The translations under genes and the position numbers were made by a program. A stretch of 36,164 bases of DNA, from positions 1 through 36,164 of the forward strand of contig NZ_CALXRN010000148.1 of the NCBI RefSeq assembly GCF_944390595.1, in the 5' to 3' direction. The DNA is from an uncultured Brachyspira sp. GTDB taxonomy: Bacteria; Spirochaetota; Brachyspiria; Brachyspirales; Brachyspiraceae. This document shows, one piece after another, positions 1 to 36,164 of this stretch. The number at the start of each line of letters is the position of its first letter. Within the stretch, counting starts at the first letter, position 1. Under the pieces are notes generated by a model, which was not told the origin of the DNA, searched no databases, and was given only the letters and a program-made list of their open reading frames with translations.

Positions 1-14
1 CGTAAAAAAGAATG

Positions 15-97
15 TGGGCAGGGAGGGATTCGCACCCCCGTAGACTCACGTCGGCAGATTTACAGTCTGCTGCCATTGACTGCTCGGCCACCTACCC
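15..97 (-). tRNA. tRNA-Tyr (anticodon GUA)
   Basis: An 83-nt class II tRNA folds on the minus strand. The 7-bp acceptor stem pairs GGGTAGG (97-91) with CCTGCCC (22-16), with one G-T pair and an A discriminator at 15. Positions T8-G9, a D arm, the anticodon GTA (complement of 61-63), a long variable arm and a T loop TGCGAAT closed by a 5-bp stem follow. The long variable arm with GUA identifies bacterial tRNA-Tyr. The CCA end is not encoded. The T loop has TGC where TTC is usual. Confidence 0.95.
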
Positions 98-121
98 ATA
101 TTAATTTGAAAACGTAAAAGC

Positions 122-150
122 ATAATAACATATTATAAATAAAATGTCAA
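122..150 (-). promoter_or_regulatory. Promoter of tRNA-Tyr
   Basis: On the minus strand TTGACA (150-145) is separated by 17 bases from TATTAT (127-122), about 25 bases upstream of the mature tRNA 5' end at 97. The -35 matches the sigma-70 consensus fully and the -10 matches at five of six positions. Confidence 0.6.
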
Positions 151-246
151 TACATAACTTAATTTTTTTAAAACTTATTTTATATCTTTTTATTTAATAA
201 TGATGTATAATAATAGGATAAGTTTATAATTTTTAGGTGATAAAAA

Positions 247-1911
247 ATGAAAAAAAATATAGTTATTGTATTTGTATTTGCTATCTTAATTCTATCATGC
301 AAAGGCGGAAAATATAAGCTGGAAAATAAATCAGCAAAAAATAATACTTTTGAAACCGCACAGTATATAAATAAAGATGGTATAATAGGACAGACAGAAG
401 GAACTAATACAGATTATTACTATTTTACCATTGATGATAAAGCTCAGATAATAGATTTTTATATTTCTAATTCAACATACACCCCTCTTACAATGACTTT
501 ATATGATTCTCAAACTAATATAATAAAAATTATAGATGAACCGGAAATTATTGCTGATACTAATAATATTCAGGATTATACAAATGAAACAGAAGAAAAA
601 ATAAACCCTGATGATGTTAACGATATAAGCGATTTAACTAAAGATGATAATGAAAATATAAATACTATACATTCTACCCAAATAATGAAAGGCATATACT
701 TTGAAAATACTAATAATAGTGAAAATAAATACTATATTTCAATATCTATAAAAGAAAATGTTAAAGAAAATATTGATTATATATTGATACTTCAAAAAAG
801 ATATTATAAAGAAAGCGATGAAAAAGAACCTAATGATAAAATATCATCTTCTCAAATTATAGATGTTAATAGTGAAAACAGATTATATACTATAGATGGA
901 TATTATAGCCAAACATATAACCCTTCATTAACAAGCGGTGATTTAAAAAATATGGAAATAGATTCATATAAAATAACAAACAGTTCTTTTAATACATATT
1001 CTATATCCATAGAGCTTTCCGGAGTGCCGTCAGTAGATGCAAGCATAAGACTATATGATCAAAAAGGAAATTGGATAACTATAAAAGATATTAATAATAC
1101 AGGAGACGGAGAAACTGTAGATAAGCTTATATTATATCCTTATATGTCATATTATTTCATATTAACTTCAAGCAATGCTGTTGTTAATATACCATATAGA
1201 GTAAGCATTATAGCAAAACCTTATGATAAATACACAGAACATGAACCTAATAATAAACCATCTGAATCACAAACTATAGAATTTAATCAGACATATAAAG
1301 GTGCAATAGATTATTCTTATGATAAGGATTATTATAATTTCAATATACCTATAAAATCAAGCGTTAAATTATCATACTTTTTAATAGATTCTCAAGCTGT
1401 TAATATAAGCATTTCAAATGAAATGTTAGGAAAGATTATAACTATGCCTCAAACAGATGATGAACAGATTATAAGTTTAGATCAGGGAAGATATTATCTT
1501 ATATTTGAAAGAGATTTAACTAAGGAAAAATGGCAGAAAGGAATATCTAAGGCTAGAAATTACGAATTTAATATGAGTATATCTAATGAAATAAGCGGTG
1601 ATTATAATTACGGATATTATAATGATTCTAATACTTATGAAATGGATTATTATAATTACAGCAATAATTATTTGAATACAGAAAATAATAATACTCAGGA
1701 AGAAGGATTTGAGGAAAATCTCGAAAGCAACTTCAACAGCACCAATAATGTTATTATAATAAGACCGGAAGATTATAATTCTGAATACTACTATTATAAT
1801 AATGATAATGAAAATAATTACAGCAATAATCAGGAAAATATATACAGATTTGATGAAAATAATGGAAATAATGAAGAAAATAACAATGAATATTATTATT
1901 ATAATGAATAA
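247..1911 (+). CDS. Lipoprotein with PPC-like repeats and Asn/Tyr-rich tail
   Basis: A 554-residue exported lipoprotein. Residues 1-18 form a signal peptide ending in a spirochaete-type lipobox, with the lipidated Cys at 18 (sequence ILSC). Three similar beta-rich segments begin near residues 33, 190 and 334. The later two start with EPN motifs (KEPND, HEPNN) and run to D-x-D/YY-x-F, as in bacterial pre-peptidase C-terminal (PPC) domains. From about residue 448 to the end the protein is low-complexity, almost only Asn, Tyr, Glu, Asp and Ser. RBS TAGGTGA lies at 234-240 and a TATAAT at 206-211. No catalytic domain is visible, so this is probably a surface or periplasmic binding protein. The specific function is unknown. 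Confidence 0.8.
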   Translation: MKKNIVIVFVFAILILSCKGGKYKLENKSAKNNTFETAQYINKDGIIGQTEGTNTDYYYFTIDDKAQIIDFYISNSTYTPLTMTLYDSQTNIIKIIDEPEIIADTNNIQDYTNETEEKINPDDVNDISDLTKDDNENINTIHSTQIMKGIYFENTNNSENKYYISISIKENVKENIDYILILQKRYYKESDEKEPNDKISSSQIIDVNSENRLYTIDGYYSQTYNPSLTSGDLKNMEIDSYKITNSSFNTYSISIELSGVPSVDASIRLYDQKGNWITIKDINNTGDGETVDKLILYPYMSYYFILTSSNAVVNIPYRVSIIAKPYDKYTEHEPNNKPSESQTIEFNQTYKGAIDYSYDKDYYNFNIPIKSSVKLSYFLIDSQAVNISISNEMLGKIITMPQTDDEQIISLDQGRYYLIFERDLTKEKWQKGISKARNYEFNMSISNEISGDYNYGYYNDSNTYEMDYYNYSNNYLNTENNNTQEEGFEENLESNFNSTNNVIIIRPEDYNSEYYYYNNDNENNYSNNQENIYRFDENNGNNEENNNEYYYYNE

Positions 1912-1978
1912 AACTATTGATAAAGAAAATATTCTATAATATACTACTTTATGTAAATATATTTGGTTTTATATAATT

Positions 1979-4900
1979 ATGAAGAAGTTTTTTAACAAAT
2001 TGTTTAATAAAAAAGAAAAAAATATTTCTGAGCCTATATCAGATAATACACAAAATAATAAAGAAGCAAATAAAAAAAGAAAATTTAAAAAAAGATATAT
2101 ACCTTTAATAATTCTTTTTGTTTTAATTGTAGGTGTTATAGGAGCAAGAATATATTTTAACAATGAAAGGGTAAAAAACCTTATTCAAGATGTAGTATAC
2201 TCTTCTATGAATAGAAAATTAGAAATAGAGGACTTTAGTTACGGCTTACTATTTCCTAAAGTAGAAATGAGTAATGTAATACTTTATAATTCTTCAAATT
2301 TTAACAATGAAGAGAATATAAAAATAGATAATTTCAGATTAAGATTTTCATTATTTTCTTTATTCTTTTTAAAATTACATGTACAAGAACTGTCAATTGA
2401 TAATCTATATGTATACATGTTTACAGATGAAAGCGGCAACTGGAATCTTCCGGATTTGCCTCCATCAGAACCAAAAATAGAAGATACAAATAAAAAACCA
2501 TTTGATATAAAAAAGCTAGATTTTCTTAAACTAAAAGCAGATATAGAAAATATAAGAATAAATAATTTAGCATTCAAAGCTGACAGCAAATCATTTTTAA
2601 CTAATGTTCCTAATAACGGACTTATAGCAAGTTTGAGTAATTATAATCTTCATTTGGATTTGCACAGTAAAAGATTTTCTCTTTCAAAAGTAATGGGAGT
2701 AAGAGCCCCTGAGGTTTTGAAAGATATTTATTTGAAAAGTTTTATAAGCAATAGCTTAGCTTACAATTACAGAAGTATTTTATTCAATGATAACCCATTA
2801 TTCAATTTAGATGTATCGTATCCTAAAAAAGAAGAAGGATACGATAAAAATGAAATAATTGTAACATTTGATTTTGAAATAGATGAGCCTTATTTCAGCT
2901 ATAATGGAAAAAAGAGAGATGATATGCAAGTGGCAGCACATCTGCTTGCAAGATATAACGTAAAAACACAAAGCTTGTCTATAGAAAATATGTCTTCAGA
3001 ACTCTTAAATGATGAGATTTTAAAAGTTATTGCATCTGCCAACAATATATTCAGCGAAAATATAGGTGTTAATTTGGATACTTTATATGCAAGACTTGAT
3101 TTAAATAAAATAAATACTTTAATACCTATGTTTGTACCTACTTTAGGGCTAAATGTAAGCGGTATGGTAAATGTTGATGCCGATAAAACAAGCGGCAACA
3201 TTAACAATTTAACCAATACTATTAATATAGCTTTAGATAAAATAAATGTATCTATGGGAAATATTGTAGCCGTAAATAATTTGAACTCAAAAACTAAAGT
3301 CGGATTTGCTTTTAATCCTAATAATATGTCCAGAGAAGATATAAAACTAGAACATAAAACTACTATTGACAGAATAACTGCTTTGAAAAAGTACAGATTC
3401 ACTAATACAGATGTAGCTTTCAGAGCTTTATCATCTTTAACTGGTGCTTTAGCAGTAGCTCCAGCCATAACTGATCCTAACAAAAAAAGCGATACTGTAC
3501 TTTATATAGATAATGTATCAACAAAATATATTAATTCTGATATAATTGTTAATGGCGCTGTGAAATTTGATGATCCTACAGATGTAAATATAAAAGTAAA
3601 ATCTTTGCCTATTGCTAATTTCTCAGGAGGATTAGCAAGAGGTTCGCTTAACTTGGATGTTAATGTTTTCGGCGAAATGATAAATGATATAAAAACAACA
3701 GTTAATGGTGTTATAAATAATTTTTCTTACAATTTATTAGGAGAGGTTTCATCAACAGCTACAGCAAAAGTAAATGTACTTGCTAATGCTAATTTGTTAT
3801 CTCAGGAAATAAATATTTCTGAACTAAATTTAGATTTAAACAATTTCTTAAATTTCAGATCTAATCTTGATTTGGAAGGAATGGGATTAAAAGGCGGTTT
3901 TGTAAATATATCTACTTTAAGAATAGCTCCTTATGCCATGAAGAATTGGCTTTCTCCAAAATTTGCAGAGGCTTTGGAAAGTCTGCCTTTTGAAGATGAT
4001 GTAAAAATGACGAGTGCTTTAGGATACAGTTTAGATTTAGAAAATACATTTGCAACTGTAACTAATTTCAGTACATTCTATGTAACAGAAAAGCAATATA
4101 AACTACAGGATGTTACTATGAAAGTTGATGCTGATGTTAATTTCGGAGAAAATCTTTACGCTAATATAAGAGAATTTAACTTACAAAGTCCTGCTAATAA
4201 ATTAAAAGTATATGTTGATGGATATTTCACTCCTGAAATAAAAAATGCTGATTTAAACTATGATGTAGGTTTGGATACAGAGAATTTATATCTTCCATTT
4301 GGTATAGAAATAGGAGGATTATTCAATGTAAATGGAAATCTAAAAAACAATATCGCTGACGGAATATTCAAAACAGATGATTTTTTTGCTAATATGGATT
4401 CACCTGACAAAATGTCCATAGTATTAAAAGGTCTTACTTCTAATATAGATTACCGTTTTGATTTAACCCCTACAAAAAATGAAACAGTTTCAACTGCTGC
4501 TAGATATACGCCTCTTATAAGTCAGGTGCCAAATATGTATTTTGAACAGCTTAGAGTATACTTAAAAATACCTCCATTTGTTGATGACAGTATAAGAATA
4601 ATGGATTTTTATTCTTCTGTAAAAATACAGGGACACGGAGTTACTATACAGGATTTAAAATCATCTCTCTATATAGGAGGAGAAAAATTTGATGATGATT
4701 TATTCCTAGCATCTATATCAAATAATACTGCTCCTAGAAGAGGTGCTATACATTTACCTTGGGTTAATGTTGATTTAGGAAGCTTTAATACAAGTACTAT
4801 AAAATACGATATGAGAGTTTTAGCTAGTGATATTAACTTTAAATATCTATTAAGCCCGGAAAATAGAGAAAAAATTAATGATGAAAAATTATTAGTTAAT

Positions 4901-5257
4901 CTTACTGCTGATATTGCAGGTGTTGGAGTTAGTCCTTTAAATAATATAAGACCTTCTACTTTCTTCGTTGGTATAAGTAAAATGTCAACAGAATTTTCTA
5001 AGTTCTTAATAGAAATGATAAGACCTATTAACCCAGGTATATCAACTGTAGAAAACATAGTTCAATTCGGATATGATCCTAATTCTGTGGAATTTAGTAT
5101 ATCCGCTAATAAAGTATATACTACTTTCTACTTTAGAGATCAAAACTTAGACAAACCAAGTCAGCAGAAACAGCAGTTAATAGCATTTGAAGGTGATAAA
5201 TTCGGACTTGAACCTATGCCTTTTTCTGATGTAATATCATATTTGGAAGGTAATTGA
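1979..5257 (+). CDS. AsmA-like inner-membrane-anchored envelope protein
   Basis: A 1092-residue protein with a basic, Lys-rich cytoplasmic N-terminus (1-40), one membrane segment (about 41-60) and a very long beta-strand-rich periplasmic body. Alternating hydrophobic and polar strands with repeated Asn/Asp-Ile/Leu/Val motifs, plus the single N-terminal anchor, are typical of AsmA/YdbH/TamB-type proteins. Those are thought to form hydrophobic grooves that carry phospholipid between membranes. The start ATG has no strong RBS; a TATAAT lies at 1935-1940. The next gene begins 29 bases downstream and encodes a DUF1318/YdbL-like lipoprotein, which supports a YdbH-like reading. Exact family membership is inferred from architecture, not from a decisive motif. 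Confidence 0.7.
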   Translation: MKKFFNKLFNKKEKNISEPISDNTQNNKEANKKRKFKKRYIPLIILFVLIVGVIGARIYFNNERVKNLIQDVVYSSMNRKLEIEDFSYGLLFPKVEMSNVILYNSSNFNNEENIKIDNFRLRFSLFSLFFLKLHVQELSIDNLYVYMFTDESGNWNLPDLPPSEPKIEDTNKKPFDIKKLDFLKLKADIENIRINNLAFKADSKSFLTNVPNNGLIASLSNYNLHLDLHSKRFSLSKVMGVRAPEVLKDIYLKSFISNSLAYNYRSILFNDNPLFNLDVSYPKKEEGYDKNEIIVTFDFEIDEPYFSYNGKKRDDMQVAAHLLARYNVKTQSLSIENMSSELLNDEILKVIASANNIFSENIGVNLDTLYARLDLNKINTLIPMFVPTLGLNVSGMVNVDADKTSGNINNLTNTINIALDKINVSMGNIVAVNNLNSKTKVGFAFNPNNMSREDIKLEHKTTIDRITALKKYRFTNTDVAFRALSSLTGALAVAPAITDPNKKSDTVLYIDNVSTKYINSDIIVNGAVKFDDPTDVNIKVKSLPIANFSGGLARGSLNLDVNVFGEMINDIKTTVNGVINNFSYNLLGEVSSTATAKVNVLANANLLSQEINISELNLDLNNFLNFRSNLDLEGMGLKGGFVNISTLRIAPYAMKNWLSPKFAEALESLPFEDDVKMTSALGYSLDLENTFATVTNFSTFYVTEKQYKLQDVTMKVDADVNFGENLYANIREFNLQSPANKLKVYVDGYFTPEIKNADLNYDVGLDTENLYLPFGIEIGGLFNVNGNLKNNIADGIFKTDDFFANMDSPDKMSIVLKGLTSNIDYRFDLTPTKNETVSTAARYTPLISQVPNMYFEQLRVYLKIPPFVDDSIRIMDFYSSVKIQGHGVTIQDLKSSLYIGGEKFDDDLFLASISNNTAPRRGAIHLPWVNVDLGSFNTSTIKYDMRVLASDINFKYLLSPENREKINDEKLLVNLTADIAGVGVSPLNNIRPSTFFVGISKMSTEFSKFLIEMIRPINPGISTVENIVQFGYDPNSVEFSISANKVYTTFYFRDQNLDKPSQQKQQLIAFEGDKFGLEPMPFSDVISYLEGN

Positions 5258-5286
5258 TAATATATAATATTAGGAGAATAACTTAA

Positions 5287-5898
5287 ATGAAAATTTATAA
5301 TATAATATTTATTTCTATTTTTGTAATATTATTTACAGGCTGCTCTAAACTGATACTTGTGCAGGAACCAGAAATGCGTGTTTTAGGGGGTAAAACTTTA
5401 ATAGAGGCACAGGTTTTGGGAAGATACAGACAGATAGATGAAAGTGCTTATCAAATTTCAACATTGTCAAGCGAGCAGGATTTAAATCTTATTATGGTTA
5501 GTACAAATGTATCAGATGAATTAGCACAAGAGTATAGACAGGCATTAATAAGAAGCATGTTCAATCAAGATGAAATAAATTTGTATAAAACTAATTATTA
5601 TATAGGCGAAAATAACAGCGGTTATTTATCATATATAGCTTTTGATGTATCAAAACCTAAAACAGAATATAGTGATGAAAGGGTTAAATATATAAAAGGA
5701 ATAATAGAAAAAGAAAACACAGATAGAAGAAAAATAGCAGAATATTTAATACTTTCAGATCCTAAACTTACTATGGCAAATATTAAAGAAGTAGAAAGTG
5801 CTTTGTATAGAAGAAATGTTCAAAGATTAATTGAAAATAGCTATTATCAATTACCGGATAATAGTTGGTTAGTTTATACTAATGCTACCAACAACTAA
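5287..5898 (+). CDS. DUF1318 (YdbL-like) lipoprotein
   Basis: A 203-residue lipoprotein. The signal peptide ends at lipobox FTGC with Cys19. After the lipid anchor the sequence GKTLIEAQVLGRY resembles the DUF1318 N-terminal motif. The C-terminal half matches the YdbL pattern: an N-x-x-R-x-x-x-IAEYL helix, a spacer with an LT-x-x-x-I-x-x-V-x-x-A-type helix, then a closing Y-Y-Q-L-x-D-N-x-W segment equivalent to G-x-Y-x-Q-x-x-x-G-x-W. RBS AGGAG lies about 12 bases before the ATG. It is 29 bases behind the AsmA-like gene and probably cotranscribed. In enterobacteria, YdbL works with YdbH and lipoprotein YnbE in lipid homeostasis; here one lipoprotein may combine the YnbE anchor and YdbL domain (inference). 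Confidence 0.65.
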   Translation: MKIYNIIFISIFVILFTGCSKLILVQEPEMRVLGGKTLIEAQVLGRYRQIDESAYQISTLSSEQDLNLIMVSTNVSDELAQEYRQALIRSMFNQDEINLYKTNYYIGENNSGYLSYIAFDVSKPKTEYSDERVKYIKGIIEKENTDRRKIAEYLILSDPKLTMANIKEVESALYRRNVQRLIENSYYQLPDNSWLVYTNATNN

Positions 5899-5910
5899 TA
5901 AATAATAAAA

Positions 5911-5945
5911 AAAGAAAATATAAAATTTATTTTTATATTTTCTTT
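5911..5945. terminator. Bidirectional terminator between convergent genes
   Basis: A perfect 15-bp inverted repeat (5911-5925 and 5931-5945) has a 5-base loop and A/T-rich arms giving T-tracts on both strands. It sits between the convergent genes ending at 5898 and 5976. Confidence 0.7.
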
Positions 5946-5975
5946 ATCAATATTTCTAAGCTATTCTTAATTAAT

Positions 5976-7565
5976 TCACTTTTCCATATTATTTGATATA
6001 TTCACAAGTATTGTTTTTATATTTTTATATAGTTTAGCATCATCTTGATATTTCAAGAACTCTATTCTCTTCTGATCTATTTCTTTTAAATTCATCATAT
6101 AGTTATTAAAATATTCATCTATAAATTTATTATATTTAGATATTACATTTTCTTCTTCATAAGCTTTTATAACCTTTTTAGATAAAGTCTTTTTCCAATT
6201 ACCTGAAAATGACATAAATCCGGAAAGTATGAAAACTATGCTAGGCAGAAAATATAAAGATGCCCCTATAATATTTGCTTGTTTTATTCCGCTTGATTTT
6301 AATAAATCAAAAGAAGGAACAATGCCAATTGCAGCCGCTGCTAAACATATTTTACTAGAATTTTTTGAAATTACAGATTTGTTTGTATCTTTATTAGCAA
6401 AATCATCTTCTACTATAGCTAAAGTATTATATAATTTAGTATCTAATTCTAAATTAATGCTATTACATAATACTTTTATATCATCTTTTTTTCTATATAC
6501 ATTATGTTCATCAATAGCTTTAATAATATTATCTATATTCAAAGTATTTTTATATATATCATTGAAGATTTCTTTTGCACTATTTTTTAATTTTTGTATA
6601 TTAGTTTCTATTTTGTCATTATCTTGGAATTCATTTTTATCATTGATAATTTCAATATAGAAATTAATATTAGTTAATAGTCTATGATAATATGTATATT
6701 TAAGACTTTCAACAAATTTGCTTTTTATTTCTTTCACAAAATTCGTATTATTAATAGAAAATGGGAAAAATCTAGTTCTTAGATATTCATAATCTATTTT
6801 GTTTATATTGTCGCTTGATGATATAAAGTTTTTGAGTATTTCAAATTTCTTATTTATAACTCCATCAAGTTCATTTTCATCAAAAATATTTGCTTTTGAA
6901 AATATGACAAATATATTTGAAAAATCGTCTACAAAATTAATAAGTCCATTTATATTTGTAACATCTTCTTGTGAAAAAGCATTTATATCACAAAGATAAA
7001 TAAACATATTTTTATTACTATACTTCTTTGTATCAAGAACATTATCTTTATATTCTATAATTCTAAACAGCTTAGAATCATCTTGAAGATAATATTCTTC
7101 ACTATCCGTATCTTCAGAATATGGATTAGTATCTATATTCTTATCAAAAATAGCGTTTATAAAAGATGTTTTTCCAGAACTATATCTTCCATAAACTATT
7201 ATATCAAGAGTATCATTTACTTGACTGTAAATATCAGACATAAGTTCATTAATCTTATCGCTATTTTTCTTATCTACAGAATTAATCTCTTCTGATATTT
7301 TATCGAGTATCTTTTGTACATCAATAAAATTATCATATAAATCCAAACTTTCATTTTCAAATGAATTTTTTCTATATTTTGTTAATTCATCAATGCTAAG
7401 ACCTGTATTTTCTGCGAGTTTATCCAACAAATCAAGGGTTATATTATTAGCATTTCTCTCAAGTCTGGAAATATAATCCTGACGCACTCCCAACATTTTG
7501 GCAAACTGACTTTGAGTCAATTTTAATATTTTTTCTCTAATATCTTTTAAATTAAAATCAATCAT
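5976..7565 (-). CDS. XRE-type HTH fused to a dynamin-like GTPase with membrane segments
   Basis: A 529-residue fusion protein. Residues 4-65 form an XRE/Cro-type helix-turn-helix (LTQSQFAKMLGVRQDYISRL). Residues 118-300 look like a GTPase domain. Its P-loop GRYSSGKT is at 126-133 and a G4-like SKAN at 223-226, in place of T/NKxD. The canonical G3 DxxG is not evident. Residues 300-400 and 460-529 are helical. Two hydrophobic stretches, about 405-418 and 431-452, flank a short linker and could form a membrane hairpin, as in dynamin-like proteins. It is divergent from the HPr-like gene pair. Promoter TTGAAA-N17-TATAAT lies at 7606-7634. It may be a membrane-linked, nucleotide-gated regulator; GTP hydrolysis is inferred only from the P-loop. 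Confidence 0.7.
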   Translation of the reverse strand: MIDFNLKDIREKILKLTQSQFAKMLGVRQDYISRLERNANNITLDLLDKLAENTGLSIDELTKYRKNSFENESLDLYDNFIDVQKILDKISEEINSVDKKNSDKINELMSDIYSQVNDTLDIIVYGRYSSGKTSFINAIFDKNIDTNPYSEDTDSEEYYLQDDSKLFRIIEYKDNVLDTKKYSNKNMFIYLCDINAFSQEDVTNINGLINFVDDFSNIFVIFSKANIFDENELDGVINKKFEILKNFISSSDNINKIDYEYLRTRFFPFSINNTNFVKEIKSKFVESLKYTYYHRLLTNINFYIEIINDKNEFQDNDKIETNIQKLKNSAKEIFNDIYKNTLNIDNIIKAIDEHNVYRKKDDIKVLCNSINLELDTKLYNTLAIVEDDFANKDTNKSVISKNSSKICLAAAAIGIVPSFDLLKSSGIKQANIIGASLYFLPSIVFILSGFMSFSGNWKKTLSKKVIKAYEEENVISKYNKFIDEYFNNYMMNLKEIDQKRIEFLKYQDDAKLYKNIKTILVNISNNMEK

Positions 7566-7605
7566 ATTTCTTTTTGTTCATAAATTTTTTTTTGTTTTCT
7601 TATAT

Positions 7606-7634
7606 ATTATATAATAATAGAAAAATTTTTTCAA
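7606..7634 (-). promoter_or_regulatory. Promoter of the HTH-GTPase gene
   Basis: Minus-strand TTGAAA (7634-7629), 17-base spacer and TATAAT (7611-7606). The expected start site leaves a leader of about 34 bases before the ATG at 7565. Confidence 0.6.
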
Positions 7635-7882
7635 GATTTTTTATGTAATACATGTAGCATTATTTATTTATTATTTATCTTTAAAATGAATATAGCATTT
7701 TTAATTGAATTTTTAAGTTTAAATATTCTAAAATATATAATTGTTTAAATTGATATTATTTACTTGTGTATGGAATTAATTTATTATCATATTATACATA
7801 TAAATATTTTTTATAATATTTTTATATACTAATTATTCCTTATTTTTAATAATATATATTTGAAGATAAATAACAGCTTGAA

Positions 7883-7910
7883 TTTATAATAAAAAAATTT
7901 TTATTATAAA
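7883..7910. repeat. 13-bp inverted repeat, A/T-rich hairpin
   Basis: Arms 7883-7895 and 7898-7910 are perfect complements with only two bases between them. The right arm is also part of the left arm of the next inverted repeat, so the two hairpins cannot form together. Confidence 0.6.
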
Positions 7911-7949
7911 TCAAATAATTTTAACATAATATTATTTGATTTATAATAA
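7901..7949. repeat. 19-bp perfect inverted repeat overlapping a promoter
   Basis: Arms 7901-7919 and 7931-7949 are perfect 19-bp complements with an 11-base spacer. The right arm includes the -35 box TTGATT (7936-7941) of the downstream gene, and the left arm carries the same box in the opposite orientation. The layout fits an operator for a dimeric regulator, possibly the neighbouring XRE protein; binding is inferred. Confidence 0.65.
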
Positions 7950-7963
7950 TATTTTTGTATAAT
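7936..7963 (+). promoter_or_regulatory. Promoter of the first HPr-like gene
   Basis: TTGATT (7936-7941), 16-base spacer and TATAAT (7958-7963), followed by an AAGGA ribosome binding site about ten bases before the ATG at 7991. The -35 lies inside the inverted repeat arm. Confidence 0.55.
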
Positions 7964-7990
7964 ATTCTTTATTTTTAAGGAAATTAATTA

Positions 7991-9127
7991 ATGAGTGATA
8001 ACAATTTTTTATCAAAAGAATTTATATATAAAAGAGATCCTTCTATTATAAACTCTATAGTAGATTTTATAAAAAATAATATAGAAGATAAAGTAGAAAT
8101 TGGATATAGTGCTTCAAATAAAAAAGTAAATGCAAAATCTCTTTTAAAAGTAATGGCTTTGCTGTCCAAAAACAATAGTAATATTACTATATACTGTTAT
8201 GGAGATAATAAAGAACATAATTTAAATATTATAGAAAATTTTTTGTATGAAAACAAATTTTCTTCTTTAGATGAAGAAATTATAAAACATCAAAAAATAT
8301 ATGATTATGATAAAGAACTTGAAAAAGAAATATTATCCTTAACTCCAGATAGTAAAAAAGTAAATATACAAAATAAAATAAAGCTATTAAAAATAAAAAG
8401 AGAAGTAAAGCATACTGAATATACAGATAGTAAAAATATCATATATATAAAAAATGATGAAAAGAAAGAAATATTTGATTTTATTGATAGTGATATTCTA
8501 CCTATAATAAATAAAATAGCCTCATTCTATGAAATAACTATTCATGATAATTATATAGAAAAACTAAAAAATGACATGATAAACATTTTAAAATTAGAAT
8601 ATATTAAATATTTTTATAAAGATATATTTTTTAATAGTATACAAAAATACTTTATTAATAAATTTGATAAAGCTTATATAAAAAAGATAATGGATGAAGA
8701 ATATATAAAATATACTGAATATGATATTGAATGCATAAATAAAATCATAAAAGACTCAATTAAAACATTTGAGTATATATTAAAAAATAAAAGAGAAATA
8801 TCATTTAATATTCCTGATATATATTTAAAAAATTTAAACTATTCAAATATAAAAAGCAATATAATAAGCATAGTTACTAATTTGTTTATAATATATGAAA
8901 TAGAATACAAACTAATCAATGAAGACTTAATATCATTTGCCTCAAAAATAACTCAATTTATAGGAGAAAATCTTTTATCCGGAATGGGGAGCAGCGGCAA
9001 TATACTAATAGAAAATATAGTAAATTATTTCCAAAAACAATTTGAATATGCCTATATATCTTCCATAATAGGAGAAGATTCTTCAGTTATAGAGTATGAT
9101 TTCAATTATATAAAAAGATTCATATAA
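7991..9127 (+). CDS. Crh-like HPr domain fused to an unrecognised helical region (copy 1)
   Basis: A 378-residue protein. Residues 8-86 align by eye with the PTS phosphocarrier HPr. SIINSIVDFIK sits at helix 1, then KKVNAKSLLKVMAL (44-57) for the HPr Ser46 segment TVNLKSIMGVMSL, then an ITIYCYGDN strand and a final helix. The catalytic loop GxHARPA is absent (here YKRDPSI, no His), while the Ser46 equivalent Ser50 is kept. Phosphotransfer through His is therefore excluded, but regulatory Ser phosphorylation, as in Bacillus Crh, is possible. Residues 100-378 are Lys/Ile/Asn-rich and helical, and I do not recognise them. A paralogue follows 106 bases downstream. No signal peptide, so probably cytoplasmic. 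Confidence 0.6.
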   Translation: MSDNNFLSKEFIYKRDPSIINSIVDFIKNNIEDKVEIGYSASNKKVNAKSLLKVMALLSKNNSNITIYCYGDNKEHNLNIIENFLYENKFSSLDEEIIKHQKIYDYDKELEKEILSLTPDSKKVNIQNKIKLLKIKREVKHTEYTDSKNIIYIKNDEKKEIFDFIDSDILPIINKIASFYEITIHDNYIEKLKNDMINILKLEYIKYFYKDIFFNSIQKYFINKFDKAYIKKIMDEEYIKYTEYDIECINKIIKDSIKTFEYILKNKREISFNIPDIYLKNLNYSNIKSNIISIVTNLFIIYEIEYKLINEDLISFASKITQFIGENLLSGMGSSGNILIENIVNYFQKQFEYAYISSIIGEDSSVIEYDFNYIKRFI

Positions 9128-9161
9128 TTAAAAAAATAAATATGTTTATACACATAAAATA

Positions 9162-9190
9162 TTGATTTAATGCAATATATATATTATATT
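9162..9190 (+). promoter_or_regulatory. Promoter of the second HPr-like gene
   Basis: TTGATT (9162-9167), 17-base spacer and TATATT (9185-9190). It gives the second paralogue its own transcript and shares the TTGATTTA -35 context with the promoter of the first copy. Confidence 0.45.
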
Positions 9191-9233
9191 TATAATAAGA
9201 GTGTTTTGTAATATAAAATATAAGGGTAAATTT

Positions 9234-10406
9234 ATGGAAGAGTTTATATCTAAAGAATTTGAATGCCGAAACCGTTATGCTTCTGATAATAAAATAATTA
9301 ATTCTATCGTTGATTTTTTAAGAACCATAGAAGATAAAATAGAAATAGAAAATAAAAACGGAAAAAGAGTTAATGCTAAATCTTTTGTAAAAATGATGGG
9401 GCTTGATATAGAATATGGATATAAATTCACATTATATGTATATGGAAACGATAGAGAAAATAATTTAAAAAGAATAGAAGAATTATTAGAAAAAAAAGAA
9501 TTTTACAGCTTAGAAAAAATTGAAAAATTAGAAAAAGAAGAAGAATCAAAAGAAAATAAATTATTAGAAGAAGAAATACTGCATTTTACTGCGGAAGATA
9601 AAAAAGAAATTATAAAAAATGATATAGAAAATAAAGTAAAACTATTAAAAGAAAAAAGAGACTCAATTCATTTAGAACCTTTAAATTTAGATAATAATAT
9701 TATTTATATAAAAAATAATGATAAAACAGCAATTATAGATGTTATTAATAATAATATATACAATTCAATAAAAAAACTTTCTTCACATTATGAAATTCCA
9801 ATAAATGAAACAGATTTAAAAAATTTTTTATCTAAATTAGTAAATATAATAGAAGAAAAAGAAATGAAATACTTTTATATTTATTTATTTTCAAGCAATG
9901 TAAAAAAATATTTTTATAATCAATTCGATACCATTTTCATAAAAAAACTTGCAGAGGCAGAATGTTTGCCTAATACAGATTACAATATTGAAATTAATAA
10001 TAATTTTGTAGAGGAATCTATAAAAAGTTTAGACTATGTTCTTGAAGATAAAAGAAAGTCAGCAGATTATTCTATAGACATTTATATGATTGCCAATACT
10101 TCTAATCTTACTATGGATATTTTTAGAATTATTAATATTGTCCAAAATATAGGAAAAATTTATGAAATCAAATCAAGCATTACTGATAATATTATTGAAA
10201 AAATAAGATTAAGCTATGAAGATAGAAAGAAAAACAATATTGATAATCCTTTTCATAATGAAGAATATTTAGATAATATAAAAGAGTTTAAAGATTATTT
10301 CCAAAAAGAGTTTGAGGAGCTTTATGTATCTAATGTACTTGAGAATAACGATAAAAAATTAAATATTGATTATAAGTATGTAAATAGACTCATAAGGAGG
10401 TTATAA
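9234..10406 (+). CDS. Crh-like HPr domain fused to an unrecognised helical region (copy 2)
   Basis: A 390-residue paralogue of the preceding gene. I chose the ATG at 9234 because AAGGG lies at 9222-9226 and the protein then starts in register with copy 1; a GTG at 9201 has no RBS. Residues 6-86 are HPr-like: IINSIVDFLR, then GKRVNAKSFVKMMGL (43-57) matching the HPr Ser46 segment, then FTLYVYGND and a terminal helix. Ser50 is conserved; the active His loop is replaced by RYASDNK. Both copies share motifs along the full length (NIIYIKN near 165, a YEI motif, KYFY, YFQKxFExxYxS, and a DYxYxxRxI ending). The stop abuts the ATG of the phosphoesterase gene, so the two are translationally coupled. 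Confidence 0.6.
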   Translation: MEEFISKEFECRNRYASDNKIINSIVDFLRTIEDKIEIENKNGKRVNAKSFVKMMGLDIEYGYKFTLYVYGNDRENNLKRIEELLEKKEFYSLEKIEKLEKEEESKENKLLEEEILHFTAEDKKEIIKNDIENKVKLLKEKRDSIHLEPLNLDNNIIYIKNNDKTAIIDVINNNIYNSIKKLSSHYEIPINETDLKNFLSKLVNIIEEKEMKYFYIYLFSSNVKKYFYNQFDTIFIKKLAEAECLPNTDYNIEINNNFVEESIKSLDYVLEDKRKSADYSIDIYMIANTSNLTMDIFRIINIVQNIGKIYEIKSSITDNIIEKIRLSYEDRKKNNIDNPFHNEEYLDNIKEFKDYFQKEFEELYVSNVLENNDKKLNIDYKYVNRLIRRL

Positions 10407-11102
10407 ATGAAAATTGCTGTTATTGGTGATTTACATGGAAAAAACTGCTGGAAAAAATTGCTTGAAGGTAAATTTGATAGTTTTGATAAGATTGTATTTA
10501 TGGGTGATTATAGTGATGACAGCTGGGTTACTTTCAGTGATGATGAAATAATAGATAATTTAAATGAAGTAATAGAATTCAAGAAAAATCATAATAATAA
10601 TGTTGAGCTATTAGTAGGAAACCATGATTTTCAATATATAGTAGGCTACCCTACTGCAAGCAGATACAGAAAAAGTTATGCCAAAGAAATGCATAAGATA
10701 TTTAATGATAATGCAGATATATTTAAAATTATACATATAGAAAATGATCATATATTTACACATGCAGGCATAACAAACGGATGGATTGATTATATAAAAA
10801 GCAAATATAAAATAAAAGATATAAATATTAATAATGTTTATGATGTTGTAAATATAGTTTATAAAAATGATAAAGACGACTGCAATATTGCTTCATTCAG
10901 ACGAGGCGGTATAAATGAATTTGCAGGCATATTATGGTCAGACACTCAAGATTTGCTTGATGATGCTTGGAATGGTTATAATCAGGTTGTAGGGCATAAT
11001 AGAATAAAACCAGGAAGTGCTATAAAAAAAGATAATTATATTATTTATATGAGCGACCATTTTGATACAGATCAAAATAAATTATTAGTTTTAGATATAT
11101 AA
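10407..11102 (+). CDS. PPP-type metallophosphoesterase
   Basis: A 231-residue calcineurin-like phosphoesterase with the family's dimetal motifs in order: GDLHG (7-11), GDYSDD (33-38), GNHDF (about 72-76), HAGI (about 119) and GHNRIKPGS near the C-terminus. The second motif carries Asp where PPP phosphatases have the phosphate-binding Arg of GDxVDR, so its substrate class is uncertain. A full AAGGAGG RBS (10394-10400) lies within the end of the preceding gene. Its ATG directly follows that gene's stop, so it is likely made with the second HPr-like protein. It could be a protein phosphatase for it (inference). Confidence 0.8.
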   Translation: MKIAVIGDLHGKNCWKKLLEGKFDSFDKIVFMGDYSDDSWVTFSDDEIIDNLNEVIEFKKNHNNNVELLVGNHDFQYIVGYPTASRYRKSYAKEMHKIFNDNADIFKIIHIENDHIFTHAGITNGWIDYIKSKYKIKDININNVYDVVNIVYKNDKDDCNIASFRRGGINEFAGILWSDTQDLLDDAWNGYNQVVGHNRIKPGSAIKKDNYIIYMSDHFDTDQNKLLVLDI

Positions 11103-11118
11103 TTTTTAAGGAGTTTAT

Positions 11119-11406
11119 ATGTTTCCAGATAAATCACCTTTTCACTATAAATGCAGAAACTGCGGATATTTTTTTACTTCTGATAAAAACCTGCATGCTC
11201 CTTCTGGTCTCTCATCCGTTTCATTAGATTTTGACAATAAAATTGAAACAGATGAAAATGGTAATGAAATATATAAAATTGAATCAAATAAAAATAATAA
11301 AAAAGAATCATTTTTTGATAAAATATTTAAAAAATTATCATACCCTAAATGTCCGAAATGCAATGAACATGCTGTTGTAAGCGTTGATTATATGGTTCAT
11401 AAATAA
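11119..11406 (+). CDS. Small zinc-ribbon protein
   Basis: A 95-residue protein with two CxxC pairs, CRNC (12-15) and CPKC (78-81), at either end of a charged Asp/Glu/Lys/Asn-rich middle. This is a split zinc ribbon in which the pairs would coordinate one Zn. An AAGGAG RBS lies about 8 bases before the ATG and only 16 bases separate it from the phosphoesterase gene, so it is probably in the same operon. No enzymatic motif or membrane segment is visible. A nucleic-acid or protein-binding role is possible; the specific function is unknown. Confidence 0.6.
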   Translation: MFPDKSPFHYKCRNCGYFFTSDKNLHAPSGLSSVSLDFDNKIETDENGNEIYKIESNKNNKKESFFDKIFKKLSYPKCPKCNEHAVVSVDYMVHK

Positions 11407-11435
11407 TTGACTTTTATTATTATTTGTAATATCAT
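11407..11435 (+). promoter_or_regulatory. Candidate promoter of the deacetylase-lysA pair
   Basis: TTGACT (11407-11412), 17-base spacer and TATCAT (11430-11435), about 30 bases upstream of the ATG at 11465. Confidence 0.4.
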
Positions 11436-11464
11436 TAAATATCTTTATTAAGAATGATTTTTTT

Positions 11465-12373
11465 ATGAAAAATATATTTATTTTTATACTTTCTATTATT
11501 ATAATTGCAGTATTCTCATTTACTTTTATTAAAGTTAAAAATAATTATAATATTAGTTTTGAATATACTGACAATAAAAATACTTCTAACAACAATATAA
11601 ATATAACAAAAAAACAGCTCGCAGAAAATGATGTATTCCACTTAGCAGATGTAAATTCTCCTAATATAGTAGAACCTGTATTAAATAATATAAATAAATC
11701 AATAGAAATTAGCAACTGGATTAGTATTATAATAGATGACAGCGGCAATACATTGGATTATATTGATAGATTTTTTAATTTGGCTAATCAATATGATATA
11801 ACATTTGCTGTTTTGCCGGATTCATCTCACAGTATGGATTTTTCACATTATGCCTATAGCAACAATGTAAATGTGATGCTTCATATACCAATGGAAGGAA
11901 GCGACTATTTTGGAGAACAAACATTAATAAGAGTAGATATGAATAAAGATGAAATATTCAAATTACTTGACTATTCATATTCAAGAGTACCTTATGCCAA
12001 TGGAATGAATAATCATACAGGTTCCGTTGCAAGCAAAAACAAAGATGTAGTTTCATATATGCTTGAATATGCTATGGCTAATAATAAATATTTTGTTGAT
12101 TCTTATACAGTTGCTGGAAGTCTTATATACGATATGGCTGTTGAATATGGTGTAAAAACAGCAAAAAGATCTGTATTTCTTGATAATGAAAGAGATTACG
12201 ATTCTATAGTTAAGCAATGGAGAGAATTGATAAGATTATCAAAAGAACATGGCGGAGCAATTGGTATAGGACATTATCAAAGTATAGAAACATTAAATAT
12301 GCTTGAAAACAACTTGCCTATGCTTGAAGAAGAAGGTATAGTAAGCATAAATATAAATGAAATATTAAATTAA
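11465..12373 (+). CDS. Divergent polysaccharide deacetylase family protein (YibQ-like)
   Basis: A 302-residue exported or membrane-anchored protein. Residues 4-22 are a hydrophobic N-terminal segment without a clear cleavage site. From about residue 80 it carries the divergent polysaccharide deacetylase (Polysacc_deac_2, YibQ) motifs in order: ISIIIDDSG, FAVLPDSS, LHIPMEG, GMNNHTGS, FVDSYT, RSVFLDN and IGIGHY. These cover the metal-binding Asp/His positions of the NodB-like fold. The family is periplasmic and presumed to act on cell-wall or envelope polysaccharide, but its substrate is not established. The gene lies 18 bases ahead of lysA and is likely cotranscribed with it. Confidence 0.8.
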   Translation: MKNIFIFILSIIIIAVFSFTFIKVKNNYNISFEYTDNKNTSNNNINITKKQLAENDVFHLADVNSPNIVEPVLNNINKSIEISNWISIIIDDSGNTLDYIDRFFNLANQYDITFAVLPDSSHSMDFSHYAYSNNVNVMLHIPMEGSDYFGEQTLIRVDMNKDEIFKLLDYSYSRVPYANGMNNHTGSVASKNKDVVSYMLEYAMANNKYFVDSYTVAGSLIYDMAVEYGVKTAKRSVFLDNERDYDSIVKQWRELIRLSKEHGGAIGIGHYQSIETLNMLENNLPMLEEEGIVSININEILN

Positions 12374-12391
12374 AGTTTAGAGGGATTATTT

Positions 12392-13630
12392 ATGATTGAT
12401 TACAAAGACAATATTCTTATGTGCGAGGATATAAAATTAATTGATATTGTTAATGAATACAAAACACCTTTTTACATTTACTCAAAAAATAATATTCTTG
12501 AAAAAATAAAAACTTTTAAAGAAGTTTTTTCTGATATAGATGATTTATTGATAGCTTATGCTGTAAAAGCAGAAAATAATTTATCAATACTTAAATTAAT
12601 GGCTCAGGAAGGCATAGGAGCTGATGTAGTATCTATAGGAGAGATTTTAAAATATATAAAAGCTGGAGGAAATGCTAAAAATGTAGTATTTTCAGGTGTT
12701 GGAAAAACAGAAGAAGAGATAAAAAAAGCAATAGAATTAGAAATAAGACGTTTTAATATAGAGTCAATACCTGAAGCTGTAAGAATAAATACTATAGCTA
12801 AAGAACTTAAAAAAACAGTTAAATGTTCTATAAGAATTAATCCTAATGTTGATGCTCATACACATGAAAAAATTACAACAGGAGTTCATGGAAATAAATT
12901 TGGAATAAGCATAAAAACAATAAAAGAGAATGCAGATTTTCTAAAAGGATTAAATAATATAGAAATAGATTCTCTTTCAATGCATATAGGCTCTCAAATA
13001 CTAGATCCTGCCCCATTAAATAAAGCTATAACAGTGATGAAAGGACTTATAGAAGAAGTAAAAAGTATTGGTTTTAATATAAAGGCTGTTGATATAGGCG
13101 GAGGATATGGAGTAAGATATGATAAAAGCTCAAATGGATTTGATTTTGAAAAGTTTAAAAAAGAAAGCATAAATTTATTAAAAGATATGAAATTAAGCAT
13201 CACAACAGAACCCGGAAGATACTTTATTGCAGAGGCTGGTGCTTTGATAATGAAAGTTGAATATGTTAAAGAAGAATGGGGTAAAAAATATATAATATTA
13301 AACGGCGGTATGAATGATTATATAAGAGCTGCTATGTATGATGCTCATAATGAAATAGTTCCTCTTATAAAAAGAGATGGTAAGGAACAATATCAATTCG
13401 TAGGACCTATATGTGAAAGTTCTGATGTTTTTGCAAATGACAGAGAATGCACTACCATAGAAGATGGGGATTACGTTGCTTTAATAGATTCAGGTGCTTA
13501 CGGATTTAGTATGGCAAGCAATTATAATTCAAGAACTTTGATATCTCAGGTAATGATAGATAAGAATAATCACTATATAATAAGAAAACCACAGACATTT
13601 GAAGAAATGATATCTTATGAAATTATTTAA
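12392..13630 (+). CDS. lysA: Diaminopimelate decarboxylase
   Basis: A 412-residue, full-length PLP-dependent fold-III enzyme. It converts meso-diaminopimelate to L-lysine and CO2, the last step of lysine synthesis. The Schiff-base lysine is Lys59 in AYAVKAEN. The N-terminal TIM barrel carries SMHIGSQI and the phosphate-binding GGGYG. The C-terminal part has EPGRYFIAEAG and the subunit-shared CESSDVFANDR loop, which supplies the active-site Cys. Later GAYGFSMASNYNSR matches the substrate-binding Tyr region. RBS GAGGGA precedes the ATG. A strong hairpin follows the gene. The upstream neighbour is the YibQ-like deacetylase, not another lysine gene. Confidence 0.95.
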   Translation: MIDYKDNILMCEDIKLIDIVNEYKTPFYIYSKNNILEKIKTFKEVFSDIDDLLIAYAVKAENNLSILKLMAQEGIGADVVSIGEILKYIKAGGNAKNVVFSGVGKTEEEIKKAIELEIRRFNIESIPEAVRINTIAKELKKTVKCSIRINPNVDAHTHEKITTGVHGNKFGISIKTIKENADFLKGLNNIEIDSLSMHIGSQILDPAPLNKAITVMKGLIEEVKSIGFNIKAVDIGGGYGVRYDKSSNGFDFEKFKKESINLLKDMKLSITTEPGRYFIAEAGALIMKVEYVKEEWGKKYIILNGGMNDYIRAAMYDAHNEIVPLIKRDGKEQYQFVGPICESSDVFANDRECTTIEDGDYVALIDSGAYGFSMASNYNSRTLISQVMIDKNNHYIIRKPQTFEEMISYEII

Positions 13631-13641
13631 TCTTTAGCAAT

Positions 13642-13679
13642 AAAACTAAATAGAATTTTAATATATTCTATTTAGTTTT
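13642..13679. terminator. Bidirectional terminator, lysA / DtxR-family repressor
   Basis: A perfect 15-bp inverted repeat (13642-13656 and 13665-13679) has an 8-base loop and runs into TTTTT. It overlaps the last codons and stop of the convergent repressor gene, so it serves both genes. Confidence 0.8.
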
Positions 13680-14100
13680 TAGCCTCTTTCTCTCTGTTAA
13701 AAATATTTTCTTTTTTACAATAACCGCATAAGAATTCTTTAAATTTATGTACAGTATCTTTACTCATAGCATGCTCTATTAAACAAGCTTCCTCATCTGC
13801 AACTTTCTCATCCACATTTAATACTTTAGTTAAGAAATAATAAAATATTGCATGCCTTTCAGCTATATCTTTTCCTATTGCTCTGCCTGATTCTGTAAGT
13901 TCTATGTCTCCGTAATGCTCATGTTTTATATGACCTAATTTTGAAAGACTTTTAATTGCAGTATTAACACTAGCTTTAGAACGTCCAACTAAATCAGCTA
14001 TATCTGTTATTCTAATGGCTTCTTTAAAATTTTTCTCTACTTCTAAATTGTAGATAGTTTCTAAATAATTTTCTAATATAGGTGTTATTTCTTGTTTCAT
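13672..14100 (-). CDS. DtxR/MntR-family metal-dependent repressor
   Basis: A 142-residue cytoplasmic regulator with an N-terminal winged helix (about 5-65, recognition helix SKASVNTAIKSL) and a metal-binding dimerisation domain (70-122). It lacks the C-terminal SH3 domain of DtxR, so its length is MntR-like. Candidate ligands are Glu14, His83, Cys106, Glu109 and His110. Cys106 is in EACLIEH, the DtxR/IdeR type (Cys-x-x-Glu-His), where MntR has Glu; position 11 is Asn where MntR has Asp8. It ends with a CGYC pair (125-128). Metal choice (Mn or Fe) cannot be read safely. A 7-bp dyad at 14120-14140 just upstream could be its own operator. No transporter target is in this window. Confidence 0.8.
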   Translation of the reverse strand: MKQEITPILENYLETIYNLEVEKNFKEAIRITDIADLVGRSKASVNTAIKSLSKLGHIKHEHYGDIELTESGRAIGKDIAERHAIFYYFLTKVLNVDEKVADEEACLIEHAMSKDTVHKFKEFLCGYCKKENIFNREKEAKN

Positions 14101-14203
14101 AATAGTGATTTTAATATAAAAATATTATAAGTCAATATTTAAATTAAATATTTTTACTTAATTTGAATTAAATTAGTTAATAAAATATTATTGATATTAT
14201 ATT

Positions 14204-14231
14204 TTGACAAAATATGAATTTTTATTATATT
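14204..14231 (+). promoter_or_regulatory. Promoter of the two-component operon
   Basis: TTGACA (14204-14209), 16-base spacer and TATATT (14226-14231). The leader to the ATG at 14312 would be about 75 bases. Another TATAAT lies near 14270. Confidence 0.5.
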
Positions 14232-14311
14232 TATGATAAATAGTTGTATATTTGTAAAAAAAATATATAATTTGTATCAATAAAAATATATTATCCTTGG
14301 TGGTTTTGATT

Positions 14312-14995
14312 ATGGAAAAAGAACTTATTTACTCTGTAGAAGATGATGATAATATAAGAGACCTCATCAAATACACAGTTGAAGAAGCAGGATATACTAT
14401 AGAATGTTTCTCAAATGGTAATGATATGCTCACTGCATTAAAAACAGCCACTCCTAATTTAGTATTGCTTGATATTATGCTTCCTGATATAGAAGGAACA
14501 GAAATATTAAAAGTAATAAGGACAGATTACGCTCATCTTCCTATTAAAGTTATCATGCTTACAGCAAAGGCTAGCGAAATTAATATAGTTACAGGACTTA
14601 ATTTAGGTGCTGATGATTATATTCCTAAACCTTTCTCTGTATTGGAGCTTCTTGCTAGAATAAAGGCAAATTTAAGGAAGAAAGATGTAAGACTTGATGC
14701 TGAAGAGTTGAATTTTGGAGAAATAAAATTAATAGTAAAGAAAAGAAGTGTGTTTGTTGGAGAAAGACAGGTTATATTAACTCAGAAAGAATTTGACCTT
14801 TTAAAGCTCTTAATGGAAAACGCTAATAATGTAGTTGACAGAGATACCATGCTTGAAGAAGTATGGGGTGTAGACCATTCTATGGAAACTAGAACTATTG
14901 ACATGCATATAAAATCTATTAGACAGAAATTGGATTTACAAAAAGAAAATATCATAACTGTCAGAGGCATGGGCTATAAATTAACAGAAATATAA
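14312..14995 (+). CDS. OmpR/PhoB-family response regulator
   Basis: A 227-residue regulator counted from the ATG at 14312; a TTG at 14297 has no supporting RBS. The receiver domain (about 1-115) has the acidic pocket Asp11-Asp12, phosphoacceptor Asp54 in VLLDIMLPD, the Thr in MLTAKAS and the Lys in YIPKPFS. The C-terminal winged-helix DNA-binding domain (about 130-225) has LTQKEFDLLKLL, RTIDMHIKSIRQKL and VRGMGYKL, standard for the OmpR/PhoB class. A histidine kinase of PhoR layout follows 16 bases downstream. PhoB is the closest match by layout, but no phosphate gene is nearby to confirm the signal. Confidence 0.85.
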   Translation: MEKELIYSVEDDDNIRDLIKYTVEEAGYTIECFSNGNDMLTALKTATPNLVLLDIMLPDIEGTEILKVIRTDYAHLPIKVIMLTAKASEINIVTGLNLGADDYIPKPFSVLELLARIKANLRKKDVRLDAEELNFGEIKLIVKKRSVFVGERQVILTQKEFDLLKLLMENANNVVDRDTMLEEVWGVDHSMETRTIDMHIKSIRQKLDLQKENIITVRGMGYKLTEI

Positions 14996-15011
14996 TAATA
15001 TTTAAGAAACT

Positions 15012-16805
15012 ATGATTAAGAATATATTTTATAAATCATTATTGATACTTATACTATCAAGTGCTTTAATGTTTATAGGTATATTATTTACTGTACAATA
15101 TAATAATATCATGTACAGCCAAGTAATGATAGTTAATATTATAGAAATGCTTGAAAAAGAGATAGACTTATATGATATACAAACAGAAGATGCTTTTAGA
15201 AAGTTTGTACTTCAATCTGATAAAGAAGAATTAAGAATAAGTGTTATCTCTACCAACGGCGTAGTAGTTGCAGATACGCTTGCCGATACCTCAAAAAATC
15301 CTATGGGAAATCATACAAATAGAAGCGATGTTATAGAGGCATTGCATAGTGTAGAAAATGCCCCAGCATTTTCTATAACTACTTCTATTAGCCAAAAAAC
15401 TCCATACATATATGCTTCAAAAAAAATAAAAGCTGATGACAGCAGGGATTATATATTAAGAGTTTCAATACCTATAGATTCCGTTAATAAATATTTAATA
15501 AGTTTCTTATTTACAGCAGTTATGGTTATAGGTGTTGTTATTATAATTATGGCTTTAGTTCTTCCTTTAATGAGCAGAAATATAATGATTCCTTTCTATA
15601 TTATAAAAGAAACTTTGGATAATATTTATAATAACAAATCAACAAAACCTAAAAATCTTACAGGATATAATGATATTAATACTATACTCTATGATATAAA
15701 TGAGCTTGCTGTAAGTTTAAACGAAAATATAATAGGATATCAAACAGAAAAAGAAAAACTTAATTATGTATTAGAAAATATAGCACAAGGTATTATTGCA
15801 GTTAACAAGAATAAGGGTATATTTTTCATAAATCAATATACTATGGATCTATTAGAAATATCTGATTCTAATGTTAAAAATTTAAACGAAGTCATTAAAG
15901 ACAATGAAGTTATGGAAAGAATTAATAATGCAATAGAATTAAAAAGATTTTCTAAATTTGATGTTAAAGAACATACTATGGATATAGAGATAAGTATTAT
16001 ACCTATACTTGACAATGAAAATATATCAGCTTTAATAAAATTTGAAGATGTTACTGATATAAGAAAGGTAGAAATAGAAAAGCAGGATTTCTTTATAAAT
16101 GCTTCGCATGAATTAAAAACCCCTCTTACATCAATATTAGGTTATTCTGAACTTTTAATGGCTACAGGAGGCGGTAAAAATTTAGCCGACTTCATAAAAA
16201 GAATAAATAATGAAGCTTTAAGAATGAAAGACCTTGTTATAGACATGCTTACATTGAGCAGAATAGAAGCTAATTGGAAAGAAACAGTTGATGAAAAACT
16301 AGATATAAAAGAAGTTATACTAAATGTATTTGAAAGCAATAGAATAAAAGCTGAACAAAGAAATATGAGTATAGATTTAGATATAGAATCTGCTATTATA
16401 ATGGCTAATAAAGAAAAAATTACGGAAGTAGTAAATAATTTAGTTGATAATGCCATTAAATACACTGATGACGGAGGAATTGTAAAAATATCTCTTAAAA
16501 AGAAAGATTCTAAAGCTATATTTTCAGTAAAAGATACAGGATGCGGTATTGCCCCTCAATATTTAAATAGAATATTTGAGAGATTCTTTAGAGTAAAAAA
16601 TAACAAATATTTAAAAGTTCAAGGTACAGGATTGGGTTTAACAATAGTAAAAAATATTTGCAATTATTATAATGCTGATATACATATAACAAGCGAAGAG
16701 AATGTAGGAACTGAAATGACAGTTGTTTTCAATTTATATAAAGATGTTGAAAAACTTGAAAATAAAGAAAAAATAGAAAATAGTATAGAAACTAAAGAAA
16801 AATAA
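15012..16805 (+). CDS. PhoR-like sensor histidine kinase
   Basis: A 597-residue membrane kinase. Transmembrane segments lie at about 8-28 and 161-187 and bracket a 130-residue extracytoplasmic sensor domain. A HAMP-like linker and a PAS domain (about 250-350) follow, then the HisKA helix with His366 in FFINASHELKTPLTS. The ATP-binding domain has the N box NLVDNAIKYTDD, G1 DTGCGI, the F box RIFERFFR and G2 GTGLGLTIVK. The C-terminal 25 residues are Lys/Glu-rich. It lies 16 bases after the response regulator and is its cognate partner. The TM-sensor-TM-HAMP-PAS-HisKA order matches PhoR. The signal is unknown. Confidence 0.9.
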   Translation: MIKNIFYKSLLILILSSALMFIGILFTVQYNNIMYSQVMIVNIIEMLEKEIDLYDIQTEDAFRKFVLQSDKEELRISVISTNGVVVADTLADTSKNPMGNHTNRSDVIEALHSVENAPAFSITTSISQKTPYIYASKKIKADDSRDYILRVSIPIDSVNKYLISFLFTAVMVIGVVIIIMALVLPLMSRNIMIPFYIIKETLDNIYNNKSTKPKNLTGYNDINTILYDINELAVSLNENIIGYQTEKEKLNYVLENIAQGIIAVNKNKGIFFINQYTMDLLEISDSNVKNLNEVIKDNEVMERINNAIELKRFSKFDVKEHTMDIEISIIPILDNENISALIKFEDVTDIRKVEIEKQDFFINASHELKTPLTSILGYSELLMATGGGKNLADFIKRINNEALRMKDLVIDMLTLSRIEANWKETVDEKLDIKEVILNVFESNRIKAEQRNMSIDLDIESAIIMANKEKITEVVNNLVDNAIKYTDDGGIVKISLKKKDSKAIFSVKDTGCGIAPQYLNRIFERFFRVKNNKYLKVQGTGLGLTIVKNICNYYNADIHITSEENVGTEMTVVFNLYKDVEKLENKEKIENSIETKEK

Positions 16806-16853
16806 TATTTTATATAGTAATTTTTTAATTTGATAAAAATTATTTTTACATTA

Positions 16854-16882
16854 TTGAAAAATACCCTATTATACTATATAAT
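16854..16882 (+). promoter_or_regulatory. Promoter of the CopZ-like gene and ruvA
   Basis: TTGAAA (16854-16859), 17-base spacer and TATAAT (16877-16882). AAAGGAG at 16901-16907 then leads to the ATG at 16916. This is one of the clearest promoters in the window. Confidence 0.65.
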
Positions 16883-16915
16883 TGTTAGATAATTAAAACA
16901 AAAGGAGTATTTAAA

Positions 16916-17125
16916 ATGAAAAATGTAACTATAAAAATAAATGGAATGGGATGTCAAAATTGTGTTAAAGCTGTTACAGAAGAATTAACTTCATTGGACG
17001 GCATAAATAAAGTAAATGTAAGTTTAGAAAATGCATGTGCAGAAATTGAATATGATGAATCAAAAATTAATACAGATAAAATGATTTCTGCTATAAAAGA
17101 ATTAGAATACGAGGCTAGTTTATAA
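16916..17125 (+). CDS. Heavy-metal-associated (CopZ-like) chaperone
   Basis: A 69-residue ferredoxin-like HMA domain. The metal site is GMGCQNC with Cys13 and Cys16, in the usual loop before helix 1. The second half (INKVNVSLENACAEIEYDE) supplies the paired beta strands. Such proteins carry Cu(I) or a related soft metal to P-type ATPases or regulators; no ATPase is adjacent here. An AAAGGAG RBS and a strong promoter precede it. Only 3 bases separate its stop from the ruvA start, so the two genes almost certainly share a transcript. An extra Cys at about position 42 is not part of the standard motif. Confidence 0.9.
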   Translation: MKNVTIKINGMGCQNCVKAVTEELTSLDGINKVNVSLENACAEIEYDESKINTDKMISAIKELEYEASL

Positions 17126-17128
17126 TAA

Positions 17129-17713
17129 ATGTTTGCTTTTATAGAAGGTAAAGTACAAATAATATCAGAAGGTATCATCGCTCTTCTTTGCAATGGTGTT
17201 GGTTATGAAATTATAGTATCAAAAAAATTAAATGTTCAAAATGATGATAATATAAGGCTATACACACAGCTAATACATAAAGAAGATGCTATGATACTTT
17301 ATGGATTCAGTTCAAGAGAAGAAAAGAAAATGTTTTCTACATTAATGTCTACTTCGGGAGTAGGTCCTAAATTAGCTATGGAAATACTATCTACATATTC
17401 AATAGACGAAATAATGCATATACTATTCAATAAAGACGTTAATATGCTTAAAAAAGTTCAAGGAATGGGACTGAAAAAGGCTGAAAAACTTTTATTTGAA
17501 CTTAGAGACAAAATAGAAAAGATAGATATTAATATTTCATCATCTGCTGTTAAAAACTATAATGATAATGAAAGCGATGTAATAAAGGCTTTAATATCAT
17601 TAGGTTTTTCAAATAATGAAGCTATTAAATCATTAGCGTCAATAGAAAATAAAGATAATATGAGTACAGAAGATTTAATAAGTCATGCTTTAAGAAATTT
17701 AAGTTCTATATAA
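17129..17713 (+). CDS. ruvA: Holliday junction branch migration protein RuvA
   Basis: A 194-residue RuvA of normal length. It binds four-way junctions as a tetramer and loads the RuvB motor. Domain I (1-65) is the OB fold (MFAFIEGKV, GVGYEI, LYTQLIHKEDAMILYGF). Domain II has two helix-hairpin-helix motifs (TSGVGPKLAMEIL and VQGMGLKKAEKLLFEL). Domain III (about 145-194, VIKALISLGFSNNEAIKSL) is the RuvB-contacting module. No SD is obvious, and translation is likely coupled to the HMA gene 3 bases upstream. ruvB and ruvC are not in this window, unlike the common clusters. Confidence 0.95.
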   Translation: MFAFIEGKVQIISEGIIALLCNGVGYEIIVSKKLNVQNDDNIRLYTQLIHKEDAMILYGFSSREEKKMFSTLMSTSGVGPKLAMEILSTYSIDEIMHILFNKDVNMLKKVQGMGLKKAEKLLFELRDKIEKIDINISSSAVKNYNDNESDVIKALISLGFSNNEAIKSLASIENKDNMSTEDLISHALRNLSSI

Positions 17714-17736
17714 TTATTTATTTTTTATTAAAATTA

Positions 17737-17764
17737 TTGAAAATAACTGATTACAATATATAAT
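17737..17764 (+). promoter_or_regulatory. Promoter of the GNAT acetyltransferase gene
   Basis: TTGAAA (17737-17742), 16-base spacer and TATAAT (17759-17764), about 40 bases upstream of the ATG at 17807, which also has a GAGGT RBS. Confidence 0.6.
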
Positions 17765-17806
17765 ATTCTCATTTAACAATTATTATCATCACGAGGTATA
17801 ATTAAA

Positions 17807-18316
17807 ATGGAAATAATAATAAAAAAAGCTGAAATTAAAGATGTTTTTGATATTAGTAAACTTCATGCTATATGTTGGAAAGATGCATATAAAAATATTA
17901 TACCTAATTCATATTTAAAAAAAATATATTTAGATGATTGGTGTGAAGAATTTGAAGATGGAATAAATAACAAAACTAGAGAAGCGCATATTGCATATAT
18001 AGATGATAAACCAATAGCAGTTATTTCTCATGGAAAAAGCAGATGCAATATGGAAAATTATGGAGAGATAATATCATTATATGTTCACCCTATATATCAA
18101 GGTTCAGGAATAGGAAGCATGCTGTTAAAACATGCTATTGAATATATAAAAAAAGAATCAGGATATAGTAATATATGTCTTTGTGTGTTCGATAAAAATG
18201 AAAATGCCAAAAAATTTTATGAGAAAAATGGATTTAAAAATTCAGGTAAAAAAAATACTCTAAAAATAGATAATGAAGATATAGAAGAAAGTGTTTATAT
18301 ATATAGTGCAGATTGA
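17807..18316 (+). CDS. GNAT-family N-acetyltransferase
   Basis: A 169-residue cytoplasmic acetyltransferase. The acetyl-CoA-binding motif A is visible as ISLYVHPIYQGSGIGSMLLKHAIEYI (about 91-115), with the QGSGIG pyrophosphate loop. It is followed by the motif B strand CLCVFDKNENAKKFYEKNGF, where Asn and Tyr are the usual general-acid region. The N-terminal part (ISKLHAICWKDAYKNIIP) is like the RimI/YobR-type subgroup. The substrate cannot be read from sequence. It has its own promoter; the next gene's promoter overlaps its stop codon. Confidence 0.85.
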   Translation: MEIIIKKAEIKDVFDISKLHAICWKDAYKNIIPNSYLKKIYLDDWCEEFEDGINNKTREAHIAYIDDKPIAVISHGKSRCNMENYGEIISLYVHPIYQGSGIGSMLLKHAIEYIKKESGYSNICLCVFDKNENAKKFYEKNGFKNSGKKNTLKIDNEDIEESVYIYSAD

Positions 18317-18341
18317 AATTTAAACTGTCTTATGATATAAT
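18313..18341 (+). promoter_or_regulatory. Promoter of the rhodanese gene
   Basis: TTGAAA (18313-18318), 17-base spacer and TATAAT (18336-18341). The -35 box overlaps the stop codon of the GNAT gene. Confidence 0.6.
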
Positions 18342-18371
18342 AAACCATTATACATACATGGGGTATATTAT

Positions 18372-18782
18372 ATGAATAATACAATGACTTTAATAATAGG
18401 TCTGATACTTACTTTTATCATATTAAGTATTGCAAGAAGAATCATTTTTAATATAAGAAGCAGAGGAAAGTTTAAAAATATAAAAATAGATGATGCTATT
18501 TCTATTTATAAAAACAATAAAGATATTATATTAATAGATGTAAGAAGCTATTCAGAAGTTCAGCAAAGCGGATATATAAAAAATAGTATAAATATAGCTT
18601 TAGATGATTCAAAATTTGAAGAGAAGATGTCTAAACTTGATAAAAATAAAGAATATATAGTATATTGTGCAAGCGGAAGCCGTTCAGGCATGGCATGTCT
18701 TCGTATGTATAAAATGGGATTTAAAAATATATACAATATTACTCATGGAGGCTATTTTCAGCTTTCACCTCATTTGAATTAA
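18372..18782 (+). CDS. Membrane-anchored rhodanese-like protein
   Basis: A 136-residue protein. Residues 4-21 form one hydrophobic membrane segment, followed by Arg/Lys-rich residues. A single rhodanese domain spans about 40-136, with ILIDVRSYSEVQQSGYIKNSINI as the N-terminal CH2A-like motif and the active-site loop CASGSR with Cys99 as the persulfide-carrying residue. Such domains transfer sulfane sulfur; the acceptor is not evident from context. The Arg/Lys residues after the membrane segment suggest a cytoplasmic domain. It is monocistronic, with a strong promoter and a GGGGT RBS-like sequence. Confidence 0.85.
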   Translation: MNNTMTLIIGLILTFIILSIARRIIFNIRSRGKFKNIKIDDAISIYKNNKDIILIDVRSYSEVQQSGYIKNSINIALDDSKFEEKMSKLDKNKEYIVYCASGSRSGMACLRMYKMGFKNIYNITHGGYFQLSPHLN

Positions 18783-18869
18783 TTTATTATTGTACTTGCA
18801 TATAAATTATTTTAATGATATTGTATATTTAAGGTTTTATATTATAACAATAATAAGGATAAGGCTTTG

Positions 18870-19823
18870 ATGAAAAAGACAATATTTTTTATACTATCTA
18901 TATTTTTAATTCAATATAATCTTTTATTTAATGATGTTGTTAATAGTATTGTCGGTATAGTTGGTTCTATGCCTATAACTTATGAGGACTTTATAAGCAG
19001 AAAGACATTTTTAACACTTCAGGCTAGGTCTGTAGGTCAGAAAGTAAATGATGATATGGTTTATAAAGATTTAGTAGAAGAGAGAATAATGTATTTAAAA
19101 CTCAAAGAATACAATTATGTTATAGAAGATACTGATGTAAGCAGAAGATTGGAAAATATTGCCAAACAATACAATATGACATTGGATCAATTTTCTAAAC
19201 AGCTTAAAGCAGAAGGAATATCTTACGAAGAATATAGAAATTCTATAAAAAAGCAAATAGCTATGGAAAATTTATATGGCCTTGTAATAAATAATAATGA
19301 GATAACAGATGCTGAAGCAGACGAGTTTTATAATAATGCTAAAGATAAATCAGTATTTGAAGTAGATACATTAGTTAAACTTTCATGGATATTTTTCAAA
19401 GCAAGTACATTTACAGAAAAGGGAGAAAAGCAGGAATTAGCAGGCAAAGTTAGAGCAATGGCGGCAAGAGGTCAGGATTTCTCGGAACTTGCTGCAAAAT
19501 ACAGCGATGATGAAGCTACCAAAAATAATGGTGGAGATTTAGGATATAATCTTTTATATGATGCAGGAAAAAGATCTTTGCCAGCACAGGTAAATGCGGG
19601 ATTAACTTTAGCTAAAAGAGGATATAAAGTAGGTACTGTAAGCAGTGTACGTGAATTAGTTGGAAAAGGTTTTTACATTGTTAAAATAGTTGGAATTGAA
19701 AAAGATATGGAAAGCATAAGAACTAGAGTAAAAAATTATCTAGGCGAATCACGCATGAGAGAATCATTTATAAAATGGCTTGATGAAGAAACTAAAAGAG
19801 TTTCTGTTCAATTATATAAATAA
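18870..19823 (+). CDS. SurA/PrsA-like peptidyl-prolyl isomerase (parvulin)
   Basis: A 317-residue exported foldase, counted from the ATG at 18870; the preceding TTG in frame has less suitable RBS spacing. Residues 1-20 are a signal peptide without a lipobox Cys. A SurA_N-like helical chaperone region (about 25-155) contains VGSMPITYEDF and a VYKDLVEERIMYLK helix. One parvulin domain (about 165-285) has LSWIFFKA, the DFSELAAKYSDDEATKNNGGDLGY core and GFYIVKIVG. It should help fold outer-membrane or periplasmic proteins. A strong terminator follows. Two-parvulin SurA would be longer, so this is a single-domain form. Confidence 0.85.
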   Translation: MKKTIFFILSIFLIQYNLLFNDVVNSIVGIVGSMPITYEDFISRKTFLTLQARSVGQKVNDDMVYKDLVEERIMYLKLKEYNYVIEDTDVSRRLENIAKQYNMTLDQFSKQLKAEGISYEEYRNSIKKQIAMENLYGLVINNNEITDAEADEFYNNAKDKSVFEVDTLVKLSWIFFKASTFTEKGEKQELAGKVRAMAARGQDFSELAAKYSDDEATKNNGGDLGYNLLYDAGKRSLPAQVNAGLTLAKRGYKVGTVSSVRELVGKGFYIVKIVGIEKDMESIRTRVKNYLGESRMRESFIKWLDEETKRVSVQLYK

Positions 19824-19845
19824 ATTATATAAGAATATAAAAAAC

Positions 19846-19880
19846 GGACTTATTCTTTATAAAGAGTAAGTCCATTTTTA
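19846..19880. terminator. Terminator after the foldase gene
   Basis: Hairpin arms 19846-19858 and 19861-19873 pair with one G-T wobble and are followed by a T-run at 19875-19879. It lies between the foldase gene and the convergent GH2 gene ending at 19891. Confidence 0.8.
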
Positions 19881-19890
19881 TTATCCAAAA

Positions 19891-22119
19891 TTATTTAACT
19901 TTTATTTCTATAGTCTTACTTTCAACTCTTTTATTCTGTACTGTAATTTTTATAGTTCCTTTTTTACTGCCTGATTTCACCCAAAAAGAATAATAACCGC
20001 CTTCAAGTACAGGATTATCATTTCCTATAAGCTCCCCTGCCCCTTCAACAGTTATTTTGACTGCCTCATTAATATAAGTAAGTCTGTTTCCTATAGCATC
20101 TACAGCTTTTATAGTAACTCTAGTGCAATCCCAAGCAGAACCATTATTTATAGAATTTATTTCATTATCATCAGATTTTACTTCTAATTCTTTAAAAGTA
20201 GGATTTTTTAGATAATTTTTTTCTATAACAGCTTTTCCGTCTATATATCCTATTACTTTAGCATCTTCCCAATTCATAGAACTTACACCCGGAACATTTC
20301 TTTCCATTTGTATTATAACAGGAGGATGCTCCAAACCTTGATATTTTCCGGAAGCAGGATACTCTTTAGCTAAAAGCTCTCCTTTATAGTAAAATTCAAC
20401 ATAATCACAGTTTGTAGAAACCATTAAAGGAGCAACACCTCCTATGGATCTCTCACCTCTTGCATATATGGTTATAGGTTCTAATACTATTTCACAGTCT
20501 TTATCCATTTGAGATGAATAAACGCTGGCGGCCAATTTAGGATTTCTAAACATATCATAAACACCATGATAGCATATTCTGTCTCCGGAACCAAAATCAT
20601 AATGCGTATGATAATCAAATGCACACCATCCTGTTGAACCTGATATATTTTTATCTATAGCAACGGCATTAATTACATCATAATGTCTTTTAGTATGTTC
20701 TATTAATCTCTCTTCACAGTCCTGCATTTTAGTAGGGAACATGTGTCCGTTATATTCTGTTATCATATAAGGAACATTTTTATCTAATTTAGTAACAAAC
20801 CTTTGTGCTCTTATAGGATCAGATATTCCGTCACAGTTAAAATCATTCATAGTATAAACATCTTCTAAAAGCTCGCTTCCCATTATATATCTTACACCGC
20901 CTGTTGCTCTTGTTTTATCAAGTTTATGAGCTGTTTTATTGGTTTCTTTATAAAAGCTGTGATTATCCTGACTTTCATTTATTCTCACTCCCCATATAAT
21001 TATAGAAGGATGATGAAAATCTCTTTCTATCATATCTTTTACATTTTCTATTGACACTTTCTGCCAATTTTTATCACCTATATGCTGCCATCCAGGTATC
21101 TCTTCAAAAACCATTAATCCTATTTCATCGCATCTGTCTAAAAAATGTCTTGAAGCAGGATAATGCGAAGAACGTACTATATTTAATCCCATATCAAATT
21201 TTAATATATCAGCATCTTTTTTCTGTATTCTCTCAGGCATAGCATAACCAACATAAGGGAAACTTTGATGTCTGTTTAATCCCCTTAATTTGATTTTCTC
21301 TCCATTCAAGAAAAAACCATTATCTTTAAACTCTGCATCTCTGAATCCTATTTTTATAGAAACCATATCATCATTAGAAAGCGAAGCATCTAATTTATAA
21401 AGTCTTGGATTATTTATACTCCAAACTTCTATTCTATCAGAATTTATATGTTCATTAATTTCAATATCCGTAAATAATTCATCTTTTTTTAATGATATTT
21501 CTTTTTTTATCTCGCATATATGATATTCTCTATTATATAAATTAATACTAATAGTTTCTTTTACAGCTTCTTTTTTAGTATTTCTTATTCTAATTTTTCC
21601 AGTTAAAGTTTGATTTGCAAGTCCTGTAAGCATTACATTTTCTATAGAAATATTATCCACTATTATTACTTGAACTTCTCTGTATATTCCTCCGTAACAT
21701 AAATAATCTATTTCATTACCAAAAGGGGGTATATCCTCACGTTCTACGCTGTCAAGTTTAACAGCTATAATATTATCTCCATCTTTCAAATAATCTGTTA
21801 TATCATGTACAAAAGGCAAATATCCGCCTTTATGCTCTCCAAAACTTTCCCCATTAATAAATACTTCGCATGCCGCCATAGCACCTTCAAAATTAATCAA
21901 TACTCTTTTATTTAATAAATTCTGTTTATTATATTTAAAAACATTCTGATATCCTGAAATTAACCAAGTATCTGATTCATCAAAATAATGAAGAGGTATT
22001 TCATGTACTGTATGAGGCAATGTTACTTTTTCACCATTTAGATTAATATCTGTTTTAATATTATTATCCCATTCTTTAAAAAACTTCCAATTAGTATTGA
22101 AATTTATTATTTCTCTCAT
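19891..22119 (-). CDS. Glycoside hydrolase family 2 (beta-galactosidase-like)
   Basis: A 742-residue enzyme without a signal peptide, so cytoplasmic. The N-terminal sugar-binding jelly roll (about 1-155) has WKFF, LPHTVHEIP, FEGAMAACEVFING and GEHKGGYLPF. An Ig-like domain (160-265) follows. The TIM-barrel catalytic domain runs from about 268, with LRGLNRHQSFPYVG, NIVRSSHYPAS and the acid/base Glu382 in WGVRINESQD. The nucleophile is Glu455 in MITEYNGH. A C-terminal region (about 560-742) is beta-rich with two Ig-like parts. It fits the GH2 beta-galactosidase/beta-glucuronidase-like group; the sugar is not certain. No transporter is adjacent. Confidence 0.85.
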   Translation of the reverse strand: MREIINFNTNWKFFKEWDNNIKTDINLNGEKVTLPHTVHEIPLHYFDESDTWLISGYQNVFKYNKQNLLNKRVLINFEGAMAACEVFINGESFGEHKGGYLPFVHDITDYLKDGDNIIAVKLDSVEREDIPPFGNEIDYLCYGGIYREVQVIIVDNISIENVMLTGLANQTLTGKIRIRNTKKEAVKETISINLYNREYHICEIKKEISLKKDELFTDIEINEHINSDRIEVWSINNPRLYKLDASLSNDDMVSIKIGFRDAEFKDNGFFLNGEKIKLRGLNRHQSFPYVGYAMPERIQKKDADILKFDMGLNIVRSSHYPASRHFLDRCDEIGLMVFEEIPGWQHIGDKNWQKVSIENVKDMIERDFHHPSIIIWGVRINESQDNHSFYKETNKTAHKLDKTRATGGVRYIMGSELLEDVYTMNDFNCDGISDPIRAQRFVTKLDKNVPYMITEYNGHMFPTKMQDCEERLIEHTKRHYDVINAVAIDKNISGSTGWCAFDYHTHYDFGSGDRICYHGVYDMFRNPKLAASVYSSQMDKDCEIVLEPITIYARGERSIGGVAPLMVSTNCDYVEFYYKGELLAKEYPASGKYQGLEHPPVIIQMERNVPGVSSMNWEDAKVIGYIDGKAVIEKNYLKNPTFKELEVKSDDNEINSINNGSAWDCTRVTIKAVDAIGNRLTYINEAVKITVEGAGELIGNDNPVLEGGYYSFWVKSGSKKGTIKITVQNKRVESKTIEIKVK

Positions 22120-22201
22120 TTTTTATACATACTCCATAATTTTATTATGAAATATTTTATACTTAAAATAATAAAAATCAATTAAACTTTTATAATAATT
22201 T

Positions 22202-22666
22202 TTAATTAAATATAACTATATGAAATGTTAAATAACTTGCAAATAAGCACCACAATAAATAAGGCACAAGCAATAAAGATGATAACTTAGAAATATTTTT
22301 AAATTTAAATATGGTTATTATAATCATTATATCCAAAATAATTATTTCTATTAATCCGAATAACGGCTGCTTTAAACCAAAGAAAATATAAGTCCACAGA
22401 GAATTTAATATTAATTGTATAATAAAAACTACAATAGCTTTTTTATCCATAGGTTTTGTATTTATTATTGAAACTGACACAGCAAGAAGTATATAAAGTA
22501 TACTCCAAGCTATAGAAAATAATAAATTAGGCGGATTTAACGAAGATTTATTCAAAGAGTTATACCATACAAAATTATCGGCCTTTACACTTATTCCTCC
22601 TAAAAATCCTATTAGAAGACATACAAATATTGAAATTATTAATGTAACTATAAATTTTTTATTCAT
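22202..22666 (-). CDS. TspO/MBR family protein
   Basis: A 154-residue membrane protein with five hydrophobic helices (about 6-26, 44-66, 75-94, 99-117 and 127-150). Family signature features are FVWYNSLNKSSLNPPNLLFSIAWS in the first loop and helix 2 and NSLWTYIFFGLKQP in helix 3. TspO binds porphyrins and sterol-like ligands; in bacteria it is often a stress- or tetrapyrrole-linked regulator or transporter. An RBS GAGGTG is present. It lies 82 bases from the GH2 gene on the same strand, so weak cotranscription is possible. Ligand identity is not inferable. Confidence 0.9.
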   Translation of the reverse strand: MNKKFIVTLIISIFVCLLIGFLGGISVKADNFVWYNSLNKSSLNPPNLLFSIAWSILYILLAVSVSIINTKPMDKKAIVVFIIQLILNSLWTYIFFGLKQPLFGLIEIIILDIMIIITIFKFKNISKLSSLLLVPYLLWCLFASYLTFHIVIFN

Positions 22667-22764
22667 GTTAACAACACCTCAAAACTTTATAATCAATATT
22701 ATATGTCAATTATAAAAAATAATAATCACTATATAGTTTGAAGTTTGTCTAATAATAGAGCTTT

Positions 22765-23193
22765 TTAGGCATAAGCATCTACATTATTGCCTTTATTTGA
22801 AGAGCTTGCTATAGCTGCTCTAGTAACTCCTCCTGAAACATAAACTCTCTTACATTCCGGACATATATTAGTTTTTAAAGTTACATTCTGAAATATTACC
22901 TCTCCGCCGCTTTTCTCTGCTGCTCTTTCATTATTAGCAACATGTTCCTGTTCATGTGAAGCCACAAGAGAAGGTGCACTTGAAGGATCTATACGAGTAG
23001 GACTTTTAAATGATACGCCTATATCATTAGAACCATCCTGATATGTTCTTGAGGCACAAGTTTTACATACTCCTACTTCGCTTATAGGTGTTTTTTCTCT
23101 AGCTTCCTGAACAATATTAGCTATATTATTGCTGCTGTTTCTATTTCCTATACTATTGCTGTAAGGAGCATTATTACGAATAGCTATTTCCAT
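22765..23193 (-). CDS. Small zincin-like protein with HEQEH and two CxxC pairs
   Basis: A 142-residue protein without signal peptide. Cys43 and Cys46 (CKTC) begin a conserved block, CxxCxxRxYQDGSNDxGVSFKSPT. It is followed by the HExxH-type motif His80-Glu-Gln-Glu-His84 and then Cys111 and Cys114 (CPEC). The motif order recalls small putative metallopeptidase-like proteins seen in Firmicutes and spirochaetes. No protease activity or partner is established to my knowledge. The Asn/Ser-rich N-terminus (8-25) seems disordered. RBS AGAGG lies close to the ATG. It could instead be a metal-bound structural protein. Confidence 0.6.
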   Translation of the reverse strand: MEIAIRNNAPYSNSIGNRNSSNNIANIVQEAREKTPISEVGVCKTCASRTYQDGSNDIGVSFKSPTRIDPSSAPSLVASHEQEHVANNERAAEKSGGEVIFQNVTLKTNICPECKRVYVSGGVTRAAIASSSNKGNNVDAYA

Positions 23194-23387
23194 AATTTCA
23201 TACCTCTTAAATTATATTTAATTCTACCCCTATATTAAAATTATAAACCTATAAAAATAAATATCAACTTATTTTATGTTTATATATGTTGTTATGTTTA
23301 CTAATTAGTAAAAATTATTGATTATTTTGCAAATTTTTTTATTTTATAATCATAGTTTTATTATTTCCGACAATAGAAACGGTATTT

Positions 23388-23393
23388 TATAAT
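23388..23393 (+). promoter_or_regulatory. -10 box close to the ankyrin gene start
   Basis: TATAAT (23388-23393) with a weak TTCCGA -35 at 23365-23370 (17-base spacer). The start site expected from it would leave only about 6 bases before the ATG at 23406. Confidence 0.4.
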
Positions 23394-23405
23394 TTGGATT
23401 TTATA

Positions 23406-24485
23406 ATGAAAAATATAATTATTTTGTTATGTATTATAATATTTAATATGTCTTTTTTATTTGCTCAAAATGATGAGTTAATGGAAAGCATAAAGAATAA
23501 TGATATAGATAAAGTAAAAACATTATTAAGAGACGGAGTTAATTTAGACATATACAACATTAAATACGGAATGACTCCTTTAATGTATGCTACAGAGCTT
23601 GGAAATATTGATATAGTAAATGAATTATTAGATTTCGGAGCTAAGGATTTCGATTTTGCTTTTTATGTTGCATGTTCTGAAGGAAATTGGGATATAGCAG
23701 AAAGTATAATGAAAGCAGGGGCAAGCAATTATAACCTTGCTTTATCCTATGCAGCAATAGGCGGACAATTAGATATAGTTCAAAAACTTATGGATTTAGG
23801 AGCAAAAGATATTAATCCGGCATTAGTATCAGCATGCGAAGGCAATAGTTTAGAGGTTGTTCAATATTTAATAGAAGCAGGAGCTAATGTAAATACCAGA
23901 GCCTATATAGAATCCTACAGAAATTATAAAGGTGCAGAAAGAAAATCACCTTTAACTGCAGCTACAAATATTGATATAATAAGAGAACTAGTAAATGCCG
24001 GAGCAAGCAACTTGAATGAAGCTATTATATACAATGCAGAAACTATATCTACAAATTTTGATAGTACATATTCAACTGAAATATTAAATGAATATATAAA
24101 TCTAGGTGCCGATGTAAATGCATCTAGTACAAATGATGGAAAGACATTATTAATGTATTTAATAGAAAAAAGACAATTAGATTTTGAATTAATAAAAAAA
24201 GTGATAGAATTAGGTGCTGATGTAAATGCACGTGACAGAAATGGAAACACTGTTTTAATACGTGCTGTTATGTATGAATATGAAGCTCCTGTAGAAGACA
24301 CTAATTTGAATAAAAAAGTATATAGAACTATAGGAACTCCTATAAATATAATTGAAGAACTTTTAAAAGCAGGTGCTAATCCTACAGACAGAAACAGCTA
24401 TGGAAATACGGCATACAGAATAGCTGCTAAAAAGAAAAGAGATGATATAATTAAGCTTTTTGATGAAAATAAAAAATTACCATAA
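23406..24485 (+). CDS. Exported ankyrin-repeat protein
   Basis: A 359-residue protein counted from the ATG at 23406; the in-frame TTG at 23394 would extend it by 4 residues and has no RBS. Residues 1-20 are a signal peptide ending FLFAQ, so it probably acts in the periplasm. The rest is about nine ankyrin repeats. These begin with DELMESIKNNDIDKVKTLL and continue with GMTPLMYATELGNIDIVNELLDFGA, several repeats with degenerate helix 1, and end in TAYRIAAKKKRDDIIKLFDE. Ankyrin repeats bind proteins; no enzymatic domain is attached. The partner is unknown. Confidence 0.85.
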   Translation: MKNIIILLCIIIFNMSFLFAQNDELMESIKNNDIDKVKTLLRDGVNLDIYNIKYGMTPLMYATELGNIDIVNELLDFGAKDFDFAFYVACSEGNWDIAESIMKAGASNYNLALSYAAIGGQLDIVQKLMDLGAKDINPALVSACEGNSLEVVQYLIEAGANVNTRAYIESYRNYKGAERKSPLTAATNIDIIRELVNAGASNLNEAIIYNAETISTNFDSTYSTEILNEYINLGADVNASSTNDGKTLLMYLIEKRQLDFELIKKVIELGADVNARDRNGNTVLIRAVMYEYEAPVEDTNLNKKVYRTIGTPINIIEELLKAGANPTDRNSYGNTAYRIAAKKKRDDIIKLFDENKKLP

Positions 24486-24515
24486 TAAAATAATAATATT
24501 TTCTATTATGGTAAT
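24476..24515. terminator. Inverted repeat between convergent genes
   Basis: Arms 24476-24487 and 24504-24515 are a perfect 12-bp match with a 16-base loop. The left arm overlaps the ankyrin gene's last codons and stop. The T-run is weak, so termination strength is uncertain. Confidence 0.5.
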
Positions 24516-24522
24516 ATATAAA

Positions 24523-25503
24523 TTATTTTTCAAAAGGATATTTTATTTTCCAGCTTCTGCGTAATGTATCCATTATATTCATTACTCTTAAAATATCCTC
24601 ATGAGGCATTTCTTTGCATTCTAATTTTCCAGTATTGATAGCATTTACACATGATAATATTTCGTATTCATAACCAGTAATTTGCTTAGGTACTTTTATA
24701 GTTTTTATTATTTTTCTGTCTAATGAATAAACAGTTATACTTTCAGGATTATTAATATTTTTTATAACCATATAACCCTTATCGCCGTTTATAACACCTT
24801 CCCTATTAGTTAAAGCTGACATTGTACTATTTAACACAGCCATTTTGCCGTCATCAAATATTAATGTAATTGAGTTTTGTTCATCTACGCCTTTTTTAGT
24901 TTTTACACATGATGAATCTATCTTCTTTATTTTATTTCCGAAAACCATTAAAGCAAAATTAATAGTATAAACTCCTACATCAAGCAAAGCTCCTCCTGCT
25001 AATTCAGGTTCTATTAATCTAGGAACTTTATTAATTACATATCCCAAATTAGCAGTAAGAGAAGTTACTTTCCCTATTATTCCGCTTTTTATAGTATCAT
25101 TAATAATTTGTCTGCTTGGCATATATCTAGTCCAAATTGCATCAGTAAGAAGAAGTTTTTTCTTTTTAGCTAGTATCAATACCTCTCTTGCCTGTTTAGT
25201 GTTAACAGTAAAAGATTTTTCACATATAACATGCTTATTATTATTTAAGCATAATTTTATATGTTCATAATGATGAGAATGCGGTGTTGCTACATATACT
25301 AAATCCACCTTATCATCTTTAAGCATTTCTTCATAAGAACCGTAAAATTTTTTAAATCCATATTTTTTAGCAAATGCTTTGCTTCTTTTTAAATCTCTGC
25401 TGCTTACTGCATAAGATTCTACTTCTTTCATTTTAGAAATAGTCTTTGCCATAGATTCAGCTATATGCCCGGATCCTATAAAGCCTATATTTATTTTTTT
25501 CAT
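24523..25503 (-). CDS. Gfo/Idh/MocA-family NAD(P)-dependent oxidoreductase
   Basis: A 326-residue cytoplasmic dehydrogenase. The Rossmann domain (1-120) has the dinucleotide loop GFIGSGHIAESMA, then VYVATPHSHHYEH and the family's catalytic-site motif EKSFTVNTKQA, in which Lys replaces the common EKP. The C-terminal alpha/beta domain (about 125-300) has GGALLDVGVYTINFALMVFG, which includes the catalytic Asp/His-type helix of the family. Substrates are usually sugars or their derivatives, and the exact one is not evident. RBS GAGGGG precedes it, with a TTGACA-N16-TATTAT promoter at 25541-25568. Confidence 0.85.
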   Translation of the reverse strand: MKKINIGFIGSGHIAESMAKTISKMKEVESYAVSSRDLKRSKAFAKKYGFKKFYGSYEEMLKDDKVDLVYVATPHSHHYEHIKLCLNNNKHVICEKSFTVNTKQAREVLILAKKKKLLLTDAIWTRYMPSRQIINDTIKSGIIGKVTSLTANLGYVINKVPRLIEPELAGGALLDVGVYTINFALMVFGNKIKKIDSSCVKTKKGVDEQNSITLIFDDGKMAVLNSTMSALTNREGVINGDKGYMVIKNINNPESITVYSLDRKIIKTIKVPKQITGYEYEILSCVNAINTGKLECKEMPHEDILRVMNIMDTLRRSWKIKYPFEK

Positions 25504-25540
25504 TTATTACCCCTCATAAAAATAAATTTTGATACATTAG

Positions 25541-25568
25541 ATAATATTAAAATTTACTTTATTGTCAA
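25541..25568 (-). promoter_or_regulatory. Promoter of the Gfo/Idh/MocA gene
   Basis: Minus-strand TTGACA (25568-25563), 16-base spacer and TATTAT (25546-25541). It is divergent from the scpA promoter, whose -35 starts at 25589. Confidence 0.5.
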
Positions 25569-25588
25569 TATTATTAAAAACTATATAC

Positions 25589-25617
25589 TTGAATTTTTAT
25601 GTTTTTAATAATATATT
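25589..25617 (+). promoter_or_regulatory. Promoter of scpA
   Basis: TTGAAT (25589-25594), 17-base spacer and TATATT (25612-25617). The ATG at 25628 would lie only about 3-4 bases after the expected start site. Confidence 0.5.
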
Positions 25618-25627
25618 ATATTCCATT

Positions 25628-26635
25628 ATGGAAGAGAATATAAACGAAACGCAACAAGAAAATAATAATGCAGATTCCCTAAATACTGCAGATAATTCAA
25701 ATAAGGAAGAAATTGCAGAAAATAATAAACCTGATTATAGGGAATTTACTGTTTCATTATCCAGTATAGATTATGAGGGGCCGCTTTCTATACTTTTTGA
25801 TATGCTTAAAAGAAGTGAAAAGAATATATACGAAGTTTCTATATTGGAGATTATAGATCAATTTGTAGAGTATTTAAAAGCACAGGCAGCATTAAATTTG
25901 GACTCTACAGGAGATTTTTTAGTAGTAGCTTCTGAGTTTCATTTATATAAATCTAAAATGCTTCTTCCTCATGATATGGATGATGATAAATTTACAGACA
26001 GGCTTAAATTTGAAATAGTAGAACAAATGCTTGAATTCCAAAGATACAAAATGGTTTCGGAAGAGCTTGACAGACTTCAGGATGTATCAGATTCTATATT
26101 TGAGCGTAAAGATACAGAAAGGGTTAAATTCTTCCAAAATATAGAATCCATTGAGGACAATGAGGTTGCTTGGAAAGATATTACCCTTTATGATTTAGTT
26201 TATGCTTTTACAAAAGTGCAGTTTGTTCCGGAAACAGATTTAGCGGTACTTTCAGGTATGTCAAATTTCCATATAGATAATGCAATTGATATGATACGCA
26301 TAAAACTTTCGGAAAGTGCATTTTTTCCTTTTATCGTGTTATTTAAAGACGGTGTCACTAAAAGACAGCTTGTTACATTCTTTTTGGCTATATTAGAGCT
26401 AGTTAAAGAAAAAGAAATTCTGCTTAAACAAGAGATGAGATTCAAAGAAATATATGTATTTAAAAGAGATGAAACTCTTATGCCTAAATCAGAAGAGACA
26501 GCAAAAGAAGAAAATAACGATAATACAGAAGAAGTTTCTAATAATGCGGAAGTTAATGAAAATACCGAATATAATTCTTCAGAAGAAAATGATGAGAATG
26601 TTTCTAATAACGAAAATTCAGATAATCAAAGTTAA
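25628..26635 (+). CDS. scpA: Segregation and condensation protein A
   Basis: A 335-residue kleisin subunit of the bacterial SMC-ScpA-ScpB condensin. I chose the ATG at 25628; a TTG at 25562 would add 22 unrelated residues lying over the promoter. The N-terminal kleisin region starts at about residue 38 (FTVSLSSIDYEGPLSILFDMLKRSE) and includes the conserved STGDFLVVASEFHLYKSKMLLP segment. The C-terminal winged helix (about 200-268) ends in KRQLVTFFLAILELVKEKEI. Both termini carry acidic Asn/Glu-rich extensions (1-35 and about 280-335) that are likely disordered. ScpB is not adjacent, and the next gene is a repeat protein. Confidence 0.9.
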   Translation: MEENINETQQENNNADSLNTADNSNKEEIAENNKPDYREFTVSLSSIDYEGPLSILFDMLKRSEKNIYEVSILEIIDQFVEYLKAQAALNLDSTGDFLVVASEFHLYKSKMLLPHDMDDDKFTDRLKFEIVEQMLEFQRYKMVSEELDRLQDVSDSIFERKDTERVKFFQNIESIEDNEVAWKDITLYDLVYAFTKVQFVPETDLAVLSGMSNFHIDNAIDMIRIKLSESAFFPFIVLFKDGVTKRQLVTFFLAILELVKEKEILLKQEMRFKEIYVFKRDETLMPKSEETAKEENNDNTEEVSNNAEVNENTEYNSSEENDENVSNNENSDNQS

Positions 26636-26657
26636 TAAAATTTTTAATATTTAAATT

Positions 26658-29024
26658 ATGTACAAATATAAACCCAAAGATAAAGAAGAATTAAAAGCAT
26701 TAATAGCAGATAATAATATATATTTAGGAGATATTGATACTTCATTAATAACAGACATGTCGCATTTATTTTCAAAAACTAATAGAAAAGATTATTCAGG
26801 AATAGAAAATTGGAATACAGAAAATGTTATTAATATGGAATCTACCTTTAGTATATTTAATAACGATTTTGACATCAATATAAATAATTGGAATGTTTCT
26901 AAAGTTGAAAATATGAAAAGAATGTTTTCAGGCTGCACTAGATTCAATCAGCCTTTAGACAAGTGGGATACTTCAAAAGTAAATAACATGGAAGGAATGT
27001 TTTTTACTTGTATTAAATTTAATCAGGATATTAATAATTGGAATGTATCTAATGTTAAAAATATGAGCAATATGTTTTATCAATGTAAAAATTTTAATCA
27101 GCCTTTAAATAAATGGAATGTTTCTAAAGTTGAAAATATGACAATTATGTTTGCAGGTGCTTATAATTTTAATAAGTCTTTAAATGATTGGGATATTTCT
27201 AACGTAAAATATATGGGTTCCATGTTTTATAATGCAAAAAGTTTTAACAATCCTTTAGATAAATGGAATACTATAAAATTAGAAAATATTTCTAGTATGT
27301 TTTATAAGGCATTGATGTTTAATCAAGATTTATCTTCTTGGAATTTATCTAATGTATTGAATGCAGATTCAGTATTTGAAAAATCTTTATTAGAAAAAAA
27401 TAATAAAATCCCTATACAATTTATAGTTGCTGAATATGTAACAGCAAAGAAAAAATCATCAAAGATTGAACAGCTTGAAATAATAAAAAATAATGTAAAA
27501 GAAGCATATAAAAGCATCATTAATTATAATAATAAAATATACACTGATTTTAAAATAATGCTTGAAAATGAATTTTATACAGAATTAGCAGAATTAAAAA
27601 CTAATAATGATGATGCAGTAACGTTTAATAACATAGAAGATATAGAAAATTTTGTAAATAATCACTATGATAAAAAGAATAATACAAAATTAAAATTTAT
27701 TGGTGATATAATCAAGGAAAAAGAAATAAAAGTTTTTGATAAAGATAAATCAAAAATTATAAGTGATAAAATAATAAAGTATATTTATTTACAATATCTT
27801 AATTTGAAAAAATATATTTATAAAATACAAACACTTGATAATATTATTAATTTTCTTGATGAAACAAGTTTTAAAAATTGTATAAGAGAAATATATATTA
27901 ATTCTAAAAAAAATGTTTCCACTTTAGTTTGCGGTATATATACTGATGATAATATGTTAATTGAAATGTATAATAGAGAAAATAGTTCATTATTATTTAT
28001 GAAGATTTTAGCATTGCATACTGATAGTAAATTTGCTTTAAGTTTATTATATAATGTTTTTGCTAGAAATAAAAAATCTTCAATTAAAAAAGAGTCTATT
28101 GGCTTATTAAATTCTATTGCTGAAAAAATGAATTTAGAATTATATGAATTAGGTTTCAAGGTAGTATATGATTTTGGATTTAATAAAAGAGGAGAAAAAA
28201 TCATAGAAGTAAATGATAATAAATATAAAATCTCTCTTAAGAACAATAACACTGTAGAATTATTTGATATTAATAATAAAAAACAATTAAAATCAATACC
28301 AAAAAACTTTCCGAAAAATATAAAAGAAGAAATAAAGCATATTAGAAAAGAGATTCCAAATATATTAAAAAGCCAGAATTACAATTTAATAAAAATTTTA
28401 ATAAGCGGTAAAAAATATAATTATAAATTCTGGAAAGATATTTTTATTGATAATCCTATAATGAATAAATATGCTGTTAGTTTAATTTGGAATCTGTATG
28501 ACGAAAATTTAATCTTCAAAACTTCTTTCAGATATTTAGGAGACAGCAGTTATACTGATTGTGATGATAATAATGTTGTAATAGATGAAAATTGTTATAT
28601 TAATTTATCCAGTGTATTTGACTTAAGCAAAGAAGATATTACAAAATGGAAAATGCATTTAAATGATTATGAGATATCACAGCCTATAAATCAATTTCCA
28701 ATCATTAATATTGAAAATTTAGACAAGTCAATAAAAAAACTTCAAAATATGGAAATAGTTTATTCAAGTTTAAAAGCATTTACAAACAGATATTCTATGA
28801 ATGCTATTTATGAATTTTCAGAAAGTATATTTTATTTTGAAGATTTTAAAAAAGATAAATTTACTATTAAAATAGAGTTTGATGAATATATTAGTAATGG
28901 AGATATTGTTAAAATTGATATATCATTTACTAATAGTGAAAATAAAATGGTTGAAAATAGATTTATATACTATTGGCTTGTTTTGATGATAATTGATTTC
29001 AAAAAAGAAGAACTTTTTTATTAA
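26658..29024 (+). CDS. DUF285 (BspA-type) repeats fused to a DUF4132 domain
   Basis: A 788-residue protein with no signal peptide, so likely cytoplasmic. Residues 1-34 are a short head. About eight 25-residue DUF285 repeats follow (35-240), with cores such as W-N/D-x-S-x-V-x-N-M-x-x-M-F and F-N-Q-P-L-x-x-W. A helical linker spans about 250-480. Residues about 495-690 match DUF4132: YDFGFNKRGEK, YKISLKNN, IPKNFPKNIKEE, WKDIFIDNPIMNKYAVSLIWNLYDE, FRYLGDSSYTD and WKMHLNDYEISQPINQFPI. DUF4132 occurs in MolR-related proteins of unknown function. The gene has no SD and starts 22 bases after scpA. A repeat-only paralogue follows 21 bases behind. Confidence 0.75.
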   Translation: MYKYKPKDKEELKALIADNNIYLGDIDTSLITDMSHLFSKTNRKDYSGIENWNTENVINMESTFSIFNNDFDININNWNVSKVENMKRMFSGCTRFNQPLDKWDTSKVNNMEGMFFTCIKFNQDINNWNVSNVKNMSNMFYQCKNFNQPLNKWNVSKVENMTIMFAGAYNFNKSLNDWDISNVKYMGSMFYNAKSFNNPLDKWNTIKLENISSMFYKALMFNQDLSSWNLSNVLNADSVFEKSLLEKNNKIPIQFIVAEYVTAKKKSSKIEQLEIIKNNVKEAYKSIINYNNKIYTDFKIMLENEFYTELAELKTNNDDAVTFNNIEDIENFVNNHYDKKNNTKLKFIGDIIKEKEIKVFDKDKSKIISDKIIKYIYLQYLNLKKYIYKIQTLDNIINFLDETSFKNCIREIYINSKKNVSTLVCGIYTDDNMLIEMYNRENSSLLFMKILALHTDSKFALSLLYNVFARNKKSSIKKESIGLLNSIAEKMNLELYELGFKVVYDFGFNKRGEKIIEVNDNKYKISLKNNNTVELFDINNKKQLKSIPKNFPKNIKEEIKHIRKEIPNILKSQNYNLIKILISGKKYNYKFWKDIFIDNPIMNKYAVSLIWNLYDENLIFKTSFRYLGDSSYTDCDDNNVVIDENCYINLSSVFDLSKEDITKWKMHLNDYEISQPINQFPIINIENLDKSIKKLQNMEIVYSSLKAFTNRYSMNAIYEFSESIFYFEDFKKDKFTIKIEFDEYISNGDIVKIDISFTNSENKMVENRFIYYWLVLMIIDFKKEELFY
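26725..26761 (+). repeat. 37-base repeat shared with the next gene (copy 1)
   Basis: This segment matches 29107-29143 at 36 of 37 bases. A second block, 27028-27056, is identical to 29305-29333 over 29 bases. Both lie in DUF285-type coding sequence and mark a recent duplication or gene conversion. Confidence 0.8.
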
Positions 29025-29045
29025 TCAAATATTAGGATTTTAATT

Positions 29046-29546
29046 GTGTATACACCAAAAAATAAAATAGAATTAAGAAGTTTAATAGAAAATAATAATA
29101 TTTATCTAGGAGATATTGATACTTCATTAATAACCGACATGTCTATGCTTTTTGATAAGCCTAATTTTTCATGTTTTGAAGGTTCCTACAATGAATATGA
29201 GAATTACAATGTAAGAATAGATTTTTCAGGAATAGAGAAATGGGATACCTCTAATGTTATCACAATGAAATCAATGTTTCATAATATAAAAAATTTCAAT
29301 ATAAATATTAATAATTGGAATGTATCTAATGTTTTAGATATGAGCTATATGTTTTACGGGGCTGAGAGCTTTAATCAGCCTTTAGATAAATGGAATATAA
29401 GCAATGTAAAATCTATGATTTGTATGTTTAAAAATGCTGTAAATTTCAATCAAGATTTGAATGCTTGGAAAATAAATAATTATACAGATATTAAAGATAT
29501 GTTCATAAATACCTCTATAGAAAAATATCCATTATGGTATAGTTAA
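29046..29546 (+). CDS. Short DUF285 (BspA-type) repeat protein, paralogue of the preceding gene
   Basis: A 166-residue protein starting at GTG (29046). This start is supported by an AGGA element about 8 bases upstream and by an N-terminus that aligns with the previous protein (YTPKNKIELRSLIENNNIYLGD against YKYKPKDKEELKALIADNNIYLGD). It has about four DUF285 repeats (45-150) and stops with KYPLWYS, without the linker or DUF4132 domain. No signal peptide is present, unlike surface BspA proteins. It could be a truncated duplicate or a partner or antagonist of the larger protein; sequence alone cannot decide. Confidence 0.75.
   Translation: MYTPKNKIELRSLIENNNIYLGDIDTSLITDMSMLFDKPNFSCFEGSYNEYENYNVRIDFSGIEKWDTSNVITMKSMFHNIKNFNININNWNVSNVLDMSYMFYGAESFNQPLDKWNISNVKSMICMFKNAVNFNQDLNAWKINNYTDIKDMFINTSIEKYPLWYS
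29107..29143 (+). repeat. 37-base repeat shared with the preceding gene (copy 2)
   Basis: Matches 26725-26761 with a single mismatch (C for A at position 29 of the 37). Confidence 0.8.
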
Positions 29547-29641
29547 TATAAATTTGTAAAATAAATATAAAGGATTATAATTTTATATTTTACAATATTC
29601 AGTATTCAAAAATTATTATTTTTATGATATGATTATATACC

Positions 29642-30445
29642 ATGGATACTTTAAAAAACAAAATCAAATTAATAGCTACAGATTTAGACGGTACATTGCT
29701 CAATAATAATAAAGAAATTAGTGAGTATAACAAAAAAATATTATTAGAGCTTATTAATAATCATAATGTAGAGCTTATATTATCAAGCGGAAGACCATTT
29801 GAAGGAGTAAAAAATTATAATAAACTTCTTCAAAATAACAATTATTCAATAATATTTAATGGTGCATCTATAGCTGATAATGAAGGGAATATTATATACA
29901 GAAAAACACTTGAAGAAAATGTTTCAAAAACAGTTATAGAACTATCAAAAAATTATAATGTATGTATTCATGTATATGACAATGGAAAATACATTGTTTC
30001 AAAAGAAGATTTTTATATAAAATCTTATGTTCAAATAGAAAAAACTGTTAATGTAGTATACGGATTAGAAAATATAAATGATTATAATTTTGATAAAATG
30101 CTCATTTTAGGTGAAAGAAATATTTTGGATGAACTTAAAAAAGAAATAGATTCTAAAATTAATGTTAATTCCTGCTTTTCTGGTGAGAAGTTTTTAGAAA
30201 TAATATCTAAAGAAGCTAATAAAGGAAATGCTTTAAAATGGCTTTGTGAAAAAAAAGGAATATCTATAGAAAGTGCTGCTGCTTTTGGTGATAATTTTAA
30301 CGATATAGAAATGATAGAATATGCAGGAACTGGTGTTGCTATGGGTAATGCCGAAGAAAGAGTTAAACAAAAAGCTGATTATATAGCACTTTCAAATAAT
30401 GAAGAGGGTGTAGGAATATTTTTAAAAGAAGCATTTGAATTATAA
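29642..30445 (+). CDS. Cof-type HAD-superfamily phosphatase
   Basis: A 267-residue cytoplasmic HAD hydrolase of the Cof/YidA group. Motif I is ATDLDGTLL with nucleophile Asp14 and acid Asp16. Motif II is LSSGRPFEG. Motif III is the Lys of the KGNALKWL helix. Motif IV is GDNFNDIEMIEYAGTGVAMGNA. The C2B cap lies between motifs II and III. Family members dephosphorylate sugar phosphates, flavin intermediates or nucleotides; the substrate here is not evident. There is no SD, and the ATG is 14 bases after a TATGAT. Its 3' end overlaps by 6 bases the convergent gene ending at 30440. Confidence 0.9.
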   Translation: MDTLKNKIKLIATDLDGTLLNNNKEISEYNKKILLELINNHNVELILSSGRPFEGVKNYNKLLQNNNYSIIFNGASIADNEGNIIYRKTLEENVSKTVIELSKNYNVCIHVYDNGKYIVSKEDFYIKSYVQIEKTVNVVYGLENINDYNFDKMLILGERNILDELKKEIDSKINVNSCFSGEKFLEIISKEANKGNALKWLCEKKGISIESAAAFGDNFNDIEMIEYAGTGVAMGNAEERVKQKADYIALSNNEEGVGIFLKEAFEL

Positions 30446-31456
30446 TAAATAATTATTAATATTTATTTCTTTTATAATATTATTTTCATGATAATATACT
30501 ATTCCAAAATTATCATTAAAAAAGCAATTATTATTATTATATAGTGTTGATATATTTTTTAATGACCCATTTTGAAGATTATAATAATTAATATTTATGC
30601 AGTTATCCTGAAAATCTAAAGCTATTAAATTATTTTTATAGCAATATAATTTTCCATGCACTTCATTATTTTTATCTGGACTAAATAAATTTGCCTCTAT
30701 AGTTTCATAGCTTTCTAAATATTTATATTCATTATCATCATCTGTTTTTATATCATCTATATTATAAAATATTAATTGATTATAAATAACATTTTCATCA
30801 TTAAAATTTGTATTATCAGAGGCCAAAACAAATTTTTTATTATCTATAAAAGTTAAAGGTCTGTCCCAATTATAACCGCTTATATATTCATTAACAACAT
30901 CTGCTTGGCATTTTTCATACTCTTTCAAAAAATCATCAATATTAAAACAACTAACAGCATCTACAGGATTCCATACCCAGCCGTTAGATAAAAAATGTTT
31001 ATAATCTTTTGATACTAATAAATTGCTGTGAAAATAATCTATACCAAATTGTTTTTCATCTCTGTTTATATCTGTTATCATCTCTTTAGTTTTTAAATTC
31101 ATTATATTAAGCATATTCCATTTTGTTTGGGTAATTATATGTATTTCATTATTAATAATGCAAAATTCATTTGAATAGCTTGACACTTCAGAATGATAAT
31201 CTTCTCTTGTTAGACTTATAATTTCTAATGTTTCTATATTTACAACTGCTGAATTTAATCCCTTCTCCTCAGTTATGCATATATAAGGATACATTAATTT
31301 TAAAACTATAGTTTCTTTATTGGCATTTATATTTTCTATTTTTATTAATTGTTTATATTCATTAGCTTTTTTATTATAAACAATTAAAAAAGAATCATCT
31401 GTAAATAAAAAATATTTATCTATGTTATTATCATTCAATATAATAGATTCTATCAA
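30440..31456 (-). CDS. Unrecognised beta-rich protein (possible beta-propeller)
   Basis: A 339-residue protein that I do not recognise. I chose the TTG at 31456-31454 as start because an AGGCGG element lies 7 bases upstream (31469-31464). An in-frame TTG ten codons earlier lacks any RBS, and the first ATG is about 55 codons further in. There is no signal peptide or membrane segment. Sequence is dominated by short hydrophobic strands separated by Asn/Asp turns (YICITEEKG, EFCIINNEIHIIT, KLYCYKNNLIALDF, FGIVYYHENN), roughly evenly spaced. This suggests a beta-propeller of six or seven blades (inference). Its stop overlaps the convergent HAD gene by 6 bases. Confidence 0.6.
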   Translation of the reverse strand: MIESIILNDNNIDKYFLFTDDSFLIVYNKKANEYKQLIKIENINANKETIVLKLMYPYICITEEKGLNSAVVNIETLEIISLTREDYHSEVSSYSNEFCIINNEIHIITQTKWNMLNIMNLKTKEMITDINRDEKQFGIDYFHSNLLVSKDYKHFLSNGWVWNPVDAVSCFNIDDFLKEYEKCQADVVNEYISGYNWDRPLTFIDNKKFVLASDNTNFNDENVIYNQLIFYNIDDIKTDDDNEYKYLESYETIEANLFSPDKNNEVHGKLYCYKNNLIALDFQDNCININYYNLQNGSLKNISTLYNNNNCFFNDNFGIVYYHENNIIKEININNYLL

Positions 31457-31505
31457 AATGTATCCGCCTGTACTTAAATACTGCAAATCAAATATATATT
31501 ATATA

Positions 31506-31533
31506 TTGAAGTTAATATTTAACAATATATAAT
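31506..31533 (+). promoter_or_regulatory. Promoter of the M20 amidohydrolase gene
   Basis: TTGAAG (31506-31511), 16-base spacer and TATAAT (31528-31533). The ATG at 31541 is 8 bases after the -10, at or next to the expected transcription start, and no SD is present. Confidence 0.55.
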
Positions 31534-31540
31534 AAATTTC

Positions 31541-32761
31541 ATGGAAGAATTAAGTTTAATAAAAAGTAAAATAAAAGATATAAAACAAGAACTTATAAAT
31601 ATACGTAGAGATATACATTTAAATCCGGAATTATCATCTGAAGAATTTAGAACAATGGATATAATATCTAAGTATTTGAATTATCACAATATAAAACATC
31701 AAACAAATATTGCAGGCACAGGAATAGTAGCAGACATATACGGAAAAGATAGAAGTTTTACGGTAGGATTCAGAGCTGATATGGATGCATTGCCAATAAA
31801 TGATTTAAAGCATTGCGATTATGCTTCAAAAAATAAAGGTGTATGTCATGCATGCGGACATGATGTTCATACTGCAATTAATATGGGAATAGCTAATATA
31901 TTTTCAAATAATGACAATAAAATAATACCTCCATGTAATATTAGACTAATATTTCAGCCGGCAGAAGAAACTGTAGGCGGGGCATTGCAGATGATAAAAG
32001 AAAATGCATTAGAAAATGTAAATGTTATATATGCACTTCATGTATCTTCAAATATAGATACAGGTTATATTCAAATAAATGATAGTATTGTAAATGCAGA
32101 ATGTTTAGATTTCAAAATAAAAGTTTATGGTAAAAGTTCTCATGGAGCTAATCCTGCAGGCGGTGTTGATGCTATTGTTATAGCATCAAAAATAATAAAT
32201 GATTTACAAACCATAATAAGCAGAAATATTCAAGCAGAAGACAGTGCTGTTATTACTATAGGAACAATAAATGGAGGCAATGCTTCTAATATAATATGCG
32301 ATTATGTAGAGATGACTGGCACTATAAGAGCATTAAAAGAAACAACTATGCAAAGAATAAAAAACAGAATAAAAAAGATAATAAAATGCATATCAAATTC
32401 TTTTGACGGAGATGCTGAGTTTATAGAACTTGTTTATTATCCAAGTCTTATTAATTGGAAAGATGCTTCTAATATCATAAAAGAAAATGCTGTAAAATTA
32501 CTTGGCGAAAATAAGGTATTGGAATTAAAACCGTCATTGGGTTCTGAAGATTTTTCTTATTTTATACAAAATAAGCCCGGAGCATTTTTCAATATAGGTT
32601 CAAGAAATGAAAAAAAAGGTATAATACATAAAGCCCATCATGGATTATTTGATGTTGATGAAGATTGTATAGAGATAGGACTTACTTTACAAATAATGAA
32701 TCTTTACAGCAGTTATTTAAATAAAGACTTATTTTGGATAGGAAAAGAAAGGCAATATTAA
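31541..32761 (+). CDS. M20-family amidohydrolase (N-acyl-amino-acid hydrolase-like)
   Basis: A 406-residue cytoplasmic metallo-amidohydrolase of the M20D/ama-hippurate hydrolase type. Catalytic and metal motifs in order are RRDIHLNPELSSEE (near the N-terminus), FRADMDALPI, CHACGHDVHTA with the metal-binding Cys/His, FQPAEETVGGA with the catalytic Glu pair, and ALHVSS. A dimerisation domain (about 185-295) begins DFKIKVYGKSSHGANPAGG. The C-terminal PSLGSEDFSYF and HKAHHGLFDVDE complete the metal site. It deacylates N-acyl amino acids or related amides; the substrate is not fixed by sequence. Probably monocistronic, ending in a strong hairpin. Confidence 0.9.
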   Translation: MEELSLIKSKIKDIKQELINIRRDIHLNPELSSEEFRTMDIISKYLNYHNIKHQTNIAGTGIVADIYGKDRSFTVGFRADMDALPINDLKHCDYASKNKGVCHACGHDVHTAINMGIANIFSNNDNKIIPPCNIRLIFQPAEETVGGALQMIKENALENVNVIYALHVSSNIDTGYIQINDSIVNAECLDFKIKVYGKSSHGANPAGGVDAIVIASKIINDLQTIISRNIQAEDSAVITIGTINGGNASNIICDYVEMTGTIRALKETTMQRIKNRIKKIIKCISNSFDGDAEFIELVYYPSLINWKDASNIIKENAVKLLGENKVLELKPSLGSEDFSYFIQNKPGAFFNIGSRNEKKGIIHKAHHGLFDVDEDCIEIGLTLQIMNLYSSYLNKDLFWIGKERQY

Positions 32762-32762
32762 A

Positions 32763-32790
32763 GCCCAATGAAATAGTTATTCCATTGGGC
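32763..32790. terminator. Terminator between the M20 and esterase genes
   Basis: Arms GCCCAATG (32763-32770) and CATTGGGC (32783-32790) are perfect complements, with further pairing inside one mismatch. It is GC-richer than its surroundings. The genes converge here, ending at 32761 and 32802. Confidence 0.75.
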
Positions 32791-32801
32791 ATAAAAATTA
32801 T

Positions 32802-33779
32802 TTATTTTATAATTTCTTTTTTTAACCAAGAATCTAAATCATACAAAAAATCTTCTTTATACTTAAAGTCATTCATGCCAAATCCATGACCTCCTTCCGG
32901 ATATATATGTAAAGCTGTTTTAACATTATTTTTAAGAAGGGAATTAAAATACCATATACTATGTCCTAACGGCACAACTTTATCATCAAATGCTGCTACT
33001 ATAAAAGTAGGAGGAGTATTAGAAGATACATGTTTTTCAAGACTATATTGTATTTCTAAAGGATGTCCATTCTCTAAATCACCTATTAAATTTTTTCTTG
33101 ATGATATAACATTTGCAATTTGCATATCAAAAGAAATTGCAGGATATAATAGTATAGCAAATGCAGGTACACCTTCATTCTTAGAATATATAGAATAACT
33201 TGCCGCTAAATGTCCTCCAGCTGAACTTCCAAATACACCTACTTTTGAAATATCAAGTCCGTATTCACCAGCTAATTCTTTTATAATATCATAACTGCGT
33301 TCTACATCTTCAAGAGGAATTTGATGAACTTTGTTAGGCATTCTATATTTAAGTACAAAAGCACTAACTCCTCTATCATTAAACCATTTTGCTACATCAA
33401 ATCCTTCTCTTTGCATAGCAACGCCATAATATCCTCCGCCAGGCAATATTATAACACCATATCCATTTGGTGAAGAAGCTTTAAATGCATACAAAATAGG
33501 TTTAGTTACATCTCTTACCAAACCCTCTTTTTCATCATAAATCTCTTCATGTTCAATACCGCTAGTATATTCAGGCTGAACATCCTTATACAATTCTATA
33601 ATTGCAGGATACTGTTCATTAGAATATGCTGTATCGAAATCTTTAGTATAAGTTATAGTTTGATGAGTACTTTCTGCTGCTGTATTACTAGATGTATCAG
33701 CAGTATTAGAACTGCATGATGCTATTAATATGCATGACAAAACAGCTATAACAAATTTAGAAAACGTCGAAAACCTCAT
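32802..33779 (-). CDS. Lipoprotein alpha/beta-hydrolase (acetyl-esterase-like)
   Basis: A 325-residue lipoprotein. The signal peptide ends at lipobox LIASC with Cys22, followed by a Ser/Thr-rich spacer (about 23-45). The alpha/beta-hydrolase domain has the oxyanion-region LPGGGYYG and the nucleophile elbow GSSAGG with Ser186. Acid Asp lies in AAFDDKVVP and His in EGGHGFGM. This layout fits acetyl xylan esterase/BD-FAE-like or carboxylesterase enzymes acting outside the cytoplasm. RBS AGGAG is at 33792-33788 and the promoter at 33809-33836. Which ester it cleaves is unknown, but de-acetylation of plant or mucin sugars is plausible. Confidence 0.85.
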   Translation of the reverse strand: MRFSTFSKFVIAVLSCILIASCSSNTADTSSNTAAESTHQTITYTKDFDTAYSNEQYPAIIELYKDVQPEYTSGIEHEEIYDEKEGLVRDVTKPILYAFKASSPNGYGVIILPGGGYYGVAMQREGFDVAKWFNDRGVSAFVLKYRMPNKVHQIPLEDVERSYDIIKELAGEYGLDISKVGVFGSSAGGHLAASYSIYSKNEGVPAFAILLYPAISFDMQIANVISSRKNLIGDLENGHPLEIQYSLEKHVSSNTPPTFIVAAFDDKVVPLGHSIWYFNSLLKNNVKTALHIYPEGGHGFGMNDFKYKEDFLYDLDSWLKKEIIK

Positions 33780-33808
33780 AATTAAATCTCCTAATAAAAA
33801 TTGCCCAT

Positions 33809-33836
33809 ATTATAATAAATTAAATTTTACTGTCAA
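33809..33836 (-). promoter_or_regulatory. Promoter of the esterase gene
   Basis: Minus-strand TTGACA (33836-33831), 16-base spacer and TATAAT (33814-33809). Both boxes match consensus fully. Confidence 0.65.
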
Positions 33837-33891
33837 TGCTAAAGCATAAATATATATTATTATTTCTGTAATATAATAAATTTATTTATAG

Positions 33892-33919
33892 TTGACAATA
33901 CTAAATTATGAAATATAAT
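33892..33919 (+). promoter_or_regulatory. Promoter of the OppA-type gene
   Basis: TTGACA (33892-33897), 16-base spacer and TATAAT (33914-33919). Both boxes match consensus fully. The ATG is at 33956. Confidence 0.65.
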
Positions 33920-33955
33920 TCTATTTAATAAATTAACATACTAAGGCTAGGTACA

Positions 33956-35557
33956 ATGAAAAAGTTTTATTTAATTCTAATAGTTTTTATTATTGTTATT
34001 TCATGTTCTAATAATAAGTCTATTGATGATAATACGGTATATGTAAATCTTGGGGCAGAACCAAAAACAATAGATCCCGCATTAAATATAACATTGCAGG
34101 GTTCTACTTATGTAACCCATTTGTTTGAATGCTTAACTACAAAATATAAAGATATAGAAATTCAGCCTGGTGCTGCTGAAAGCTGGGATATATCAGAAGA
34201 CGGACTTACATATATATTTCATTTAAGAACTAATGGAAAATGGTCTGACGGAAAGCCTTTAACTGCTCATGATTTTGAATATTCATGGAAGCGTGTTGTT
34301 GATCCGGATACAGCCAGCGAGCCTAGCTATTTATTTGAGCCTATACTAAATTTTTCTAATGTTAATGGCGGATATATGCCTGTTGATGAGTTTGGAATAA
34401 AGGCTATAGATGATTATACACTTGAAGTGAAACTAGAATATCCTACTGCATATTTTTTGGAGCTTGTTAATCTTCCTGTATTTTCACCTGTTAGAAAAGA
34501 TATGGTGGAACAAGACCCTGATAACTGGACTAGAAACCCTAAAACTTGTGTTGGTAATGGAGCTTTTGTATTAAAAGAAAGAAAGCCTGATGAAAGTATA
34601 ACTGTTGTAAAAAATACTAATTATTGGGGTGCTGACACTATAGTTGCAGAAAAAATTAAATTTGTTCTTATGGATAATCCTAATTCTGCTGTTGCAGGTG
34701 TTAAAGAGGGTTCATTACATTTTTCTGATCAATTTCCATATCAAGATATAGATACTCTTAAAGAAGAAGGTTTAATAGATATTGCCACTAGAATAGGTAC
34801 TCAATACTATGCTTTAAATACAACTAATGCAACTTTAAAAGATAAAAGAGTGAGAAAAGCATTGTCGCTTGCTATAGACAGAAACTATATAGTAGAAAAT
34901 GTACTTAAATCTGGAAAACCTGCGGGGGCATTAGTTCCTTGGGGAGTTACTGATGTTGAAGGATATTTCAGAGATAATGCTGGTGAATATATAAGCACCA
35001 ATAAAGAGGATTATCAAAAAAATGTAGAAGAAGCTAAAAGATTAATGGCTGAGGCTGGTTATCCTAATGGAGAGGGCTTCCCTGTACTAGAGTTTTTCCT
35101 TACTTTCAGCAATGATATACCTATGTTTGAAGCTGTTCAAAATATGTGGAAAGTTAACCTCGGAATAGATGTAAAACTTACTCAGATGGAATTTGCTCCG
35201 TTTATTCATGCATTTAGAACAGAAAGAAATTATACTATGGCTGGTGCAAGCTGGACTGGAAGTTATAATGATCCTACTACATTTTTAGGGATGTTTGTAA
35301 GCTATTCATATAAAAATCACTCATTATTTACAAATGCTGCATTTGATGAGGCTATAAGTATTGCATCCAAAACTATAGATCAGAATATAAGAATGAGAGA
35401 ATTACATAAAGCAGAAAAAATACTTATAGAAGATGAGGCTGTTATAATACCTATAGCATATTTTGAACCTGCTGTATTAAAAAGTCCAAATTTGAAAGAT
35501 GTATTTTATATACCTTTTGCTCAATATAAATTCTCATATTCATATTTGGAAAAATAA
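33956..35557 (+). CDS. Oligopeptide ABC transporter substrate-binding lipoprotein (OppA-like)
   Basis: A 533-residue solute-binding protein of the SBP_bac_5 family. Lipobox VISC gives Cys17. Family motifs include LGAEPKTIDPALN near the mature N-terminus, EDGLTYIFHLRTNGKWSDGKPLTAHDFEYSWKRV, GNGAFVLKE and the hinge-proximal KDKRVRKALSLAIDRNYI. EEAKRLMAEAGYPNGEGFP follows. It captures peptides in the periplasm for an Opp permease, which is not encoded in this window, so it is an orphan copy. This is common in spirochaetes. Two imperfect AGG elements precede the ATG. Peptide specificity is unknown. Confidence 0.9.
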   Translation: MKKFYLILIVFIIVISCSNNKSIDDNTVYVNLGAEPKTIDPALNITLQGSTYVTHLFECLTTKYKDIEIQPGAAESWDISEDGLTYIFHLRTNGKWSDGKPLTAHDFEYSWKRVVDPDTASEPSYLFEPILNFSNVNGGYMPVDEFGIKAIDDYTLEVKLEYPTAYFLELVNLPVFSPVRKDMVEQDPDNWTRNPKTCVGNGAFVLKERKPDESITVVKNTNYWGADTIVAEKIKFVLMDNPNSAVAGVKEGSLHFSDQFPYQDIDTLKEEGLIDIATRIGTQYYALNTTNATLKDKRVRKALSLAIDRNYIVENVLKSGKPAGALVPWGVTDVEGYFRDNAGEYISTNKEDYQKNVEEAKRLMAEAGYPNGEGFPVLEFFLTFSNDIPMFEAVQNMWKVNLGIDVKLTQMEFAPFIHAFRTERNYTMAGASWTGSYNDPTTFLGMFVSYSYKNHSLFTNAAFDEAISIASKTIDQNIRMRELHKAEKILIEDEAVIIPIAYFEPAVLKSPNLKDVFYIPFAQYKFSYSYLEK

Positions 35558-35587
35558 AATTTAATGCATTATAAAATGATATACTGC

Positions 35588-35615
35588 TTGTTTTTTATAT
35601 AAAATTTCATATAAT
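35588..35615 (+). promoter_or_regulatory. Candidate promoter of the MarR gene
   Basis: TTGTTT (35588-35593), 16-base spacer and TATAAT (35610-35615). AAGGA at 35623-35627 lies 13 bases before the ATG, too far for an optimal RBS. Confidence 0.4.
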
Positions 35616-35640
35616 ATGATATAAGGATAATGTCAACTTT

Positions 35641-36081
35641 ATGGAAGATATTTTTATAGGTAAATTAATAAAAGAATTACATACAGCTTTAGATAATAGA
35701 TTCAATAGATTTTTAGAGAAACATAAATTAACTGCATCGCAAATGGATATAATTATGTTTCTATATCATAATGAAAATAAAATAGTTAATCAGAGAGATA
35801 TAGAAGGTTTTTTAGGACTGAGCAATCCTACCATAGCTGGTACTTTGTATAGATTAGAAAAGAAGGGATTTATAAAAAGAAAAGTAAGCAGCGAAGATAA
35901 AAGGTATAAAGAAATATATCTCACGACAAAAAGTAAAAAACTAAAAGAAATTGTATTTGAAGATATTAGAAAAAATAATGAATTAATGTTTTCTAATATG
36001 TCTGATAAAGAAAAAGAAACTTTAGTATTTATTATAGAAAAACTGCTTAATAATATACAAAATAAAAATACTCCTTTTTAA
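35641..36081 (+). CDS. MarR-family transcriptional regulator
   Basis: A 146-residue winged-helix repressor. The N-terminal dimerisation helix spans about 1-30. The DNA-binding part (about 35-100) has NQRDIEGFLGLSNPTIAGTLYRLEKKGFIKR for the HTH and SSEDKRYKEIYLT for the wing with the conserved Asp-Lys-Arg. The C-terminal helices (105-140) close the dimer interface. MarR proteins respond to phenolic or oxidative ligands and usually repress nearby genes. The preceding OppA gene is on the same strand but has its own promoter, and the target is not visible. An ATG at 35630 is out of frame. Confidence 0.85.
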   Translation: MEDIFIGKLIKELHTALDNRFNRFLEKHKLTASQMDIIMFLYHNENKIVNQRDIEGFLGLSNPTIAGTLYRLEKKGFIKRKVSSEDKRYKEIYLTTKSKKLKEIVFEDIRKNNELMFSNMSDKEKETLVFIIEKLLNNIQNKNTPF

Positions 36082-36114
36082 TATACTTTAATTTTTTATG
36101 TATAAATAAACATT

Positions 36115-36164
36115 TTATTCTAATTCCAGCCATTTAAGTTTTATTACTTTGTTTTTATTTCTAA
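36115..36164 (-). CDS. Possible C-terminal end of a gene running off the window
   Basis: Read on the minus strand from the window edge, one frame stays open for 15 codons (RNKNKVIKLKWLELE) before TAA at 36117-36115. The basic, aromatic-containing peptide is plausible as a protein C-terminus, but it is too short to identify and could be chance. Confidence 0.3.
   Translation of the reverse strand, partial: RNKNKVIKLKWLELE

Follow-up and report, generated by a model that had tools for sequence, protein, structure and literature searches.

In the 36,164-nt window analysed here (positions 1–36,164 of contig NZ_CALXRN010000148.1 from an uncultured Brachyspira sp.), gene X at 5976–7565 on the minus strand encodes a 529-amino-acid protein in which an XRE-type helix-turn-helix (HTH) is fused to a dynamin-like protein. 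We put the probability at roughly 40% that X is a pseudo-dynamin regulator that controls its own gene, responds to the membrane and descends from a mobile HTH-dynamin of the defence type. More tentatively, X could be a dynamin-superfamily member that no longer catalyses, acts as a membrane or nucleotide sensor, controls the XRE domain and a divergent HPr-like partner gene, and stems from a defence protein of the mobile HTH-dynamin kind. The new findings are the family link, the loss of the G3 motif across the genus under constraint and a promoter element of X and its neighbour, gene E. HTH-dynamins, a family of bacterial dynamin-like proteins with their own XRE repressor domain, have received little description; plasmid members were annotated merely as 'dynamin family protein', and a search of the accessible literature found no paper on HTH-dynamins. 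Dynamins have been studied as membrane machines, and one that carries a repressor domain of its own would couple transcription directly to the remodelling or sensing of membranes.

The reading frame of X runs from an ATG at 7565 to a stop codon ending at 5976 (529 codons). Orthologues were found in 18 of 26 Brachyspira genomes, with identities of 74–97% where complete; the copy in genome G024 was broken by an assembly gap, and the closest named genome was that of B. alvinipulli (97%). The remaining eight genomes had no X. Since the neighbourhood of X was alike in most genomes carrying it, X is a chromosomal gene passed on vertically within Brachyspira, and a location in a mobile or prophage island of Brachyspira was ruled out by synteny. 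The most constrained segments were the HTH and the P-loop (pN/pS of 0.024 and 0.023, respectively), and the conserved hydrophobic block had a value of 0.072; across X the ratio was 0.02–0.3 except in one segment (0.54), and these ratios are rough at pS values of 0.42–0.59. The frame was open in every orthologue with complete sequence. X is under strong purifying selection and is no chance open reading frame; the selection analysis also ruled out a pseudogene. The fused frame described in the original prediction was confirmed as a constrained gene, with its motifs where they had been placed. A scan of the Spirochaetota with a homologue from Carboxydocella as the query gave long matches in one of 138 genera, Brachyspira. 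A profile of X orthologues matched other Spirochaetota only over short, N-terminal (HTH-region) stretches, and scans of viral contigs found no relatives.

The identity of the dynamin part was established through homologues. The Dynamin_N search suggested with the original prediction stayed below threshold for X alone (19 bits against a cutoff of 27, with the match limited to the P-loop and the first 23 profile positions) and succeeded for plasmid homologues from Lactococcus, Lactiplantibacillus and Acinetobacter, each of which exceeded the cutoffs for HTH_3 and Dynamin_N. A Carboxydocella plasmid protein (CTH_10006) was 35% identical to X over the HTH, linker and P-loop. A second collinear stretch between the two ran through the trunk and tip, pairing LNIDNIIKAIDEHNVYRKKDD with MSVDNIVSIIEKKRFKKNKND in the trunk and NWKKTLSKKVIKAYEEENV with NWEKRLAKHIINEFDKRKV in the motif after the tip. 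The HTH-dynamin family profile matched Nostoc BDLP (2j68) at 4e-10. An AlphaFold model of X (mean pLDDT 74, pTM 0.74) had low confidence in the HTH part, probably because the alignment was shallow. In a fold search with this model, the best PDB matches were the Campylobacter DLP pair (5owv, 1.2e-4) and IniA (1.9e-4), and further matches included MFN2 (mitofusin-2), EHD and Irga6. The TM-scores were low, probably because of domain orientation, and the ranking of matches was used while the overlay was set aside. Because the plasmid homologues have strong Dynamin_N matches, the family profile reaches BDLP and the fold search returns dynamin-superfamily proteins, the assignment of X as an XRE HTH fused to a protein with a dynamin/TRAFAC-type GTPase fold is supported. 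An origin of the P-loop in an unrelated ATPase fold was excluded by the fold search and the homology.

The domain combination, which had been considered uncommon, belongs to a family and is no one-off. Its plasmid members are CTH_10006 and the proteins of Lactococcus pSD96_06 and pIL7, Lactiplantibacillus JB-1 p1 and Acinetobacter pMsp11. They share with X an N-terminal HTH_3 domain, a linker, the P-loop of a dynamin GTPase, a trunk with a KKD motif, a hydrophobic tip and an NW-type motif, in this order. In X, the first half of the trunk helices, with the KKD motif, spans residues 274–382 (6420–6746, minus strand), and the C-terminal trunk helices, which start with the NWKK motif, span residues 457–528 (5982–6197, minus strand). 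Unlike X, the plasmid members have a long Gly/Ala hydrophobic tip (shortened Lactococcus copies excepted) and are located on mobilizable plasmids. Nostoc BDLP1, Campylobacter DLP1/2 and IniA have the fold order of GTPase, helical trunk, tip and trunk in common with X, but are not known to have a DNA-binding domain. According to the literature, these bacterial dynamin-like proteins have a G3 motif.

The GTPase motifs of X were only partly retained. Both the P-loop (G1) GRYSSGKT at residues 126–133 (7167–7190, minus strand), invariant in all orthologues, and the degenerate G4 motif SKAN at residues 223–226 (6888–6899, minus strand), likewise invariant and standing in place of (N/T)KxD, were found as originally placed, and no DxxG occurred between them, as had been noted. 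In the alignment with plasmid homologues, the place expected for G3 (DxPG, switch II) was taken by DDSKLFRIIEYKDN (residues 162–175; 7041–7082, minus strand), and G3 was missing from every Brachyspira orthologue. The plasmid homologues carry DLPG, DTPG or DMPG at this place. The segment following G2 reads DSEIL...DxPG in these relatives and DSKLFRIIEYKDN in Brachyspira, where the G domain falls short of theirs by roughly 100 residues. The G4 motif was irregular in the plasmid homologues too (ASQAD, ASHAH, ATRSD). The loss of G3 in all Brachyspira orthologues and its retention in the relatives sharpen the doubt, raised in the original prediction, over GTP hydrolysis. Since G1 was kept and G3 was lost, nucleotide binding without normal turnover is most likely, and X probably hydrolyses nucleotide poorly. 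In the Brachyspira form, nucleotide binding and hydrolysis seem to have been uncoupled by nature.

Outside Brachyspira, members of the family were found beside defence genes. A P2-like prophage of Vibrio carried a diverged homologue, which lies between the portal gene and replication gene A. Such P2 prophage sites often hold defence genes. No common downstream partner was found in the pair of plasmid and prophage homologues compared. The Lactococcus HTH-dynamins flank PDC-M09A/B (2.7e-108 and 3.9e-170); on pSD96_06 (L102, 4175–6524), PDC-M09A/B was located between two HTH-dynamin genes. The Acinetobacter HTH-dynamin is divergent from JukA (5e-71), a component of the anti-phage system JukAB (PMC12571901). 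On pMsp11 (L100, 1030–4333), the HTH-dynamin match covered two annotated genes beside the JukA-like gene and looks broken. Plasmid HTH-dynamins would form a testable class beside the JukA and PDC-M09 defence genes. The Lactococcus plasmid pIL7 carries a member, and phage resistance was raised ~10^4-fold in a strain with all seven pIL plasmids, an effect that the authors of that study credit to HsdS (PMC3138775). The trunk of the Carboxydocella protein matched LeoBC (2e-16) and LeoA (1.9e-12), and X itself gave a weak match to the LeoABC P-loop (1.6e-4). The Eleos/LeoABC proteins (LeoA structure 4AUR, PMC4159319), similar to the plasmid members in the trunk, differ from X in having no described HTH and in functioning as a dynamin pair; no second dynamin was present at the X locus.

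These associations suggest an alternative in which X is a phage-defence effector that acts at the membrane during infection like DynA or LeoABC, with the HTH used only for autoregulation or for sensing phage DNA. The neighbours of the plasmid relatives, the LeoBC/LeoA match and the prophage homologue are consistent with this role, as is the finding that DynA of B. subtilis delays phage lysis (PMC8844932). We nevertheless consider it unlikely for Brachyspira, where X is passed on vertically, keeps a constant neighbourhood outside defence islands and has no partner recognised by PADLOC. X also lacks G3, and DynA with mutated P-loop lysines lost phage protection (PMC8844932).

The original prediction of a membrane hairpin overstates X. 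Two hydrophobic stretches were indeed present, at residues 405–418 (6312–6353, minus strand) and 431–452 (6210–6275, minus strand), with mean Kyte-Doolittle values of 1.61 at 406–424 and 1.98 at 432–450. The second was kept in 17 orthologues (mean 2.0–2.3), whereas the first mostly faded to about 1.1 or below the threshold. The surrounding segment 393–430 was the most variable of X (2 of 38 residues invariant), and the hydrophobic block FLPSVVFILSGFMSFSGNW was almost invariant, with 36 of 43 residues constant in 431–473. The term 'hairpin' is too strong because only one of the two stretches was conserved, and the membrane-insertion score of that one was borderline; a single inserted segment or a monotopic paddle is likelier. 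The helix order in the model fits a trunk split around a tip with the one conserved hydrophobic segment at the tip/paddle position, similar to the split trunk of BDLP and LeoA (PMC4159319). X could also be a soluble nucleotide-sensing transcription factor, a pseudo-GTPase sensor with the hydrophobic segment buried and no membrane role. A hydrophobic region much shorter than that of most plasmid homologues, the single segment with its borderline score and the concentration of constraint in the HTH and P-loop would all agree with such a protein. The almost invariant block, however, occupies the tip position that is exposed in known dynamins, and we regard a purely soluble X as rather improbable.

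The HTH, originally placed at residues 4–65, was recovered as a Cro/C1-type XRE domain at residues 6–61 (7383–7550, minus strand; PF01381, E = 3.4e-13). Residues 1–56 were invariant across 17 orthologues, yet 42 of the first 64 codon columns varied. The HTH-dynamin family profile matched HipB-type repressors at about 4e-8. By profile, the HTH of X resembles the antitoxin and repressor proteins HipB, PezA and RstR, from which X differs in that its HTH is joined to a large GTPase-like protein; no toxin partner of these families was seen at the X locus.

Gene E (9234–10406, plus strand) is divergently oriented to X and encodes an HPr-like domain and a helical domain. A fold search for the HPr-like domain returned HPr, including HPr in complexes with HprK/P and CcpA. 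The phosphotransfer histidine of the active site was lost and the NAKS motif around Ser-46 was kept. A relationship of E to JukA was rejected, as the comparison gave no signal. Full-length E was present in exactly those 18 genomes that carry X. In a two-gene Brachyspira tree, most genomes lacking X were placed between two X-bearing groups (support 80), so that a single gain and a single joint loss would roughly account for the co-occurrence, which is weak as independent evidence.

The X promoter-like site (TTGAAA-17-TATAAT; 7606–7634, minus strand) was accompanied by a TACAT element 8 bp 5′ of its −35 box (7643–7647, minus strand). An inverted repeat, AATATGTTTATACACATAA (TATGT-N6-ACATA), was located 5′ of the E −35 box (9139–9157), where a TACAT element is present as well. 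Strict promoters numbered 65 in the loci analysed; TACAT or ATACA preceded the −35 box by at most 16 bp in 24 of them, and 23 of these 24 belonged to X or E, which amounts to two promoters since orthologues are not independent. TATGT-N6-ACATA occurred 14 times in 376 kb, always at promoters of E or of the E operon of G022. Each of 12 genomes with linked X and E contained a single exact match to the full 19-bp repeat, always at E; the repeat had one mismatch in the window genome and in G015, and the eight genomes without X had no exact match. It was absent from the X promoter, which has TACAT only. Where E was unlinked from X (G016, G017, G024), the repeat was missing, so that action of X in trans on E is unsupported there. 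The sole exact match was away from E in G010, G016 and G024; a second promoter target was rejected, as the match was inside a coding gene in the two cases inspected (G016 and G010). No DNA-binding protein other than X was recognised at the linked pair, and the distribution of the repeat would fit a locus-specific regulator of that pair. In addition, a block of ~35 bp, TTAAAAATTnnATTAAAAATGCTnTATTnATTTTAAA (7675–7715 in the window), was kept 5′ of the X promoter in 17 genomes, even in those where E had moved away.

With two binding modules in one chain and both HTH and tip conserved, X could in principle tether DNA to the membrane, acting as a positioning factor through which a chromosomal site is anchored at the inner membrane. 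This is very unlikely, given that the sole candidate site was at the X locus itself, that no link of X to division or segregation genes was seen and that 8 of 26 genomes have no X. A decaying remnant of a mobile HTH-dynamin, as the shortened G domain, the lost G3 and the shortened tip might suggest, is contradicted by the selection analysis (low pN/pS in all but one segment, open frames in complete orthologues) and is hardly credible.

The preferred reading, a self-regulating pseudo-dynamin regulator, would work as follows. In the plasmid members, a G3-bearing dynamin GTPase is joined to an HTH, which probably acts as a repressor at its own promoter, similar to antitoxin-type XRE proteins. Brachyspira would have acquired such a gene, which became fixed in the chromosome and lost switch II (G3) of the GTPase; with G3 lost, X would most likely bind GTP and barely hydrolyse it. 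Dimers or oligomers of X may occupy operators at the divergent X and E promoters. On a stressed or altered membrane, the dynamin part, loaded with nucleotide, might assemble via the conserved hydrophobic tip. X would then leave the DNA, and both X and its HPr-like partner E would be induced. Of this scheme, the order of domains, the homology, the lost G3, the purifying selection, the pairing of X with E and the inverted repeat specific to the locus can be read from the sequences, and operator binding by X, membrane sensing, binding of nucleotide without turnover and the part played by E are inferred.

Gene D (7991–9127, plus strand), a paralogue of E, was restricted to G000, G015 and G022. In the window, D and E form a tandem of HPr-domain fusion proteins (7991–10406), both without the phosphotransfer histidine. 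In G022 (L021, 11638–14547), D and E are separated by two P-loop GTPases, of which one has a DUF697 domain. In G010 and G015, pieces similar to the end of the second GTPase were recognised by eye upstream of E. The G022 genome also contained 19 Dynamin_N matches, several of them in clusters of long open frames (contigs C3, C18 and C27).
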